From IMG/VR virus record IMGVR_UViG_3300035665_003403, positions 62,001 through 126,000 of that record: a stretch of DNA of 64,000 nucleotides; one strand, given 5' to 3'. Positions 1 through 64,000 of the stretch are shown here, one piece after another. Below the pieces are notes generated by a model. That model had not been told where the DNA came from and ran no database searches. It was given only the letters and a program-made list of their open reading frames with translations. The DNA comes from a virus. The position numbers were made by a program, and so were the translations under genes. The stretch's first letter is position 1, and the number at the start of each line of letters is the position of its first letter.

Positions 1-284
1 AATTTAATATTCTTATCAATATCCGATACATCCCAAGTTTTAGTAAATTGACTCCATCTTTGAATAGTCAAAAATATTACTGGAACATTAACCCCATTTA
101 ATGTCAACCCTAAATTAGTCTTAAATTCATCAATAACACTTGAATCCATATCTGATATCATAACTCCACGAGGCAAAAACCCTTGATGGTCAACAATACC
201 ATCAAACAACTCTTGACGTTTCTCAACACCAATTTTGCTTGGATTTATATTTAAATTATTTCTGAAATTCTTAGGTACAGCCAT
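1..284 (-). CDS. Conserved phage protein, 3' part cut by window edge
   Basis: The reading frame is open from an ATG at 284 to the window edge, giving 94 visible residues starting MAVPKNFRNN. It contains a run resembling VPVIFLTIQRWSQFTKTW, a style I associate with conserved uncharacterised proteins of T4-like phages. It lies two bases before the next minus-strand gene (287..805), so the two are probably co-transcribed, with this gene second. A virion or tail role is inferred only from that neighbour. No catalytic motif is visible. Confidence 0.75.
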   Translation of the reverse strand, partial: MAVPKNFRNNLNINPSKIGVEKRQELFDGIVDHQGFLPRGVMISDMDSSVIDEFKTNLGLTLNGVNVPVIFLTIQRWSQFTKTWDVSDIDKNIK

Positions 285-286
285 TA

Positions 287-805
287 TTATTTAGTATTAA
301 ATTCTGATTCATCCACTGGGGCACAAGTTACAGTTCTTGATGCTTTTTTAAATCCTAATATTGTATGTTTGCTATCAAAATTCTTAATTCCGTTATTAAC
401 AACTGAATAAGTTCTAAATTCAGTTTCACTAATTTGGTAAGACACATAATCACCAAGGTTGATTTCAACCCCCAATTCAATCAATTGTTGCTCAAAAATA
501 CCAAAAACAAATGGCTTATCTTGAATATCCATCATAGTTCCATTTGGGTTAAAAGACTTCGCTTCAGGTTCTTCAATTATCGGCTGCACCTTCAATTCAA
601 CTGGTGGCAAAAATTGAATCCCATCTTCAACTGATTCACCATATAAATCGTCATATTGTGTCGTAACCCTATCAACTCTATATAATATGACAGTATAATT
701 ACCATCACCCTCAATGGCTTCACGGCTCATACTTATCTCTAAATTAAAATCTTCACTAGAGAAAAATTTATTTACACGATTTATAGGAATAATAGGTTTA
801 TTCAT
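287..805 (-). CDS. Conserved phage protein, probable virion (neck/tail) component
   Basis: This is a 172-residue protein with no signal peptide or membrane segment. The N-terminal half (IPINRVNKFFSSEDFNLEIS, then a beta-rich VILYRVDRVTT) and the C-terminal TYSVVNNGIKNFDSKHTI resemble a conserved family next to neck genes in environmental T4-like phages; I cannot name the T4 equivalent with certainty. An ATATTTAT box at 816..824 sits 10 bases before the start, the pattern seen at other late genes here. Together with the gp13-like gene at 3011 this suggests a head-tail connector role, which is inference. Confidence 0.7.
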   Translation of the reverse strand: MNKPIIPINRVNKFFSSEDFNLEISMSREAIEGDGNYTVILYRVDRVTTQYDDLYGESVEDGIQFLPPVELKVQPIIEEPEAKSFNPNGTMMDIQDKPFVFGIFEQQLIELGVEINLGDYVSYQISETEFRTYSVVNNGIKNFDSKHTILGFKKASRTVTCAPVDESEFNTK

Positions 806-815
806 GAGTTTTATA

Positions 816-824
816 TATAAATAT
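816..824 (-). promoter_or_regulatory. Late-type promoter box (ATATTTATA)
   Basis: On the minus strand this reads ATATTTATA and ends 10 bases before the ATG at 805. It belongs to a recurring set of ATATTTAT boxes placed just upstream of late genes in this window. The promoter role is inferred. Confidence 0.5.
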
Positions 825-828
825 AGCT

Positions 829-882
829 ATTGACTTTTAAAACAAAAATAACCATATTTAAATTAAAAATTTAAAAGTCAAT
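829..882. repeat. Inverted repeat in the divergent promoter region
   Basis: ATTGACTTTTAAA (829..841) is repeated exactly as its reverse complement at 870..882. It lies between two divergent genes (287..805 minus, 917..2734 plus). The left arm contains the TTG of the rightward promoter. It may be a regulator-binding site or two back-to-back -33 elements. Confidence 0.6.
830..860 (+). promoter_or_regulatory. Early-type promoter (TTG-N20-CATATTTA)
   Basis: TTG at 830..832 is followed after exactly 20 bases by CATATTTA at 853..860, one mismatch from the TAnnTTT(A/G) -7 box of Bacteroidota promoters. The same spacing occurs at 17088, 19503 and 53434. It would drive the helicase gene at 917. Confidence 0.5.
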
Positions 883-916
883 ATTTGACATAAAGAAAAA
901 TAAATTTTAACACAAA

Positions 917-2734
917 TTGATACAATTAAATGATATAAAATCAAAGAAAGCAATTATTCTACTATCTAATTATAGTGGGATAAACCCATATATCTTACAA
1001 TTAAAGAATAAATTAGCTACTAATGGTAAGTTACTATTAACCGAAAATCAAACCAACTATATTATCGAAAATGATAAAACTCAACCAATATTTATAAACA
1101 AAATATTATCTATAACACCATTTTTGGGGGAATCACTTAAAAAAGAGTTTGAATTAAGCTTTACCCCAGAAAAATTATTAGCCGAATACATATTAGCTGA
1201 CAACAATAAAACAATCCACATTTACGGAAAACTAACCAAGAATCAAAAAACATCAACAATGTTTTTCATTCCAAAAAATCAGTTGATAACTGACCCTTAT
1301 TTTGATGAAATTGATGTTGATGTTGATTTTGAAAAATATGATAATATTTTAGCCAAATATGGTAAAAATTTATTCGAACACCAAAAATCTGGTATTAAAT
1401 TCTTGTTAGGTAGAAAAGGAGCTATCTTAGCTGACGAAATGGGACTCGCAAAAACGGCCCAATCAATAATATCAGCACTTGAAAGTGGTTGTAAAAAAAT
1501 ATTAGTTATTTGTCCAGCATCAGTAAAGATAAATTGGAAAAGGGAAATTGAAATTTTCGATAAAAATGTATCAATAGTTGATGGTAATCGTTGGGTTGAT
1601 AATAAATTTACGATTGTAAATTTTGATATACTTAAAAATTTCCACACTATTGAAGATAAAAAAATTGAATTTCAAATTTTAAAAAGAACAATTCTTGATA
1701 CAAAATTTGATGCTATTATTATTGATGAAGCACATTATTTAAAAGATAGCAACACAATTAGAGGTGGTATTGTTAATGATTTGATTAAACTAAACGATTT
1801 TAAAAGAATTTGGTTGTTAACTGGAACCCCAGTAGCCAACAGACCAATAGATTTTTTTAATTTACTTAAGATGATTAAATCACCATTAGGTGATAATTGG
1901 ATGTTTTTTTCTAAGCGTTATTGTGATGCTAAAAAAATGTATAGAACCATGAAAAATGGTAAAAAGAAACAGTTATGGATTAATAGCGGAGCCTCAAACT
2001 TAGATGAATTACATAATAAAACTAAAAATATTATGTTAAGAAGGTTAAAGAGTGAAGTATTGGATATGCCAGAAAAATTAATTATTCCACAATACCATGA
2101 ATTATCACCAACACAATGGATTGAATATGATGGGTTATGGGAGGATTATTTGGTTGAACGTAAAAAGAAAGGAAAAAGAGGTAACTTAGATAAAGATTTA
2201 TTGGAGTTAATATTGCTTAGAAAATTTGTAGCTATGGAGATGATACCAAATACAATTGAATTGGTTGATGATTTGATTCTTGAAGATAAGAAAGTTATTA
2301 TCTTTACCACTTTTACTGAAGAATTAAATGAACTAAAGAATCATTTCGGTAAAAAATGTGTAACCCATAATGGCCCAATGTCAACAAAAGATAAGCAAAA
2401 AAGTGTCGATGAATTCCAAAATAACCCAAATATTAAGGTTTTTATTGGAAACGTTATTTCTGCTGGTGTTGGAATCACACTTACAGCAGCTAATGTTGTC
2501 GTGTTCAATAGCTATGCTTGGGTACCAGGAATCAACAACCAATGTGAAGATAGAAGCCACCGATTGGGGCAAAAAAGTGATGTACTTGTCTACTACCAAT
2601 TATTCGAAAACAGCGTTTCAGTTAGAATTTGGGAAACACTTAAGAGCAAACAATCAATCATAGACCAAATTATGGTTGGCAATGAAGAAACAATAACAGA
2701 TAAAATAATTGAAATGATATATGAACAGAGTTAG
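917..2734 (+). CDS. SNF2-family DNA helicase/translocase
   Basis: This 605-residue superfamily 2 enzyme has the SNF2 motif order: FEHQKSGIKFLL near residue 153, Walker A DEMGLAKT near 173-180 (the usual second glycine is alanine), DEAH at about 270-273, LLTGTPVANRP, and a C-terminal AGVGITLTAAN / EDRSHRLGQ block. It probably couples ATP hydrolysis to movement on DNA for fork remodelling or recombination, comparable to the role of T4 UvsW, although the sequence type is closer to SMARCAL1-like proteins. The only possible start after the stop at 908 is TTG at 917; the first in-frame ATG is more than 110 codons in. The glutaredoxin gene overlaps its end by 14 bases. Confidence 0.9.
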   Translation: MIQLNDIKSKKAIILLSNYSGINPYILQLKNKLATNGKLLLTENQTNYIIENDKTQPIFINKILSITPFLGESLKKEFELSFTPEKLLAEYILADNNKTIHIYGKLTKNQKTSTMFFIPKNQLITDPYFDEIDVDVDFEKYDNILAKYGKNLFEHQKSGIKFLLGRKGAILADEMGLAKTAQSIISALESGCKKILVICPASVKINWKREIEIFDKNVSIVDGNRWVDNKFTIVNFDILKNFHTIEDKKIEFQILKRTILDTKFDAIIIDEAHYLKDSNTIRGGIVNDLIKLNDFKRIWLLTGTPVANRPIDFFNLLKMIKSPLGDNWMFFSKRYCDAKKMYRTMKNGKKKQLWINSGASNLDELHNKTKNIMLRRLKSEVLDMPEKLIIPQYHELSPTQWIEYDGLWEDYLVERKKKGKRGNLDKDLLELILLRKFVAMEMIPNTIELVDDLILEDKKVIIFTTFTEELNELKNHFGKKCVTHNGPMSTKDKQKSVDEFQNNPNIKVFIGNVISAGVGITLTAANVVVFNSYAWVPGINNQCEDRSHRLGQKSDVLVYYQLFENSVSVRIWETLKSKQSIIDQIMVGNEETITDKIIEMIYEQS

Positions 2735-2987
2735 AGTGTATACAACAAAAACATGTCCTTATTGTAAAACACTTAAGGATATGTTAACTGAAAATAACGT
2801 TGAATTTGTTGACGTTGATGTTTCAGATGAAAAAAATAATAAAGAATTTGAAATGGTAATTAAGATTACAGATTCAGATATGGTACCCATTATAAAAGTT
2901 GATAAAAATTTATTAGTTCCAGAAAAATCATTTAAATCAATACCACAAGCTGTTGAAATGATAAAAACGATAATTAATGGTAAATAA
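2721..2987 (+). CDS. Glutaredoxin
   Basis: This is an 88-residue cytoplasmic thioredoxin-fold protein with the dithiol active site CPYC at about residues 12-15 and the cis-proline segment DMVPII near residue 57, both expected for glutaredoxin. It would supply electrons to ribonucleotide reductase or reduce protein disulfides; T4-like phages commonly encode one. It overlaps the helicase gene by 14 bases and is probably translated from the same message. Confidence 0.92.
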   Translation: MNRVRVYTTKTCPYCKTLKDMLTENNVEFVDVDVSDEKNNKEFEMVIKITDSDMVPIIKVDKNLLVPEKSFKSIPQAVEMIKTIINGK

Positions 2988-2990
2988 GCT

Positions 2991-2999
2991 ATATTTATA
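2991..2999 (+). promoter_or_regulatory. Late-type promoter box (ATATTTATA)
   Basis: ATATTTATA lies 11 bases before the ATG at 3011. No TTG is found 20 bases upstream, as expected for a T4-style late promoter with only a -10-like element. The role is inferred. Confidence 0.55.
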
Positions 3000-3010
3000 A
3001 ATAAAAGATT

Positions 3011-4165
3011 ATGGCTATAACTAGAGAGGAACAAACAAAGTTATTTAACAATTTCAGAGCAACTGTTGGTGCCCCACTTAGAAATATTGAAATAACCGAT
3101 GACCAATTATGTATCTTATTAGAATTATCAATTGAAGATTATAGTCAAGCAGTTCAAAATTATTTGATTGAACATCAATGGCAAAGCCTATTGGGTCAAA
3201 ATGTTGATACACTTGATATGGCATTTGCGTTGAGCGTTAGAGGAATGAATTTCTCAACACAATATACTTATGCATACTCTAAGCAAGTTGGATTACAAAC
3301 AAATGGACCTTGGGAACTTAAAAAAGATTTTATTGATATTGAAGCTGGAAGACAAGTTTATCAAATTCCAGCTGGTAGAGAAGTAAATGAAGTTCTTTGG
3401 ATTACACCATCAACCGTAAATCAATCATTGATGGCTAGTTATGGTGGTTTAGATGCTGGTTTTGGCTTCGGTGGGGGTTTTGCTCAAGTTGGTGGTGGTT
3501 ATGGTTCAACAACAGGTGGATATGCTGGTAGAAGTGGTTATTATATAGCACCAGCCTTTGATGTGTTATTAATGGCTAGTGATATGAATTTAAAAAATAG
3601 AATTGTTAGAAGTGAGTTAACATACAAGGTAACCGCTGGACCTAATGGTACTAAATTGTTGCATTTGATAAGCACTCCAGGTTCCAAGTTAAGTTTTGGT
3701 TTGGGTGTTGGTAGTAGAGTAAGCAATGGGATAAATTTAACTGGATGTAGAGTTTGGTATCACTACTATGATACAACAGATGCTAATGTCGATGATTGTA
3801 GAAATGACAATCCAGATATTATTAAGATGCCTAATGATGTTCCATTGGATAAATTAGATTATGCATCATTTAACGAACCAACAAAGGTTTTAATACGTCA
3901 AATATTATTTGCAAAAGCTAAACAAACACTTGGTAAAACAAGAGGTAAGTTTTTAGGTGTTATTGGATTACCAGAAGGTGAAAGAACTTTAGATTGGGAA
4001 ACGATGACAACTGAAGGTAACGAAGAATATAAAGCAGTGATGGAAAAATTAGAAGAAAGATTAGCTAGGTTATCTAGCACAGAACAATTAAAGAGAGCAG
4101 CTGAAGAAGCTGAATTCCTAAATACTCAGCTCAAATACAGGCCATTAGGTATCTATGTTAAGTAA
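3011..4165 (+). CDS. Probable neck / head-tail connector protein (gp13-like)
   Basis: This is a 384-residue protein. The N-terminus (ITDDQLCILLELSIEDYSQA) is helical; the middle has a Gly-rich segment (GGLDAGFGFGGGFAQVGGGY); the C-terminus contains ILFAKAKQTLGKTRGKFLGV, LDWETMTTEGNEEYK and a final coiled coil. The pattern of a small helical head, an 'F-I-D-I' beta segment and an 'AKxxLGxxRGKF' helix matches proteins annotated as neck protein gp13 in T4-like phages, as I recall them. It has its own upstream late-type box. It converges on the DNA polymerase gene across a shared terminator. Confidence 0.6.
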   Translation: MAITREEQTKLFNNFRATVGAPLRNIEITDDQLCILLELSIEDYSQAVQNYLIEHQWQSLLGQNVDTLDMAFALSVRGMNFSTQYTYAYSKQVGLQTNGPWELKKDFIDIEAGRQVYQIPAGREVNEVLWITPSTVNQSLMASYGGLDAGFGFGGGFAQVGGGYGSTTGGYAGRSGYYIAPAFDVLLMASDMNLKNRIVRSELTYKVTAGPNGTKLLHLISTPGSKLSFGLGVGSRVSNGINLTGCRVWYHYYDTTDANVDDCRNDNPDIIKMPNDVPLDKLDYASFNEPTKVLIRQILFAKAKQTLGKTRGKFLGVIGLPEGERTLDWETMTTEGNEEYKAVMEKLEERLARLSSTEQLKRAAEEAEFLNTQLKYRPLGIYVK

Positions 4166-4168
4166 TGT

Positions 4169-4200
4169 AAAAGTGGTTTAAAATAACCACTTTTCTTTTT
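4169..4200. terminator. Bidirectional rho-independent terminator
   Basis: AAAAGTGGTT and AACCACTTTT form a 10-bp stem with a six-base loop, followed on the plus strand by TTTTCTTTTTTT and preceded by A residues on the other side. It lies between the convergent gp13-like gene (ends 4165) and polymerase gene, and overlaps the polymerase stop codon. Confidence 0.8.
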
Positions 4201-7200
4201 TTACACCATCATTTACACCCTCATTTACACCCTCATTTACACCCTCATTTACACCCTCATTTACTACGTCATATACTACGTCATATACTACGTCATCTAT
4301 AACTTCATTAAAGAAATCAATTTCCGATTCCAATACCACTCTCTCATCAAATTTATCATTATAATCAATTTCACCACCATCTGATTCTTCATTTTCATCA
4401 TCTATTTTTCCTATCTCCAAAGATATGGTTTTTATATTATGTTCTTGTATTTTCTTAACAATATCTTCAATCTCTGATATTTCACCAATAATCAAATCAG
4501 CATTTCTAACTCCAGTTAAAAATTCTTTGGTTGTTTCGTTATTTACCCATAAATCAAACCTATCATCTTTTTTAACATTTTTATCCAATGATTCATAAAA
4601 TATATCTCTACTTTTAGCTAAGCTCTCATATTTGAATATTTGTATCAATGGCATCAAAGGTTCATTCCATTCATTAGAAACAAACACACCATCATCATTT
4701 AAATGTGCGAATCCGTAAATTTCAATAGGTATTTCACCTAATGACCTAATCTTACCGTAATCTTTTACCTCTAATCTTTTGAATATATCATCTAACCTGT
4801 CTTTAGCATAGGCAATATCTTTTATTTTTTTGATTCTCATCCTCTCGGTGTAATCAGCAACAATCAAATCCCAATCAGTTTGGGTCATATTGTTTGGTGT
4901 CTTATTAACTCTCATCCAAAATTTTATTTCCTTGTCTTCCATAGTCATTAAATCCTCATAACTATCTTGATGTTCTGGTTCAAATGGATTTCCATTTGTT
5001 AATTTACACTGCTCAATTGTAAAAGCTGATTTTTCTTGCAACACAAATAATTTACTTTTTTTATTTTTAACAACGTTAATCAACACATGATTTCTAACTT
5101 CAGTATCAAAACATACTAATAACGGTTTAATTCTAGTATTAAACGCAGCTAAGTATCTAGCAACATTATAGTCATCAACTGATAATTCAGCATTTATTTC
5201 ATTGATTCTATCAATTATTTCGTTATCTTCAGGTGTATTAATTAGTTCTTTATTTAACATTTCCAATTCCTTAAGCATTTCGAAATCTTTTTCAACAATA
5301 CTTGGTTCGATAAGTTTACAATTCATTTGTAAGGTAATCTTACCAGTTTCTTTATCCTTAATAGATTTTAAATCACCATGTGATTTAACAGTACCAATAT
5401 TAACATAATATAACATGTCACCCATATCAACATATAGATTATGTTTTAAAGCTAATTCCATATGAGCTTGCTTAGGTAAAGGGTTACCTTTTTTATTAAC
5501 CTTATCGGCTCTTTTTTTATATTCCTCAAGTGTTGATTTAACCTTGCTTTTTGATGCAATCTTAACCAATGGGATTTGCATATTATAAATTTTATCCACA
5601 TAAGAATAATAATACCTTATAAACCCATAACCATCACCTTTTAATAAAAGTTTTATCCCATAATCTAAAAATTCTTCAATATATGTTGGCATTTTTTTAG
5701 ACTTGATAGAATTCCCAACGAATTTAATCTTACCACCAATATCATTTGCGTAATTTTTCCTAGCAAAGTTAATAGTTGAATCAATTACATCATCAATATC
5801 CAATCCCATCCATCCAATCATATAAGTTTCATTAAATTCAGCTAAAGCAGCATCAATCCCATATAATACCTTACCACCATCACTCTTTGTTTTCCAATGC
5901 GACCCCTTGGGTGTATATGAATAACTATCAAGTTCAATTGGTACCGCAAAATTAACCCCATCAGTATCTAATAATAGGGGTGTCATATTAAATTTATCTG
6001 AGAAGAATTTAACCATCAATCTAAGATACTGTCTACCCCTACATGTTGTTTCCTCAGCGCAGTCAGTATCACCCCAATTAAATATATAAGGCGCACCATA
6101 TGAACCAAACCAAGAGTTAGCTAATATCTTTAAAGGGAGTTGTTTTTTATCATATAAGTTAGCTAATTTTTTATTTTCACTAATATCATCCAATAATTTT
6201 TTCTTTTCTTCTTCATTTAAGTCTTTATTATTTTCTAATTTTTGAACTAAACTTTTAACTATATTCTTATGTGTTGTGGTTAACTCTTTATTCTCATCTC
6301 TTGTTTCAACCACATAAGATAATAAACCACTCATTGCACCACTAATATCTAATTTAGGGAATATACCCCATGTTAATTCAGTTTTAGGGTATAGCGCAGC
6401 ATAATCTAATTTGTAAACATCCTTAGAGAAGCCAACTCTTAATAATCTAGATAATCCACCAGTAAAATCTTTCTTAACTTCAGTACTTGGAATTGCTAAT
6501 TTATTCTCATATGACCAAGCTGACATAATTAATTTCCACTGTCCAGCTGTACCCATAGTTGAACTTCTCATGTATGTTGTTGGAAGTAATTTTGCAATCA
6601 AAAACGATGCTTGATTAAAAATATTATCAATTTGCTCTGTTTCCCATAAGTCATCCAATAAATATCTTCTAACCAAGAATGCCCCATCAACTACCTTATA
6701 GTTATTTTTTATTTCTTTATTAGGTTTAATCTTATACCAATCACCATTAGTGTCATTAAAAGCATAAGTATTGTTTTTATCATTCCATAAATCAAATAAT
6801 ACATTACCATTAATGTAAACCCTATTCTTTTTAGCAATATTAGAGTACTTTGTGATATATTTTAAAGACCAAGATTTGATATCAGAATTAATTGCCTGTG
6901 CCCTTCTGACTGAATGAGCAATATCTAATATATTATGACCATACATATGGGCTTGCATGTAGTGTTCAACCTCACCACCCAATTTAATCATGGATTTCTT
7001 ACGTTTGAATTTACTATTGGGTGATAGTGTTGTCGCTAAATCAGAAACATTACTTCCTAACCTACTAACTCGTTTCTCAATAAAATCCCAATCGAAATTT
7101 TCGGAATTATAACCAGTAATTATATCTGGTTTAAGATAATCAATTACCCCAAAAAACTTTTTAATATTGGTTAATTCAGAATTTCTTAACTCCTGTGGCG

Positions 7201-7807
7201 TGTTTCCACTTATTTCAATTACACCTTCTAACCCTCTATTATCCCTTATCCCAATTTGGAATATAGCATCTCTATTAGGATTCAGTCCCTGTGTTTCCAA
7301 GTCAAATTGGAATCTATGTAAATCATTGTAATCATCAAATCCTTTAAATAACCTTTTACCCGTTTGAATCATGAATTGTTCAACTGGTGTGTAAGCTAAA
7401 AATAAGTTTCTATCCTCTTTTCTGAAGATATCTAACCCACCATCCCTAAAATAATTAATAAGTGAATTGTATGATTTATCACAAATGGCCATGAATTTAT
7501 ACCCATTTTCCATTCTATCTGGAATATGCCCACTATCATCATGTGTCCTTAGGTTTTTAATAGTAATACCATACCTTTCTCTAGCTTTTATTTGCTCAGA
7601 ATGCTTACCCCTATATAAAATCTTATTAACGTCTTCCTTGAACCACAAGAATGGTTTGTAACTATGTGTTTCAGTCCTCTTTCCAGTTTCTGGGTCATTT
7701 ATTACCAATACAACATTATTTGAGTTATACTCTGGTTCTATTGTAATTATATACTTTTGGTCATCTCGACCCAATAAAAACGCTTCAATTTCTTCTTTTG
7801 GAATCAT
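4178..7807 (-). CDS. Family B DNA polymerase (gp43-like)
   Basis: This 1209-residue replicative polymerase contains a proofreading exonuclease (Exo I FDLET near residue 168, Exo II TGYNSENFDWD near 231) and a polymerase domain (motif A LDYAALYP near 467, motif B KILANSWFGSYG near 560, motif C LLLDTDGV near 612, where the usual DTDS is DTDG). It is longer than T4 gp43 (about 900 residues). The last 40 residues are tandem four-residue units (DVVY, then EGVN) followed by KKEKWLF, which could be a sliding-clamp-binding tail, as is known for T4-type polymerases. A TAAATTTG -7 box lies upstream at 7827..7834. Confidence 0.95.
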   Translation of the reverse strand: MIPKEEIEAFLLGRDDQKYIITIEPEYNSNNVVLVINDPETGKRTETHSYKPFLWFKEDVNKILYRGKHSEQIKARERYGITIKNLRTHDDSGHIPDRMENGYKFMAICDKSYNSLINYFRDGGLDIFRKEDRNLFLAYTPVEQFMIQTGKRLFKGFDDYNDLHRFQFDLETQGLNPNRDAIFQIGIRDNRGLEGVIEISGNTPQELRNSELTNIKKFFGVIDYLKPDIITGYNSENFDWDFIEKRVSRLGSNVSDLATTLSPNSKFKRKKSMIKLGGEVEHYMQAHMYGHNILDIAHSVRRAQAINSDIKSWSLKYITKYSNIAKKNRVYINGNVLFDLWNDKNNTYAFNDTNGDWYKIKPNKEIKNNYKVVDGAFLVRRYLLDDLWETEQIDNIFNQASFLIAKLLPTTYMRSSTMGTAGQWKLIMSAWSYENKLAIPSTEVKKDFTGGLSRLLRVGFSKDVYKLDYAALYPKTELTWGIFPKLDISGAMSGLLSYVVETRDENKELTTTHKNIVKSLVQKLENNKDLNEEEKKKLLDDISENKKLANLYDKKQLPLKILANSWFGSYGAPYIFNWGDTDCAEETTCRGRQYLRLMVKFFSDKFNMTPLLLDTDGVNFAVPIELDSYSYTPKGSHWKTKSDGGKVLYGIDAALAEFNETYMIGWMGLDIDDVIDSTINFARKNYANDIGGKIKFVGNSIKSKKMPTYIEEFLDYGIKLLLKGDGYGFIRYYYSYVDKIYNMQIPLVKIASKSKVKSTLEEYKKRADKVNKKGNPLPKQAHMELALKHNLYVDMGDMLYYVNIGTVKSHGDLKSIKDKETGKITLQMNCKLIEPSIVEKDFEMLKELEMLNKELINTPEDNEIIDRINEINAELSVDDYNVARYLAAFNTRIKPLLVCFDTEVRNHVLINVVKNKKSKLFVLQEKSAFTIEQCKLTNGNPFEPEHQDSYEDLMTMEDKEIKFWMRVNKTPNNMTQTDWDLIVADYTERMRIKKIKDIAYAKDRLDDIFKRLEVKDYGKIRSLGEIPIEIYGFAHLNDDGVFVSNEWNEPLMPLIQIFKYESLAKSRDIFYESLDKNVKKDDRFDLWVNNETTKEFLTGVRNADLIIGEISEIEDIVKKIQEHNIKTISLEIGKIDDENEESDGGEIDYNDKFDERVVLESEIDFFNEVIDDVVYDVVYDVVNEGVNEGVNEGVNEGVNDGVKKEKWLF
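4211..4294. repeat. 12-bp tandem repeat inside the polymerase gene
   Basis: Four exact copies of ATTTACACCCTC (4211..4258) are followed by ATTTACTACGTC and two copies of ATATACTACGTC (to 4294), with diverged units at both sides. Because the unit is 12 bases, copy-number change keeps the frame and adds or removes four residues (NEGV or YDVV) of the polymerase tail. Confidence 0.95.
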
Positions 7808-7826
7808 ATATTTAAAACTAATTCCA

Positions 7827-7834
7827 CAAATTTA
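7827..7834 (-). promoter_or_regulatory. Bacteroidota-type -7 box (TAAATTTG)
   Basis: On the minus strand TAAATTTG matches TAnnTTTG and lies about 20 bases before the polymerase ATG at 7807. No clear TTG is seen 19-21 bases upstream, so this is a partial promoter match. Confidence 0.35.
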
Positions 7835-7845
7835 CTATTTTAAAA

Positions 7846-8220
7846 TCACTTTTTAATAGAACCACCAATCACATTTATGAATAATTCTTCAGAAATAGGT
7901 GTAAGCAAAGTTCCACTACCATCCAATACCTCAATTGAAAATTGTCCAACATATCTACCAGCATTTTTAGTGTCTATAGCCCTAAAATTATATGTTATGA
8001 AGTATTCTTCACAACAATCACTAGTAGGTGTAACCAATTCAGTACCAGCCAATCTATTACCAATCACATGTTTTCCTGTGGTAACCTCCCACATATTGAA
8101 TTTTATTGTTGAATTTTGTAATTTATCAAAAAAATTGTTAAAATCATATCTACCATCATTTATTAGTTCCATTTTAAGAACAGGTAAGGTAGCACCCTTC
8201 ATTATATTAAATTCCATCAT
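7846..8220 (-). CDS. Probable baseplate/fibre-associated virion protein
   Basis: This is a 124-residue, beta-rich protein beginning MMEFNIMKGATLPVLKMELI, with ATLPVLKMELINDGR and a closing EELFINVIGGS. The pattern (short strands, 'GR(Y)VGQFSIE') resembles small phage proteins with a BppU-N-like immunoglobulin fold encoded beside tail-fibre genes; I am not certain of the family. It directly follows the 576-residue fibre-like protein on the same strand with an 11-base gap, so co-transcription is likely. No membrane or signal segments are present. Confidence 0.6.
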   Translation of the reverse strand: MMEFNIMKGATLPVLKMELINDGRYDFNNFFDKLQNSTIKFNMWEVTTGKHVIGNRLAGTELVTPTSDCCEEYFITYNFRAIDTKNAGRYVGQFSIEVLDGSGTLLTPISEELFINVIGGSIKK

Positions 8221-8231
8221 GTTTTTAAGTT

Positions 8232-9962
8232 TTATAATATCGTTATACCATACCTCACAGCCTCACGCCTCACCAAATAGTCAATTTCAGAAAAATTCAA
8301 ATCACAAATATTAAATTTGAATTGAGATATGCCACCTAAAAATGTACCAGCGAAATTCTCTTCAATCGGTAATCCAAGGTCTCTTGGGTCAGGCCCATCA
8401 AATGTGAAGCTTTCCAATAATCCCTGAGAACCACCACCCAAGCTTATATTGAATGGTACACCGACTTGTTTTAATTTATTATCACCAAGCCTTTTACCAA
8501 TGAATTCATCAAAATCATTTACAACGTATTTTAATTTTCCGTTAACATAAAACATAAGTCTACCTTTTCTTCGTTTACCATAAATTAAATCACACGTATC
8601 ATAAGTATCATTCATTTTAAATCTAACCATAATACTCGTCCAAACATCACCACTTACAACACCACTAGCAGAATACCCCTCTTGAACCGTAATACCACTT
8701 GAATAAGTATCACCACTACATGAACCAGTTACTGTTAACAACCTATATCCAATACTACCATCTGATTTTATTCTAAACCCTAATGCATTATCAACAATAT
8801 CCGCTTCATAATCTAATTCTAGTTTATCTGATGTAAAACCACTGAAGCTACAAGCTGTTTGATTTCCATAACCATCATGACTTCCACCACAACTTAGGCA
8901 TGAGGTACCACCAGTACTTGCTCTACCATAAATCAAGAATGGGTTTGTTGTATTTGTTATTTCTTGTTGATGTGAAGTTACTACAACACCATTACCATCA
9001 TAATTACATGCATTATATGTACCTAAACCATCATGACTTCCACCACAACTTAGGCATGAGGTACCACCAGTACTTGCTCTACCATAAATCAAGAATCCGT
9101 TCTCAATCAAATCAATATTAATAATCGGTGGAGACAATGGAATACCAACATTATAATCACCAGTCAAAACAATATCAGTTTCTTTTAATGTTGTACAATA
9201 TCCAGATACACTATCAGTACAACCACTAGGAACTGTACAACCACTAGTACATCCAGTATTCAATCCTTCAAAAACATTCCAAAATTTATTTTCAGCTCTG
9301 GTTCCCATATAAAAAAAGAAACCCTCATTATTTGGGTTCAAATCATTCAAGGTAGTACCAGTATGTCCACTACAGTTATCTGTTTTATTTAACCAAAATT
9401 CAGCAACCCAACCTTTAGATACTCTATTTGGTAAAACTTCATATGTTGAACCATCTAATTTATAATAACCTTGATAAAATCCACCACAAAATTGTGCATA
9501 TCTACCAATGCTTGTATTAGCACTCAAAATATCTATTGGATATATAACATTACCTGTAAAACCACTAACTCTATTTAATTTTAATCTAGTATCACCAGAT
9601 AAAATAGTTAGTGTTGTTCCAGTTAATGCCGACATTATTTCAGTATTAGATGTTCCAGTTAAACCAGATATATCAATACCACCGTTATCAATACCTGTTA
9701 AACCATATGTTGAAAATGTATACCCAGTATTAATGGCATCACCCCAACTAATTAAACTATATATAGTGTTAGCAGATGTTGACCCAGTAGAATATATATC
9801 AGAGTTAGCAAAATCAAAATAAGAAACCAAACAAGTACCAGATGTAACACCAGTAATGGGTGATGTTATTTTACCATCATTAGCCAATTTAAAATCCCAA
9901 TAATCATGGTTTGATAATTGAAGTTTAAGTTTATTACTATTATAATTATTAATGTTTGTCAT
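8232..9962 (-). CDS. Virion surface protein with lectin-like (LamG-type) fold, candidate fibre
   Basis: This 576-residue protein is rich in Gly, Ser, Thr and Asn. Segments such as GWVAEFWLNK, GFFFYMGTRAENKFWN, WTSIMVRFKMND and GRLMFYVNGKLKYVVND are typical of concanavalin/LamG-like beta-sandwich domains. The middle has a Cys-rich module (CLSCGGSHDG) present twice because of an internal 71-bp exact repeat. It is the middle member of a minus-strand trio (9965..12037, 8232..9962, 7846..8220) separated by 2 and 11 bases. A receptor-binding or fibre role is inferred from composition, fold and neighbours. Confidence 0.65.
   Translation of the reverse strand: MTNINNYNSNKLKLQLSNHDYWDFKLANDGKITSPITGVTSGTCLVSYFDFANSDIYSTGSTSANTIYSLISWGDAINTGYTFSTYGLTGIDNGGIDISGLTGTSNTEIMSALTGTTLTILSGDTRLKLNRVSGFTGNVIYPIDILSANTSIGRYAQFCGGFYQGYYKLDGSTYEVLPNRVSKGWVAEFWLNKTDNCSGHTGTTLNDLNPNNEGFFFYMGTRAENKFWNVFEGLNTGCTSGCTVPSGCTDSVSGYCTTLKETDIVLTGDYNVGIPLSPPIINIDLIENGFLIYGRASTGGTSCLSCGGSHDGLGTYNACNYDGNGVVVTSHQQEITNTTNPFLIYGRASTGGTSCLSCGGSHDGYGNQTACSFSGFTSDKLELDYEADIVDNALGFRIKSDGSIGYRLLTVTGSCSGDTYSSGITVQEGYSASGVVSGDVWTSIMVRFKMNDTYDTCDLIYGKRRKGRLMFYVNGKLKYVVNDFDEFIGKRLGDNKLKQVGVPFNISLGGGSQGLLESFTFDGPDPRDLGLPIEENFAGTFLGGISQFKFNICDLNFSEIDYLVRREAVRYGITIL
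8870..9096. repeat. Pair of exact 71-bp direct repeats in the fibre-like gene
   Basis: Positions 8870..8940 and 9026..9096 are identical and 156 bases apart (52 codons), so recombination between them would delete 52 codons in frame. Each copy encodes FLIYGRASTGGTSCLSCGGS plus the following HDG; the sequence between the copies differs. Confidence 0.95.
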
Positions 9963-9964
9963 AA

Positions 9965-12037
9965 TTAATACCTAACTTGAGTATACTCACATTTACCGTA
10001 CCAATTAATATCCGCTGTATTTAAACCAGTTACATTAACAACAATAGCTTCGTTAGGTACATCAACTGATATTGCAGCTGAGGTTGCAGCCAATGAAGCA
10101 TCACCATGAGTTGATGATAGAGCTGTACTACCAACTAATGATACTGTACCAGCAACATTCTTAACTAAACAATTACCTCTCCATTCTTTAGCATCACCAT
10201 TTGCCACATCAACACACACAATAGTAATGTTAATAAAATAAGTGTGTCCCGTATCAATTGTGAATCTAGCATATGTGCTATCAATATACATTTCTGTTTG
10301 AACATTATTTGTTGTTGCAGTATATAATGGAATAATACCATATTGACCACCATCTAAATTTAAAACATAAGCACCATTACTTCTAGCCCACTCATAATTA
10401 TGTGTGGCTGTTGCATAACCACCAGCATGAGAATAATCAGCATTAGCGGTACCACCATTTTCAGCATGACTACACAAACCATAAGCCTGACCACTACCCT
10501 CAGCATGTGAATTAATACCACCAGCAATACTAATACCTTCAGCATGTGAATAATCACCAGATGCTGTTGACCTACTACCTTCAGCATGTGAATATAATCC
10601 AGAAGCTAAAGTTAAAGAACCCTCTGAATGGGAAGCAACACCAGAAGCTAAAGTTAAATAACCCTCTGAATGAGAAGCAACTCCATTTGCAGTCGTACCA
10701 CTTCCCTCAGAGTGTGAAGCATCACCAATTGATGAATTAAATGAACCCTCAGCGTGAGAGCAATTTCCACCACCAGTGTTATAAGAACCTTCAACATGAG
10801 ATGTTACACCAGTTGAATAATTATTTTGTCCTTCAACATGAGAATAATTACCAGAAGATAAATTTTGACCACCCTCAGCATGGGATGCAAACCCAGAAGC
10901 TGTATTTTGACTCCCTTCAGCATGTGAATAACTACCACTAGCTGTGGTGTTAGTACCTTCAGCGTGTGAATTTAACCCAGAAGCAATATTAGATTGACCC
11001 TCACTATGCGCTGCCAAACCACTAGCTGTTGTCCTAAATCCTTCACTATGGGAATATAAACCAACGGACGTTGAATAAGAACCTTCAGCATGTGATGAAG
11101 TTCCACTAGCTGTAGTAAAACTACCCTCAGCATGTGAAAAATCACCTAAAGATACTGTTTTACCACCCTCAGCATGAGAACCATTACCGTTAGCAGTTGT
11201 ACCACTACCCTCAGCTAAACTATAATCACCAGTAGCAGCTATTCCGCTATTATTTTTAGCCTTAACAGAATGAGTTCCAGAATTACCACTAGTCCAATAC
11301 GTTATAGCACTTAATGCAAACGTACCACCAGTATTATTTCTAAAAGTAGAAACATCGTTAAATTGATTATAAGTTGCACCAGTTACAAAAACATCAAAAC
11401 AACATCCACTTGAACTACCACTTGTAGTACCTGTGTTTGGTGACCAGTACCCTAAACCTTCTGGTGTCAAACAGGTCCATACATAACCAACAGTTGGGCT
11501 ATCACTAATAATTAATCTATTTGTCCTAGTAATACCAGAAACATCCACCCAAATAGTTCTTCCAGTAAAATCTAATGTATTAGCTGATAAAAATTGAACA
11601 ACACTCGAAGTAACACTACCAGTGTATGCTCCACCACCAACATCAACAATTTGAACCACACTAATATCAAAATTAACACCAGAATAAGTTAACACAACAT
11701 TATTATCATCAATAACCGTTGTTGTATTAGATGTAAATATAATACTAGTATTTTGAGTAATACCACTATTTGATGGTGTCAACGCTGATAAAACACTATT
11801 ACCTAATCCCATCCTAGCGTCAAACCAACTATAAACAGTTGTTCCAGTATTACCAGAAAATGTTGAAACATATAAAGTATATTCTTCAGTAACACCAGAT
11901 GAAATAGTAGATGGACCACTAGGTAACAAATTAAAAGGCTGACCAAATATAGTACCACCAGATAATTCAGTAAATGTCTCAATTCTCTGTTTTATTTGTC
12001 TATTATCCGAATAATCTAATTTAGTTATGAATCCCAT
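9965..12037 (-). CDS. Trimeric tail fibre with YadA-head (SHAEG) repeats
   Basis: This gene encodes about 690 residues from the ATG at 12037 (MGFITKLDYSDNRQ). An upstream in-frame ATG at 12223 would run through the divergent gene at 12087 and is less likely. After a beta-rich N-terminus come about 20 tandem units of roughly 14 residues with the core SH(A/S)EG preceded by (T)ASG, the left-handed beta-roll of YadA-type trimeric adhesins. A YEWARSNG junction leads to a C-terminal domain ending EYTQVRY, probably the receptor-binding tip. An ATATTTATA box lies at 12049..12057. The protein is expected in the virion as a trimer. Confidence 0.85.
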   Translation of the reverse strand: MGFITKLDYSDNRQIKQRIETFTELSGGTIFGQPFNLLPSGPSTISSGVTEEYTLYVSTFSGNTGTTVYSWFDARMGLGNSVLSALTPSNSGITQNTSIIFTSNTTTVIDDNNVVLTYSGVNFDISVVQIVDVGGGAYTGSVTSSVVQFLSANTLDFTGRTIWVDVSGITRTNRLIISDSPTVGYVWTCLTPEGLGYWSPNTGTTSGSSSGCCFDVFVTGATYNQFNDVSTFRNNTGGTFALSAITYWTSGNSGTHSVKAKNNSGIAATGDYSLAEGSGTTANGNGSHAEGGKTVSLGDFSHAEGSFTTASGTSSHAEGSYSTSVGLYSHSEGFRTTASGLAAHSEGQSNIASGLNSHAEGTNTTASGSYSHAEGSQNTASGFASHAEGGQNLSSGNYSHVEGQNNYSTGVTSHVEGSYNTGGGNCSHAEGSFNSSIGDASHSEGSGTTANGVASHSEGYLTLASGVASHSEGSLTLASGLYSHAEGSRSTASGDYSHAEGISIAGGINSHAEGSGQAYGLCSHAENGGTANADYSHAGGYATATHNYEWARSNGAYVLNLDGGQYGIIPLYTATTNNVQTEMYIDSTYARFTIDTGHTYFINITIVCVDVANGDAKEWRGNCLVKNVAGTVSLVGSTALSSTHGDASLAATSAAISVDVPNEAIVVNVTGLNTADINWYGKCEYTQVRY

Positions 12038-12048
12038 TTGATTTTTAT

Positions 12049-12057
12049 TATAAATAT
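12049..12057 (-). promoter_or_regulatory. Late-type promoter box (ATATTTATA)
   Basis: On the minus strand ATATTTATA lies 11 bases before the fibre ATG at 12037. A second box on the opposite strand (12072..12080) serves the divergent gene; together they define a divergent late promoter pair and support the 12037 start. Confidence 0.55.
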
Positions 12058-12071
12058 TCTGATTTTTAGTT

Positions 12072-12080
12072 ATATTTATA
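12072..12080 (+). promoter_or_regulatory. Late-type promoter box (ATATTTATA)
   Basis: ATATTTATA ends six bases before the ATG at 12087. If it is a -10 element, the message would be almost leaderless. Confidence 0.5.
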
Positions 12081-12086
12081 TATTGT

Positions 12087-12509
12087 ATGATAATCAAAAA
12101 AAAAATATTTGAAAATATTGATATAACTGAGCTGGTTAATGCTGATGGTGGTATTATTAGTGGTGATAGAAATGCTGTTTCTAATTCCGAAATAGAAACT
12201 GGACCTGTTGATAAATCATTCAATGATAATTCAGATTATGAAAAAGGTATTTCAACAACAACAGATAGAGCATCAAGATATAGACAAGATTTACCTTGGT
12301 TAAATTCATATTATTCAGGTCAAAGCCCTTTGACTAAACAAACAATGGAAGAAACCATAAATGATTTGGTAAAAAAATCAAATAAAAAGGATGGTGAATT
12401 TGTTGATAAAAATAGTAACAACATAAAAAAAGTTACCAATTATATTGAAAACATTGATTTGACTGATGATGAAATACAAGCAATTAAGAAATATTTAGAT
12501 GAATTATAA
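12087..12509 (+). CDS. Uncharacterised phage protein, first of a five-gene operon
   Basis: This is a 140-residue acidic protein that I do not recognise. It starts MIIKKKIFENIDITELV, has a polar middle (RASRYRQDLPWLNSYYSGQS) and ends in two predicted helices (ITELDDEIQAIKKYL-like). The stop codon overlaps the ATG of the next gene (TAATG), so it is translationally coupled. A late-type box precedes it and it runs divergently from the fibre gene, so a structural or assembly role is possible but not shown. Confidence 0.65.
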   Translation: MIIKKKIFENIDITELVNADGGIISGDRNAVSNSEIETGPVDKSFNDNSDYEKGISTTTDRASRYRQDLPWLNSYYSGQSPLTKQTMEETINDLVKKSNKKDGEFVDKNSNNIKKVTNYIENIDLTDDEIQAIKKYLDEL

Positions 12510-12961
12510 TGCCAAATTCTGAATTACAACATAAATCATTTAGTATTTCACCAGAACAAATTAAATTCTTAGGTTCTTCATCAACATATGAAGCTCTAAA
12601 GATGAAACAAAGTAGGTTAGAAGATAATAAAACTAAAAACCCAGAAGAATTTAATAAAATGGGTGGTGAAAAAACATTATCTTACGTTAAAAAAATTCTT
12701 AATCAAGAAAGAGAAACCATTTATAACCCTAAAAAAATAGCAATGGATACAGGTCTTAAAAATCAATTCAAAAAAGAACATGAAAAAGATAGAGATAACG
12801 CAAATCCAACAGCTGTAGGTGGAATTCCTAAGATGGGTAAGGGTGATTTGAATGACAAAATACTTAATAATAAAGAAGTTTATAACGAAAATTTAAATAA
12901 AAACTCAAATAAGATAAAATATCTAATTGAGTACCTAACAAAAACAACTAAAAAATTATAA
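12509..12961 (+). CDS. Uncharacterised phage protein
   Basis: This is a 150-residue, Lys- and Asn-rich, mostly helical protein (MPNSELQHKSFSISPEQIKF) with no membrane segment or recognised domain. It begins inside the stop codon of the preceding gene and ends two bases before the next ATG, a tight operon arrangement typical of co-assembled phage proteins. Confidence 0.65.
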   Translation: MPNSELQHKSFSISPEQIKFLGSSSTYEALKMKQSRLEDNKTKNPEEFNKMGGEKTLSYVKKILNQERETIYNPKKIAMDTGLKNQFKKEHEKDRDNANPTAVGGIPKMGKGDLNDKILNNKEVYNENLNKNSNKIKYLIEYLTKTTKKL

Positions 12962-12963
12962 CT

Positions 12964-13317
12964 ATGCCAACACCTGGAGGTCAAACACCATTAGAAGTAG
13001 CTGCAATTGCAGCTAGAAACAGCTTAATTGCAATAAACACATATAATGTAATAGCTGGTAACAATTATGGGGCAACTCACACAAGAGCATTAGCTGATAA
13101 CTTAACACCTAACTACGGAAAAGGTACTGGTGGTTACTTAGATATTCAAAACTACTTCGCTGGAAGCGAATGGGATAGAAATGGTAATCCATTGGTAGCA
13201 TTAGGTGGTGGTAGAAATCCAGCACTATCCGATAACCAATCAACTTGGGGTTATGGTCCAGCTCAAAATTATATTGCACCTAATACAAGCTTAAACGTTG
13301 GTCAAGTAATTATTTAA
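12964..13317 (+). CDS. Small Gly/Asn-rich phage protein, possibly virion
   Basis: This is a 117-residue protein, MPTPGGQTPLEVAAIAARNS, with an N-terminal helix followed by a Gly, Asn and Tyr-rich region (NYGKGTGGYLDIQNYFAGSE). The composition is like that of virion surface or tail proteins. The stop codon overlaps the next start. I cannot assign a family. Confidence 0.6.
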   Translation: MPTPGGQTPLEVAAIAARNSLIAINTYNVIAGNNYGATHTRALADNLTPNYGKGTGGYLDIQNYFAGSEWDRNGNPLVALGGGRNPALSDNQSTWGYGPAQNYIAPNTSLNVGQVII

Positions 13318-13799
13318 TGCTTAAACTTTACAATATATTTAATGAGGTTATAATTGAAGAATTAACCCCTAACTTGATATTTGAATCTGTTGATATAAAC
13401 AAGGTTAATGACGCTATCAATGGAAAATATAATGTAAATATTTTGTATAGAGATTATGATGACCCAGCTATACCACCTAGTAAACGTTATATCCAAGTTT
13501 ATAATTTTGCAAAGACAAAAGGTAATGTAACTGGAGGTAATGATGCGATTAGAGCATATCAAATTTTTGGTGGAACAAAAACTAAAAATGCCACTTGGAA
13601 AATATTTAGATTAGATAGAATTGAAGGTTGGTTTCCAACAACAGTTAAGTTCAATAAACCAATTTCTGATATGGATATGTCAATACCTAAGTATAATAAT
13701 AATGGTGATAATAGTATGTCACAAGTTTATAATAAAGTAGATTTTAATAACAATACAAACAATGGAAAATCAACCATCAGCAGACCTAAACAGGCTTAG
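13317..13799 (+). CDS. Phage protein with a WYL-like core
   Basis: This is a 160-residue protein. The segment INGKYNVNILYRDYDD...RYIQVYNFAKTKGN...YQIFGGTKTKNATWKIFRLDRI has the strand order and final 'WKxFRLDRI' seen in WYL-like SH3-fold domains, which are common in T4-like phages as free-standing proteins. Ligand and role are unknown. Its last 38 bases overlap the start of the next gene in another frame. Confidence 0.6.
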   Translation: MLKLYNIFNEVIIEELTPNLIFESVDINKVNDAINGKYNVNILYRDYDDPAIPPSKRYIQVYNFAKTKGNVTGGNDAIRAYQIFGGTKTKNATWKIFRLDRIEGWFPTTVKFNKPISDMDMSIPKYNNNGDNSMSQVYNKVDFNNNTNNGKSTISRPKQA

Positions 13800-14343
13800 T
13801 CATATATTAAGAGCCTCTAAGAAGGTAATGGATAAAGTTGAAACAGGTGACTTTACACCAACAGGAATCAATGCAGAATCACTGGTAACTCATGGTGAAC
13901 TTCTATCCAATTTACCAAGCAATGCACCAATAAGAACAACAAAAGCTAGTCTTTCTGAAGTAGATGAAAGAAATGCTTTGGTTAATGACAAAAACTTAAT
14001 TATGAATTCTAATTTACCAGATGTAGTGAAAAAATATATGATTGATAAACCAATTAATGTTCATGCACCAAAAAGTAAAACTAGTTTCACAAGAGAAGAT
14101 ATATTAGGTAGTGATGCCGATGAAAAACCAATGGGTATACCAAAAATCACAAATATAAAACCCAAAGCAATTACCGAAAACTACAACCCAAATATGATTA
14201 CAATCGATAAAAACGAATTGAAATCATATATACAAGAAGAAATGATTAATTCTTTATTGAAAGAAAGAGATAAGAAATTAATCGATGAAACTATCAAACG
14301 TACAATCACTACCTTGATAAAAGAAGGAAAAATGAAACGATAA
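13762..14343 (+). CDS. Uncharacterised helical phage protein, last gene of operon
   Basis: This is a 193-residue protein starting MENQPSADLNRLSHILRASK, with a charged coiled-coil-like C-terminus (LLKERDKKLIDETIKRTITTLI). It overlaps the preceding gene by 38 bases and is followed at once by a strong terminator. An assembly or scaffold role is possible but no motif supports it. Confidence 0.6.
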   Translation: MENQPSADLNRLSHILRASKKVMDKVETGDFTPTGINAESLVTHGELLSNLPSNAPIRTTKASLSEVDERNALVNDKNLIMNSNLPDVVKKYMIDKPINVHAPKSKTSFTREDILGSDADEKPMGIPKITNIKPKAITENYNPNMITIDKNELKSYIQEEMINSLLKERDKKLIDETIKRTITTLIKEGKMKR

Positions 14344-14345
14344 TT

Positions 14346-14372
14346 AAAACACCCATTTGGGTGTTTTTTTTT
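14346..14372 (+). terminator. Rho-independent terminator
   Basis: AAACACCC (14347..14354), loop ATTT, GGGTGTTT, then a run of T residues. It lies three bases after the stop of the operon 12087..14343 and separates it from the glycosyltransferase. Confidence 0.9.
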
Positions 14373-14475
14373 ATCTAAACTTTACTTAGATAAAAAATAT
14401 GATTATAATTGTTTAGTAATTTGGGAATCAGATTATAAAAAAATAAAGATAAAATAATAAAATTAATTAAAGATT

Positions 14476-15738
14476 ATGGAGAACCAACAAAATATGGCCC
14501 CAGACAGTCGTAAATTTCGCATTCTTGTAGTGCCTAGCGACAGGTCTGGGGTCAGCTGAAGCTTTTTTAGAAGTACAATACCTCATATGTATCTTGAAGA
14601 AAAATATCCTGACTTATTTTCAATAGATATTGATTACGAACCAGACCTTTCAAACGATAATTTCTTAAAGCAATATGATTTGATTCATTATCATAGAACA
14701 TTAGGTTCTTATGAAACTATGGAAGATACTCTAAGGAGATTAAAATCATTTAATATCCCATCAATTATGGATATTGATGACCATTGGGCACCTGGCCAAC
14801 ATCACCCAGCATATTTAGTTATCAAGAATAATCAATTAGATAAGAAGATATTGAATAATGTCAAGTTGGCTGATAACATCACCACAACAACACCATTGTT
14901 TGCTGCTGAGATTAGCAAGGTAAATAAGAATGTATTCGTGTTACCCAATGCGATTAATCAAAATGAATCTCAGTTTATTCCATCACCAGAACAATCCAAT
15001 AGAATTAGATTTGGGTTCATTGGTGGAAGTTCCCATTTGCATGACCTAAAAATATTAAATGGTCTTGTAAATAAGCTTAAATCAGAAGGTTACATGGATA
15101 AAATACAGTTTGTATTGTGTGGTTATGATTTAAGAGGCAACATGACTGTTATAGATGAGAAGACTGGAACACAAACCCAACGTCCAATTAAACCAACTGA
15201 AAGTGTTTGGTACGAATACGAAAAAATATTCACTGACAATTATTCAACTGTAAGTCCAGAGTACAAAGAGTTTTTACTTAAATTCAAAAATGAGGAATAC
15301 CCTAACGTTGCTAACGAACCTTATAGAAGAGTTTGGACTAAGCCAATTACATCATATGCTACTGGTTATAATTTATTTGATGTTTCATTGGTACCATTAG
15401 AAGAAAATAATTTTAATTATGTAAAATCTCAATTAAAATGTGTTGAAGCTGGATTTCATAAAAAAGCTATAGTTGCTCAAAATTATGGTCCATATACAAT
15501 TGATTTAAAAAACATAATTATGTTTGGTGGTGAAATTGATAAAACTGGTAATGCGATATTGATTGATACCAAGAAAAACCATAAAGATTGGTTTACGACA
15601 ATAAAGAAATTAGTCAATAATCCAGAATTGATTAAGATTATGGGTGAAAATCTACATAAAGACATTACATCTAAATATTCTTTAGATGCTGTATCAGAAA
15701 GTAGAAAAGACTTATATTTAAACCTTATTAACAAATGA
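14476..15738 (+). CDS. Glycosyltransferase (GT-B fold) with an in-frame UGA and possible 6-nt translational hop
   Basis: From ATG 14476 the frame reads MENQQNMAPDSRKFRILVVP, then SDRSGVS, then TGA (14557..14559), then SFFRSTIPHMYLEE and onward without interruption to 15738. The uninterrupted part from ATG 14587 is 383 residues. The body has IMDIDDHWAPGQHHP, VFVLPNAINQN, GFIGGSSHLHD and VKSQLKCVEAGFHKKAIV, typical of GT4-type phage glycosyltransferases. In such enzymes the first strand usually reads like ILVVPSD.SGV..FRS..PH, so the codons before the stop belong to the protein. TGA is flanked by identical AGC codons; skipping from one to the other gives SGVSFFRST, the expected length. Alternatives are readthrough, restart at 14587, or a disabled gene. 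UGA is a normal stop elsewhere here. Confidence 0.8.
14495..14568 (+). promoter_or_regulatory. GC-rich stem-loop and candidate recoding site (AGC-UGA-AGC)
   Basis: UGGCCCCAGAC (14495..14505) pairs with GUCUGGGGUCA (14544..14554), with an inner GUCG/CGAC helix. The 3' arm ends on the first base of the AGC codon before the UGA. AGC-UGAA-GCU (14554..14563) can form a small hairpin with the stop in its loop, followed by six U. In 14497..14562 I count 36 G or C of 66, and rare codons such as CGC, GTG and GGG, unlike the AT-rich neighbours. It could also act as a transcription attenuator. Confidence 0.7.
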
Positions 15739-16004
15739 GAATATCACTTTTATTATTTCTATTTTTAATCCTTATGGGTTGTGGTGAAAAAGAATCTGAA
15801 AAACATGATAGGATTATGAGTGAATTGGTTTGCCCAGTAATTCTAATAGGCAAGACAGATAAAGCATCAGTATTACCATCAATTGTTGTTTTAGATGGTG
15901 ATGGTAGAGTTAAAACAATAAGCCAAGGTGCTGGTGATGGATATAAAATGCCATCAGCTATATCTCAAAGTAGAGAAATTGGTGATACTTTAAAAAATAA
16001 TTAG
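15735..16004 (+). CDS. Small phage lipoprotein
   Basis: This is an 89-residue protein with a hydrophobic signal (MRISLLLFLFLILMGC) whose LMGC is a lipobox; the mature protein would start at Cys16 and be lipid-anchored, followed by Gly-Glu-Lys-Glu. The rest is polar with no known domain. It overlaps the glycosyltransferase stop by four bases. Phage lipoproteins may alter the infected cell surface, block superinfection or act in lysis; nothing here distinguishes these. Confidence 0.7.
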   Translation: MRISLLLFLFLILMGCGEKESEKHDRIMSELVCPVILIGKTDKASVLPSIVVLDGDGRVKTISQGAGDGYKMPSAISQSREIGDTLKNN

Positions 16005-16012
16005 TACCTTTG
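16005..16012 (+). promoter_or_regulatory. Bacteroidota-type -7 box (TACCTTTG)
   Basis: TACCTTTG matches TAnnTTTG and is placed 13 bases before the ATG at 16026. A TTG lies 23 bases upstream, slightly more than the usual 19-21. Confidence 0.4.
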
Positions 16013-16025
16013 TTAAAAATTATTT

Positions 16026-16580
16026 ATGTTAACAAAAGAAGAGATAGTAGAAAATTACAAAAAGTACGTTAGTACTGGCCAAAAAAATGGGTTTTTAACT
16101 GATGGGTTATTAGAATTTTTAGGTCCAGACCTACTTAAGGCACCAGCCTCAACAATGAAATCATTAATCAATGCATACGAGGGTGGTTTAATTGAATACC
16201 TTATGCAAGTTACTAATTATGGTATTATGATTAATAACGCATTACCAGAATCGGAAAGAGCCGATAGAAATAGCTTACTAAAAGTTTGCTTATTACACCA
16301 AATAGGTAAAGCAAAATTATACAAACCTTGTACATCTGAATGGCACAAGAACAATTTAGGTAAGATGTATGAATTTAATGAGGATTTAGTATCTATGAGG
16401 GTTGGAGAACGTTCAGTTTATTACGCTACTCAATATGGTGTATCACTTACTGAAGATGAAATGATTGCTATTATTAATCATGATAAACCAGAGGATAAGA
16501 TGAGTGAATATCACAATTCATTAGTTGGTGATATATTGAAATCAGCAATTGTATTTGCATCTAAACACTTAAAAAAATAA
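16026..16580 (+). CDS. HD-domain-like protein with altered metal site
   Basis: This is a 184-residue helical protein. LLKVCLLHQIGKAKLY near residue 90 has the form of the HD-superfamily 'LLHDxGK' motif, but the metal-binding Asp is Gln, and later IINHDKPE and SAIVFASKHL fit the tail of an HD fold. HD enzymes are phosphohydrolases, often acting on nucleotides. The gene is two bases from the dUTPase gene, which suggests nucleotide metabolism, but the changed motif casts doubt on activity. Confidence 0.65.
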   Translation: MLTKEEIVENYKKYVSTGQKNGFLTDGLLEFLGPDLLKAPASTMKSLINAYEGGLIEYLMQVTNYGIMINNALPESERADRNSLLKVCLLHQIGKAKLYKPCTSEWHKNNLGKMYEFNEDLVSMRVGERSVYYATQYGVSLTEDEMIAIINHDKPEDKMSEYHNSLVGDILKSAIVFASKHLKK

Positions 16581-16581
16581 T

Positions 16582-17085
16582 ATGGGAATCTTAGATTTAT
16601 TAAAATTTGGTGACTTGGATACTTTGACTGAAAAACTCAAAGTGAAGTTCAAAGTTAAGAATGTTTCGAATAATCCGATACCCAAATACGAATCAAATGG
16701 TGCCTCAGGTTTTGATATTAGAGCATTCATTGATGAACCAATTGTGTTAGAACCACAATCTTATGGTACAATACCAACTGGATTATATTTTGATATACCA
16801 GCTAATTTTGAGTTGCAGCTTCGTCCTAGAAGTGGATTAGCATCTAAATTTGGGGTTACCGTATTAAATTCACCAGCAACTATCGATAGTGACTACATTG
16901 GCCAAGTAATGGTAATCCTGATTAATCATGGTAAAGAACCATTTACAATAAATTCTGGGGATAGAATTGCTCAAGGTGTATTTGCTCCATCACCAACCAA
17001 TATGTTTGATATCGTGTCAGTTAAAGAAATAAATAAAATAACTGATAGGGGTGAAAACGGATTAGGAAGCACTGGAATAAAATAA
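16582..17085 (+). CDS. dut: dUTP diphosphatase
   Basis: This 167-residue enzyme carries trimeric dUTPase motifs: ASGFDIRA (motif 1), RPRSGLA (2), TIDSDYIGQVMVILIN (3, uracil-binding region), GDRIAQGVF (4) and RGENGLGSTG (5, the P-loop-like tail). It hydrolyses dUTP to dUMP and diphosphate, keeping uracil out of DNA and feeding dTMP synthesis. About 20 extra N-terminal residues precede the core. It is co-transcribed with the HD-like gene. Confidence 0.95.
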   Translation: MGILDLLKFGDLDTLTEKLKVKFKVKNVSNNPIPKYESNGASGFDIRAFIDEPIVLEPQSYGTIPTGLYFDIPANFELQLRPRSGLASKFGVTVLNSPATIDSDYIGQVMVILINHGKEPFTINSGDRIAQGVFAPSPTNMFDIVSVKEINKITDRGENGLGSTGIK

Positions 17086-17087
17086 AT

Positions 17088-17118
17088 TTGTTTTTATTGA
17101 TTTAATTTCGTATTTTTG
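17088..17118 (+). promoter_or_regulatory. Early-type promoter (TTG-N20-TATTTTTG)
   Basis: TTG at 17088..17090, exactly 20 bases, then TATTTTTG at 17111..17118, a full TAnnTTTG match, 10 bases before the ATG at 17129. This is the best Bacteroidota-type promoter in the window. Confidence 0.65.
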
Positions 17119-17128
17119 TTAAAAAAAG

Positions 17129-17374
17129 ATGAATATGCTAACAATATTAACACCCGAAGTTATAGCCAAATTGAACTATTTGGTATTGGTTTCTTTAAAA
17201 GACGAGTTAAGTTTTCTATTATTGGATATAAGTGAACTCACAAACAATAATGATGAAATCGAAATCATTGAATACGAAGTAAACAGGAATTTAAACAATA
17301 TACTTGAAGGAATATCTAAATTTGAAAAACAACCAATAGAAAAAACTATTGTCGGTAATATTTGTTTAAATTAA
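17129..17374 (+). CDS. Uncharacterised small acidic protein
   Basis: This is an 81-residue, Leu/Ile/Glu-rich, probably all-helical protein (MNMLTILTPEVIAKLNYLVL). It has its own consensus promoter 10 bases upstream, pointing to early expression. Its last four bases overlap the convergent basic-protein gene. No family is recognised. Confidence 0.6.
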   Translation: MNMLTILTPEVIAKLNYLVLVSLKDELSFLLLDISELTNNNDEIEIIEYEVNRNLNNILEGISKFEKQPIEKTIVGNICLN

Positions 17375-17508
17375 CCTTGTCCATTATAACGTTTTTTGTA
17401 TAATGTTGCTTTTTTATTTTTAGAAGTTTTAGTTTTAGCGTGAACACCCTTATTTTTCTTTTGGGGTTTATCTTTCCTAATAACTGTAGTGTTTTTAACT
17501 GTTGCCAT
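17371..17508 (-). CDS. Small very basic protein (45 aa)
   Basis: Reading the minus strand from ATG 17508 gives MATVKNTTVIRKDKPQKKNK, then GVHAKTKTSKNKKATLYKKR and YNGQG, then stop. About a third of the residues are Lys or Arg. The 'GVHAKTKTSK...KRYNGQG' ending resembles a short basic protein widespread in Bacteroidota and their phages, of unknown function, possibly nucleic-acid binding. A late-type ATATTTATT box lies 12 bases upstream (17521..17529). It is antisense to its neighbours. Confidence 0.7.
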   Translation of the reverse strand: MATVKNTTVIRKDKPQKKNKGVHAKTKTSKNKKATLYKKRYNGQG

Positions 17509-17520
17509 AATAACTTTATT

Positions 17521-17529
17521 AATAAATAT
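17521..17529 (-). promoter_or_regulatory. Late-type promoter box (ATATTTATT)
   Basis: Minus-strand ATATTTATT 12 bases before the ATG at 17508 of the small basic protein gene. The role is inferred from recurrence of the motif. Confidence 0.5.
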
Positions 17530-17539
17530 AATCAAATCA

Positions 17540-17755
17540 ATGAAAACTAAAATAACTATAGATTTTGATAGTGAAAGAGATAATCAAATAATTTTAATGA
17601 AAGAACCCAGCGATGAAAAACCAGATTTGGTTGCTGACATTATTGGCACATGTGCTGCGTTATGTGAGCTAATTGATTATGGTTCCACAAATAAAATAGT
17701 AGATAAAGAGGGTTCAATATTAGCTGCTATCAAAAGTCTTAACCAATTAAGATAA
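17540..17755 (+). CDS. Uncharacterised small protein
   Basis: The ATG at 17540 (MKTKITIDFDSERDNQIILM) gives 71 residues and is preferred to an upstream in-frame codon at 17489 that would overlap the antisense gene. The N-terminal strand and following helices look like a small alpha/beta protein. Its stop overlaps the ATG of the 2H phosphoesterase gene, so they are coupled. Confidence 0.6.
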   Translation: MKTKITIDFDSERDNQIILMKEPSDEKPDLVADIIGTCAALCELIDYGSTNKIVDKEGSILAAIKSLNQLR

Positions 17756-18315
17756 TGTTTAAAAAAATAATAAAAGAAAAGTTAAATTCATTTTTAATGG
17801 AAGGTCATAAACGAGAATTTGGTTGTGTCATGCTAGATATTGATGTTGATAAAACCAAATGGAATAAATTAATTGAATCAATTGATGAATCTGATTTATA
17901 TGAGGGTGAATCAAAAAAAGATAAGGGTGAATTTGGTGTTGAAAAACAACAACATATAACTATATTATTTGGGCTGCATTCCTCAGTAAAGGATTCTGAA
18001 GTCAATGAAATATTGGATAAGATTGAAACAATTGATTTTGATTTAACGAAGATTTCTATATTTGAAACAGATGAATTTGATGTTTTAAAATATGACGTTG
18101 TTAGTTCAGATTTGAAAAAATGGAATAAAGAATTATCTAAATTAGATAACACAAATGAATTTGATTACCACCCACATGCAACTATAGCTTATTTAAAAAA
18201 GGGAAGTGGTAAAAAATATATTCAGACTTTAAAAATGGAAGCCAAACCAGAAAGATTACACTACAGTAAAACAGATGGTACCGATAAATTTTACCCAATA
18301 AAAAAACATGAATAA
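17755..18315 (+). CDS. 2H phosphoesterase (2'-5' RNA ligase/cyclic phosphodiesterase fold), candidate anti-CBASS enzyme
   Basis: This is a 186-residue protein with the two signature HxT motifs: HIT at residues 67-69 in QQHITILFGLH and HAT at 141-143 in YHPHATIAYLKKG, at normal spacing. 2H enzymes act on 2',3' or 2',5' phosphodiester bonds in RNA or cyclic nucleotides. Phage members include T4 Acb1, which degrades CBASS cyclic oligonucleotide signals; others repair RNA. The sequence alone does not separate these. It sits among small early-type genes and overlaps the thioesterase gene by eight bases. Confidence 0.85.
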   Translation: MFKKIIKEKLNSFLMEGHKREFGCVMLDIDVDKTKWNKLIESIDESDLYEGESKKDKGEFGVEKQQHITILFGLHSSVKDSEVNEILDKIETIDFDLTKISIFETDEFDVLKYDVVSSDLKKWNKELSKLDNTNEFDYHPHATIAYLKKGSGKKYIQTLKMEAKPERLHYSKTDGTDKFYPIKKHE

Positions 18316-18712
18316 AGAAACTGCAACACATAGCTTCACTGTATTTCCAAATGATTTAAATTATTTTGGGACACTATATGGTGGTACACTTATGTCACAC
18401 ATGGATTTAGCAGGTGTTCAAGTTGTTAGACGAGCAACTTATGGTACTGGTGCTGATGGTTGTGTAACTGCATCAGTGGATAAGATTGACTTTCATAGAC
18501 CAGCATTCTTAGGTGATTTAATTGTGTTGGTTGCCACCATAAAAACAATTGGTAAGTCATCTATCCAAGTACAAATTAAGGTTACTAGAGAAAGTACAAT
18601 TGGTGAAACAGAAGAGATTTGTACAGCCAACTTTACTTTTGTAACAATGAAAGATAAAAAACCATTTAAACATAATTTAACATTTGAAAAATTAACCAAT
18701 GGAGAACTTTGA
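18308..18712 (+). CDS. Acyl-CoA thioesterase, hotdog fold (YciA/BACH type)
   Basis: This is a 134-residue single-hotdog protein with NDLNYFGTLYGGTLMSHMDL in the first helix region and TASVDKIDFHRPAFLGDLI, which match the acyl-CoA hydrolase pattern (N and G before the long helix, Asp in MDLAG, 'FxxPxxxGD'). It would hydrolyse acyl-CoA to fatty acid and CoA in the cytoplasm, probably as a hexamer. Such enzymes are uncommon in phages; a role in redirecting host lipid metabolism is inference. Confidence 0.85.
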   Translation: MNKETATHSFTVFPNDLNYFGTLYGGTLMSHMDLAGVQVVRRATYGTGADGCVTASVDKIDFHRPAFLGDLIVLVATIKTIGKSSIQVQIKVTRESTIGETEEICTANFTFVTMKDKKPFKHNLTFEKLTNGEL

Positions 18713-18872
18713 AAGGAAAACATTTGAAGAGTTATATGAAAACTATATTCATGACAGAACTTATTTCACTCCAACAATGGATGATATAATTAAATTAAAT
18801 ATTGTTTTTGAAAACATAGACAAATTCACAGTACAACAAATATCAGATTTTTTTGAATCAAATGGAAAATAA
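18699..18872 (+). CDS. Small acidic protein (57 aa)
   Basis: ATG at 18699 gives MENFERKTFEELYENYIHDR and ends in FFESNGK, 57 residues. It overlaps the thioesterase stop by 14 bases and the SET-domain gene start by 11, filling the only gap in this operon. Unknown function; mostly helical and acidic. Confidence 0.6.
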   Translation: MENFERKTFEELYENYIHDRTYFTPTMDDIIKLNIVFENIDKFTVQQISDFFESNGK

Positions 18873-19170
18873 ATATTACAAACCACTTCCTAGTTATTTG
18901 ACAATAAAACCATCCCCAATTGAAGGGTTAGGTTTATTTGCAACAGAATTTATACCAAACGGTAAAGTTTTCGGGATAACCCATGTCAAAGATAAAAGAT
19001 TTCCAGATGGATATATTAGGACAGCCTTAGGGTCGTTTTTTAATCATAGTGAAAACCCCAATTGTAAATTAATTCATACTAGAGATTTTATCCTTATAGA
19101 ATCAATAATGGATATTCAACCATCTGAGGAAATTACTGCTCTATATTCTTTATACGACCCAACTAAATAA
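18862..19170 (+). CDS. SET-domain protein (lysine methyltransferase fold)
   Basis: From the ATG at 18862 (a TTG at 18853 is possible) this gives 102 residues: IKPSPIEGLGLFATEFIPNG at the N-terminus, FFNHSENPNCKL in the middle and EEITALYSLY at the C-terminus. These match the SET core (GxG, NHSxxPN, ELxxxY). SET enzymes transfer methyl from S-adenosylmethionine to lysines. It is minimal, lacking pre- and post-SET modules, like viral SET proteins. The target (host ribosome, RNA polymerase or a phage protein) cannot be told. Confidence 0.85.
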   Translation: MENKYYKPLPSYLTIKPSPIEGLGLFATEFIPNGKVFGITHVKDKRFPDGYIRTALGSFFNHSENPNCKLIHTRDFILIESIMDIQPSEEITALYSLYDPTK

Positions 19171-19173
19171 TTA

Positions 19174-19491
19174 ATGGAAATACAAGACATTATGAAAACC
19201 TTGGCAAAGAAATGGATTTCAACAACGATGGAGTATAATAAAACACAAGATTTGTGTTATGTTGATTTACAAACAATGGCAAAAAGCCACTTATATTTGT
19301 ATGAGGATGGTACGTTGCATGGTAGATACGACTATCAGAAAAAAATAGATTTAAGTAAGAGTGAAGATGAAATAATAACAGAACTATGTAATGAGTTCAA
19401 TAATGCATTACATGGTAGAAATTACTGTCAAGAAGCGTGGGCTGAGCTATGCCGTTCAAAAGGGGTGGTTCTTAAAATGTACGGAATGTAA
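19174..19491 (+). CDS. Uncharacterised phage protein
   Basis: This is a 105-residue protein (MEIQDIMKTLAKKWISTTME) with YLYEDGTLHGRYDYQKKIDL in the middle and NALHGRNYCQEAWAELCRSK near the end. It sits three bases after the SET-domain gene, the last of that operon. No domain recognised. Confidence 0.6.
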   Translation: MEIQDIMKTLAKKWISTTMEYNKTQDLCYVDLQTMAKSHLYLYEDGTLHGRYDYQKKIDLSKSEDEIITELCNEFNNALHGRNYCQEAWAELCRSKGVVLKMYGM

Positions 19492-19502
19492 CATTAATTT
19501 TA

Positions 19503-19533
19503 TTGACTTATTTAATTAAAATGATTACATTTA
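19503..19533 (+). promoter_or_regulatory. Early-type promoter (TTG-N20-TACATTTA)
   Basis: TTG (19503..19505), 20 bases, TACATTTA (19526..19533), 15 bases before the ATG at 19549. The segment is nearly identical to the promoter at 53404..53434 on the other strand, sharing TTGACTTATT and AAAATGATTACATTTAA. Confidence 0.65.
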
Positions 19534-19548
19534 ACCAAATCAAAAAGT

Positions 19549-20640
19549 ATGATAAGCATTATATGTTCAACACAATATCCATTAGATGGGTTTAAAGAAG
19601 AAATAATAAAATCCTCTGGATTAAAAGATAAGGTAGAGTTCCTGGAATACATAAACAATGATGAATTTTCTTTGACTGAGATATATAATCGTGGTCTAAA
19701 AGAATCTAAGTATGATATCTGTGTGTTCTTGCATAATGATATCATCATGAATTCATCATCATGGGCTGGTAAGCTTCTAAAGCATTTTGAAAGAAACCCA
19801 GACTACGGAATCATTGGTGTAGCTGGAACTAAATACATGGCCCCAAGTGGTATGTGGTGGGAAGACACTAGAAAGATGTATGGAAGGGTTGGTCATATGC
19901 ATGAGGGTAAGACCTGGATTTCTAAATACAGTGATGATTTAGGGTCTTCAATTGAAGAGGTGTTGGTTGTTGATGGTGTATTCTTTGCTGTTCACAAAAA
20001 TAGAATCAAAAAAAACTTTGATGAATCATTCAAAGGGTTTCACTTTTATGATGTTGATTTTTCTTTCTCAAATTATTTAGCTGGTGTTAAGGTTGGTGTT
20101 ATTACCAACATTCGATTAACTCATAAGTCAATTGGTATGACCAATGAAAAATGGGATAAAAATAAAGCTCAGTTTGTTGATAAGTTCAACGATGAATTAC
20201 CCAAGTCAATCAAAAGAGTTCTGCGTAAGAATGAAAAACTAAAAGTCATCTTAGCTGTTCCATCAGAAAATACCGATAACGATTATTATCTATCATTAAT
20301 CAAGGCATATAAGAATGAATTATCATTTACAGCATATGGTCAGTTATCAACTGAATTGAGAAATGTGTGTAACAAGAATGGTATTAAGATTTATGATATA
20401 AAAGAACCACCTAATTTCAAAATGGGTGATGGTCAATGGGTTTTGAATACCGCTAATGGCCCTATTACTTCAGTAGTTAACACACTTTATAAAGTAAATG
20501 ATATGAGATATGATATCATACATATGAGTGATGAACTTCTTAAAGAACATGTTAATAAGTTATATCCAACAACACCAATTATAAGTGGTAAATTACCTAT
20601 CGAAGTAATCAAAGATGAATATTGTGAAGTTATTGAATAA
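19549..20640 (+). CDS. Glycosyltransferase, GT-A fold (StrF-like) with C-terminal extension
   Basis: This is a 363-residue protein starting MISIICSTQYPLDGFKEEII. The N-terminal 230 residues have YDICVFLHNDIIMNSSSWAG, GIIGVAGTKYMAPSGMWWED and GFHFYDVDFSF, the pattern of the StrF-type GT2-like family; the HND takes the place of the usual DxD. The last 120 residues form a separate alpha/beta region (LKVILAVPSENTDNDYYLSL). It opens the glycan cluster behind an early-type promoter. Donor and acceptor are unknown. Confidence 0.8.
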   Translation: MISIICSTQYPLDGFKEEIIKSSGLKDKVEFLEYINNDEFSLTEIYNRGLKESKYDICVFLHNDIIMNSSSWAGKLLKHFERNPDYGIIGVAGTKYMAPSGMWWEDTRKMYGRVGHMHEGKTWISKYSDDLGSSIEEVLVVDGVFFAVHKNRIKKNFDESFKGFHFYDVDFSFSNYLAGVKVGVITNIRLTHKSIGMTNEKWDKNKAQFVDKFNDELPKSIKRVLRKNEKLKVILAVPSENTDNDYYLSLIKAYKNELSFTAYGQLSTELRNVCNKNGIKIYDIKEPPNFKMGDGQWVLNTANGPITSVVNTLYKVNDMRYDIIHMSDELLKEHVNKLYPTTPIISGKLPIEVIKDEYCEVIE

Positions 20641-20644
20641 ATTT

Positions 20645-21433
20645 ATGAGTTGGATTAAAAATAAAATATTTGGTTTGATGTTAGCCACAGCTAATGTTGA
20701 AAAAAAAACATTTTCACAAAATGTTGCATCAGTGGAACCAGAATCAACTCAAGAGGTTGGTAAGAATCAAATAAATGTCATAAACTCTTTGATGAATTCG
20801 GAAATAACTGAAGAAGTTAAGGATTTACGATGGAGATTTTATAAGACTGTTGGTGCCCAAATAAATTATGATTTAGGTAAAGTAGATTTAGGTAAGATTA
20901 AAGTAGATTCGTTTGACCCATATCCATTGGAGTTATTAATAAACGTTAAAACTTTATCAGATAAAGTTGGTGATGAATTTCCAACAGAAAATCTTAGTAA
21001 TCAAGAATTTAATAAAGGGTTGAATGTTGATTCGAATATTAATATCACCTATAATTCCATACCTAAATTTGATTTGACTAATTTTGTTAAAAAAATAATG
21101 GTAAGAAGAATTCATGATAAGTCTAAATTGATTGAATTACATATCCCAAAAGAAGGTAGGTCGGAAAATAGAACGACAAATTTCCTTATGAGTGAACTTA
21201 AAAAGTTAACAGAAAACCCTAGGTTCAGCAACATAACAGATGTTTCTAGTATTGAAGCTTTATTGGATATAAGATTCTTAGAAATGAAAATCGTCAAGTT
21301 TGATAAAATAGTTGAATTCAATGGTAATTTCGTTATAAAATTCATAGGAAGTATAAGTAAAGATGAGTCTATTGTTGAAAAATACAAGCAGATTGAATTG
21401 GAAGAAAGATATAATAATAAAGAGGCTAGATGA
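20645..21433 (+). CDS. Uncharacterised protein in glycan cluster
   Basis: ATG 20645 (MSWIKNKIFGLMLATANVEK), just after the preceding stop, gives 262 residues; ATG 20615 inside that gene is the alternative. The body includes INVINSLMNSEITEEVKDLR WRFYKTV-like and KLIELHIPKEGRSENRTTNF segments. The amphipathic N-terminus resembles that of 33963..34493, so both may be peripheral or bridging proteins of glycosyltransferase sets. No catalytic motif seen. Confidence 0.6.
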   Translation: MSWIKNKIFGLMLATANVEKKTFSQNVASVEPESTQEVGKNQINVINSLMNSEITEEVKDLRWRFYKTVGAQINYDLGKVDLGKIKVDSFDPYPLELLINVKTLSDKVGDEFPTENLSNQEFNKGLNVDSNINITYNSIPKFDLTNFVKKIMVRRIHDKSKLIELHIPKEGRSENRTTNFLMSELKKLTENPRFSNITDVSSIEALLDIRFLEMKIVKFDKIVEFNGNFVIKFIGSISKDESIVEKYKQIELEERYNNKEAR

Positions 21434-22218
21434 GCAAGATAAAGATTTTAACTGGTTGGTCAAATAAGGGTGGGTCAACAACCGCATTTATTAGATTAAC
21501 AAATGCGTTAAATAAGCATGGGTTAGATGTTACATTATATGGTCCACACGATTACCATTTAGATAAATGTAAGTCAGATATTCTAAATAATTTTATTGCT
21601 GAACCAGATGATATTGTTATAGTTCACTTTTTAAGATTACCAGAAAGACCCAAGGTTAAAAAAGTAATCTTAGCGTGTCATGAAAAAGATTTATTCAAGG
21701 TTGGTGAAATTAGACAATTTTGGGATGTTGTAGTATTTTTAAATGAAAGACATAGAGAATACCATAAATCTTATACTAATAAGTTCACAATCATTCCTAA
21801 TTTAAAAGAAGTTATTCCAGTTAAATTAAGAGATGAAGATGGTGATTATATTGCTGGGATAATAGGGTCTTTTGATGAAAACAAACAAACTCATGTATCA
21901 ATACAACGAGCATTACATGATGGTTGTGATAAGGTTTATTTGTTTGGTGACCCAAACACTGAATATTTTAATTCAAAGATAAAACCCTTATTAAGTGATA
22001 AGGTTATTTTGAAAGGGTTTATGGAAAGCAAAGAAGATATGTATTCTTTGATAGATTGTGTTTATCATTCATCATTAAGTGAAGTTGCTTGTTTAGTCAA
22101 AGATGAATGTGAAGCCTTGGATATCCCATTTAATGGTAATCAAGCAACCTCCACCCCAGTTAGTCAACTATCAAATGATGAAGTAATAAATTTATGGGTT
22201 AAACTATTTGAATCATGA
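21430..22218 (+). CDS. Glycosyltransferase, GT-B-like
   Basis: This is a 262-residue protein. MSKIKILTGWSNKGGSTTAF with the glycine-rich GGST loop, then IVIVHFLRLPERPKVKKVIL and IAGIIGSFDENKQTHVSIQR, resemble the two Rossmann-like halves of GT4-type enzymes, but it is shorter than typical ones (350-400). It overlaps both neighbours by four bases (ATGA), so the cluster is translationally coupled. Activity is uncertain. Confidence 0.65.
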   Translation: MSKIKILTGWSNKGGSTTAFIRLTNALNKHGLDVTLYGPHDYHLDKCKSDILNNFIAEPDDIVIVHFLRLPERPKVKKVILACHEKDLFKVGEIRQFWDVVVFLNERHREYHKSYTNKFTIIPNLKEVIPVKLRDEDGDYIAGIIGSFDENKQTHVSIQRALHDGCDKVYLFGDPNTEYFNSKIKPLLSDKVILKGFMESKEDMYSLIDCVYHSSLSEVACLVKDECEALDIPFNGNQATSTPVSQLSNDEVINLWVKLFES

Positions 22219-22712
22219 TAATAGGTGGTGGTGATATAGCTAAAGTATTAGTTGATAGAAATGACTTGACATTTTTTGCGTCTGGAGTTTCAAATAGTAA
22301 GTGTATTGATGATAATGAATTTATTAGAGAGGTAAATTTATTATTGGACGTTAAATGTAAACACTTAGTTTATTTTTCAACATTATCTATCTACGACAAA
22401 GATACTCCTTATACTAATCATAAATTATTTATGGAAGATTTGGTGAGACAATTTGATACATATACGATAATAAGACTCGGTAATATTACTTGGGGAGATA
22501 ACCCAAACACGATAATAAATTATTTTAAAAATAACGAGTGTACCGAATTAAAAAATGAGTACAAGTATCTTTGTTCATTAGATGAATTTAAATATTGGAT
22601 TTCAAAAATACCAAAATTTTCAACAGAAATGAATATAACAGGTAGTAGAATTCATACCTATGATTTATACCAACAAATAAAAACAAATTCGCCACGATGG
22701 TTAAACCAATAG
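22215..22712 (+). CDS. Minimal NAD(P)-binding SDR-like protein
   Basis: This is a 165-residue protein. It starts MIIGGGDIAKVL, a Rossmann nucleotide loop, and later has LVYFSTLSIYDKDTPYTNHK, with Ser followed by YxxxK as in extended SDR epimerases/dehydratases. It is about half the length of a normal sugar-nucleotide epimerase, so most of the substrate domain is missing. It may still process a nucleotide sugar for the neighbouring glycosyltransferases, or be a reduced relic. Confidence 0.65.
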   Translation: MIIGGGDIAKVLVDRNDLTFFASGVSNSKCIDDNEFIREVNLLLDVKCKHLVYFSTLSIYDKDTPYTNHKLFMEDLVRQFDTYTIIRLGNITWGDNPNTIINYFKNNECTELKNEYKYLCSLDEFKYWISKIPKFSTEMNITGSRIHTYDLYQQIKTNSPRWLNQ

Positions 22713-23440
22713 TTCATGCATTCTTTCTTTGTTATAATGAAGAAAATATATTACCACACTTAATAAAACACTATTCTTCATTCTGTGAAAAAATAGTCAT
22801 ACTAGATAATAACTCAACAGACAATAGTGTTGCAATAGCTGAGTCATTCGTTAATACTGAAGTTATTCCTTTTTCATCAAACAATGAATTTCATGATGGT
22901 ATCCATATTAATTTAAAAAATAACGTTTGGCGTTCAAGTGTAGGTGAGGCTGATTTTGTTATATTAGGTGATGCTGATGAGTTTTTATACCATGAAAATA
23001 TGGTTGATTTTTTAATTGAAGCTAAAAAAAATGGTATATCATTTTTCATACCAGAAGGTTACCACATGGTTGCTGATTTGGAGTTAGATTTAAAAAAAGA
23101 TGATAACATTTTAGATTTAATAAAATATGGTGTTAGAACACAAGTCCTAGATAAACCAATGATGTTTGATTGCAATAAGATAACAAACATAAATTATGGT
23201 TTTGGTTGTCACTCAGCTAACCCAGAGGGTAATATCCTAGTCTTACAAGACCCAAAACTAAAAATGTTACATTATAAATTTATTGGTATTAAGGATTACA
23301 TCTATAAAAATCAAATAAGACGTGAAAGATTGAGTCAATTTAATAAAAAAAACAATTTCGGTACTTATTATTTATTTGATGATAATGAACATACTATTGA
23401 CTATAAAAGATATTTTGATAAAAGAAGTAAAGTAATATGA
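22697..23440 (+). CDS. Glycosyltransferase family 2-like
   Basis: This is a 247-residue GT-A protein. HAFFLCYNEENILPHLIKHY and IVILDNNSTDNSVAIAESFV form the nucleotide-sugar side, and FVILGDADEFLY gives the metal-binding DxD. The overall form is that of GT2/GT92-like enzymes acting on surface glycans. It overlaps the SDR-like gene by 16 bases. Confidence 0.85.
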   Translation: MVKPIVHAFFLCYNEENILPHLIKHYSSFCEKIVILDNNSTDNSVAIAESFVNTEVIPFSSNNEFHDGIHINLKNNVWRSSVGEADFVILGDADEFLYHENMVDFLIEAKKNGISFFIPEGYHMVADLELDLKKDDNILDLIKYGVRTQVLDKPMMFDCNKITNINYGFGCHSANPEGNILVLQDPKLKMLHYKFIGIKDYIYKNQIRRERLSQFNKKNNFGTYYLFDDNEHTIDYKRYFDKRSKVI

Positions 23441-24165
23441 AACTAATAATATTAACTGGTTTTTATAACGCAGAAAACTATATTGAAAGATGCTTAGCAT
23501 CGATAATGGCTCAATCACATTCCGATTTCACCTGCTACATAACTCACGATTTATCAACAGATAATTCTGTTAATTTGGTTAAAGAAATGATTGAAGGTGA
23601 TGATAGATTCATATTGGTACCCGATAACGATAAAAAATTATATCAAGCTGGTAATTTTGATACCGTTATTAGAAATAACCCAAACATTGATGATAATGAT
23701 GTTATTATTGAAGTGGATGGTGATGATGTATTACCACATTCAAATGTATTTTCGTATTTACATGATGTTTATCTAAACGATAATATTTGGATTACAAATG
23801 GTTCATTTAAGTACACCAATGGACAACCAGGGTTCTCTTCAAAACAAGTTATAGATGATAAATTAAGGTATGCTGAAATGACTTGTTCACATATTAGAAC
23901 CTGGCGAGCTTTTTTATGGAGAGCAATCAAAGAAGAAGACTTAAAAGATGAAAATGGTGATTATTGGCAATGGAGTGGTGATTTATGTTTCATGTTTCCT
24001 ATGTTAGAAATGGCCACTGATGAACACTATAGGTTTATTGATGAAACACTTTACCTATATAATGGTGATAACCCAATAAACGAACATAAAGTTGATATTG
24101 GTATGGTAATCAACCACGCTGAACGAATAAGAGCTAAAAACCCATACCAAAAATTAATTAGATGA
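23437..24165 (+). CDS. Glycosyltransferase family 2
   Basis: This is a 242-residue classical GT2 protein: MKLIILTGFYNAENYIERCL ASI, CYITHDLSTDNSVNLVKEMI and IIEVDGDDVLPH (DGDD metal site). TCSHIRTWRAFLW and WSGDLCFMFPMLEMA correspond to the acceptor side (the ED/QxxRW-like region). It lies in a chain of four-base overlaps with its neighbours. Confidence 0.9.
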   Translation: MKLIILTGFYNAENYIERCLASIMAQSHSDFTCYITHDLSTDNSVNLVKEMIEGDDRFILVPDNDKKLYQAGNFDTVIRNNPNIDDNDVIIEVDGDDVLPHSNVFSYLHDVYLNDNIWITNGSFKYTNGQPGFSSKQVIDDKLRYAEMTCSHIRTWRAFLWRAIKEEDLKDENGDYWQWSGDLCFMFPMLEMATDEHYRFIDETLYLYNGDNPINEHKVDIGMVINHAERIRAKNPYQKLIR

Positions 24166-24929
24166 TATCATGTGAACTACAGGGTGGCTTATCTAATCAA
24201 TTATTTCAAATAGCCACAACACATGCGTTAGCTGAAACTAATAATGACATTGCTGGATTTGATTTAAACGCATGTTACACCCCAAATCAAGGTAACCCAT
24301 CAAAAAACTACACCAACAGCATCTTAAGTAAGATTAATCATGTTGACAACCCATATTATAGGGTAGCTTATAATGAACCATATTTTTCGTACAATGAAAT
24401 ACCATATGTTACTGACTTAAAACTACGTGGTTATTTTCAATCGTATAAATATTTCAAAGATATTGACGTGCATGATTTATTCCCATTCGATTTAGATACA
24501 AAGAATAAAATATTCAATTACTTAGAAAATAATTTTGGGGTTAACCCAGTAACTTCAGTTCATGTTAGAAGAGGTGATTACTTAAAAAATCCAGATTTTC
24601 ACACTAATTTACCTATAGAATATTATAAAGAAGCTATGGATATTATTGGTGATAGTTTCTTTATTTTCGTATCTGATGACATAAATTGGGTTAAAGAAAA
24701 CTTTGTTGGTGATAATATATTTTACTCACCATTTAATACTGATGTTGAAGACTTATTTCTAATGAGTCAATGTGATAACAATATAATTGCCAACAGTAGC
24801 TTTAGTTGGTGGGGTGCTTATTTAAATAAAAATATTGGCAATAAAGTCGTTTCACCAAAGAATTGGTTTGGTAAATTAGGACCAAAAGATACTCAAGATT
24901 TGATTCCAGATAATTGGATAACGATTTAA
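24162..24929 (+). CDS. GT11 alpha-1,2-fucosyltransferase-like enzyme
   Basis: This is a 255-residue protein with the GT11 motifs LQGGLSNQLFQIATTHALA at the N-terminus, HVRRGDYLKN in the middle (HxRRxDY, GDP-fucose binding) and NSSFSWWGAYLN near the C-terminus. It probably transfers fucose or a related 6-deoxyhexose from GDP-sugar. No GDP-fucose synthesis genes are in the window, so the donor may come from the host. Confidence 0.92.
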   Translation: MISCELQGGLSNQLFQIATTHALAETNNDIAGFDLNACYTPNQGNPSKNYTNSILSKINHVDNPYYRVAYNEPYFSYNEIPYVTDLKLRGYFQSYKYFKDIDVHDLFPFDLDTKNKIFNYLENNFGVNPVTSVHVRRGDYLKNPDFHTNLPIEYYKEAMDIIGDSFFIFVSDDINWVKENFVGDNIFYSPFNTDVEDLFLMSQCDNNIIANSSFSWWGAYLNKNIGNKVVSPKNWFGKLGPKDTQDLIPDNWITI

Positions 24930-24980
24930 ATATTTACTTATTAAATTTTATTTAGTAAATTTATTTAAAACTAACAAATT

Positions 24981-25691
24981 ATGAATAAACCATTTTTTAC
25001 AATAGCTATACCGACTTATGAAATGGGTGATGTTGGTGTTAATTTTTTAGCGAATAGTTTTAATCTTATAAAAAAACAAACTTTTACCGATTTTGAAGTT
25101 GTTATTTCTGACCATTCAAAAAATGATGATATTAAAAATTTATGTGAAGAATATATTAATTTTTTTAAAATAAATTACATTAAAAACGAAAACAATCTAG
25201 GTTCATCATCTGCAAATTTGAATAATGCTATATTAAACGCTAAAGGACAAGTTATTAAAATTTTATTTCAAGATGACTTTTTTTTTGATGAATTTTCATT
25301 AGAAAATACCGCATCAAACTTTGATATTAAAGTAGATAAATGGTTAGTTAGTCGTTGTGAACACACATTTGATGGCTCAACATTTATTAGAGATTTTACA
25401 CCTAGATATAACGAAATGATTTATACTGGAAATAATACAATAAGTTCACCATCTGTTTTATCTATTTTAAATGATAACCCCATTTTATTTGATGAAAATT
25501 TAATAAACTTAATGGATTGTGAATATTATAAACGTTGTTATGATAAATTTGGTTTACCAAAAATTTTAGACAAAATAACAATTGTAAACAGAATGGGTGA
25601 ACACCAAATAACCAATTCAAAATTGACTGATGAGATAAGACAAAAAGAATTAAATTACGTAACAAAAAAAATATATGATAAAACTTCCTAA
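24981..25691 (+). CDS. Glycosyltransferase family 2
   Basis: This is a 236-residue GT2 protein (FTIAIPTYEMGDVGVNFLAN, FEVVISDHSKNDDIKNLCEE, IKILFQDDFFFDE as the metal site). It is the first gene after the 50-base gap at 24930 and the start of a visibly more AT-rich stretch running to about 30.9 kb. A TAAATTTA box in the gap could be its promoter. Confidence 0.88.
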   Translation: MNKPFFTIAIPTYEMGDVGVNFLANSFNLIKKQTFTDFEVVISDHSKNDDIKNLCEEYINFFKINYIKNENNLGSSSANLNNAILNAKGQVIKILFQDDFFFDEFSLENTASNFDIKVDKWLVSRCEHTFDGSTFIRDFTPRYNEMIYTGNNTISSPSVLSILNDNPILFDENLINLMDCEYYKRCYDKFGLPKILDKITIVNRMGEHQITNSKLTDEIRQKELNYVTKKIYDKTS

Positions 25692-26298
25692 TGTAACTTT
25701 GGTATCTGTTAGTTCTGTTAAAATTACTGAAACTATCGAAGCCATTAATAAATCTATGGAAAATATTGAATTTTACGATACAATATTAATAAGCCATGAA
25801 AAACCAAATTATTTACCTAATAATATTAATTTTATTCAATGCGCTAAAATAAATAATATTGACGAGTATAGTAAATTTATGCTTTTTGATTTGACTAATC
25901 ACATAAAATCAGATTTTGTTTTAGTCGTTCAATATGATGGTTATGTATTAAGACCAAATAAATGGTCTAATGAATTTTTTAAATACGATTACATAGGTGC
26001 CCCTTGGCCAAAAAATGTTCATTATAATGGTGATTTAAATATTAGAGTAGGTAATGGTGGGTTTAGTTTTAGAAGTAAAAAGTTATTAGATGTTATGAAT
26101 ACCAATAACTTACCATTTACCGATAATGGAACTGGGTTTTTTAATGAGGATGGTGTTATTTGTAATTACCACAGAAAAACATTAGAAAATATCGGGATAA
26201 AATTTGCAACACCAGAAATAGCTTCTATGTTTAGTTATGAATCACAATGTGATGAAAGTGTACAAGAACCTTTTGGTTTTCATAAATATAAAAAATAA
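25675..26298 (+). CDS. DUF5672-type putative glycosyltransferase
   Basis: This is a 207-residue protein. The segment DFVLVVQYDGYVLRPNKWSN followed by YDYIGAPWPKNV and VGNGGFSFRSKKLLD is characteristic of the DUF5672 family, found in glycan gene clusters and thought to be GT-A-like. It overlaps the previous gene by 17 bases. Confidence 0.8.
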   Translation: MIKLPNVTLVSVSSVKITETIEAINKSMENIEFYDTILISHEKPNYLPNNINFIQCAKINNIDEYSKFMLFDLTNHIKSDFVLVVQYDGYVLRPNKWSNEFFKYDYIGAPWPKNVHYNGDLNIRVGNGGFSFRSKKLLDVMNTNNLPFTDNGTGFFNEDGVICNYHRKTLENIGIKFATPEIASMFSYESQCDESVQEPFGFHKYKK

Positions 26299-26303
26299 AT
26301 AAT

Positions 26304-26924
26304 ATGAATAAATTAGAAATTAAAAAATTAATAAATAAAGAAAACCCCATGATTTTTGAAATAGGTTGTGCGGATGGTGGTGATACATTAGAATTCATAA
26401 ATACATTTAACGATTTAGAAATCTATTGTTTTGAACCAGAACCAAAAAATATAAAACTAGTCAAAGAAAAAATTAATTATCCAAAACATCATTTATTTGA
26501 AGGTGTTATTTCGGATGTTAATGGTGAACTAATATTTAATCGTTCCAGAACTGATAACCCAAATGACTTATCTTATTCTGGTAGTATTAAAAAACCAAAA
26601 GAACATTTAAACGAATGGTCTTTTATTAAATTTGATGAGCAAATTACCGTTAAATCAATTACTTTAGATAAATTTTGTGAAGATAAAAAAATAAACTTAA
26701 TTGATTTTATTTGGGCTGACGTACAAGGGGCTGAGGAAAATTTAATAATTGGTGGGTTAAATACATTAAACAGAAATGTTAGATATTTTTACACTGAATA
26801 TTCTAATAAAGAATATTATGAAGGTCAATTAAAATTAGAATCTTTATTAAAATTAATGGGTAATAATTGGGAATTAATAAAAGATTTTGGTTCTGATGTT
26901 TTGTTAAAAAATAAAACTTTATGA
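26304..26924 (+). CDS. FkbM-family methyltransferase
   Basis: This 206-residue SAM-dependent enzyme has IFEIGCADGGDTLEFINTF (SAM-binding loop I), IYCFEPEPKNIKLVKEKIN and the FkbM hallmark SITLDKFCEDKKINLIDFIW followed by ADVQGAE. FkbM enzymes usually O-methylate sugars or sugar-derived groups, consistent with the glycan cluster. Confidence 0.9.
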   Translation: MNKLEIKKLINKENPMIFEIGCADGGDTLEFINTFNDLEIYCFEPEPKNIKLVKEKINYPKHHLFEGVISDVNGELIFNRSRTDNPNDLSYSGSIKKPKEHLNEWSFIKFDEQITVKSITLDKFCEDKKINLIDFIWADVQGAEENLIIGGLNTLNRNVRYFYTEYSNKEYYEGQLKLESLLKLMGNNWELIKDFGSDVLLKNKTL

Positions 26925-27910
26925 TACACATTTTTACTTATGCACATAAAAGACCAGATTTTATAAAAATACAATATGAATCCATTAAAAAATATGTTAT
27001 AGGGGAATACGAATATGTGGTGTTTAATAATGCAATTGATTCAATGCAACAACATAATGACATAAAAAAAATATGTGATGAACTAAATATTAAATGCGTT
27101 GATATCATTATCGACAATGACATTACATCTAAATTAATTATGGGTCATATATATAACAACACCTATAGTAATGCAAATGTAGGTACTTCTTACCCTATTA
27201 TGTATACATTTAAAAATTATTTAACCAGCGAATCAAAAATTTGTATAATAGATTCAGACATGTTTTTCATTAATAATATTAATTTTAATGAAGTAATGAA
27301 AAACAAAGACGCATTATATATACCTCAATATAGGGATAATAATAATTTAAAATATATGTGGAATGCGTTTGTATGTTTAAATTTTGAACGAAACGAATTA
27401 TTGAAAAATTTAGATTGGAATTGTGATTATGTTGGTAATATCGGTTTAGATGTTGGTGGTAAAACCAGACATTTTTTGGTTGAAAATAAATTAGATATTT
27501 CAATAATGGAAGAATATAGTATTTATGATTACATAGATGACGGCTCAACCAAAAAAATACATTTTATATTAAACGGTAATATAAATTATAATTTAGTTTT
27601 AGACCAAAATAATAATTTATTATCATTTACACACATAGGTGGTGATAAACTTTTTGATAATAAATCATTTCCACACGAACCAGAATTTTCAAATTATTCG
27701 TCATATATACTAAACAAAACACTTAAAATATTAGAAATTTTCGATAATTATGGTGTCAATTTACCTAACCCAAAACACATAGGATTTATTGGTTTTATGG
27801 GTAGTGATGATTATTTTATAATTCATTATAAATCTGGTTCAAACTATTTAGGGTTCAGCACTAACGAATACAATATTAAAAAAACAAACGAAATAAAAAA
27901 AATATTATGA
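26921..27910 (+). CDS. Putative GT-A glycosyltransferase
   Basis: This is a 329-residue protein. MIHIFTYAHKRPDFIKIQYE and KICIIDSDMFFINNINF (DSD as the probable DxD) suggest a GT-A nucleotide-diphospho-sugar transferase. The C-terminal 100 residues are a separate beta-rich region. It overlaps both neighbours by four bases. Confidence 0.7.
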   Translation: MIHIFTYAHKRPDFIKIQYESIKKYVIGEYEYVVFNNAIDSMQQHNDIKKICDELNIKCVDIIIDNDITSKLIMGHIYNNTYSNANVGTSYPIMYTFKNYLTSESKICIIDSDMFFINNINFNEVMKNKDALYIPQYRDNNNLKYMWNAFVCLNFERNELLKNLDWNCDYVGNIGLDVGGKTRHFLVENKLDISIMEEYSIYDYIDDGSTKKIHFILNGNINYNLVLDQNNNLLSFTHIGGDKLFDNKSFPHEPEFSNYSSYILNKTLKILEIFDNYGVNLPNPKHIGFIGFMGSDDYFIIHYKSGSNYLGFSTNEYNIKKTNEIKKIL

Positions 27911-28848
27911 TAGTAACAGAATTATATAATGGTCAAGGATTAGGAAATCAATTATGGTGTTACGTTGTTACTAGGTTAATTGCTGACACTAATGGTTATG
28001 ATTTTGGTATAATGTCTTTAGATAAATTTAAAGGTAAAGAATTTATGGATTTAGATTTTGGTAAAACGGTTACAGGTGGTTCTGGCCCAGAAGGTGGCCC
28101 ACCAACAACTTTACCAGATGGAATATTAAATTACTATAAAGAGAATCTAGTAAGACATCCATTTAGCGGTTTAGATATTTCACCTAAAGATAACTTATTA
28201 TTAACAATTTCAGATGACACAAAAGTTGATGGAACTATGCAATCTTTTGAGTATGTTAAAAATTATAAAGATAAAATAGTTGGGTATTTAAAAATAAAAA
28301 AAGATAAACAAATTTTAGATTATAGTTATGATAACATTTGTGTTATACATATTAGGGGTGGTGATTTTAAAAATAGTTCGGCAATGTTATATTCTAATTA
28401 TTATACCAATGCAATGAATTATTTTAAAATGAAAAATAATGATATGGTATTTTATATTGTAACAGATGATTTTAATACAGCTAAACAAATATTACCAAAC
28501 GTTGAAATAATAGGTTCTTCTACAACTAATTATACTGATTCTAATAAAGCCAATCACCATTTAGGCGGTCCAATTTGGATTGATTATTCAATATTAAACA
28601 ACGCAAAAAATATAATTATATCAGCATCAAGCTTTAGTTGGTGGCCAGTATGGACAAACCGTAATAACCCTAATGTTATAGCACCAAAATATTGGGCGGC
28701 ACATAAAACTAATGCTGGATATTGGTCTTGTGGTGAGTCATTAGTTGAAGGGTGGAATTATTTGGATACTGAGGGTAAACTATTTACACACGATGAATGT
28801 TTATTAGAATATAACAAATATAAAAAAGAAAATGAATATGGATATTAA
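27907..28848 (+). CDS. GT11-like fucosyltransferase, second copy
   Basis: This is a 313-residue protein with YNGQGLGNQLWCYVVTRLIA at the N-terminus, CVIHIRGGDFKN (HxRxGD, with Gly in place of the second Arg) and ISASSFSWWPVWTNRN. These are GT11 hallmarks, but the protein is clearly divergent from the one at 24162 and has a Gly/Pro insertion (GGSGPEGGPPTT). It probably uses a GDP-deoxyhexose with different acceptor specificity. Confidence 0.82.
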   Translation: MIVTELYNGQGLGNQLWCYVVTRLIADTNGYDFGIMSLDKFKGKEFMDLDFGKTVTGGSGPEGGPPTTLPDGILNYYKENLVRHPFSGLDISPKDNLLLTISDDTKVDGTMQSFEYVKNYKDKIVGYLKIKKDKQILDYSYDNICVIHIRGGDFKNSSAMLYSNYYTNAMNYFKMKNNDMVFYIVTDDFNTAKQILPNVEIIGSSTTNYTDSNKANHHLGGPIWIDYSILNNAKNIIISASSFSWWPVWTNRNNPNVIAPKYWAAHKTNAGYWSCGESLVEGWNYLDTEGKLFTHDECLLEYNKYKKENEYGY

Positions 28849-29476
28849 TGAAATATGTTTAAAATATAAAACTGATAAGTCGTCTAATTTTCATAATTAT
28901 TCTGAAAAATATGAACAATATTTTTCAAAATTAAAAAATGAAAAAATAAAAATATTAGAAATCGGTATACAAAATGGATATTCATTAAAAACTTGGTGTG
29001 AATATTTTCCAAATGCTGAAGTTTATGGTGTTGATATTGTTAATTGTTCTCACTTAGATAATGATAGGATAAAAACTTTTATTTGTAATCAGACAGATTT
29101 AGATATGCTTAACACAATAAATGAAAATTATGGTCCATTTGATATAATAATTGATGATGGTTCTCATGTTAGTAACCATATGGTTACAACTTTTAATCAT
29201 TTATTTCCATTATTAAAACCTAATGGTTTATATATAGTTGAAGATTTACATTGTTGTTATTGGTCTAATTTTAGTAGTGAAACTAAATTTATGGACAGAA
29301 TGAAAGAACTATTAGATGTTGTGAATGGAAATGGTAAATGTGGTCTGGCTGAAATTAAAAATTTAGATTCAGACAATTACTATCAAAATAAAACTAGAGG
29401 TGAAATGGATTGGTGGGAAATGAATATTGAATTCCTCCATCTATATAGAAGCATAGTGTTTATTAAAAAAAGATAA
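28832..29476 (+). CDS. Class I SAM methyltransferase (macrocin O-methyltransferase-like)
   Basis: This is a 214-residue protein with ILEIGIQNGYSLKTWCEYFP, AEVYGVDIVN and FDIIIDDGSHVSNHMVTTFN followed by GLYIVEDLHCCYW, as in sugar O-methyltransferases acting on macrolide or LPS sugars (Asp and His residues for metal binding). The start may be ATG 28832 or 28838; both overlap the preceding stop. Confidence 0.85.
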   Translation: MNMDINEICLKYKTDKSSNFHNYSEKYEQYFSKLKNEKIKILEIGIQNGYSLKTWCEYFPNAEVYGVDIVNCSHLDNDRIKTFICNQTDLDMLNTINENYGPFDIIIDDGSHVSNHMVTTFNHLFPLLKPNGLYIVEDLHCCYWSNFSSETKFMDRMKELLDVVNGNGKCGLAEIKNLDSDNYYQNKTRGEMDWWEMNIEFLHLYRSIVFIKKR

Positions 29477-29477
29477 T

Positions 29478-30314
29478 ATGAAAATTTACGATACTTTCAT
29501 CTTTTTTAATGAATTAGATTTATTAGAAATTAGATTAAATATACTTAACGATTATGTTGATTATTTTGTTTTAGTTGAGGCTACTAAAACATTTACTGGT
29601 AAGGATAAATCATTATATTACCTAGAAAATAAAGCTAGGTTTGAAAAATTTAATGATAAAATAATACACATTATAGTTAATGATATACCAGATTCTTTTA
29701 ATGAACTAACTTTAAGGGGTGGTGATGAATTAGAAAAATCTATTCATCATGATTGTTTAACTACACCTAATGTACCAAAAAATGAGGTTCATTGGTTAAG
29801 GGAATTTTACCAAAAAGAACAAATAAAACAAGGGTTAAGAAACGCTTCAGATGATGATTTTATTTACATTTCAGATTTAGATGAGATTTGGTTACCAGAC
29901 ATTAATATAGATTATAATTCAGATAAAATTTTTAGATTAAATCAAAAAGTCTACACTTACTTTTTAAATATTAGGTCATCCGAAGATTGGTTCGGAACTG
30001 TTTCAACCAAATACATTAATCTGAAAAATTATAGTGTTAATCATATTAGAACCCCCAATAGAAATAATTACGAACATGTTTATAACGCTGGTTGGCATTT
30101 TACATTTCAAGGTGGTGAATTAATGATAAAAAATAAAATAGAATCATATGGTCATCAAGAACTAAATAGAGAAGATATTAAAAATATGATTTCAAATAGG
30201 TTGGTAAACTCTATTGACATTTTTGGTAGAGGTTATGTATTAACAATGGATAATGAAAATTTACCAGAATATGTAAAAAATAATTTAAAAAAATACAAAC
30301 ATTTAATTAAATGA
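29478..30314 (+). CDS. GT17-family glycosyltransferase (beta-1,4-GlcNAc transferase-like)
   Basis: This is a 278-residue protein. YDTFIFFNELDLLEIRLNIL, YFVLVEATKTFTGKDKSLYY, IYISDLDEIWLP and NAGWHFTFQGG are the GT17 pattern (beta-1,4-mannosyl-glycoprotein GlcNAc transferase family, also common in phage and bacterial glycan clusters). Cytoplasmic, no signal. DLDE is the likely metal site. Confidence 0.92.
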   Translation: MKIYDTFIFFNELDLLEIRLNILNDYVDYFVLVEATKTFTGKDKSLYYLENKARFEKFNDKIIHIIVNDIPDSFNELTLRGGDELEKSIHHDCLTTPNVPKNEVHWLREFYQKEQIKQGLRNASDDDFIYISDLDEIWLPDINIDYNSDKIFRLNQKVYTYFLNIRSSEDWFGTVSTKYINLKNYSVNHIRTPNRNNYEHVYNAGWHFTFQGGELMIKNKIESYGHQELNREDIKNMISNRLVNSIDIFGRGYVLTMDNENLPEYVKNNLKKYKHLIK

Positions 30315-30904
30315 CAAGAACAGAAATAATTAATGGGTTAATTAAAAAAAATAATTATACATCTTATTTAGAAATTGGTGTTAATACACCAGCACAACCT
30401 GGATATAATTGGGTTGGTGTTAACATACCATTAAAACATGGTGTTGACCCTAATGTTGATACAACATACAAAATGACTTCTGATGAGTTTTTTGAAAAAC
30501 ACATAACACAAAAATATGATATAGTTTTCGTTGATGGATTACATTTACATGAACAAGTTTATAGAGATATTATTAACTCACTTAATAATTTGAATGAAAA
30601 TGGAGTTATTGTTGTACATGATTGCAATCCAGTTACTGAAATAACACAAAGAAGAGAACGTGCCAGTGATTCGTGGCATGGTGATGTATGGAAAGCTATT
30701 GTACAGTTACGCATGGAAAATTTAGAATTAGAAATTTACACAGTTAATACTGATGAAGGTTGTGGTATTATAAAAAAAGGTAAACAAGAATTATTAATTG
30801 TTAACGAAAATGAAAATTACAATGAATATAGTTTCTTAGAAAAAAATAGAGAAAAAGCTATTAATTTAATTTCTATAGAAACATTTAAAGAAAAATATTT
30901 ATAA
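30311..30904 (+). CDS. Class I SAM methyltransferase (Methyltransf_24-like)
   Basis: This is a 197-residue protein: SYLEIGVNTPAQPGYNWVGV (loop I), YDIVFVDGLHLHEQVYRDI and GVIVVHDCNPVTE. The paired 'VDGLHxHEQ' and 'HDCNP' fit metal-dependent O-methyltransferases of the TylF-like group. It is the last complete gene of the AT-rich half of the glycan cluster. Confidence 0.85.
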   Translation: MTRTEIINGLIKKNNYTSYLEIGVNTPAQPGYNWVGVNIPLKHGVDPNVDTTYKMTSDEFFEKHITQKYDIVFVDGLHLHEQVYRDIINSLNNLNENGVIVVHDCNPVTEITQRRERASDSWHGDVWKAIVQLRMENLELEIYTVNTDEGCGIIKKGKQELLIVNENENYNEYSFLEKNREKAINLISIETFKEKYL

Positions 30905-30935
30905 TAAAAAAATAATATCTTATTTAGTTTTTTAA

Positions 30936-31049
30936 AAGATTAATAATGACCCATTTTTTAGGGGTTGGTTAACATTGGTAAATGTAGATAACTCATACCC
31001 AGAATATTTACTCAACAATATCGAAAAGTATGGACATATGATAAAGTAA
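30936..31049 (+). pseudogene. Orphan 3' gene end (about 37 codons)
   Basis: The frame after TAA 30933 reads KINNDPFFRGWLTLVNVDNS, then YPEYLLNNIEKYGHMIK and stop at 31049, with no ATG before the last few codons and with higher GC than the region to its left. It looks like the C-terminal end of a gene whose 5' part was lost when the adjacent AT-rich cassette arrived. It could be chance coding-like sequence. Confidence 0.4.
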
Positions 31050-31053
31050 CCAT

Positions 31054-31062
31054 ATATTTATC
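31054..31062 (+). promoter_or_regulatory. Late-type promoter box (ATATTTATC)
   Basis: ATATTTATC, 13 bases before the PhoH ATG at 31076. It matches eight of nine positions of the commonest form. Confidence 0.45.
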
Positions 31063-31075
31063 ATAAAAAGACTTC

Positions 31076-31828
31076 ATGCCAAGAAAAAAAGCAGCAGTAA
31101 AAAAACAAACAGCAAAAACTAGAACCAACACAGATTGGAATCTAGAAAAACAACCAAACACAGTTGAAGATATTATTAAAAATATCAGGTTATCAATAAA
31201 ACCACAAAGTCAAAACCAAAAAAAATTATTAGATAGTATAAGAGATAAAGAAATAACCATATGCTCTGGTTCTCCAGGTGTTGGTAAAACATTCTTATCT
31301 TGTGCTGAAGCACTTAATATCCTAAAAACATCCGATACAATAGATAAGATTGTAATTATTAAATCAGTTACCACATTACCCTCTGAACAAATTGGCTATG
31401 TTAAAGGCTCTGTTGAGGACAAAATGGAGGGAATAATTTATTCATTTACAAATAATTTTGAAAAATTAATTGGTAAAGATAAAACATCTAAATTAATGGA
31501 ATTAGGTGTCATTCAAACTTTACCAATAGCCTTTCTTCGTGGAATTAATATAGATTCAGCTATAGTGATTTGTGATGAGGTTCAGAACATAACGATACCA
31601 AATATTAGAACAATCATGACTCGTTTAGGTAAGAACAGCAAGATGGTTTTCTTGGGTGATGTGAACCAAATTGATATCAAAGATAAAAAAGAATCAGCTT
31701 TACAATTCCTAATTAATAACTTCAATGATATTGATGAGATTGGTATAGTTGAATTAACAGTAGATGATATCGTTAGAAATCCATTGATTAAAAAAATTGA
31801 AGATAAATTTAATTCATTAAAAAAATAA
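31076..31828 (+). CDS. phoH: PhoH-like ATPase
   Basis: This is a 250-residue P-loop protein: a basic N-terminus (MPRKKAAVKKQTAKTRTNTD), Walker A GSPGVGKT at about 65-72, Walker B AIVICDEVQN and the PhoH motifs PSEQIGYVKGS and FLGDVNQID. It lacks the N-terminal PIN domain of longer homologues. PhoH is very common in T4-like phages; RNA-helicase-like or phosphate-related roles have been proposed but the function is not settled. Confidence 0.93.
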   Translation: MPRKKAAVKKQTAKTRTNTDWNLEKQPNTVEDIIKNIRLSIKPQSQNQKKLLDSIRDKEITICSGSPGVGKTFLSCAEALNILKTSDTIDKIVIIKSVTTLPSEQIGYVKGSVEDKMEGIIYSFTNNFEKLIGKDKTSKLMELGVIQTLPIAFLRGINIDSAIVICDEVQNITIPNIRTIMTRLGKNSKMVFLGDVNQIDIKDKKESALQFLINNFNDIDEIGIVELTVDDIVRNPLIKKIEDKFNSLKK

Positions 31829-31851
31829 CTTTACTTTAAAATAAACAATAT

Positions 31852-31859
31852 TATGTTTG
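31852..31859 (+). promoter_or_regulatory. Bacteroidota-type -7 box (TATGTTTG)
   Basis: TATGTTTG fits TAnnTTTG, 18 bases before the ATG at 31878. No clear TTG at the -33 position. Confidence 0.35.
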
Positions 31860-31877
31860 TTTTAAATTATTGTATTA

Positions 31878-32498
31878 ATGAATAAAAAACAAATTTCTAT
31901 TGGTATTAGTATTAATGAGGTCGTTCGTGATTTCATTGGTCAATTAACCTATACCTATAACAAGTATTACCCAGATTTCAAAATTGAAGAAACTGAGTTA
32001 ACAAACTTTGATTTTCTGAATTCATTGTCGGCATTCAAAGATGCTAAAGAAATGAATACTTTTATCTACTCAGAATCAGCAATGGAAATATTCGCTCATG
32101 CTGACGTAAAATCGGAAGCCTTAAAAATACACTTAAATTCATTTATAAGAGATTTAAAAGATTTCTATGATATCGATTTAACTGTTGTAACAAGAGAAGT
32201 GGATAAGAGTATCCCAAGCACATTATTTTTCCTTTCCAAGCTTGGTTGTAGAGCAACCAATATCAAATTTGTACCAGGTAACGTGGACGAATGGGATGGT
32301 ATTGATATCTTGATTACGGCAAACCCAATAGCCTTGGATAATAAACCAGATGGTAAAATAAGTGTCAAGGTAAAAAGCCCATATAACTCAGAATCAACTG
32401 GAACCTATGAGGTTAATGATATCATGGAATTAATAACAAACGATGATTTAATTAAAAAAGTAATAACAACAGAACTAACACAATATGAAGAACTTTAA
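31878..32498 (+). CDS. Uncharacterised phage protein, possibly a degenerate HAD-like fold
   Basis: This is a 206-residue protein. It starts MNKKQISIGISINEVVRDFI, a strand followed by a loop and helix where active HAD phosphatases have DxDGV, here without the Asp residues. Later DLTVVTREVDKSIPSTLFFL SKLG and WDGIDILITANPIALDNKPD follow the HAD topology. I infer a nucleotidase-like fold that has lost its catalytic Asp; function unknown. It overlaps the next gene by 14 bases. Confidence 0.6.
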   Translation: MNKKQISIGISINEVVRDFIGQLTYTYNKYYPDFKIEETELTNFDFLNSLSAFKDAKEMNTFIYSESAMEIFAHADVKSEALKIHLNSFIRDLKDFYDIDLTVVTREVDKSIPSTLFFLSKLGCRATNIKFVPGNVDEWDGIDILITANPIALDNKPDGKISVKVKSPYNSESTGTYEVNDIMELITNDDLIKKVITTELTQYEEL

Positions 32499-32847
32499 TA
32501 TGCTAGAATTCGGAAACAAAACATTTTTCATTGACATAGATGCCTTGGAAAAATATGTAACAATGAACCCAGACCCAACTGACGTAGAAACTACAATTTT
32601 TGAAAGTTATGATAGTAGTGGTAATTTAGTTAGTAGAAATATGACCACAATATCCCCATCAAAAGATAAAACAATAAATTTACCTAAATATGAAACAATA
32701 CGATATTTTATAGATGTATTGACTGAAGTTTTTAGTGTTGAAATGGATGAAACTTTGGGTGCTGACAGAGCATTAGATGGGTTAAGCTTCTCACATAAAT
32801 TGGTAATTAACACCTTACTAAAAAACGGAATTATTAAATACAAATAA
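32485..32847 (+). CDS. Uncharacterised phage protein
   Basis: This is a 120-residue acidic protein (MKNFNMLEFGNKTFFIDIDA). ATG 32500 is an alternative start with less overlap. The C-terminal half is helical (ETIRYFIDVLTEVFSVEMDE). Its place between the HAD-like gene and a glycosyltransferase gives no functional clue. Confidence 0.6.
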   Translation: MKNFNMLEFGNKTFFIDIDALEKYVTMNPDPTDVETTIFESYDSSGNLVSRNMTTISPSKDKTINLPKYETIRYFIDVLTEVFSVEMDETLGADRALDGLSFSHKLVINTLLKNGIIKYK

Positions 32848-32849
32848 CA

Positions 32850-33959
32850 ATGAAAAACCAATTACTAAACTTAATTGAAAAATTAGAGAATAAAAATTTT
32901 AACATTTATTTTTTTACTCTAGACACTAAAGGTGTTGCAACAGCAAGTGTTGCCAACATTTATGAAAATGTTAAAATCCTAAATGAATTAGGGTATAAAG
33001 CAAATATATTACACGAAAAAAATGACTATAAATTTACTGCTGATGAAAATGGTGGTGGTTTATCAGATTGGTTAGGTGAAGAATATTGCTCACTCCCACA
33101 CGCATCTATTGAGGGTAAAAATATCAATATCAACGCTGAAGACTTTATTATCATCCCAGAAATATTCTTTGGTTTGATGGACCAATTAAAGGGGTTCCAA
33201 TGTAAGAAGATTGTTTTCTCACAAGCTTATGATTATATATTAGATATGATTCCACCAGGTAAATCTTGGAATGTGGATTGTGGTTTTAATGATGCTATTA
33301 CAACATCAGATAAACAAGCCGATTACATCAAATCATTGTTTCCATCAGTTAGAACACACATCATTCAACCATCAATCCCAAGTTATTTTAAATCTAGTGA
33401 TAAACCTAAGAAACCAATCATCTCTATTGTGTCTAGGAATCAATCTGATATAACTAAGATTGTTAAATCCTTCTATTTACAACACCCAATGTATAAATGG
33501 GTTACATTTAGGGAATTACGTGGGTTAAGTAGAACTGATTTTGCCAAGGCATTAGGTGAGTCTTGCTTGGCTGTTTGGTTGGATACAGCATCTGGTTTTG
33601 GTACATTCCCATTGGAAGCAATGGAGTGTGAAACACCAGTTATTGGCTTACTTCCAACTATGATACCAGAATGGTTAGAAACAACAAATACTGATGGCGA
33701 GGTTACTATCGCTAACAATGGGATTTGGACAAACACAACATTAATTATTCCAGAATTGATTGCTAAGTTTATGAAAGCTTGGTTAGAAGATTCTGTACCA
33801 GCATATCTTACAGATAATATGAAACTAACAACAGGGATTTATACCTTGGATAAACAAAAATCTGAGGTTGAAAGAGTTTTCAATACTCTAGTTACAAATA
33901 GAGTTAATGAATTAAAACACTTACTTCCTGTTGAAGAACCTAACGAAACATCAATTTAA
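32850..33959 (+). CDS. Glycosyltransferase, GT-B fold
   Basis: This is a 369-residue protein. NIYFFTLDTKGVATASVANI starts the first Rossmann half; HIIQPSIPSYFKSSDKPKKP IISIVSR-like sequence starts the second; VWLDTASGFGTFPLEAMECE TPVIG corresponds to the nucleotide-sugar binding E(x7)E region of GT4 enzymes. It is separated from the main cluster by phoH. Role in modifying virion or host glycans is inferred. Confidence 0.82.
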   Translation: MKNQLLNLIEKLENKNFNIYFFTLDTKGVATASVANIYENVKILNELGYKANILHEKNDYKFTADENGGGLSDWLGEEYCSLPHASIEGKNININAEDFIIIPEIFFGLMDQLKGFQCKKIVFSQAYDYILDMIPPGKSWNVDCGFNDAITTSDKQADYIKSLFPSVRTHIIQPSIPSYFKSSDKPKKPIISIVSRNQSDITKIVKSFYLQHPMYKWVTFRELRGLSRTDFAKALGESCLAVWLDTASGFGTFPLEAMECETPVIGLLPTMIPEWLETTNTDGEVTIANNGIWTNTTLIIPELIAKFMKAWLEDSVPAYLTDNMKLTTGIYTLDKQKSEVERVFNTLVTNRVNELKHLLPVEEPNETSI

Positions 33960-33962
33960 AAT

Positions 33963-34493
33963 ATGTTTTCATTTATAAAAAACTATATTAGTAAAATAAC
34001 TAATAAGATTAAGTTATTTTTTAAACCTAAAAAAATTGATGTAAAACCTAAAACTAAAGAACAAATTTTTAACGAAAGGGTAATAAGATTAATTAACGAA
34101 GGTAGGGGATATGAATTTGATGGTAATAGAATTCATTTTGATGAAATTTTTTTAAAAGATTTGAAGATATCCGCAAACAAATATAACTCCTATATCAGGC
34201 TTAGACCCAAATTAACTAATTTCGATGTAATAATAAATCATAATTCTGAATTAAATCCAGATAATCCAACCAATGAATTATTGGTTTACAGAGATAAATT
34301 AAATTCAGATTTAATGCTTAAAGCAAATTATCGTAACAAAATGAAATACGATAAAATAATAAAAGATATGAATAATGATAGTATAAATAGTAATAGGATA
34401 ATTAATGAGATAAATAGTAATGAGATAAATATCAATAGGTACTATAATCATCCATTTCTAAATCTAAATAATGAAAATAAAAAAGAAGAATAA
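33963..34493 (+). CDS. Uncharacterised basic/Asn-rich protein
   Basis: This is a 176-residue protein with an amphipathic basic N-terminus (MFSFIKNYISKITNKIKLFF KPKK) and an Asn-rich tail with near-repeats (NEINSNEINI). It is squeezed between two glycosyltransferases and resembles 20645..21433 in its N-terminus. Possibly membrane-peripheral. No domain recognised. Confidence 0.55.
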   Translation: MFSFIKNYISKITNKIKLFFKPKKIDVKPKTKEQIFNERVIRLINEGRGYEFDGNRIHFDEIFLKDLKISANKYNSYIRLRPKLTNFDVIINHNSELNPDNPTNELLVYRDKLNSDLMLKANYRNKMKYDKIIKDMNNDSINSNRIINEINSNEININRYYNHPFLNLNNENKKEE

Positions 34494-35290
34494 TGAAAAA
34501 AGAATTTACAATATCTATAGTAATCCCAGTACATGAATTAACTGATATTACAAAAAAAACGCTTGAATTAGCTTTAAAAAGTGTTGAAGCACAACAAGTA
34601 CAACCTAATGAATTAATTATTGTGGCACCCAAAGATTCTGAAGTCATAACATACTTAAATTCATTACCAGAGTCACCCCTATCAACTATTACTAAGATTA
34701 TTGAGAATGATGGTAATACTGATTTTGCCTCACAAATTAACCTAGGTGTTAAATCAGCAACATCTGATTGGGTTAATATCTTAGAATTTGATGATGAACT
34801 AGCTAACATCTGGATTAAGAATGTAAAACAATACGCAACAGCATATGAGGATTGTGATATATACTTACCAATAGTAATAGATGTTAACACCAATAATGAA
34901 TTCCAGGCTTTAGCCAATGAAGTTGTTTGGGCTAATAGCTTCTCAGATGAACTAGGTATTCTAGACCACAATGCATTATTAGCTTATCAAAACTTTAAAA
35001 CGGATGGTATGGCGATTAAAAAATCAGTTTTTGAAGAGTTAGGTGGACTTAAGAGTAACGTAAAATTAATGTTTATGTATGAGTTTTTGTTAAGGGCTAC
35101 ATTTTTTTCAAAAAAAGTTATGGTTATACCAAAATTTGGTTATAAACACATTAATATGAGGGATGGTTCATTGTTTCATACTTACAAACAAACTATTGAC
35201 CCAGCAGAGGCTAGATGGCTTTTATCTATGGCTAAGAAAGAATTTTACTTTAAAAAAGATAGAGATATAACGTATATCACAACTGCTTAA
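34493..35290 (+). CDS. Glycosyltransferase family 2-like
   Basis: This is a 265-residue GT-A protein: FTISIVIPVHELTDITKKTL, PNELIIVAPKDSEVI and WVNILEFDDELANIW, where FDDE is the metal-binding site. GYKHINMRDGSLFHTYKQTI ends the domain. It starts in the stop of the previous gene (TAATG) and is followed two bases later by the sigma-factor gene. Confidence 0.82.
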   Translation: MKKEFTISIVIPVHELTDITKKTLELALKSVEAQQVQPNELIIVAPKDSEVITYLNSLPESPLSTITKIIENDGNTDFASQINLGVKSATSDWVNILEFDDELANIWIKNVKQYATAYEDCDIYLPIVIDVNTNNEFQALANEVVWANSFSDELGILDHNALLAYQNFKTDGMAIKKSVFEELGGLKSNVKLMFMYEFLLRATFFSKKVMVIPKFGYKHINMRDGSLFHTYKQTIDPAEARWLLSMAKKEFYFKKDRDITYITTA

Positions 35291-35291
35291 T

Positions 35292-36005
35292 ATGCCACCA
35301 AAAAAGAAACCAACAAGTTCTGGAAATTATTTTGGTGAAAAGGAAGAATTGGCTGTAATTAAACTATTAAGTAGTACAGAAATTAACGAAAGAAGTAAAA
35401 TTTATAGTGAAGAATTAGTGTTACCTATCAATAAAATGATTGAATCCATTATTAGAAAATATAAACTATATAGTAAATTTGATTCATTTGAGGATGTACA
35501 TGCTGATACAGTATCTTTCTTGATTACCAAAGCACATATGTTTGACCACAATAAAGGACATAAAGCATACTCGTATTTAGGTACGATATGTAAAAACCAC
35601 TTATTAGGTATGGTTGATTCAGAAAACAAAAAAATAAAAAGAAATATTTCATATGAAGATATTTCTGAATCAATAGAGGATGATGAAAAATTCTCATACA
35701 CCATTGATTCAAATGGTAAAACAATATCGGAAACTATAAATAATTTAATCAAACAAATTGAAATAGAAATCGATAAGGATAGTGGTAAGAAAAAATTAAG
35801 TGAAAATGAAATAAAAGTTGGTTTTGCATTGATTGATATCCTTAAAAATTGGGATAACATATTTTCAACACCTAAACCAGACCACAAATATAATAGATTA
35901 TCGGCACTTGAAACAATGAGGGATTATACTAACTTATCAACAAAAGATATTAGAGTTGCAATGAAAAGATTTAAAAATATTTACCAATTATTGAAGTTTT
36001 CTTAG
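35292..36005 (+). CDS. Late transcription sigma factor (gp55-like)
   Basis: This is a 237-residue protein. MIESIIRKYKLYSKFDSFED, VHADTVSFLITKAHMFDHNK followed by GHKAYSYLGTICKNHLLGMV resembles sigma region 2 as in T4 gp55 (helices with 'FD...K..A.AY...C.N'), and the C-terminus (LSTKDIRVAMKRFKNIYQLL) is a helix-turn-helix-like end. T4 gp55 directs host RNA polymerase to TATAAATA late promoters with help of the sliding clamp. Identity is by pattern, not search. The recurring ATATTTAT boxes in this window are the natural candidate targets. Confidence 0.75.
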   Translation: MPPKKKPTSSGNYFGEKEELAVIKLLSSTEINERSKIYSEELVLPINKMIESIIRKYKLYSKFDSFEDVHADTVSFLITKAHMFDHNKGHKAYSYLGTICKNHLLGMVDSENKKIKRNISYEDISESIEDDEKFSYTIDSNGKTISETINNLIKQIEIEIDKDSGKKKLSENEIKVGFALIDILKNWDNIFSTPKPDHKYNRLSALETMRDYTNLSTKDIRVAMKRFKNIYQLLKFS

Positions 36006-36023
36006 TAAAATCAATATTCTTGG

Positions 36024-36032
36024 ATATTTATA
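36024..36032 (+). promoter_or_regulatory. Late-type promoter box (ATATTTATA)
   Basis: ATATTTATA followed by AATAAAAATACT and the ATG at 36045, almost the same leader as at 2991..3010. It opens the baseplate operon. Confidence 0.55.
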
Positions 36033-36044
36033 AATAAAAATACT

Positions 36045-36428
36045 ATGCCAAGGAGAGTAAAACAAAAAATAGAATTAAATAAACTTGATAGCCTAGGTGG
36101 GTTAGCACAAGAAATATATAATGATGCATGTTTACAAATAAAAGATGCACAAGGTGGTATTGATGTACTAACCACTTCAACACTACCAACAGATGTAATT
36201 GACCACACAAATATAGCCAAGGAAAAAGCAAATTTCCTTAAGGTTAAAGATTCAGCTATAAAAATAAAATTAGAAGTAGCTAAATTACAACGAGATATCA
36301 TACAAAATAATGGTGATACTGATAAGGTTATAACAGAAAAAACTGGTGGGGCAACTGCCGATGATTTTTCTGAAATTAGAGAAATGTTGAAAAATGGTGG
36401 TATGAATAAAAATTTAATTGAAGACTAA
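36045..36428 (+). CDS. Uncharacterised helical phage protein
   Basis: This is a 127-residue protein (MPRRVKQKIELNKLDSLGGL) with a basic start, long helices (NFLKVKDSAIKIKLEVAKLQ RDI) and a Gly/Asp end. The size and coiled coil would suit a small terminase, but its position at the head of the baseplate operon does not help, and the large terminase is 22 kb away. Stop and next start overlap. Confidence 0.6.
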   Translation: MPRRVKQKIELNKLDSLGGLAQEIYNDACLQIKDAQGGIDVLTTSTLPTDVIDHTNIAKEKANFLKVKDSAIKIKLEVAKLQRDIIQNNGDTDKVITEKTGGATADDFSEIREMLKNGGMNKNLIED

Positions 36429-37837
36429 TGGCAATTATTGACAAAAAAAAGAAAATTTTTGGTGACATTGCAGCCGCTAAAACAATTGTGGATGGGTTAC
36501 CAAAGTTAAAATTATCTTCATCATTTGCTTCAATAACTAATGGTGGTGATTCAATTTCTTTTTTGAGTGATTTATTAAAATCGTTAGTTGGTTATGAAAA
36601 ACTTAATGATATTATAGTTGATTTATTAACTTACTCAATAAATGAGTTAGATTTAACCCTAAAACAATCTATAAAAAATGAATTAAAGTCAATTGTAAAT
36701 TGTGGTTTAAACCCAAGTATACCAAGCTATATGTTGTATGGGTCAACTGGAGTTATTACCCCAGTAAAAAAAATAGATTATTTTAATAAGATGTTAACCT
36801 CACCAAATAGTTTGGTTGGTTCATTAATTTATAAAGATATATCCAATGGATTATCTAGTTCTGATTTCAACACTTTTTTATATTATACAATACAAAATAA
36901 TGGTACACCACAAAACTGGGGATTAACCAATAATGGTTTTGATTTATTATCGATTCAATTTAATCAAATATCAACACCAAATAACTCATTAAAAATAACA
37001 ACATCACAAAATTATGTTGGGTCGTTAACCGATTTAAATAACTCATATGTTGATAGCTTAAAATTAATCAACACTGAAGGATTATTATTCAATATCCTAG
37101 ATAATATATTTGGTACCATGTCTAACACAATAAATAAAAGTGTTATACAAATAGAAAATGAATTAAGATTAAAAAATATCGTATCGAATATTATTGATAA
37201 TGATGATGAGGATGAGTCGAAATCAATATTCGATATAAACACACAAAATATCGAATCTAAAGCCAATTCAATTAAGAATGGTACAAACACATTAAATCTT
37301 AATACAAACGTAACCACAAGCATACCAATAGACTTATTATCTGATTTAAATTCGTCATTGAATTCAGTTACACAATTAAATGATAAAAAGAATGTATTAA
37401 CAAGCGGAATAAACTCAATAGGTAACACACTAAATAATTTTACTAATAAACCAAATGATGATAAAGCAATAAAATTGAATTTTATTCAAGATATGATTAA
37501 CCAAATAACCAAATCTTTAACAAATGTTATTCTATCACCACCAGTTGTTACAATATTTTTAATAAATTATAAGATAATGTATGGTCAAAATGCCGAATAT
37601 GTTGATGGGGTTGATTTTTTAAAACAAAATAAAACTCTAATTTCAACAATAATCGATAACATTAGAGATTCAATTAGTAAAAAATTATTATCGATTGTTT
37701 TAAAAGAAGTAACTAGATTAGCCGCTGAATCAGCTTTTAATATAGAAACTGAAAAAATAAAAAATAGGTCTGGTCAAATACTTAGTTTAGTTGGTGTACC
37801 ACAAGATATCATAAGACAAATTAGTGGATTAATATAA
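36428..37837 (+). CDS. Large uncharacterised protein in baseplate operon
   Basis: This is a 469-residue, Ser/Asn/Ile-rich, mainly helical protein (MAIIDKKKKIFGDIAAAKTI) with a hydrophobic PPVVTIFLINYKIMYG stretch near residue 370. Its position just upstream of the gp5-like gene suggests a baseplate hub or tail-tube-associated protein, but I see no family signature. The stop codon overlaps the next ATG. Confidence 0.6.
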   Translation: MAIIDKKKKIFGDIAAAKTIVDGLPKLKLSSSFASITNGGDSISFLSDLLKSLVGYEKLNDIIVDLLTYSINELDLTLKQSIKNELKSIVNCGLNPSIPSYMLYGSTGVITPVKKIDYFNKMLTSPNSLVGSLIYKDISNGLSSSDFNTFLYYTIQNNGTPQNWGLTNNGFDLLSIQFNQISTPNNSLKITTSQNYVGSLTDLNNSYVDSLKLINTEGLLFNILDNIFGTMSNTINKSVIQIENELRLKNIVSNIIDNDDEDESKSIFDINTQNIESKANSIKNGTNTLNLNTNVTTSIPIDLLSDLNSSLNSVTQLNDKKNVLTSGINSIGNTLNNFTNKPNDDKAIKLNFIQDMINQITKSLTNVILSPPVVTIFLINYKIMYGQNAEYVDGVDFLKQNKTLISTIIDNIRDSISKKLLSIVLKEVTRLAAESAFNIETEKIKNRSGQILSLVGVPQDIIRQISGLI

Positions 37838-38265
37838 TGAGTGAAAAAATTATTTCAAAAAATAAAGGTATTGGTTCTATAAATAATATTATAAAAACCA
37901 TTTCAGCTGCATTCAAAACACAAGAAAAACCAATAGCACCACTACCACCACCATTAATATTAAGTGGTGCTAATTTACGTGTTGGATTAAGTTCAAAAGC
38001 TATTGCTGGTAGAGTTATATCCAGGCTATCTGAAGCTGGATTACCAGTTGGTGATGTATATGCTGATGGACCAAATACATTTGAAGCAGCACTAACAATA
38101 ACAATTGAAGAAATAATATCAGCCATGTTGACTGAAGCTAAAGTTGAACTTGTTATACCACCTGGAACCAATGTAACAACAGTTGGATTAGGAAATTTAG
38201 GTATACCAGTAATATCTCAAGGAGCAACAACAAATATGGGTGTTGGTAATGGAGTTATAAGATAA
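37837..38265 (+). CDS. Uncharacterised protein in baseplate operon
   Basis: This is a 142-residue protein. A Lys-rich start is followed by APLPPPLILSGANLRVGLSS and a Gly/Val-rich end (VVELVIPPGTNVTTVGLGNL-like), giving a beta-rich, low-charge tail. This composition fits a small baseplate or spike-associated protein; inferred from neighbours only. Confidence 0.55.
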   Translation: MSEKIISKNKGIGSINNIIKTISAAFKTQEKPIAPLPPPLILSGANLRVGLSSKAIAGRVISRLSEAGLPVGDVYADGPNTFEAALTITIEEIISAMLTEAKVELVIPPGTNVTTVGLGNLGIPVISQGATTNMGVGNGVIR

Positions 38266-38268
38266 GTT

Positions 38269-38457
38269 ATGAATAAATTTGAATCTAAAAACAACAACGA
38301 AATACTATTCGAAATTAAGAAAATGGAAATCGAACATGAAAGTATTAAACAAAAAATGCTTAAAGACCATGATAGATTAATTGAGGTTGAAAAAGATTTT
38401 ATTGAAGCTAATATCATTTTAATGAGTAGACTTAAAGCTAATGGACGGAAAATTTAA
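38269..38457 (+). CDS. Small coiled-coil protein
   Basis: This is a 62-residue protein, MNKFESKNNNEILFEIKKME and onward: highly charged and helical throughout, probably a coiled coil. It overlaps the start of the gp5-like gene by 17 bases and is therefore likely to be co-translated with it. Confidence 0.6.
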   Translation: MNKFESKNNNEILFEIKKMEIEHESIKQKMLKDHDRLIEVEKDFIEANIILMSRLKANGRKI

Positions 38458-39403
38458 TATAAACAAACCAAACCCATATCAGTCACATGGTATCCCAAAT
38501 ATATTAGATATAGGTGAAGTTATTTCCATTGATGACCCAGATGGTACTGGTAGAATAAAAGTTAGAGTAAAGGGGTCAGCTAATTTAGGTGGGAATGATT
38601 CGCAATCAACTGATAACATAAATTTTGCATTCCCATTACTACCCAAATTCTTTCACTCACCAATAAAAAAGGGTGAGGCTGTATTTGTCATGTCATTATC
38701 AATCGATGATAAACATACAAATAAATTTTATATTGGACCAATTATTTCTCAACTTCAGAAATTACCAAATGACCCATATAATTTTTCAGCTTTTGCTGGT
38801 CTTGAGAATAAATTCCAAGGCCCAGACTCTAATGTTAATACTATACCAGAATTAAATGGTGTTTTCCCAGAAACTCAAGACGTTATTGTTCAAGGAAGAA
38901 AAAACGCTGACATTTTATTTAAAGATAGTGAAATATTAATAAGAGCTGGTAAGTATTTGAAGAAAATAAAAGATGACAATAACCCATTTGATTTTTCTTT
39001 CAATAATAAAACACAAGCCTTTATTCAATTAAAGGATAATGTTAAAGTAGATGTTGATAAAGATAATACCCCTATCATGGGTTCTATAGTCAACATAGTT
39101 TCAAATAAAATTAACCTATTATCATACTCAAAATCACAAATATTTAATATTCCAGTACCAGATGGTATGATTTCAAATGAAACTATGGAACAAATATTAG
39201 AAGAAGCTTATAGAGTCCCAAAGGGTGAAATATTAATAGAGTATCTTGAATTAGCTGAAGCAGCATTGTTATACCATTACCATAATGGTACAACACCAAC
39301 AGACCTTAAAGGGGATGGAAACCAAAGCCCAGTTGAAAATTTCAAAAAATTAGGACCAAAATTAAGACAAATTATGTTATCGGATAACGTAAGGATAAAT
39401 TAA
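38441..39403 (+). CDS. Baseplate hub protein with gp5-type OB fold
   Basis: This is a 320-residue protein. ILDIGEVISIDDPDGTGRIK VRVKG, FAFPLLPKFFHSPIKKGEAV FVM and KFYIGPIISQLQ follow the OB-fold pattern of T4 gp5/VgrG N-termini ('GxVxxxxDPxxxGRVRVR', 'PLLP', 'PxVGExV'). No lysozyme domain or long beta-helix repeat is present, so cell-wall digestion and the spike tip must be provided by other proteins. It is the last plus-strand gene before the antisense RHH-HNH unit. Confidence 0.85.
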   Translation: MDGKFNINKPNPYQSHGIPNILDIGEVISIDDPDGTGRIKVRVKGSANLGGNDSQSTDNINFAFPLLPKFFHSPIKKGEAVFVMSLSIDDKHTNKFYIGPIISQLQKLPNDPYNFSAFAGLENKFQGPDSNVNTIPELNGVFPETQDVIVQGRKNADILFKDSEILIRAGKYLKKIKDDNNPFDFSFNNKTQAFIQLKDNVKVDVDKDNTPIMGSIVNIVSNKINLLSYSKSQIFNIPVPDGMISNETMEQILEEAYRVPKGEILIEYLELAEAALLYHYHNGTTPTDLKGDGNQSPVENFKKLGPKLRQIMLSDNVRIN

Positions 39404-39408
39404 ATATT

Positions 39409-40146
39409 TTATTTACCTCTATTTAAATTACCCTCATATATAACACCATTTATTTCTCTTGTTGTTGCCCATAGGGGTCTTAAGTTAGATAATGCGTTTA
39501 CAACAGATGGTAAACTATCTTTATCAAATTCACAAACTTTCTTGATGTGGTCAACATGCCATTCACCATGATTATCCCAACTCATACCTTCAGTAAATAA
39601 AGATGATATATGATTTTTAAGTTCTAAAGCTGAATAACCTAGTAAATCAATAGTTTTACCGTTTTTACTCATGCCGATTCTCCTTAAAGCTGACCTCAAA
39701 ACTTCTCTCCAAGCAAACACATGTGGGTTCATTTTTTTTATTTTTACCATAGATTTCCTACGAGTTTCTTTTAATTTTTCTGGATTTAATTCACAATATT
39801 TTTTTTGATAATCCTTTATTTTTTCTGGATTTGATTCACGATATTCTTTTTGTTTTAATAAAATAGTTTCTTTGTTTTCGTTATATTGTTTAATCCCATT
39901 TTCTTTAATCTTTTTTGAGTTAGCTTCACGATATTTTTTACTATATTCACGTATTTTCTCTTTATTTTTAATTTTATGTTTATGATAAGCATTATTTCTA
40001 CTTTCTTTTACTTTTTCTGGATTATTTATACAATATTCTTTACGTTTTAATAAAGTTTTTTGTTTATTTTTTTCGTAACTTTTTTTACTTTTTTTACGCT
40101 GAGCTTCTTTCTTCTCTTCTTCTGTAAAATACTTTTTTACACTCAT
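39409..40146 (-). CDS. HNH endonuclease, probably free-standing homing enzyme
   Basis: This is a 245-residue protein. The first 150 residues are Lys/Glu-rich with about ten imperfect repeats built on (N)PEK(I/V)K(E/D)(Y/S) and EN(K), probably a long DNA-binding helix or repeat array. The C-terminal third has WDNHGEWHVDHIKKVCEFDK, NALSNLRPLWATTREINGV, an HNH core (DH, N, and final N). It starts two bases after the RHH gene, antisense to the tail genes on both sides, as expected for a mobile gene inserted between late operons. Confidence 0.88.
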   Translation of the reverse strand: MSVKKYFTEEEKKEAQRKKSKKSYEKNKQKTLLKRKEYCINNPEKVKESRNNAYHKHKIKNKEKIREYSKKYREANSKKIKENGIKQYNENKETILLKQKEYRESNPEKIKDYQKKYCELNPEKLKETRRKSMVKIKKMNPHVFAWREVLRSALRRIGMSKNGKTIDLLGYSALELKNHISSLFTEGMSWDNHGEWHVDHIKKVCEFDKDSLPSVVNALSNLRPLWATTREINGVIYEGNLNRGK

Positions 40147-40148
40147 GA

Positions 40149-40310
40149 TTATTTACTTGTCATATCTTCTTTCATTATTAATCTTATACGTTTACTCATT
40201 GAGTACCCATTTTTATCGCAAAAAAGTTTAAACTCATCTTTAAATTCTTTTGTCATTCTTATAGGAAATATTTCATCCATTTCATTTTTATAAATTCTTG
40301 GTCTTGCCAT
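40149..40310 (-). CDS. Small ribbon-helix-helix-like DNA-binding protein
   Basis: Minus-strand ATG 40310 gives 53 residues: MARPRIYKNEMDEIFPIRMT, then KEFKDEFKLFCDKNGYSMSK and RIRLIMKEDM. A short beta strand (IFPIRMT) and two helices with 'MSKRIRLIM' match the Arc/CopG ribbon-helix-helix form. It is co-transcribed with the HNH gene and probably represses it; a perfect palindrome sits 26 bases upstream. Confidence 0.75.
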   Translation of the reverse strand: MARPRIYKNEMDEIFPIRMTKEFKDEFKLFCDKNGYSMSKRIRLIMKEDMTSK

Positions 40311-40325
40311 ACTATTTTGTTTATA

Positions 40326-40347
40326 CATAAATATACAAAATATTTTG
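40326..40347 (-). promoter_or_regulatory. Promoter box and 12-bp palindrome, possible RHH operator
   Basis: CAAAATATTTTG (40336..40347) is a perfect palindrome, next to the minus-strand box ATATTTATG (40326..40334), which lies 15 bases before the RHH start. RHH repressors bind such short palindromes as dimers, so autoregulation is plausible but inferred. Confidence 0.45.
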
Positions 40348-40388
40348 AAAAAATAAAGTTAATGAATAATTTATTTATAAGTTTATAG

Positions 40389-40397
40389 ATATTTATA
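40389..40397 (+). promoter_or_regulatory. Late-type promoter box (ATATTTATA)
   Basis: ATATTTATA, 15 bases before the ATG at 40413. It restarts late transcription to the right of the antisense insertion. Confidence 0.5.
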
Positions 40398-40412
40398 GAT
40401 AAATCAATAATC

Positions 40413-41813
40413 ATGGTAATAAGAACATTCTTCAGTAAGAATAACACTATAATTAATAACAGAAACATCAATACTGGAAGAAATCCGATAGTTGAATTAT
40501 ATTTTGGAGGTACTGATGCTACAAACACATTTAGTAGATTCATATTTAATTTTGACGTAGAGCGACTTAAATCACTTTATACTGGTAATACATTCACTGA
40601 CCTAACTAAATTAACACACACACTTAAATTAACCAATACGGGTTCTTTTGATACAGGTCTTTTAAATGGTAATTTCCAAGAAAAAAATAGAGCATCGTCT
40701 TTTGATTTAATTCTATTTAAGATACAACAAGATTGGGATGAAGGTGTTGGTTATGATTATGGGACATCAACACCAATATTAGGTGAAAACCCAACTTCAG
40801 TTATCCCATCAAATTGGGAACAAGCACAAACAGGTGTGTTTTGGTCTGGTGGTACGGGTGTTTATTCTGGCTCACCAAGTGGAATTACAATAACAACACA
40901 ACACTTCGATTTAGGTAATGAAAATATTAATATGGATATCACTGACTATATCAATGGTGTTATTACTGGAAATACACATCATGGTTTAGGAATTGCATTT
41001 CCTAGAGGTACTGAATTAACTCAAACTTCATCACCTAATTATGTTGGATTCTTCACCAGACATACCCAAACATTTTATGAACCGTATATTGAAACAATTT
41101 ATTCTAATCACATAACGGATGACAGAGATGATTTCTATTTAGATAAAAGAAATAAATTATACCTATACGTCAATTTATTGGGTACACCAACTAATTTAGA
41201 TTCATTACCAACAGTTTCAATATATGATAATAACGATACATTACTTATTTCAGGAAACACCGTAACTCACATTACCAAGGGTGTATACGCAACAGAATTA
41301 ACAATATATAGCTCAGCTTCAACAATAAATGATATCTATACTGATAGATGGAGCAACATAGTCATCAACGGCATTCAAAGACCATCAATTGATTTATCTT
41401 TTTCTTTAAAAGATAGCTTAGGTTATTATAATATTGGTGATAACAACATGCTTCCAAAAGAAGTATCTATTATTGTGTCTGGAATAAAAAGTAACGAAAG
41501 AATAAAACGTGGTGACACTAGAAAAGTAATCCTATTAACTAAGATACCATACACTGTAAACCAAACTCAGAAAATAGATTCTATAGAATATAGACTTTTC
41601 GTTAAAGAAGGTAACAATGAAATAACTGTAATAGATTATCAACCAGTTGAATTGGCTAATAATCACTATTATTTCTTATTGGATACACAAAGTTTAATTC
41701 CTAATACTTATTACATTGAATTTAAAGTGGAAACCAATCTTGTGGTTAAGACATTGAATAATGTGTTTCAATTTGAAATAACAAGCCAATCATTATCCAG
41801 AAACTCACAATGA
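40413..41813 (+). CDS. Virion structural protein, probable tail/baseplate fibre component
   Basis: This is a 466-residue, beta-rich protein with many Thr, Asn and Gly residues: RNPIVELYFGGTDATNTFSR, NMDITDYINGVITGNTHHGL GIAFPR, YVGFFTRHTQTFYEPYIETI. The 'DIT..vn....g....GfgiaF' pattern recalls carbohydrate-binding-like jelly rolls in phage structural proteins. The C-terminus (SIIVSGIKSNERIKRGDTRK) looks like an immunoglobulin-type domain. No enzyme motif is seen. Confidence 0.65.
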   Translation: MVIRTFFSKNNTIINNRNINTGRNPIVELYFGGTDATNTFSRFIFNFDVERLKSLYTGNTFTDLTKLTHTLKLTNTGSFDTGLLNGNFQEKNRASSFDLILFKIQQDWDEGVGYDYGTSTPILGENPTSVIPSNWEQAQTGVFWSGGTGVYSGSPSGITITTQHFDLGNENINMDITDYINGVITGNTHHGLGIAFPRGTELTQTSSPNYVGFFTRHTQTFYEPYIETIYSNHITDDRDDFYLDKRNKLYLYVNLLGTPTNLDSLPTVSIYDNNDTLLISGNTVTHITKGVYATELTIYSSASTINDIYTDRWSNIVINGIQRPSIDLSFSLKDSLGYYNIGDNNMLPKEVSIIVSGIKSNERIKRGDTRKVILLTKIPYTVNQTQKIDSIEYRLFVKEGNNEITVIDYQPVELANNHYYFLLDTQSLIPNTYYIEFKVETNLVVKTLNNVFQFEITSQSLSRNSQ

Positions 41814-41989
41814 TAAACTCAATTAAAATTCTATTCATACTAACAATTCTATTATTTACACCATCATATTGTGGTAAGAAAAAACAAGAAAGAAAAGTCA
41901 AAAAAAATTATGAATATGATATCAAAAAACAAATCAAGAAGCATAATCAACCAAAAAGAAAAGTTATTGAGAAAAAAATAACTATTTGA
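41810..41989 (+). CDS. Small lysine-rich secreted or lipid-anchored protein (59 aa)
   Basis: ATG 41810, overlapping the preceding stop (ATGA), gives MINSIKILFILTILLFTPSY, then CGKKKQERKV and a basic tail. The hydrophobic N-terminus followed by SYCG resembles a lipoprotein signal, although PSYC is not an ideal lipobox. The mature part would be strongly basic. Function unknown; a lysis or envelope role is possible. Confidence 0.6.
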   Translation: MINSIKILFILTILLFTPSYCGKKKQERKVKKNYEYDIKKQIKKHNQPKRKVIEKKITI

Positions 41990-41991
41990 TG

Positions 41992-42021
41992 TTGACTATT
42001 TTTTAAATTAGTTTATATTTA
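41992..42021 (+). promoter_or_regulatory. Promoter candidate (TTG-N19-TATATTTA)
   Basis: TTG at 41992..41994, 19 bases, TATATTTA at 42014..42021; the latter also contains the late-type ATATTTAT. The leader to ATG 42134 would be about 110 nt, the longest in this window, and holds two copies of ATCGGT. Confidence 0.45.
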
Positions 42022-42133
42022 TTTCTGTACATTAACAAATACCCTATCGGTTTTGAGCCTTAATAAGCTTTAGAAATGTGATTTATTGCATTGAAGAAAT
42101 CGGTAAAATAACAAAAAATTAAAAACGTTAAAA

Positions 42134-42892
42134 ATGTATTACAACAAAACAATTGAGCTTAACCAAGCTCCAAGTGTTAATCTATGTATTAACAAATCTA
42201 GATTAAAAATCTACAACAAAAATAATTATTACCTTAAAGATGGTACCGAATTCAGCATTGAATTATTCAACCCTCTACGAGAATCGATTCTATGTAAGAT
42301 TTACTTAAACGGTAAATCAATATCATATAGCGGTCTTGTCCTTAAACCAGGACAAAGAGTTTTTCTAGAAAGATTCATTGATTCACCTAAGAAATTCTTA
42401 TTTGAAACTTACGAAGTGGATAATAACTCAACAACCAAAAATGCTATTGCTGAAAATGGTGATTTAAGTGTTGAGTTTTATTTGGAATCTAAACCAATCG
42501 TAGATAAGTGGTATTCTTATTCATCATATATTGACCTGTCGAACTACAATTCTGGAACCCCATTTAATTTATATAATTCTAATATTGGAACTGGTAGTTT
42601 AAATTCTGGTTCTTATGGTAGTGTCGTATCAACCAATTACTGTTCAAACGTAAACTCAAATAAAATAGAAACTGGTAGAATTGAAGAAGGTTCTAACTCT
42701 AATCAAAAATTTGTTTCATCAAATCAAAGTTTTGATATACTTCCATTCAATCTTCAATCATTTAAATTACTTCCATTAGAATCAAAATTTGTTACTTTGA
42801 AAGACACATTTGTTAAGCAATATTGTGTAAATTGTGGACATAAATTGAAACACACATATAAGTTTTGCCCATCATGCTCAACTAAAGTATAA
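42134..42892 (+). CDS. Protein with beta-sandwich N-terminus and C-terminal zinc ribbon
   Basis: This is a 252-residue protein. Residues 20-115 (TEFSIELFNPLRESILCKIY, LVLKPGQRVFLERFIDSPKK) form a beta-sandwich-like domain found in various phage proteins. A low-complexity Ser/Asn linker follows. The last 25 residues carry two CxxC pairs (CVNCGHKLKHTYKFCPSCST), a zinc ribbon. It has its own long leader and a strong terminator, so it forms a single-gene unit. Structural, decoration or regulatory roles are all possible. Confidence 0.7.
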   Translation: MYYNKTIELNQAPSVNLCINKSRLKIYNKNNYYLKDGTEFSIELFNPLRESILCKIYLNGKSISYSGLVLKPGQRVFLERFIDSPKKFLFETYEVDNNSTTKNAIAENGDLSVEFYLESKPIVDKWYSYSSYIDLSNYNSGTPFNLYNSNIGTGSLNSGSYGSVVSTNYCSNVNSNKIETGRIEEGSNSNQKFVSSNQSFDILPFNLQSFKLLPLESKFVTLKDTFVKQYCVNCGHKLKHTYKFCPSCSTKV

Positions 42893-42914
42893 TCATAAAA
42901 TTTGTTAATGTATA

Positions 42915-42949
42915 TAAAAAAAGCGTAGAAAAACTCTACGCTTTTTTTA
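42915..42949. terminator. Strong rho-independent terminator
   Basis: AAAAAAAGCGTAGA, loop AAAAC, TCTACGCTTTTTTT: an eight-base GC-containing stem extended by A/T pairs. It ends the zinc-ribbon unit and could work in both directions. Confidence 0.92.
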
Positions 42950-42956
42950 TTTTTAG

Positions 42957-42964
42957 TAAGTTTG
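42957..42964 (+). promoter_or_regulatory. Bacteroidota-type -7 box (TAAGTTTG)
   Basis: TAAGTTTG directly after the terminator and 14 bases before the ATG at 42979. No TTG at -33. Confidence 0.35.
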
Positions 42965-42978
42965 TTAAAAAAATTATT

Positions 42979-43143
42979 ATGTTATTAGCCCAAACTCAAG
43001 ATACAATCGATTCTACATTAGAAACCCTTGTTAATTCAAATTATTTAGAAATTATCAAAAACTTAGTTAACGATATTCACAATGATACCGACTTAGGTTT
43101 CGAAGTTAGAAAATTAATAAGTGATTTGACTAGTGGGTCTTAA
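42979..43143 (+). CDS. Small acidic helical protein (54 aa)
   Basis: ATG 42979 gives MLLAQTQDTIDSTLETLVNS, then NYLEIIKNLVNDIHNDTDLG and stop at 43143. It has its own -7 box and sits isolated between a terminator and a convergent minus-strand gene, overlapping the latter's end by 30 bases. Unknown function. Confidence 0.55.
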   Translation: MLLAQTQDTIDSTLETLVNSNYLEIIKNLVNDIHNDTDLGFEVRKLISDLTSGS

Positions 43144-43461
43144 CAATAATTTATAGCAGTTATTACCTAAGCTATCTATATCGTTTTTCCACTTGAATCC
43201 CAAGTCCATTTCTCCTTCGCTAGGTAACATAAAATTAGCGTTACCATATTCAGTTATGGTTCTATTTACGAAATCATCTAGCTTTGCTATATCTTCTTGT
43301 TCTAATCCACTATCATCTCCATTTATTAATGAAGATATAGCCCATTCTGGGATAGTAAACTCAAGGATGTCATCCATTTCTTCACCTCTTTCTTTAAGGT
43401 AAGTATTTTCAGCTATTATATTAGCTTTTTTCATTGTTTTAAATCTGTCTTTGCTTCTCAT
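43114..43461 (-). CDS. Uncharacterised phage protein
   Basis: From ATG 43461 (MRSKDRFKTMKKANIIAENT) this is 115 residues; a longer form from 43488 is possible, but the ATATTTATT box four bases before 43461 and the same arrangement at the prohead protease favour 43461. Acidic C-terminal half with EFTIPEWAISSLINGDDSGL. No family recognised. It is the last gene of the minus-strand run starting at 45953. Confidence 0.6.
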   Translation of the reverse strand: MRSKDRFKTMKKANIIAENTYLKERGEEMDDILEFTIPEWAISSLINGDDSGLEQEDIAKLDDFVNRTITEYGNANFMLPSEGEMDLGFKWKNDIDSLGNNCYKLLLRPTSQITY

Positions 43462-43464
43462 ATT

Positions 43465-43473
43465 AATAAATAT
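43465..43473 (-). promoter_or_regulatory. Late-type promoter box (ATATTTATT)
   Basis: Minus-strand ATATTTATT followed by AATATG, the same string as at the prohead protease start (52877..52885). Only three bases separate box and start codon, so a message from here would be leaderless or start inside the gene. Confidence 0.45.
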
Positions 43474-43474
43474 A

Positions 43475-44620
43475 TCAATCAATCTCATTAGTCTTGGAAA
43501 AATGAGTCAATGACTCCTTTCCATCATCAGTCTTAAGCCATTCTTTATAGTTTTTCTTATCTTCCTTAGATAATTTGCTAACTAATCTCTTTCTATCATC
43601 GTCATCACCAATTGGTGATAATTCACCCTTTGGACTATCATAATGTTGAAATAGACCTGTACGTAACATTTCTAAATATCTTTTTCCTCTAGCTGATTTT
43701 GATTTTAATTCTTCTTCTATCATTTTTTTATGCTTCATTTCATCAACAATATCTTGAGCCTGAGAATCCCACTTAACTATTATTTCAGTACCAAAAAACT
43801 CATCTTTCTGTTTATGGTCTGATACTCTTATTTTGGGTTCAATAATATAAAATGAATTTGTACTATTAGAATATCTTATTTTAAAACCTTTTTCACTTAA
43901 CCATTTAGCTATATATTTTATTTTTACACCAGTTAATATGTTTACAAAAGAACCTATAGAGTGTGAACCCTTATTTTTTGGATAATTTTGAAAGGCTCTT
44001 AAATTTAGCTTTTTACCACCAGATAACGTTGTAAATTCAAACTTTAAATTAGGGAAGAACTTTTTACCCTCATCAAATAATTTTTTCATAAATTCTTCAT
44101 CAGGAATACCATCAGTCTCTTCATTTAAACTTGTATTTTTAACCTGGTTAAATACACATCTATGGAAATCATCATAACTTAAATCACCACCCAATACTAT
44201 AATTGGATTTTGTTTTATTGTTAGTTCCACATTAAGTGGCTTATTAAGCGTTTTCGCTGCGTAATAGCGATGATGTCCATCTTCAATGTAAAAAGCCCCA
44301 TTCTCATATGTAACCTCTATAGGTTCGCTTAAATCAACCTTTTTTGACCATGTTTTCTTAGCGGTACCTAAACCCAATCCTGTTTTCTTTGCAAAATGTT
44401 CGATTTCGTGAAGAACATTAAGATAATCATCCTTCCATTTAACCTTTAATTTATCTGGTGTAATGGTCTTTATGTCATCAAATGAAAAACCATAAGCTGC
44501 TCTATCCAAAGCTTCAATAGATATACCACCAGAACGTAATAATTCTTCAGATGTATTAAATTTATATACCTCATCAATTATTTCTTGTGTTATTTTTATT
44601 GGGTTACATTTATTAATCAT
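43475..44620 (-). CDS. ParB/sulfiredoxin-like protein
   Basis: This is a 381-residue protein. Near residue 110 GAFYIEDGHHRYYAAKTLNK PLNVEL is the ParB/Srx-like core (DGHHR), seen in nucleases, ATP-binding ParB proteins and phage proteins of unknown role. The middle (SIGSFVNILTGVKIKYIAKW) and basic C-terminal part are unassigned. It overlaps the ADP-ribosyltransferase-like gene by four bases, so the two may act together. Confidence 0.7.
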   Translation of the reverse strand: MINKCNPIKITQEIIDEVYKFNTSEELLRSGGISIEALDRAAYGFSFDDIKTITPDKLKVKWKDDYLNVLHEIEHFAKKTGLGLGTAKKTWSKKVDLSEPIEVTYENGAFYIEDGHHRYYAAKTLNKPLNVELTIKQNPIIVLGGDLSYDDFHRCVFNQVKNTSLNEETDGIPDEEFMKKLFDEGKKFFPNLKFEFTTLSGGKKLNLRAFQNYPKNKGSHSIGSFVNILTGVKIKYIAKWLSEKGFKIRYSNSTNSFYIIEPKIRVSDHKQKDEFFGTEIIVKWDSQAQDIVDEMKHKKMIEEELKSKSARGKRYLEMLRTGLFQHYDSPKGELSPIGDDDDRKRLVSKLSKEDKKNYKEWLKTDDGKESLTHFSKTNEID

Positions 44621-45168
44621 AACTTATAAACTTTTATCACCTTACAACCAACACCTTTATTTTTAACAACTATTTCATGCTCATTTGGAAAAGCTAAGTT
44701 TTGAACAATAGTTCTTACCGCATTAATCTCACTCAATGGACATGAAACTTCCATCACATATGGTTTAACCCCATCTTCCCAATTTTCATAACCTATTGAC
44801 ATCAATAAATCACCATTCAATAACCATTTGTAAGGTGTGAAAGATTCACCCTTATTATTTAAATCAATTAATTTCTTATTCTTAACTCCAACAATCCTGT
44901 AAAGAGTTATTGGGTCACCCATATCATTATATTCAACAATTTTATCATTAAGATATTCTTCAGCATCTTCTGAGGTATTAAACCCCTCATGACCCAAATA
45001 ATCAATAATTTCTGGAGTATCATCAACAGATATATCTTTAAATGAATTCAAACCATCAATGAATTTATTTTTACGAACATTATATGGTAACTTACTCATG
45101 TAAGTAGAATAGTTATCCAATGCCTCATTTAATAACTTTTTTATTGTATTTTTATAATCAGTAATCAT
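44617..45168 (-). CDS. Putative ADP-ribosyltransferase (R-S-ExE class)
   Basis: This is a 183-residue protein. LYRIVG (Arg91), GESFTPY (Ser109) and FPNEHEIVV (Glu163-His-Glu165) are in the order and spacing of arginine-type mono-ADP-ribosyltransferases such as T4 ModA, ModB and Alt. It would transfer ADP-ribose from NAD+ to host or phage proteins. The N-terminal 80 residues are helical. The match is by motif only. It is translated just before the ParB-like gene. Confidence 0.65.
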   Translation of the reverse strand: MITDYKNTIKKLLNEALDNYSTYMSKLPYNVRKNKFIDGLNSFKDISVDDTPEIIDYLGHEGFNTSEDAEEYLNDKIVEYNDMGDPITLYRIVGVKNKKLIDLNNKGESFTPYKWLLNGDLLMSIGYENWEDGVKPYVMEVSCPLSEINAVRTIVQNLAFPNEHEIVVKNKGVGCKVIKVYKL

Positions 45169-45221
45169 TTACCATAAGTTTACCTAACAACCCTTCTATA
45201 TGCATTCTAGTTTTTAAATCT

Positions 45222-45953
45222 CTAACCTTGTTTTTTTCTTTTGATAGAGGCTTTTAAATTATTAGCATATTTCATTGGGTTTGATTTCATATATAACAAA
45301 GCTGCACCTAAATTATCAAAATGATTATCAATTCCCAATATCAATGCATTCAAATCAATCCCATCTGGAAATACGTCATTAACCCACGAAGAATCCGATG
45401 TCATCAAGTTAACAATATCTTGTAATATCATCATCTGATTTTCATCCAACCTTAATGAATTTAAAAATGCATTTTTACCCATAGGATTACCATTATGGTT
45501 TCCATTAAACTGACTTACCAAATCATAGTTAGTTTCACTTATTGATTCCGATTCACCAATAACCCTATCATACATACTATGAACAATACCATCCATTTCA
45601 TCCTTTAATTCTTCTGGAGTAATTTCTGGTTTTAACCAATAATAAACTTGTCCTTCATCATCATCTGAAAATAGTAATCCGTAACCTTCTAAATTATGTA
45701 GTATTTTTTTCTCGTATGGTGAATTAGAACTATAATACCCATCATCCATATTTTTAGTTAATCCATTAAATACATTCTCACCAGATTGAATCAAAAATTT
45801 ATATTCATCCCTGGTAATATGTGTTCCACTATTATGGTCACTATAATAACCACCATCAGATGCCACTCTTTCATTCTCATTTAATTTCTTGGTCACTTTC
45901 CAGAAATTTTCAATAATTAATTTATCCCTTTCTTTTATACTTATCTTTTTCAT
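45222..45953 (-). CDS. Uncharacterised acidic phage protein
   Basis: This is a 243-residue protein (MKKISIKERDKLIIENFWKV), acidic with many Asp, Asn and Ser residues (YYSDHNSGTHITRDEYKFLI). A basic tail (KASIKRKKQG) ends it. It has a late-type box 14 bases upstream. Function unknown; it leads the ADP-ribosyltransferase/ParB-like group. Confidence 0.6.
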   Translation of the reverse strand: MKKISIKERDKLIIENFWKVTKKLNENERVASDGGYYSDHNSGTHITRDEYKFLIQSGENVFNGLTKNMDDGYYSSNSPYEKKILHNLEGYGLLFSDDDEGQVYYWLKPEITPEELKDEMDGIVHSMYDRVIGESESISETNYDLVSQFNGNHNGNPMGKNAFLNSLRLDENQMMILQDIVNLMTSDSSWVNDVFPDGIDLNALILGIDNHFDNLGAALLYMKSNPMKYANNLKASIKRKKQG

Positions 45954-45967
45954 AAAATTGATTTATA

Positions 45968-45976
45968 TATAAATAT
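45968..45976 (-). promoter_or_regulatory. Late-type promoter box (ATATTTATA)
   Basis: Minus-strand ATATTTATA, 14 bases before the ATG at 45953. Confidence 0.5.
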
Positions 45977-45980
45977 CCCA

Positions 45981-47675
45981 TTAATCAACAATAAACTCAT
46001 ATTTAAATAATCCACAATCCCATATCCTATCATAACCTAATTCGGTCATCAATTGCTTCTCAGACTTACTAAAATCCAAATGAGGAAACTTCTTTTTTAA
46101 AGAATTCTTCCCAAATCCAAATTTATGTAGTCTCTTGGTTCTAGATATACTAGAATTGAAATACCTATAATCTGGACCTAATATTTTAACACATTTAAAC
46201 CCAATCGATAAATACATGTTTTTATTTCCATCAATCCAACGCACATCACCAAATGATATAATTTTTTCTGGTTGATATAGTTTTATGAAATGCTTCATTA
46301 ATTTATTAGCTATACCAGTAATCTTATATTCATTCGTTGTAGCGAATCTACTCAAATCATAAACACCATCTACCTTACCAGAATTCATTCCTCTAACACC
46401 ATTAAATGTCATAATAGCAACTAATTTATTATCAAAGAAAGCACCTAAACATATATTGGTCGCATCATTACCCTGGATATGGTATTTCTTTAAAAATTCC
46501 TTCTTAGATTCTAAATCAACTTCCCTAATATCACATTTCCTAGCACCTATATTTTTATTCTTATTCACCCCAAGTATATAGTCTATTTTATTAAGCACCA
46601 ACTCTCTATTATTAACCCATTCATCTTCAAATATATGAATTAATCGATACCCAATACTATTCATTAGCTTTGTTTTTGTTAGATGAAATTGCCTATCCTT
46701 ACCAAATTTTTCACTATGATAATACAATCCATTATATTCTATACCTAATTTTAGGTCATCTATTAATATATCAATCTCAACCCCTGATAATAATTTTTTA
46801 TCATTCATCTTAACAGTAAATCCCAATTCGGCAATATGATTATAAATTTCTATTTGAGCTTTACTGGAAAATACGTTTTCATGTAATCTTAACCCATTAT
46901 CATATCTAACCCTTAACTCATCTTTGTATCTATTTGAAAGAATCTTATCATTAGGATACTTTATCCTATATTCAAATAATGTAATACCATGTTTATTCAA
47001 ATGCTTAGCACCCAAATATCTAAGTTTTTTACCACAAATATTACAAATAACGTGATTATCCTCTAACAACAAATCCTTATTCTTTATATAATTCTTATGA
47101 AATACAATATCCTCTGGGAACCTAACCAAATAATCATTTAAACCAATCTCATGTTTAATTAAATGATTCTCAAAACACCCAGTCCTATTATCAACATCAC
47201 TCGTAACCCAATTACATAATTTACATTTCCTAGTCAAGGTCTCTTCAACTTCAATTATATCAAAATATTCCTCAAACCATTTTTTACCATACTCTAACTC
47301 ATACTTCTTTCGTTGATATGTGTTGTTTGGTATGGGTACATCACCATATGTCTTTATAATATGATTAGTTAAAACCCCAGATAAATTATTTGGGTCGTCA
47401 AACTCTAATTTTGTTTGCTTACAAACTGCAATGAATTTTTTACCATCACTACCAATATATTTGTTGGTCTTACTTTTTTCTATAATAACACTATTACCAT
47501 CCTTGACTTGACCACCACGCTTTTTAATTGATATAAGGTTATCATTTAATATTTTGGTTATCTTCTTATGCCCCACACTAAATCTCTTTCCTAACTCATG
47601 TGTGCTGATATTTTCTGATTGATATAATTTAATGATGGTATTTTCATCGTCCTTGGTTAATATTGTTTTACTCAT
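45981..47675 (-). CDS. Vsr-like homing endonuclease with zinc fingers and a GNAT-like C-terminus
   Basis: This is a 564-residue multidomain protein. A helix-turn-helix (HELGKRFSVGHKKITKILND) leads; then two MucR-like zinc-finger segments, CKLCNW...H...H near 151-175 and CNICGKKLRYLGAKHLNKHG near 211-230; then a Vsr/EDxHD-type nuclease (EIDILIDDLKLGIEYNGLYY HSE near 300-322, ending LIHIFEDEW); and finally a GNAT-like domain (LGAFFDNKLVAIMTFNGVRG, LSRFATTNEYKITGIANKLM). Similar nucleases, such as I-Bth0305I, are homing enzymes. It lies beside the capsid gene, a typical site. Confidence 0.85.
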   Translation of the reverse strand: MSKTILTKDDENTIIKLYQSENISTHELGKRFSVGHKKITKILNDNLISIKKRGGQVKDGNSVIIEKSKTNKYIGSDGKKFIAVCKQTKLEFDDPNNLSGVLTNHIIKTYGDVPIPNNTYQRKKYELEYGKKWFEEYFDIIEVEETLTRKCKLCNWVTSDVDNRTGCFENHLIKHEIGLNDYLVRFPEDIVFHKNYIKNKDLLLEDNHVICNICGKKLRYLGAKHLNKHGITLFEYRIKYPNDKILSNRYKDELRVRYDNGLRLHENVFSSKAQIEIYNHIAELGFTVKMNDKKLLSGVEIDILIDDLKLGIEYNGLYYHSEKFGKDRQFHLTKTKLMNSIGYRLIHIFEDEWVNNRELVLNKIDYILGVNKNKNIGARKCDIREVDLESKKEFLKKYHIQGNDATNICLGAFFDNKLVAIMTFNGVRGMNSGKVDGVYDLSRFATTNEYKITGIANKLMKHFIKLYQPEKIISFGDVRWIDGNKNMYLSIGFKCVKILGPDYRYFNSSISRTKRLHKFGFGKNSLKKKFPHLDFSKSEKQLMTELGYDRIWDCGLFKYEFIVD

Positions 47676-47707
47676 AATTTTTATTCAAACTTACTAAATT
47701 ATTTTCA

Positions 47708-47716
47708 TATAAATAC
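47708..47716 (-). promoter_or_regulatory. Late-type promoter box (GTATTTATA)
   Basis: Minus-strand GTATTTATA about 32 bases before ATG 47675. A TAAGTTTG -7 box is also present 14 bases before that ATG, so the endonuclease may have two promoters. Confidence 0.4.
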
Positions 47717-47757
47717 ACTTATAACCAATTTATTTTTATTCCATTTAAATTTACACC

Positions 47758-47794
47758 AAAAAAAAAGTCCAGCATTTCTGCCAGACTTTTTTTT
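47758..47794 (-). terminator. Rho-independent terminator after the capsid gene
   Basis: AAAAAAGTC (47761..47769) and GACTTTTTT (47784..47792) pair, with a CAG/CTG inner helix. It lies 18 bases beyond the capsid stop codon on the minus strand and isolates the endonuclease gene from capsid transcription. Confidence 0.85.
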
Positions 47795-47811
47795 CAAATA
47801 TTTCTTAGTGA

Positions 47812-49674
47812 TTATCTAAGTTCGTTGATGTTGAATGTTGGTACACCATCTACTCTAACATGTCCATAGAACCTGTTATTTACAAGCTTCTTCGCGTAAC
47901 GTGTCATGATTCCTTTTACAGGTGCGAAGTTAAATGGATTATACATTGTTGGAGTCAATTGCATTGGTACGTAAGGAGCATAGATATATCCTGTATCCAA
48001 TAATGATTTTCCTTTATGACCAATGATAATTGAGTAAGCTGGAGCATAAGGGTCACGATACACTTGGTAACGTCCACTTAAAGAACCAATTCTTTCAATA
48101 CCCATGTTATAAGTATCTTGTTCTGGAGATGCATCAGATACGTGGAAATATTCCAAGTTATCGAATATCGCAGAGATTTCAGAAGAAACTACGATGAAGT
48201 TAGCACCACCTCTAAGAGTTGCTTTATGGATTTGAGCAGAAACTTGGTTTACACGAGTAATAAGTTCTTGGTTCCAGTCCTTTTGAGTATATGGGTTAGC
48301 AGCACTTGAAGATTTTCTCCAACCGTTATAATCCCATCTCAACTGCCATGCAGCACCTTTACGTAAATCTCTAAGGATTTCACGGTCAATTTCAGCAGCT
48401 ACTTGTTCTGATAACATTGCAGTTAATTCAGCTTCAGCATCGATGTTGTGGAATGCACTAACGTCTTGAGCCAATTCTGGTGACCATGTTGCACGTAATT
48501 TTCTTTCTTCAACAGAAACAGTTACTTCATCCAATGAGAATGATACTTCACCCATTTCAGTTTCAAGTTCTAATGATGCGTATTGTGCCCAAGCAACAGT
48601 AAACGATGCTCCAGATACACCAGCAGAAGCTGTAGCTAAATTAGCAGGTGCAGAACTATTGTTTACAAAGAATGCAGTAGTTCGTCCAGTTGCACCAACA
48701 TAACCATCAAATGTAGCAGTACCATTAGCAGGTACTGGACCACTTAAGTCAAGACCTAAGTACAAAGTACCAGTTGCGTCAGTTAAGTTAGAATAGTTAA
48801 CAATACCTTTACCATATTGTTGAGTTACAACTCTAAAAGGAATTTCCTTATTAGCATCAATAATTGTGTTATTATTCGGGTCACGAATAACACCATTAGA
48901 GATTACGTGCAATGAAGCCAAGAAAGATTCAGTATCCATTTGGTTACCATCAGCACCAGTCAAAACTGATTTGTTAGTTGCACCTGGAGTAAATCCCGTT
49001 ACACCAATAACAACTTGTCTAACTGTACCATCAGTTGCAAGTGGTTGTGTACCACCGTTAGCAATAGCCGTATAAGTACCATTTGAATCTAAAGTCCAGC
49101 TGTTATATCCACCAGTAACGATTGTAAGAGTACCTTTTGAGTTATCAAACAAACCATCATTGTAGAATGCATCATACAAGTTTTTAGCTTGCATTTGAGT
49201 TATAGCACAATTAGCAGTGTTAACACAACTTGGAATACCTGTTGAGGCAAAACTAGTGTGAGCTGAATATGTTGTACCATAAACATCAGAAGATGATGTG
49301 GTTGTATAATCATTACCAGCAACACCAGCACCGTCTACACGAGAAGATGTTTGTGGTATGAAATAAAACAATTTACCAATTGGTAAGTTCATAGCTTGAA
49401 CTGAAACTAAGTCATTAGCCAAAAGCTTAGAGAATACTCTACGTACAATTGGGAAAACAACAGTTTCGAATGAACCTGAATTAGTTGCTGTAGTTGTTTC
49501 TTTCAACAACGATGTTGCTTGGTTTTCAAAAAGAATCGCAACGTTTTCTCTGATGTGTCCTTTAAGACCATCTAGGAACCCTATTGATTCCCATTTTTCT
49601 TGTGTTTCTTTACGGACAGCTTTCATATGGTCTAAACCAATATTTCCAACTAATCCTGAATTTAATATCGACAT
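47812..49674 (-). CDS. Major capsid protein (gp23-like)
   Basis: This is a 620-residue protein. The N-terminus (HMKAVRKETQEKWESIGFLD GL, NVAILFENQATSLLKETT) and VVFPIVRRVFSKLLANDLVS VQAM are hallmarks of the T4 gp23 HK97-fold capsid protein; MGEVSFSLDEVTVSVEERKL and WSPELAQDVSAFHNIDAEAE LTAML follow in order, and it ends KLVNNRFYGHVRVDGVPTF. It is longer than T4 gp23 (521), with an insertion around residues 140-330 rich in Thr, Gly and Asn that could be a surface domain. The N-terminal region is probably cleaved by the gp21 protease. Confidence 0.96.
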   Translation of the reverse strand: MSILNSGLVGNIGLDHMKAVRKETQEKWESIGFLDGLKGHIRENVAILFENQATSLLKETTTATNSGSFETVVFPIVRRVFSKLLANDLVSVQAMNLPIGKLFYFIPQTSSRVDGAGVAGNDYTTTSSSDVYGTTYSAHTSFASTGIPSCVNTANCAITQMQAKNLYDAFYNDGLFDNSKGTLTIVTGGYNSWTLDSNGTYTAIANGGTQPLATDGTVRQVVIGVTGFTPGATNKSVLTGADGNQMDTESFLASLHVISNGVIRDPNNNTIIDANKEIPFRVVTQQYGKGIVNYSNLTDATGTLYLGLDLSGPVPANGTATFDGYVGATGRTTAFFVNNSSAPANLATASAGVSGASFTVAWAQYASLELETEMGEVSFSLDEVTVSVEERKLRATWSPELAQDVSAFHNIDAEAELTAMLSEQVAAEIDREILRDLRKGAAWQLRWDYNGWRKSSSAANPYTQKDWNQELITRVNQVSAQIHKATLRGGANFIVVSSEISAIFDNLEYFHVSDASPEQDTYNMGIERIGSLSGRYQVYRDPYAPAYSIIIGHKGKSLLDTGYIYAPYVPMQLTPTMYNPFNFAPVKGIMTRYAKKLVNNRFYGHVRVDGVPTFNINELR

Positions 49675-49720
49675 TTTTTATTTATTTTTGTCTTTTGTTA
49701 TTTTTTTTTTTATCTGAGAA

Positions 49721-50932
49721 TTAACCTTTAATTCCCATTAACTGTCTTACCTTTAAAATTTGTGGGTCAACGTAAGCGGTTTTTTCAGTCAACAAAGTTG
49801 AACTACCACTAGACATACCTTTTGTAATCTTATTATCGATTGATTCAGTTATTTTCTTAGAATTCAATTCACCAAGAATTGTCTTATACAATTTCTTAGA
49901 TTCAATCAAATTACTAACTCCTTCGTCAAATCTTTTGATGATATCAGCTTTTTCCTGTTTAGTTGTTGTGTTTTCCATAAACAACTTAGTTACATATGTT
50001 AAGTTAGTGTTGAAAACAACAGTTTCGATAAGCTTATCTTTGAATTGCTTCAAAGCTTTCTTTACGTCATCATTTTCGCTCTTTAACTTAGCAACTTCAC
50101 TTAATAATTGTTTGTTCTTAGCAACAGCTTCAGTTAATAGTTTTTGGTTTTTTGCAACGCTTTCAGTTCTAACTCCAGCACCTTTTATATCAGTTAAATC
50201 ACTATAAGCTTTTCCTGATTGTGCAGTTCCTTTTGTGATAAGTTCATTGATTGGCTCTTCGATTTCTTCCTCTTCTTCACCAGATTCAGCATCTGATGGG
50301 GTTGGAACATCTTCTAAATCATCAACAGAATCTTCACCACCAAATTCAGAACCAGCGTCATCATCCATTTCTATCTCATACTCAACATCATCATCTCCAC
50401 CTAAATCAGCACCTAATTCCCCGCCCAAGTCAATTTCACTTGAACCACCTAAATCAGCTGCTGGGGTTTCGTTTTGTTTTATAACATATTCACCAGGTTC
50501 AGATACTGTCAAATGAATGTCAGTTCCAACTACTTTGATTTCATCCTCACCACTAAGTTTTTTGTAAACTGCGATAATATCATCATCTGATGCAGCTGTC
50601 ATATCAAGTTCTTCACCACCCAACGCATCAGCGTCCATTCCTAATTCTTGACCTGGAGTATCCACATCAACTATATCGGTGCTTGTTATGTCTGTTACAT
50701 CTGTAGTTGTATCTACACTATCCATAGGTGTTGTTTCCATTTCTGTATCATCACCCATTTCTGTTTCGATATCTTCTTCCTCGAAATCACTTTCTAAAAG
50801 TGATTCCTTAACAACAGCATTAATTTCTTCTCGTGCTACGTCTCGAAGTATTTCTTTAGCATTGTTGTTTAACGCTTCTTTAATTTTTTGGATATCTAAC
50901 ATAGAATCCTCAAATACCGTTTTTTTACTCAT
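49721..50932 (-). CDS. Prohead scaffolding core protein (gp22-like)
   Basis: This is a 403-residue, very acidic, mostly helical protein between the protease and capsid genes, where T4 has gene 22. It has an N-terminal helix (IQKIKEALNNNAKEILRDVA), a long Asp/Glu/Gly linker (about residues 55-230) and a C-terminal coiled coil (EAVAKNKQLLSEVAKLKSEN). It should fill the prohead core and be degraded by gp21 during maturation. It is longer than T4 gp22 (269) because of the acidic linker. Confidence 0.82.
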   Translation of the reverse strand: MSKKTVFEDSMLDIQKIKEALNNNAKEILRDVAREEINAVVKESLLESDFEEEDIETEMGDDTEMETTPMDSVDTTTDVTDITSTDIVDVDTPGQELGMDADALGGEELDMTAASDDDIIAVYKKLSGEDEIKVVGTDIHLTVSEPGEYVIKQNETPAADLGGSSEIDLGGELGADLGGDDDVEYEIEMDDDAGSEFGGEDSVDDLEDVPTPSDAESGEEEEEIEEPINELITKGTAQSGKAYSDLTDIKGAGVRTESVAKNQKLLTEAVAKNKQLLSEVAKLKSENDDVKKALKQFKDKLIETVVFNTNLTYVTKLFMENTTTKQEKADIIKRFDEGVSNLIESKKLYKTILGELNSKKITESIDNKITKGMSSGSSTLLTEKTAYVDPQILKVRQLMGIKG

Positions 50933-50994
50933 AATTTTATTTTTTTTATTTAAAAAAAATTTAACTTATTTAGATGATAAACACCTCATTTCAC

Positions 50995-51003
50995 AATAAA
51001 TAC
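50995..51003 (-). promoter_or_regulatory. Late-type promoter box (GTATTTATT)
   Basis: Minus-strand GTATTTATT about 62 bases before the gp22-like ATG at 50932, in the gap after the protease gene. Confidence 0.4.
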
Positions 51004-51046
51004 ATATGTGTTATTCAAAAAAACAAATTAATACTAAAAAATATTT

Positions 51047-52873
51047 TTATTTTAGTAAAAATTTATTTAAATTTTCTATTAGTACTTTGTTTTTATTATC
51101 ACTAACATCTTCTCTAATGCTTGAATTCATTGGCTTTTCATTAAATATATAAGCTCCTGGAGTACTAGGTGTGCTTACTATATCCCAACAAATAATTTCG
51201 AAGTCATCTTGAACAATATTTTGTCCTTTAACCTCTTTAAGACTACCAATCCCTCTAGATGATACTCCAATCTTAATTTTATTTCTTAATAAATTTGCTA
51301 TATCATCACCCTTTGTTGATACAATACCATAATTAATAAATCCTGGTGTCATCAGTATTTCCATCTTACCCATCAATGCGTTACCTTCCCACCATGTTTC
51401 AATGATGTTATGTGATACTCTATCTAACGAAATAACAGAGTCCTCTGGGTGATTACAATTGTGTGTCCAAACTATCTTATTATTTTGTTTCATTAACCAA
51501 GTTTTATTTGGAACGGAAACACAATAAACAAAATCATTGTGTGGTATTAACTCAACTTTTGTAAATCTATTATCCAAATAAATACCCTTACCTGTTCTTT
51601 CTCTGATAATATTTAATTCTTTACTATTCGAAGCTTTAATCAATCTAGGAACTCTTTTATTTACCTTAGTCAAAACTAATTCACCATCAACTTCAGTTTC
51701 AATAAATTCTCTTTTAATATCATATATTAATCTATCTTTTGGTATAATCTTATTACATGTAGCACCACTACCAATTTTCAACATTACTTCTAAAACATCA
51801 TCTTTTAATTTAGTTGATGTTGTACAATATTCTTTGATAAGAATTCCTTTACTACTTGAACTATTCTTCCCATCACCAATTAATAACCATTTTAGTAATA
51901 TGTTTAATAATCTAGGTGACCAATTTTTAGCGTACTCTGGTATAAATTTATTGTGTGAATCACCCAAAACCTTTAAATGGTTATGTAGTTTTTCATTAGT
52001 CACTGTAAATTGTCTATCACCATATAATTTAAAATTAAACGGTAATTTCTCTAACAATTCCTTAATTAAATTTTGTTGTTTACTTTTTACTTGGGTAATT
52101 GTAACTCTATTTTTATTTTTACCACCCTTACTACCATCAGTATGCCCTTCAGATATGAATATACCTAAAAATGCAGCCCAATCTTCAGTTTTTATAGTGA
52201 TATCAGTATCTGGTATAGTGAAAAACTCACTATCATCCCCATCCCAAACCCCAGAGTGTTTAATATGAGAATGTGACACTCTAGAATCCCCATTCAATAT
52301 TTTATTGTATAACTCTTCACCAGTTAAAATATATGGTTTATTGGTTCTATCCCATAAAATAACTTTATGATTTTTAGTTATAGTCATATCCAAACCACTT
52401 TCATTATAAACCCTAATTAAATCGTCATCATAATGTTTTTTTATAGTTTTACTAATTGGTTGTACTTCTAATTTATTCGACTCTAAATTAAATGTGAATA
52501 TCTCATCACCCTCAATTACTGTATCAATATCAACCCAACCATTCTTAGTGAATATTTGAGTTTCTTTTGGGACACACTCTCCTATTGCATTTCTATCCTT
52601 GATTGCTTGTTGATAAACTAAATTTTGTTGCTTAAGAATTTGTTCTGGGTATATTCTACCATTTCTATTTAATACACCATATTTTTGTAATAAGACATAA
52701 ACAATCAATGGGTCTGACATTGAACCCAAGCTGACACCTGATTCCAATTTTTTTATTTCATTAATGAAACCCTGATTTCTTGGTTCTAATGGATTAATAA
52801 ATCCAGAATCGGATTCAATCAAATAACCCCATCCTGTTTCACCCTTCTTAAGAATTTTTGCTTCTTTTATCAT
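51047..52873 (-). CDS. Prohead protease (gp21-like) interrupted by an intein
   Basis: The precursor is 608 residues. The exteins, residues 1-99 and 473-608, join into a 235-residue serine protease like T4 gp21 (212): NRNGRIYPEQILKQ, DRNAIGE then CNHPEDSVISLDRV with the catalytic His in NHP, and KIKIGVSSRGIGSLKEV with the catalytic Ser. The ending (SREDV...NKFLLK) is variable in the family. The mature enzyme cleaves scaffold and capsid N-termini inside the prohead. The intein must splice for the active site to form. The ATG at 52873 follows a late-type box. Confidence 0.93.
   Translation of the reverse strand: MIKEAKILKKGETGWGYLIESDSGFINPLEPRNQGFINEIKKLESGVSLGSMSDPLIVYVLLQKYGVLNRNGRIYPEQILKQQNLVYQQAIKDRNAIGECVPKETQIFTKNGWVDIDTVIEGDEIFTFNLESNKLEVQPISKTIKKHYDDDLIRVYNESGLDMTITKNHKVILWDRTNKPYILTGEELYNKILNGDSRVSHSHIKHSGVWDGDDSEFFTIPDTDITIKTEDWAAFLGIFISEGHTDGSKGGKNKNRVTITQVKSKQQNLIKELLEKLPFNFKLYGDRQFTVTNEKLHNHLKVLGDSHNKFIPEYAKNWSPRLLNILLKWLLIGDGKNSSSSKGILIKEYCTTSTKLKDDVLEVMLKIGSGATCNKIIPKDRLIYDIKREFIETEVDGELVLTKVNKRVPRLIKASNSKELNIIRERTGKGIYLDNRFTKVELIPHNDFVYCVSVPNKTWLMKQNNKIVWTHNCNHPEDSVISLDRVSHNIIETWWEGNALMGKMEILMTPGFINYGIVSTKGDDIANLLRNKIKIGVSSRGIGSLKEVKGQNIVQDDFEIICWDIVSTPSTPGAYIFNEKPMNSSIREDVSDNKNKVLIENLNKFLLK
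51458..52576 (-). mobile_element. Intein with LAGLIDADG-type endonuclease in the prohead protease
   Basis: Residues 100-472 (373 aa). It begins with Cys100 (CVPKETQIFTKNGWVDIDTV), has the block B His in TITKNHKVILWD, and ends VYCVSVPNKTWLMKQNNKIV followed by WTHN and the +1 residue Cys473. FLGIFISEGHTDGS and LKWLLIGDGKNS are the two degenerate LAGLIDADG helices. It is inserted at GE/CNHP, two residues from the catalytic His. Confidence 0.93.
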
Positions 52874-52876
52874 ATT

Positions 52877-52885
52877 AATAAATAT
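52877..52885 (-). promoter_or_regulatory. Late-type promoter box (ATATTTATT)
   Basis: Minus-strand ATATTTATT, three bases before the protease ATG at 52873 (TTATTAATATG). Identical arrangement at 43465..43473. Confidence 0.45.
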
Positions 52886-52898
52886 GGTTATTAAAACA

Positions 52899-52934
52899 AA
52901 AAAACCCTGTTAGTTTTACTTAACAGGGTTTTTA
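52899..52934 (-). terminator. Rho-independent terminator
   Basis: AAAACCCTGTTA, loop GTTTTACT, TAACAGGGTTTTT. On the minus strand it directly follows the stop codon of the 149-residue gene and ends in a T run. Confidence 0.92.
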
Positions 52935-53384
52935 TTAATCTTTTTTACTTTTATAAAAGTTAAAGTATCGATAATTATCGAATACATCATCCATAATCAA
53001 ATTAATGTATTCATCCAATATGTTGTTTATATCATTAATTTTTATTGACTCCATTTTGTTCTTTAAGAATAAATTTATTTCGCAATTCATAAAGCTTTTT
53101 TTTCCTAATCTAACACCAGAATCCCTTACATCTAAATCAACTATGGTTCTTTGTTTATCAAACAAACAATTATCTTTAATCAACATATAATCATATAATG
53201 ATTGTTTTATTTGTTTATTTAGATTTCTAATAACCCTATTATAATCATAATATGAATTATCAGTTGGCTCACACCAAGTTTTTATAATAATATAAAATGA
53301 CTTAGGGTTTTTTATATCGGTAGTTCCGACTTTTATTTTAATGTTCTTTCGTTTGTTTACGTCAAGTTCTTTACATGTTTTCAT
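52935..53384 (-). CDS. Uncharacterised phage protein
   Basis: This is a 149-residue, Lys/Asn/Ile-rich protein (MKTCKELDVNKRKNIKIKVG) with a conserved-looking middle, KQRTIVDLDVRDSGVRLGKK SFMNCE. I associate this pattern with uncharacterised T4-like phage proteins. It has its own early-type promoter (53404..53434) and terminator, so it is a single-gene unit. A long hairpin covers its start codon. Confidence 0.65.
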   Translation of the reverse strand: MKTCKELDVNKRKNIKIKVGTTDIKNPKSFYIIIKTWCEPTDNSYYDYNRVIRNLNKQIKQSLYDYMLIKDNCLFDKQRTIVDLDVRDSGVRLGKKSFMNCEINLFLKNKMESIKINDINNILDEYINLIMDDVFDNYRYFNFYKSKKD

Positions 53385-53427
53385 TCATTTAAAAGTTAAT
53401 GATTAAATGTAATCATTTTAAATGAAT
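53383..53427 (-). repeat. Long inverted repeat covering the leader of 52935..53384
   Basis: ATTCATTTAAAA (53383..53394) and TTTTAAATGAAT (53416..53427) are exact reverse complements, and the interior also has ATGATT/AATCAT. It overlaps the start codon (CAT on the plus strand at 53382..53384) and the -7 box, so it may be a DNA operator or an mRNA hairpin controlling translation. Confidence 0.7.
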
Positions 53428-53434
53428 AAGTCAA
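53404..53434 (-). promoter_or_regulatory. Early-type promoter (TTG-N20-TACATTTA)
   Basis: Minus strand: TTG at 53434..53432, 20 bases, TACATTTA at 53411..53404, about 20 bases before ATG 53384. Nearly identical to 19503..19533. Confidence 0.65.
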
Positions 53435-53448
53435 ATGTTTATTTCTTC

Positions 53449-53721
53449 TTATAACGTATCATTTGTATTTCTATCTTGAGTTTTCTTAGTGTTAGTCCAG
53501 AATTTTATAAAGATACCAACTAAAGCTAATATTTTTGGTAAATAAAATGCTTGATGTTCTGTTAACCCAGGTATATCCCCAGCCCATGTCATAATAAAAT
53601 CAATAACCAGTAATAAGAATGATATCAATAATGATATATCACCTCTCTTTCTCCATTTTGGTGGTGTTGGCTTTTTATAGTTATTCCACTCTTTGTTTAT
53701 ATTGTCTTTTAATTTTACCAT
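53449..53721 (-). CDS. Small membrane protein, holin candidate
   Basis: This is a 90-residue protein with a basic, Pro-rich cytoplasmic start (KKPTPPKWRKRGDISLLISF) and two hydrophobic segments (about 29-46 and 60-76), then a charged tail. Size and topology fit a class II holin. With the adjacent lipoprotein and second membrane protein it may form a lysis cassette. No sequence family is recognised, so the holin call is inference. Confidence 0.6.
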   Translation of the reverse strand: MVKLKDNINKEWNNYKKPTPPKWRKRGDISLLISFLLLVIDFIMTWAGDIPGLTEHQAFYLPKILALVGIFIKFWTNTKKTQDRNTNDTL

Positions 53722-53732
53722 GTTATCTCATA

Positions 53733-53849
53733 TTAGTATCCATTATGGTACCCAACACATTTTGTTGTATTGTATTTTTTTGGTTTATATTTAGTTGTTT
53801 TACAACCTAATAAACTAAATGCTATCATTATTATCATTATCTTTTTCAT
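53733..53849 (-). CDS. Tiny lipoprotein (38 aa), possible outer spanin
   Basis: Minus-strand ATG 53849 gives MKKIMIIMIAFSLLGCKTTK, then YKPKKYNTTKCVGYHNGY. SLLGC is a good lipobox (Cys16), leaving a 23-residue mature lipopeptide. It starts inside the end of 53815..54027 in another frame, an arrangement typical of spanin genes. It is very short for an outer spanin, so other envelope roles are possible. Confidence 0.65.
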   Translation of the reverse strand: MKKIMIIMIAFSLLGCKTTKYKPKKYNTTKCVGYHNGY

Positions 53850-54027
53850 TTTTTCCAAATAACCAATTGAAACTAATGAATGCAATAACAATTTTTAAAG
53901 CATCATCAAATATTTTATTGATACTTCTTACAGTATCTTTTTCCCATTTTTTAAAAAGTATATTTTCAATCACACCACTAATAATGATTAAAAATAATAT
54001 TATTGTTATAACCCAAGTAATGTCCAT
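53815..54027 (-). CDS. Small membrane protein
   Basis: This is a 70-residue protein with an N-terminal transmembrane helix (ITWVITIILFLIIISGVIEN) and a second hydrophobic segment (ALKIVIAFISFNWLFG) before an acidic tail. It overlaps the upstream gene by 22 bases and contains the start of the tiny lipoprotein gene. A holin, antiholin or inner-spanin-like role is possible from context. Confidence 0.6.
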   Translation of the reverse strand: MDITWVITIILFLIIISGVIENILFKKWEKDTVRSINKIFDDALKIVIAFISFNWLFGKNEKDNDNNDSI

Positions 54028-54620
54028 GATTTTAAATCCTTAGTAGCTAATCTAATCCCAACAATCTGAGTTTTGACGTAAGTTATTTGCTCTGGACTTA
54101 AACTTCTGTTAGGTTCTGTAAAAACCAACGATAACATTCCTTCACTAACTTCTTCACCTAATAAAAAGTTATAAGCTTTGTTTATACCGTAAAATTTAGC
54201 TGTGTGTGAACTTTCATTATCACCATCAGAACTATGTATCACATACCCAGAATTTGACCTATTTAATTCAACTAACATATCAATAGTTGTTGATACTGGT
54301 ATCGATTGATATTTAGTTATTATTTTATCTATATTTCTAATTTTACTCAAACTCTCAAATCTCATACTAGAATTATTAAACCCAATTCCATGAAAATCTT
54401 TATTTCCATTATGATAATTAATAATACTAGCTCGACACAAATCCAAACGTTCAACCATATTATCTAATATATGTTGAACCTTTTTTTCTGCCTCAAGTCT
54501 TTTTTTATTAGTTTTAGGTGAATAATTAATTTTCTTTTCAATAAACCCTTTTATCCCCCTAGCAAATATGGCAACTAATAAAATAACAATTTGTGATGTG
54601 TCTTTATCTAAACCAACCAT
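54006..54620 (-). CDS. Membrane-anchored protein with GAF-like domain
   Basis: This is a 204-residue protein. A hydrophobic N-terminus (QIVILLVAIFARGIKGFI) is followed by a helix and a domain with LCRASIINYHNGNKDFHGIG, which resembles the first strands of GAF-like sensor domains ('a.l...hNG'), then SGYVIHSSDGDN and GMLSLVFTEPNRSLSPEQI. The ligand is unknown. It lies upstream of the small membrane proteins in the same run. Confidence 0.6.
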   Translation of the reverse strand: MVGLDKDTSQIVILLVAIFARGIKGFIEKKINYSPKTNKKRLEAEKKVQHILDNMVERLDLCRASIINYHNGNKDFHGIGFNNSSMRFESLSKIRNIDKIITKYQSIPVSTTIDMLVELNRSNSGYVIHSSDGDNESSHTAKFYGINKAYNFLLGEEVSEGMLSLVFTEPNRSLSPEQITYVKTQIVGIRLATKDLKSWTLLGL

Positions 54621-54622
54621 TT

Positions 54623-55405
54623 TTAATTACCCTCCAAAGTGTTTTTAAAGTTCATTATGTTAGAAACCTTATTTATAAATTCCTCATCCGATGAAAATGT
54701 GTGAGTCTCATTTAAAACTTTATGCTTAGTCTTTAATAAAACGTTCTTTAATTCCAAATCATCTTCTTTATCATACCTATCATCAACCATAGTCAATACT
54801 TCATTAATCAACGATTTTAAAACTTCTTCTTTACCTGAGTTATCAATAAGAGCCTTAACAACTTTTTTCTCATTCTCACTTAATTCTGAATATTTTTCAT
54901 TATAGTTATCAACCATAATACTAGTCATTAAACTAGTTGGAACATACCCACCATCAATAACAGATTCTTTTACAGTGTTTTTCACCATATAATCAATAAC
55001 ATAATTTTTAGCTTCTAATAACTCATCAATATTTTTACCAGATTTTTTAGTTGTAATAAGCTTATTAAGACATTCATGTAACTTTTTTTTAGAATAATCA
55101 ATTTCTTTACCCTTTAATAATCTACCAAGCTTTTCATTTTCAGATATGATATCCGATTTATTAAACTTACTAAGCAAGTTTAAATTCTCATCTAAAAACT
55201 GTAAAGCTAAATATTCTTTCGGTTCACATTTATTCTCTATGTTATCATAAATAAAAAATTGAGTTCTAAGTATCTTGTTTTCTTTTAAAACCTTTAAATA
55301 CTTTGAGAACTCAGCTTTTTTTTTGTCGTTTTTTTGTGTAATACCCTCAACTAATAATTCGTTAAAGTTTGTTTTTATATTTCCGAAATTAATCATATAA
55401 ATCAT
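54623..55405 (-). CDS. Helical protein between portal and protease genes, possible prohead core component
   Basis: This is a 260-residue, highly charged, mostly helical protein (MIYMINFGNIKTNFNELLVE; the ATG nine bases later, MINFG, may be the real start). Its position between gp20-like and gp21-like genes corresponds to T4 genes 67 and 68 (core proteins), but no sequence match can be claimed. A late-type box precedes it. Confidence 0.6.
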   Translation of the reverse strand: MIYMINFGNIKTNFNELLVEGITQKNDKKKAEFSKYLKVLKENKILRTQFFIYDNIENKCEPKEYLALQFLDENLNLLSKFNKSDIISENEKLGRLLKGKEIDYSKKKLHECLNKLITTKKSGKNIDELLEAKNYVIDYMVKNTVKESVIDGGYVPTSLMTSIMVDNYNEKYSELSENEKKVVKALIDNSGKEEVLKSLINEVLTMVDDRYDKEDDLELKNVLLKTKHKVLNETHTFSSDEEFINKVSNIMNFKNTLEGN

Positions 55406-55411
55406 TTTTAA

Positions 55412-55420
55412 AATAAATAC
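55412..55420 (-). promoter_or_regulatory. Late-type promoter box (GTATTTATT)
   Basis: Minus-strand GTATTTATT, six bases before ATG 55405 or 15 before the alternative start. Confidence 0.4.
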
Positions 55421-55447
55421 TCCAATTTAACTCAAAAGTGGTTTATT

Positions 55448-58400
55448 TTATAAAATATCGTTAATCTTATTAATCATATCACTCACATTTTCATTAATCA
55501 AATTATTCTTTTCACTTACATCAAAACTATCATTAAGATTTTTGCTAGTTAAATCAAACTTTTTTAGTTTATCATAATTCTCTAATACCAATCGTTCAGT
55601 TAGTTGTTCATCATTTCCACTTTCAACTGTCTCTAAATCACTTTCAGCTGTTTCTAAATCATCAATTGGTTCTTCACCACCTTCGGTACCACCTTCAGTT
55701 TCTTCACCCTCATCACCAAAATCTAAATCACCACTACCTAAGCCTCCACCACCGAAACCACCACCTAAGCCTCCACCACCACCAGAACTTCCACCATCTT
55801 CTCCACCTTCACCCCCTGCTGAACCACCTTCTAACGCTTTAGTCATATCACCATAAACTCTATCAACCACATCATATAATCCAGTGTGCTTAATAACACT
55901 TGGGGTGTTAGCTAATTCAGTCTTAGCAGCAAATTCCATTCTTTGTTCCAATAAATCTTGCTTGATATCATCATCAGACCAACCTAATATTTCTCTTTTA
56001 GCTCTTGTCATAGACATTACACCAAAACCATTTCCAGCATCAGATACACTATCCTTATACAACGTAACTTTCTTTTGTTCATTATCAACCCTAAGCATTT
56101 CTGATTGTGTTGATGGGTTATTCAATGTCAAAGTGAAATTATCCATCTCATCCTCAAATCCTAATAACACCAAATGAATCAAAGCTATCTTATTCAACTC
56201 TTGTAACATACATTGTTGAATCCTATTAATTGTTCTAGCAAATCTGATATCCTGTAACGCCAAATTCTTACCCTCACCAGTCGTTTCATCAAACCCCAAG
56301 AATGACTTGGGTACCCTAATAGCTGTAAATAAATTTGACCTTAGATACTCAATATCTGAAATTTCTCCAAGATTAGAAGCCCCAGCTAATGTATCAATTG
56401 GGTTTGGTGCATCCTCACTTCTTACGGGAATAAAGAAATCTTGGTCGTTACTTAACATGTTCATTCTCAGGTCCATTTGCCCAGTCGCTGGGTCATAAGA
56501 TGGTGTTCTTTTGAACCTATTGGCTATAGCATCAACATACGCTGGTACGTCTGCCTCATCAATATTACCAACAAATATCTTAAATACTCTTCTCTCAGGT
56601 GCCCTTGTAACACGATAGGTTAACATAGCATCTTCAGCTAAACAATTATGTACAACACACCCATTAGCTATAAAATTATGTAAATCAGATTCTACTTCCA
56701 AATCCCAAACAGATTCATAATCCAATTCAGTTACATCAATAATTTTCTCCAATCTAACATCATCAATTTTATTATTAAAATTAATATATAATTTAAACGA
56801 GTCAACCCTAGTTTCAATTTTACCAGTTTTTACATTAAGTTTTTTACTACCATCTCTTTTTGATATTATACCACAACCAATTCCAGATTGTAAACATAAA
56901 TGTTTTAAATCGGTTATTAATTTTTTATTAGCTAAACATATTGTACCATATCTATCAGAACCATCAGCATCAAACAAACCATATATTAATTGTCTTTTGT
57001 ATTCTAAACTCATATTAAACACCCATTTAGGTATTCTTTTTTTAGCAAACCCAGTTTTAAAACCAAGTTTTAAAAAAATATTTTTCAACTCTTTATTTGC
57101 AATAGTAACTGATTTACTAAATTCACTATGTTTACTAGTTCTTATACTTAAATGTGAATTAAATTTATTTTTAGCGTAATTAATATAAAATTCATTTTGC
57201 TCTTCATAAACACCTAAAGCAAACCCAATTGTATTGTTATTAATCCAACCATCACCTAACATAAATCCAATAAATCTAGACATTCCAGAATCAATATCAT
57301 ATGTCAAATCAATATTAACTAAAGATTTAGTATTATGATAGTATAAATCAAAATCACCAGAATTAAAATTAAACAATTCTATTAACTTATTTAAATATTC
57401 ATATTTTATTTTACCATTACCTTGAATAAACCTATGTATGTTTTTATAATCGGATTCATTAATATCTTTTAATTTTTTAACAATCCCAACCCTATCCAAT
57501 AATTTAGATTTAACCAACCCACTATCATTTAGTTTTAAATAATAATCATCACTATCTAATTTTATTGTTTTAACTTTATTTTCATTAGATATTGTTGGTA
57601 TCACTACTCTATCACTTCCAATTTTAATTTCGTCAATATTTTTATAAGTAAAATCAATCCCATTATAAACTAAAATTGGGTGATTATCGGTTACATTAAT
57701 AGAATTATATCTACTCCTTACTTTGTGAGTTTTTTTAATACCACTCTCCCAAACATCCTTAATTTTTGTAGTAACAATTTTTTTATTTTCGTAATCATAT
57801 GAAAATATGGAGTCACCAGGTTTAAGATTTTTTATTTTTTCATATCCATCAGTTGTCCAAATATGTGTGTTTTCGCTAACACATAATTGTCTCCATATAC
57901 GTCTTGCTTTTTCGAGCATTGACGTACCATAGGGAAGTTTTCTATCATCTGAAAGCATTCTAAAGTGGGCCATTTGCCAAGAAGTAAACTCAATATTCTG
58001 TGTTCTCCAAAGGAATTTTATATTTTCACTATTAGTAGAATTAAACACTCCATTCAACACACCTTCTCTTCTTTCCATTTCGAAATTAGGCATTTGCTTT
58101 GCACCCATAATTCCCTTGTCTTTATCGATATTAAGAGCAACAAAATTATCACCATATTTTACAACATTTCTAGTCCACATTGGCAACGATGTATGTAAAT
58201 CTAATCTATTAAAAAATAAATCCTCCAAAACTGTCTTTACTCTTTTGCTTTCAGAATATATATTCATCATTTTTCCTTGATGATTTAGTGTAACACATTC
58301 TTCAGCCATGATATCCATAGCTGCACCAATAATTGGAAAGTTCTCCATAGCTTCGAAATCACTATAGGCACCAATTCTTGTTGTTTCGTAAGAAATAGAT

Positions 58401-58621
58401 TGTTGGAATAAACCATTATCTACTTTCTTCCAAAGATTATTTAGGTATTTGTTTTGTTGATTGGCTAATAAAGCGGTATCATATTCAGCTTTATTATCAG
58501 TCTTTAATAATTGACCTTTAGATAAATTAAATGTTTGTTGTTTAGGTTCATAAGCTCTAGGCCCATCAGCAGTAAAGACACGACCAAGCTTTTGAAAAAC
58601 TGTTAATTTTTTATTTTCCAT
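55448..58621 (-). CDS. Portal protein (gp20-like) interrupted by an intein
   Basis: The precursor is 1057 residues; removing the intein leaves about 644, compared with 524 in T4. Extein hallmarks: AYSDFEAMENFPIIGAAMDI MAEE, DNFVALNIDKDKGI, MLEKARRIWRQL joined to CLAEDAMLTYRVTRAPERRV F, and EDQDFFIP-like NDQDFFIPVRSEDAPNPIDT. The C-terminal region adds a Gly-rich linker (GGSSGGGGGLGGGFGGGGLG) and an acidic tail absent from T4. It forms the dodecameric DNA entry ring. A late-type box is upstream and the terminase gene precedes it. Confidence 0.94.
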   Translation of the reverse strand: MENKKLTVFQKLGRVFTADGPRAYEPKQQTFNLSKGQLLKTDNKAEYDTALLANQQNKYLNNLWKKVDNGLFQQSISYETTRIGAYSDFEAMENFPIIGAAMDIMAEECVTLNHQGKMMNIYSESKRVKTVLEDLFFNRLDLHTSLPMWTRNVVKYGDNFVALNIDKDKGIMGAKQMPNFEMERREGVLNGVFNSTNSENIKFLWRTQNIEFTSWQMAHFRMLSDDRKLPYGTSMLEKARRIWRQLCVSENTHIWTTDGYEKIKNLKPGDSIFSYDYENKKIVTTKIKDVWESGIKKTHKVRSRYNSINVTDNHPILVYNGIDFTYKNIDEIKIGSDRVVIPTISNENKVKTIKLDSDDYYLKLNDSGLVKSKLLDRVGIVKKLKDINESDYKNIHRFIQGNGKIKYEYLNKLIELFNFNSGDFDLYYHNTKSLVNIDLTYDIDSGMSRFIGFMLGDGWINNNTIGFALGVYEEQNEFYINYAKNKFNSHLSIRTSKHSEFSKSVTIANKELKNIFLKLGFKTGFAKKRIPKWVFNMSLEYKRQLIYGLFDADGSDRYGTICLANKKLITDLKHLCLQSGIGCGIISKRDGSKKLNVKTGKIETRVDSFKLYINFNNKIDDVRLEKIIDVTELDYESVWDLEVESDLHNFIANGCVVHNCLAEDAMLTYRVTRAPERRVFKIFVGNIDEADVPAYVDAIANRFKRTPSYDPATGQMDLRMNMLSNDQDFFIPVRSEDAPNPIDTLAGASNLGEISDIEYLRSNLFTAIRVPKSFLGFDETTGEGKNLALQDIRFARTINRIQQCMLQELNKIALIHLVLLGFEDEMDNFTLTLNNPSTQSEMLRVDNEQKKVTLYKDSVSDAGNGFGVMSMTRAKREILGWSDDDIKQDLLEQRMEFAAKTELANTPSVIKHTGLYDVVDRVYGDMTKALEGGSAGGEGGEDGGSSGGGGGLGGGFGGGGLGSGDLDFGDEGEETEGGTEGGEEPIDDLETAESDLETVESGNDEQLTERLVLENYDKLKKFDLTSKNLNDSFDVSEKNNLINENVSDMINKINDIL
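56645..57883 (-). mobile_element. Intein with LAGLIDADG endonuclease in the portal protein
   Basis: Residues 247-659 (413 aa). It starts with Cys247 (CVSENTHIWTTDGYEKIKNL), has block B VTDNHPILVYNG, the LAGLIDADG helices FIGFMLGDGWI and LIYGLFDADGSD, block F VWDLEVESDLHNFIANG and ends VVHN with Cys660 as the +1 residue. All splice-junction residues look intact, so it should be splicing-competent and possibly still mobile. Confidence 0.96.
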
Positions 58622-58649
58622 AAATTAAATATAATTTTTTATTACTATA

Positions 58650-58658
58650 AATAAATAG
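58650..58658 (-). promoter_or_regulatory. Late-type promoter box (CTATTTATT)
   Basis: Minus-strand CTATTTATT (followed by TATAG) 28 bases before the portal ATG at 58621. Confidence 0.4.
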
Positions 58659-58664
58659 ATTGAA

Positions 58665-60443
58665 TTACTTAAAACCACTAAATAACCACATATATTCACC
58701 ATTTGGGTCTTGCATATTTTTCTTTACTATTGGTGAAAAATTTGGTTTATTGGTCTTAACTTTTTGACCATTTTGAATTGTAACGAATCCACTTTTTTTA
58801 TTATCTTCTATAGTTATTTCATTTCTATTGTGTGTTAACCAAGCTTCCAACATTGCTTTGGATTTGCTTTCCAATTTTTGTAGATTCTTAAATGAGTGTT
58901 CATAAATCCATAGACCCATAGCGATTACCATCAAACAGTCATCATGTTGACCATCACGATGGTCAGCTCTACCATTTTTATAGATAAAACTTTTCATTTC
59001 ATTTGTAACTCTAACTGACCTAACATTAAATAAACGTTCTCTTATAACAAACTCTAAATGGGCAATCATTGGTGTTCTAACATTATTAAATGTGAACCCT
59101 GGAGTTTTATTCTCTTTATTAAAACTGGATAGTGTTTTATGATAATCCAATACTTTACCTGATTGAACATCATAATGTAATCTAGGGTATTTTAATTCTA
59201 ATAATCTAAGCACTGTTGCAACCCCCATACCACCAGTTATATCAACAATAACATATCCACCATACAAGCGTCCAAATTCATCAGCTAAGTCACCTAATTT
59301 ATCGGGTGGTATTCTACCTCTATATTCCATAACTTGTTCCATTGTTGTCATATCAAGAACTGAAAAAGCGGAATAATCTTCACTATCTCCACGACTAACA
59401 TCCACAGGAATCAAATATTGATGTCCTTCTTTAGGTAATTCCCAAATCCATATTTCCTCACCCCTGGTCATCAATGGTTCTTTCACATTGAATTTTTCTT
59501 GATATTCAATATCTTCTTCAGCGATAACGTTACCACCAGAACCCAAGAATGATACATCTAATTCTTGTGCGATAGCCTTAGGGTCATTATTCAATGTTTG
59601 ACACATTGCTCTATACCATGTTGATGTTGGTTTATACCCACTATCAATCATAACTTTATATGATTCTAACGTAAATTCAACCTCATTAATTATTTCATCA
59701 CCCTTTTTCCATTGTAAATCTTTGTTGTATCTAAGGTCTTCATACCATTTCATTTCAACAATATTATAACCGTTCTTCTTTTTATCTTTGGCTTGTTTAT
59801 AAGTTTCATAATAAAGTGGGTCTTGACCATTAGGTGTACTAATAAGAATTACAGCACCACCAGTACCTAAGCTAGTCATAGCTGCACCATACACTTCTTT
59901 ACCATTATCAATAAATGCTGCCTCATCCATTACTAAGTATGTTGGTGTAAATCCCCTTAAAGCATCTTTAGATGTCGCTACAGCCTTTATTCTGCTACCA
60001 TTGGGTAACATAATCTCTTTTTTAGATTCAGTGCTGTAAATGGCTTTTTTTTCATTTTCTTCACTACCATAAAATTCTGGTCCCCATAACCATCTTGGTA
60101 ATTGAGATACAAATGCTTTTATTTTAGACAAGAACTCAAAAGCCAATTCTTGTTTATTGGCAATGATTAGAATAGCTTCTGGGTTTTCTTTTGGGGCGAA
60201 GCCAGCTTTTATAGCTAAATAAGCAGCTGTGGTTGTACTAACCCCTGCTTGTCTTGGTTTGGTAACCAAGTTTCTATTGTGTGATTCATATGCGTAAATT
60301 ATTTCCTTTTGTCTTGGGAATAATTTAAACGGAACAATACCTTCTCTCGTTTTATCGAAAGTGGAAAAATAAGTTTCTATTACATAAATTGGGTTTACTA
60401 AGCACTTAGCAAATTCTGTTAATTGTTCTTTCCTAGTTAACAT
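58665..60443 (-). CDS. Terminase large subunit (gp17-like)
   Basis: This is a 592-residue packaging motor. ATPase domain: TKPRQAGVSTT (Walker A, residues 62-71) and TYLVMDEAAF (Walker B, about 168-177), with ILISTPNGQ as the coupling motif. RNase H-like nuclease: IPVDVSRGDSEDYSAFSVLD (Asp348), YVIVDITGG (Asp401) and DGQHDDCLMV (Asp501-502). It cuts concatemeric DNA and pumps it through the portal. It has a late-type box six bases upstream of its start region and no intein, unlike portal and protease. Confidence 0.97.
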   Translation of the reverse strand: MLTRKEQLTEFAKCLVNPIYVIETYFSTFDKTREGIVPFKLFPRQKEIIYAYESHNRNLVTKPRQAGVSTTTAAYLAIKAGFAPKENPEAILIIANKQELAFEFLSKIKAFVSQLPRWLWGPEFYGSEENEKKAIYSTESKKEIMLPNGSRIKAVATSKDALRGFTPTYLVMDEAAFIDNGKEVYGAAMTSLGTGGAVILISTPNGQDPLYYETYKQAKDKKKNGYNIVEMKWYEDLRYNKDLQWKKGDEIINEVEFTLESYKVMIDSGYKPTSTWYRAMCQTLNNDPKAIAQELDVSFLGSGGNVIAEEDIEYQEKFNVKEPLMTRGEEIWIWELPKEGHQYLIPVDVSRGDSEDYSAFSVLDMTTMEQVMEYRGRIPPDKLGDLADEFGRLYGGYVIVDITGGMGVATVLRLLELKYPRLHYDVQSGKVLDYHKTLSSFNKENKTPGFTFNNVRTPMIAHLEFVIRERLFNVRSVRVTNEMKSFIYKNGRADHRDGQHDDCLMVIAMGLWIYEHSFKNLQKLESKSKAMLEAWLTHNRNEITIEDNKKSGFVTIQNGQKVKTNKPNFSPIVKKNMQDPNGEYMWLFSGFK

Positions 60444-60448
60444 ATATT

Positions 60449-60457
60449 CATAAATAT
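60449..60457 (-). promoter_or_regulatory. Late-type promoter box (ATATTTATG)
   Basis: Minus-strand ATATTTATG, five bases before the terminase ATG at 60443, just past the terminator of the upstream gene. Confidence 0.45.
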
Positions 60458-60478
60458 ATCAAAAAGGGTTAAAAACAA

Positions 60479-60506
60479 AAAAACCGCCATTGTTGGCGGT
60501 TTTCAG
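60479..60506 (-). terminator. Rho-independent terminator
   Basis: ACCGCCA (60483..60489), loop TTGT, TGGCGGT (60494..60500), flanked by A and T runs. On the minus strand the stem is followed by T residues, so it ends transcription from 61177 before the terminase promoter. Confidence 0.9.
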
Positions 60507-60604
60507 TTGTGAATAACCATTGGTTAAAGACTAATAGATTTCTAAGTATCACGCACAGGTTATTACCTCACGTTGAGATGTGTGATATTTATTTACCTTT
60601 AACA
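60507..60604 (-). ncRNA. Structured 3' region, possible small RNA
   Basis: On the minus strand this 98-base stretch after the stop at 60605 contains AUCACACA / UGU-GC-GUGAU (an eight-pair closing helix with a two-base bulge), an internal CUCA-ACG-UGAG hairpin, AACC-AAU-GGUU and then the terminator hairpin. It is less AT-rich than other gaps and has no open reading frame. It may be a 3' UTR-derived small RNA or a processing or protection structure. Confidence 0.4.
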
Positions 60605-61177
60605 TTAAAATGGTCCGTCAATGAATTTTATGTTTTTTATATTATACAACCCATAACAAGTTCCATAATCACCTTTTTGATTTATGAAATCAGTATGGTA
60701 ATCACCAAAATACTTAAAGGAGTTATATCCAAGTTGTTTAATAAATTTCTGGTAATATTTGTTGTAATCCCAATTATATGTGTCAGAAATTTCTCCAAAC
60801 AAATCACCAAACTGAACATTTGGATAAAGTTTATCGTCAATATCTGATTCAATATTCATATTAAACATTTTGTTAAACAAATCCAAAAGTTTTTGTTGTT
60901 CATCACCACTTATTCTTTTATTCATATCTAAAATTGGTTCATCTAATTTAATTGAGAATTTACATATATATTTACCTAATTGTTGAGATATGTTTGGTGA
61001 TTCGGAAAAATATATGGCGTGACCAAATAGAGCAACATCATTAGCTTGCTCTAAACTAAAATCTGAGTTCATCATGTGTTCCAAACTATTACTTCTGTGA
61101 TAACATATAATTTCACCAGAGCCAATTTTTGATAGACCTTCTTTAATTACTTGCCTTATATAATTTTTTAAATCCAC
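60605..61177 (-). CDS. Phage protein, possibly ADP-ribosyltransferase-like
   Basis: This is a 190-residue protein. CYHRSNSLEHMMNSDFSLEQ and FGHAIYFSESPNISQQLGKY ICKFSIKL resemble the start of ADP-ribosyltransferase-fold proteins (a HR/H-x-S strand, then 'GhgiYFs'), and the end YGTCYGLYNIKNIKFIDGPF is also typical of such phage proteins, often found near head genes. A catalytic Glu cannot be assigned, so activity is doubtful. It follows the 398-residue gene by 13 bases. Confidence 0.55.
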   Translation of the reverse strand: MDLKNYIRQVIKEGLSKIGSGEIICYHRSNSLEHMMNSDFSLEQANDVALFGHAIYFSESPNISQQLGKYICKFSIKLDEPILDMNKRISGDEQQKLLDLFNKMFNMNIESDIDDKLYPNVQFGDLFGEISDTYNWDYNKYYQKFIKQLGYNSFKYFGDYHTDFINQKGDYGTCYGLYNIKNIKFIDGPF

Positions 61178-61190
61178 AAATCACTCCAAA

Positions 61191-62387
61191 TTATAAACTA
61201 TTCATCAAATCATCCCAATCATATCCTTCATCATCAGATTTATTACTATCAAAACCTAAATCTTCAGATAAATCATCACCCTCACTCATATCTTTTTTTA
61301 TTTCTTCAATAATTTGGTTGATTATTTTTTCACCAGCTTTTGTGTTTGCTAAAATTTCTTTCATTTTATAGTTGAAATCATCCACTGGTAAGCTAACCAA
61401 ATCAGAAAATATATGGTGCTTCAAATGAAAATCATCCGCTGGAATCATTTCTGTGATGCAACCCCATAATGCTGGTCCCAATCTCATATCCCAAATTTCA
61501 GCTTTAACAAAATCAGCCTTGTTTATAACATAATTTGCAATTGATTTTTTCTTTGGTAACCCATTAGCACCAATGATTTCCATAACCCCTTTTACCATTT
61601 CATGAATCAATACAGGAAAACTTGTTGCTTCAACACGAACAACGTTAGGTGCTGTTTCTTCTTCTGTAAATTCAACCTCAACCACTCCACCAGTCATAGC
61701 TTCATCTAAATTATTCATAATAAAATAAACGTAATCAGCGGTAGACATCAATTTTGCGTATAACCCTGGTAATCTAGGATTTAAAGATGTCAACTCATCA
61801 TCAACCATATGAAACATATGGTTACATTTTTTTGCTGAACCTTGAATCAATGCGTTAACAAAACGTCTTTTGTAGACTTCTTTGTTTGCAACCACCATTT
61901 CGTCATGATTTTTGAATTTCATTCCTTCAACTTCGGTTGGTTCCATATTCATATCCATACCACTTAAGCTAATCTTATCAATCAACTTAACATCAAATTT
62001 AATAATTGATTTATCAATATCAAATTCTTCATTAATCATATCAATGGCTAACTTAACCAATTCTTTATGATGTGGTTTCTCCAATTCGATTGTTTCAATC
62101 AATAATGGTATTACCATCTTAACAACATTCGTTGCATCAACATTTTCAATATCAAATGCTCTTTTGTATCGTTTAACAACATCAATAAATCTTTCGTTTA
62201 CAATCTTTTCATCGAAATTGATTTCATTTGATTCTGGAAACGCTGGGTGATTTCCCAATGAATGCTTTCGCTCCCTTAATTGTTTTTGAATTTCTGGGTG
62301 CATTCTTTCACGCATATTATCTGGGTATTTATAACCCTCAGTTAGATTTTTTTTTAAGGCCATCTTAGCCATAGATTTGTAATCCAT
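61191..62387 (-). CDS. Conserved phage protein, probable virion or packaging-associated
   Basis: This is a 398-residue, mainly helical protein (MDYKSMAKMALKKNLTEGYK). SFPVLIHEMVKGVMEIIGAN contains an HEMVKG segment that looks like the start of a zinc-peptidase helix but lacks the HExxH second His. The acidic C-terminus (SDDEGYDWDDLMNSL) is distinctive. I recall similar proteins beside terminases of environmental T4-like phages, without known function. It overlaps its upstream neighbour by one base. Confidence 0.65.
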   Translation of the reverse strand: MDYKSMAKMALKKNLTEGYKYPDNMRERMHPEIQKQLRERKHSLGNHPAFPESNEINFDEKIVNERFIDVVKRYKRAFDIENVDATNVVKMVIPLLIETIELEKPHHKELVKLAIDMINEEFDIDKSIIKFDVKLIDKISLSGMDMNMEPTEVEGMKFKNHDEMVVANKEVYKRRFVNALIQGSAKKCNHMFHMVDDELTSLNPRLPGLYAKLMSTADYVYFIMNNLDEAMTGGVVEVEFTEEETAPNVVRVEATSFPVLIHEMVKGVMEIIGANGLPKKKSIANYVINKADFVKAEIWDMRLGPALWGCITEMIPADDFHLKHHIFSDLVSLPVDDFNYKMKEILANTKAGEKIINQIIEEIKKDMSEGDDLSEDLGFDSNKSDDEGYDWDDLMNSL

Positions 62388-63334
62388 TATTTCCTTAAGT
62401 CTTTAATTTTAATTACTCTTTTCACCAAATTGTTTGTTATTTCCTTATCCAAAGTGTTTTTTTTGATTATAACACCTTCAGCTATACCTGTACTATCTGT
62501 TTTAGCAACGTCTTTAAATTGAGTAATGATACCACTTAATTTTTGTAATGGAACACCAATTTCATTTGCCATTGTAGTTAAAAATTGGGCTTGTTCCAAA
62601 GGTTTATCTAATTTTGCTAAGTAACTACCAAATTTATTCTTAATCAAAGTTACTAATTTTTTAGTGTCACTTTGCAACTTGTTAACATTAACACCATCAA
62701 CTTCAACATCAGCTTCATTTAATTCATCAGTTTTGAAATAATCACCTACTCTGAATCTTTTTAACTCTTTGATACCCATATAATCCTCTTCACCAGGTAC
62801 CAATTTAATACCAGATTTAATCATTTCTTTTAAATTTCTAAATTTGGATGTAACCTCACCAGTTTTTATATTGACAAAAAAATGTCTGAATCCAACTAAG
62901 TCTTTTAAGTTTACAAAATCACTAAAATTTTGTTTATCGAAATGTTTTAATTCTTCACCATTATAATCATAATCATCAGTTATTTCTTCCTTCTTGCCAA
63001 CACCATTTTGAAATGTATCAATATCGTAGATTATGTTGTTTCCATCATCTTCATAAGACATAACACCTAATACAACCTCACCTTGATTATTTGTTGCTCT
63101 AACGACTCTATATCGTTTTCCATTTAATTCAAATGGTTCTTTAACTTTACCTGTTGAGTTATCAATTACATTTGACAAATATGTTAACCCACTATCAACT
63201 CCAATTGGTGTTGATTCGTCAACAACATTAATCTTAACTCCTTTTAATTGAGTAAAATCCCCCTTCATAGATTGAAAGTCTTGTTTTTTGACGTTGATGA
63301 TTGTTTTATCTTTATCTTGGTTATCTGTTTGCAT
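62387..63334 (-). CDS. Conserved phage protein, probable virion component
   Basis: This is a 315-residue protein (MQTDNQDKDKTIINVKKQDF). The middle region FRHFFVNIKTGEVTSKFRNL and KRYRVVRATNNQGEVVLGVM is beta-rich, and the C-terminus is helical with KIKDLRK at the end. No family recognised. It lies in a chain of overlapping genes (14 bases with 63321..63758) leading to the packaging genes. Confidence 0.6.
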   Translation of the reverse strand: MQTDNQDKDKTIINVKKQDFQSMKGDFTQLKGVKINVVDESTPIGVDSGLTYLSNVIDNSTGKVKEPFELNGKRYRVVRATNNQGEVVLGVMSYEDDGNNIIYDIDTFQNGVGKKEEITDDYDYNGEELKHFDKQNFSDFVNLKDLVGFRHFFVNIKTGEVTSKFRNLKEMIKSGIKLVPGEEDYMGIKELKRFRVGDYFKTDELNEADVEVDGVNVNKLQSDTKKLVTLIKNKFGSYLAKLDKPLEQAQFLTTMANEIGVPLQKLSGIITQFKDVAKTDSTGIAEGVIIKKNTLDKEITNNLVKRVIKIKDLRK

Positions 63335-63758
63335 CGTACTTTAATTCTTTATGTTTTTCCTTATAATCATAAATATAGTTAAGCTTGAACTCTCTTGAAT
63401 ATAATTTAGCTTCAACACTTTCTAATGTCTCACCAAATGCAAATATAACCCTATTTTCAGGGTACTCAATATATTCATCTAAGTTCTCCCATGCTAATGA
63501 AATAACTCCATCAACAGCATCCCACACAGAAAAATTCGTGCTTTCTTGGATTACATCCAATACTAAATCACCTTCAAATTTACCAACTTTTTTTATGAAT
63601 CTATTTTTAGGTGGTAACGGTCTTCCAGCGGCTGGATATGAATCCCAATCTGGACCATCAATATCTTTTATAGTATCAGAAAATATAAACTCATAGATGT
63701 TCTTATTATTAAAATCAGAACCCAATGAATTAACATATATTAGAAATAATTTGTCCAT
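63321..63758 (-). CDS. Conserved phage protein
   Basis: This is a 145-residue protein. YEFIFSDTIKDIDGPDWDSY PAAGRPLPP and SVWDAVDGVISLAWENLDEY are conserved-looking signatures that I recall from T4-like phages as an uncharacterised family in the packaging/neck neighbourhood. Its ATG overlaps the upstream stop (TAATG). Confidence 0.65.
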   Translation of the reverse strand: MDKLFLIYVNSLGSDFNNKNIYEFIFSDTIKDIDGPDWDSYPAAGRPLPPKNRFIKKVGKFEGDLVLDVIQESTNFSVWDAVDGVISLAWENLDEYIEYPENRVIFAFGETLESVEAKLYSREFKLNYIYDYKEKHKELKYDANR

Positions 63759-64000
63759 TAAGCAATGTACATATTTAACTCATACTTTGTAGGCATACCA
63801 TAAACTTGAATATTCAATTTTTGTTTAACTACTTTACCATTTTTGTACAAATCTAAAGAGTATTTGTTTGTAACACCTTCATTAGGTTTAGCTGGGCCTG
63901 TGGAAATTTGTCTAAACCAATCCCCCTCATCAATAGTGTAACCTTTAGATGTTGCATATTTTTCAGCTTCATGAACCGCACTAGTGAAACTATCATGGTA
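63758..64000 (-). CDS. Conserved phage protein, 5' part cut by window edge
   Basis: The last 80 residues are visible: YHDSFTSAVHEAEKYATSKG, then YTIDEGDWFRQISTGPAKPN, and an ending of PTKYELNMYIA. The 'DEGDWFRQISTGP' and 'ELNMYI' pattern occurs in an uncharacterised T4-like phage family as I recall it. Start and full length are outside the window. Confidence 0.65.
   Translation of the reverse strand, partial: YHDSFTSAVHEAEKYATSKGYTIDEGDWFRQISTGPAKPNEGVTNKYSLDLYKNGKVVKQKLNIQVYGMPTKYELNMYIA

Follow-up and report, generated by a model that had tools for sequence, protein, structure and literature searches.

Proposed short-range translational bypass in a family of phage glycosyltransferase genes adjoined by homing endonucleases

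A glycosyltransferase gene split by a stop codon

The window, a stretch of 64,000 nucleotides, corresponds to positions 62001-126000 of a 148,824-base viral contig whose proteins match the T4-type head, portal, protease, and terminase families. On its plus strand, a glycosyltransferase gene is divided in two by a UGA. ORF1 (14476-14556; 27 codons, MENQQNMAPDSRKFRILVVPSDRSGVS) encodes an N-terminal extension and beta-strand 1 of the enzyme, and it ends in SDRSGVS at an AGC serine codon (14554-14556) which comparison with interrupted homologues identifies as the probable take-off site. The stop (14557-14559), placed by the sequence and by the same homologues, makes up a 3-nt coding gap. It is followed by a second AGC serine codon (14560-14562), the putative landing site, which we propose is bypassed and not decoded. 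After this AGC, TTT TTT AGA continues in the same frame as ORF2 (14563-15738), whose 391 codons, closed by a TGA at 15736-15738, provide the rest of a GT-B-fold glycosyltransferase conserved with uninterrupted homologues. ORF2 was assigned to this function by phrog_7162, and no Pfam model matched the glycosyltransferase. Immediately upstream, positions 14398-14475 of the plus strand encode the C-terminal remnant of a homing endonuclease (YDYNCLVIWESDYKKIKIK, then stops). This remnant matches positions 264-301 of a profile built from 19 endonucleases of interrupted relatives (hmmsearch E 8e-5), and the remainder of the gene is missing from the window.

At 60-65% protein identity, the nearest relatives without the interruption have VVPSDRTGVSYFRSTxPH or a close variant. 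Since the junction is SDRTGVS-YFRST in these homologues, the window has an excess of exactly 6 nt, either TGAAGC or AGCTGA. A preliminary description of this DNA had recognized a glycosyltransferase frame split by UGA between identical AGC codons, had proposed that a hop of six nucleotides restores the spacing of the family, and had placed a stem-loop just before the take-off codon. All three points are borne out: aligned homologues show the six bases to be absent in uninterrupted relatives, the stop, hairpin, and matched codons are kept in dozens of interrupted ones, and the stem-loop is a stable fold in the window and in every interrupted relative. The segment had also been described as having 36 G+C in 66 and codons rare elsewhere. 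The codons are indeed rare, the 21 at 14494-14556 being the rarest among 43,513 coding windows of the genome, while the G+C count should be 34-35 in 66. Two lesser features did not survive the comparison, as neither a small AGC-UGAA-GCU hairpin at the stop nor a U run after it is conserved in relatives that share the stop position. A search for a relative identical around the window hop site gave zero matches.

A family with variable gaps and matched codons

In IMG/VR, another 44 distinct sequences are interrupted by a stop at this position, giving 45 with the window, and the interrupted arrangement is shared by 66 loci in all. A profile search first returned relatives with the same stop position and a different gap. 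DNA patterns for PSDR[TS]GV[SG]-stop, with the downstream part left unconstrained, then yielded 56 contigs, nearly all with this glycosyltransferase gene, and the 45 sequences pool these pattern searches with the other searches. The gap measures 2 nt in four sequences, 3 nt in 23, 4 nt in three, 5 nt in five, 8 nt in five, 9 nt in two, 10 nt in two, and 41 nt in one. ORF2 is in frame with ORF1 in 25 members and out of frame in 20, and all three frames occur. When the gap and one codon are skipped, every member reads GV[SG]-[YFKHS][FY]RS, with a spacing identical to that of 111 uninterrupted homologues. The length of ORF1 is 26-29 codons in all interrupted homologues and mostly 16-20 in uninterrupted ones, and it may matter for the nascent chain; no nascent-peptide signal like that of gene 60 was recognized.

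The codons on either side of the gap specify the same amino acid in 43 of the 45 members and have equal first two bases in 44, the exceptions being L154 (AGT to GGC) and L117 (AGC to AGA). Take-off codons are AGY or GGN. No serine landing codon is of the TCN type (0/10), while TCN is used in 22 of the 28 uninterrupted serine alleles (p 1.7e-5). The stop directly follows the take-off codon everywhere except in L198, where one sense codon lies between, and in the gap-2 members it is overlapped by the landing codon (AGT TG AGC). Three members thus fit a bypass imperfectly: L154, L117, and L198, the last with a 41-nt gap and a GCT before the stop. This long gap (L198, 1-4016) holds a strong hairpin (CCCCCACTC...AGGGTGGGGG) with GGT on both sides, and L198 may represent either a bypass over a long gap, nearer to the gene 60 type, or an allele in decay. 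The wobble base of the take-off codon is also linked to the stop, with GGC or AGC going with TGA (16/17) and GGT with TAA (20/24).

A scan of the loci then collected gave no convincing second case of matched codons plus hairpin in other genes; those that turned up in L124, which is GC-rich, seem fortuitous and were rejected. Among the cultured phages of INPHARED, only distant relatives were found, and LR756501 and phi92, the two inspected individually, lack the interruption.

A hairpin abutting the take-off codon

In the window, the hairpin has its 5' arm at 14496-14511 (14496-14505 and 14507-14511) and its 3' arm at 14537-14553 (14537-14541 and 14544-14553), both on the plus strand, with 14496-14505 predicted to pair with 14544-14553 and 14507-14511 with 14537-14541, so that the 3' arm ends at the take-off codon. 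Its minimum free energy is -29.8 kcal/mol (z -3.7), and none of 200 shuffled sequences folds equally well. No other 72-nt segment of the 148.8-kb genome (step 6, both strands) folds as stably as the one that ends shortly after the stop. The second most stable fold, near contig position ~141253 and outside the window (AACTACCCAC...GTGGGTAGTT), looks like the terminal hairpin of an IS200/IS605-type element.

In every interrupted sequence, the 75-nt stretch that runs up to take-off has a folding energy between -22.8 and -37.6 kcal/mol, with the 3' arm abutting the take-off codon or ending at it. The same region averages -9.1 kcal/mol in the 111 uninterrupted alleles, where the hairpin is absent. 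Synonymous reshuffling of the hairpin region gives z values from -3.3 to -8.3, so the fold is not forced by the amino acid sequence. The arms covary across 17 clusters: swapping them between members weakens pairing from -24.8 to -17.5 kcal/mol (permutation p 5e-5). The compensatory changes fall at third positions of Thr/Ser, Gly, and Val codons, with C-G, U-A, and G-C pairs at position -4 and several pair types at position -7. Because a MAFFT DNA alignment moves some 5' arms by one base, pairs were counted by script with anchored arms. Judging from this comparative evidence, the RNA structure of the hairpin is under selection.

An endonuclease gene upstream

An endonuclease gene or its remnant lies directly upstream of 33 of the 45 interrupted genes, compared with 6 of the 111 uninterrupted ones (p 7e-18). 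When L164 is set against L171, it appears as a gene of ~970 nt just before the glycosyltransferase of L164, matching NUMOD3 (Pfam) and the homing-endonuclease family phrog_3339, with a weak restriction-endonuclease-like match (MTES_1575, below cut-off). Relatives in cultured phages carry the annotation VSR endonuclease, and no relative with a known structure was found by sequence. The intact gene mostly ends 8-68 nt inside ORF1, an overlap that would explain the N-terminal extension. The best 80 IMG/VR copies of the endonuclease all precede this glycosyltransferase gene, interrupted in 49 cases and uninterrupted in 31, with 13 of the 80, classed as "other" by the script, assigned by hand from representative loci.

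In a quick tree of ORF2, interrupted alleles are scattered and the interruption state changes at least 29 times, 19 changes being forced by well-supported branches. Downstream, the members of the pairs L033/L114 and L187/L126 share ~96% identity, and their differences lie in the N-terminal segment; in near-identical pairs like these, the difference is limited to the N-terminal cassette, and the endonuclease gene lies upstream in some. ORF1 is also more alike than ORF2, its DNA often being almost unchanged between members whose ORF2s diverge, as in L145/L163 (100% vs 78%). It is very likely that endonuclease and bypass form a mobile cassette which spreads horizontally, and the window would then hold a bypass that outlived its own endonuclease. 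The uninterrupted L051 looks like a cured allele, since it has the N-terminal extension, half of the stem, and an endonuclease remnant. L004, L006, and L007 also retain the extension without the interruption, and these four are likely relics of lost cassettes.

Distant members of the endonuclease family lie upstream of uninterrupted glycosyltransferases in L268, L274, L287, L290, L294-L300, L320, and L328. The residues near the hop site are often altered in these loci (VTPSD, VAPSD, VVIPSD, GCG), which possibly confers immunity in place of a bypass. The window has another homing endonuclease gene (45981-47675, minus strand; phrog_3339) adjoining the major head protein gene, and further endonuclease matches occur at contig positions 43615-44097 and 45952-46134.

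Proposed bypass and competing explanations

We hold with strong confidence, from the comparison of these genes, that programmed translational bypass explains the interrupted family. After translating ORF1, the ribosome would come to a pause as the stop codon enters the A-site. The peptidyl-tRNA would then leave the take-off codon (AGY or GGN) while the mRNA moves by 5-13 nt, 6 in the window, until the same tRNA re-pairs at the matching landing codon and so ends the slide. Translation would resume at the codon after landing, giving one intact glycosyltransferase that reads ...SDRSGVS-FFRST... in the window. At take-off, the GC-rich hairpin would be melted inside the ribosome, and by refolding behind the P-site it could pull the mRNA and drive the forward move. 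This zipper idea, based on a refolding 5' stem-loop, was proposed for gene 60 (PMC5009743, PMC11194080), and we put the chances that the hairpin acts as the motor of the hop here at about even. The cassette itself would run from a NUMOD3/Vsr-like endonuclease gene into the overlapping ORF1, then to the hairpin, the stop, and the gap. By analogy with T4, the endonuclease would cut uninterrupted alleles close to the hop site, the cassette would owe its immunity to the interruption, and the bypass would keep the host gene working.

Readthrough of the UGA, by a suppressor tRNA or otherwise, would give SGVS-X-SFFRST in the window, and it would suit the ORF2s that are in frame there and in the other gap-3 and gap-9 members. 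However, the gaps place ORF2 in all frames at a constant hop spacing, and this defeats both readthrough and a fixed frameshift, for which one mechanism would have to serve three frames. Under readthrough or selenocysteine insertion, ORF2 would always be in frame, and the 20 out-of-frame members depart from this. In L146 and L148 the ORF1 DNA is identical, and gaps of 9 nt and 8 nt, respectively, put the two intact ORF2s in different frames. Interrupted members also use all three stop codons, and the window has no tRNA gene. Readthrough is accordingly very unlikely. We give as little credence to two-part expression, in which ORF1 would be a leader peptide, the hairpin a translational or transcriptional control, and the enzyme would restart downstream, at ATG 14587 in the window. 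A methionine does occur within 9-14 codons of the landing site in the window and several relatives, but the first one of ORF2 comes only at codon 287 in L147 and L160, 266 in L148, and 196 in L153. A restart would also be expected to delete beta-strand 1 of the Rossmann domain, which ORF1 encodes in every member. Homologue L005 was modelled with a GT-B fold (mean pLDDT 86.6; best matches MshA, GlgM, and PglA), and there the predicted hop site is at the start of helix 1, directly after this strand.

Removal of the gap from the RNA, by a minimal excision or by slippage of RNA polymerase, would leave the same protein, and a comparison of proteins is presumably blind to the difference between a hop and the loss of the same bases. 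Yet we know of no bacterial system that excises 5-13 nt from an mRNA, and the Rfam search of the window had zero matches and so gave no known intron family. Matched codons, an adjacent stop, and an upstream hairpin are instead features of bypassing (PMC5009743; PMC11194080), which leaves RNA-level removal highly improbable. It is scarcely credible, finally, that the enzyme has been inactivated by six inserted bases that include a stop, or that the assembly is wrong. In favour of such damage or error, the window comes from one metagenomic contig alone and retains no more than a remnant of the endonuclease, but the arrangement is common to 66 loci and 45 distinct sequences, the covariation of the hairpin could be selected only while the signal works, and the 148.8-kb genome has no second copy of the gene. 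ORF2 is also open to its stop in every member with the gene end covered. Its dN/dS is 0.04-0.13 in most interrupted pairs. This indicates constraint, but we accept it only in part as proof of function because the cassette moves and the history of ORF2 may have been partly uninterrupted.

Comparison with known hops

To our knowledge, efficient programmed bypassing in bacteria has had hardly any example besides T4 gene 60. The parallel with it drawn in the preliminary description is right, and it reaches further than had been seen because a homing-endonuclease gene adjoins: bypassing next to such a gene is also the working principle of gene 60 and mobA. The differences lie in the target (a topoisomerase for T4, a glycosyltransferase here), the gap (50 nt versus 2-10 nt), the codons (serine as well as glycine here), the nuclease (HNH for mobA, NUMOD3/Vsr-like here), and the distribution (one phage versus many). 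Unlike in gene 60, the hairpin abuts the take-off codon and the gap has no conserved take-off stem-loop; this stem-loop is a stimulator in gene 60, not part of the definition of a bypass. The new family is probably a widespread element of T4-like and related phages, in which a Vsr-like homing endonuclease travels with a self-contained short-range hop of 5-13 nt by Gly or Ser tRNAs, one that would be driven by refolding of the upstream hairpin, be largely indifferent to the gap, and have arisen independently of gene 60.

Synthetic stop-hops in E. coli, in which matched codons flank a stop and nine nucleotides give one amino acid (Weiss 1987, as summarized in PMC5009743), have the same arrangement as the window, and other in-frame members match it too. 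Those were constructs, whereas the new family is natural and has a conserved hairpin as putative stimulator. In 2016, a review knew of no natural in-frame stop hopping, although short-distance counterparts had long been presumed (PMC5009743). The mitochondrial byp elements of Magnusiomyces are skipped blocks in many genes, that is, inserts corrected during translation, and they appear mobile like the new cassette, to go by the title of ref. 56 in PMC5009743. They are largely independent of mRNA context, however, and that review describes neither an adjacent endonuclease nor a required upstream hairpin (PMC5009743). In Corndog-type mycobacteriophages, an HNH gene lies upstream of a tape-measure gene without the usual start, and bypassing was suggested (PMC4351075). 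The endonuclease precedes the gene as in the new cassette, but non-standard initiation is equally possible, and the passages on this gene in PMC4351075 mention no hairpin with matched codons. No report of a glycosyltransferase bypass family was found in the open-licence literature of PubMed Central.

With 45 natural variants that cover gaps of nearly always 2-10 nt, all frames, two tRNA families, and a covarying hairpin, and with uninterrupted controls, the rules of take-off, driving force, and landing become directly testable. The combination of endonuclease and bypass would be a recurrent, mobile strategy by which a parasite gene settles in a useful gene yet spares it. Gene finders would take such glycosyltransferase genes for broken ones.

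Other genes of the window

Three further regions of the window may be mentioned. On the minus strand, a 752-aa ORF (9965-12223) has repeated SHAEGxxTxASGxxSHAEG motifs like the head repeats of trimeric autotransporters, with no Pfam match. On the plus strand, 17755-18315 is a possible anti-defence gene, judging from weak matches to the anti-CBASS Acb1 and 2'-5' RNA ligase families that are below curated cut-offs. A small SET-domain protein is encoded at 18853-19170 (plus strand), adjoining a 4HBT thioesterase (18308-18712), and a dUTPase (16582-17085) lies nearby.
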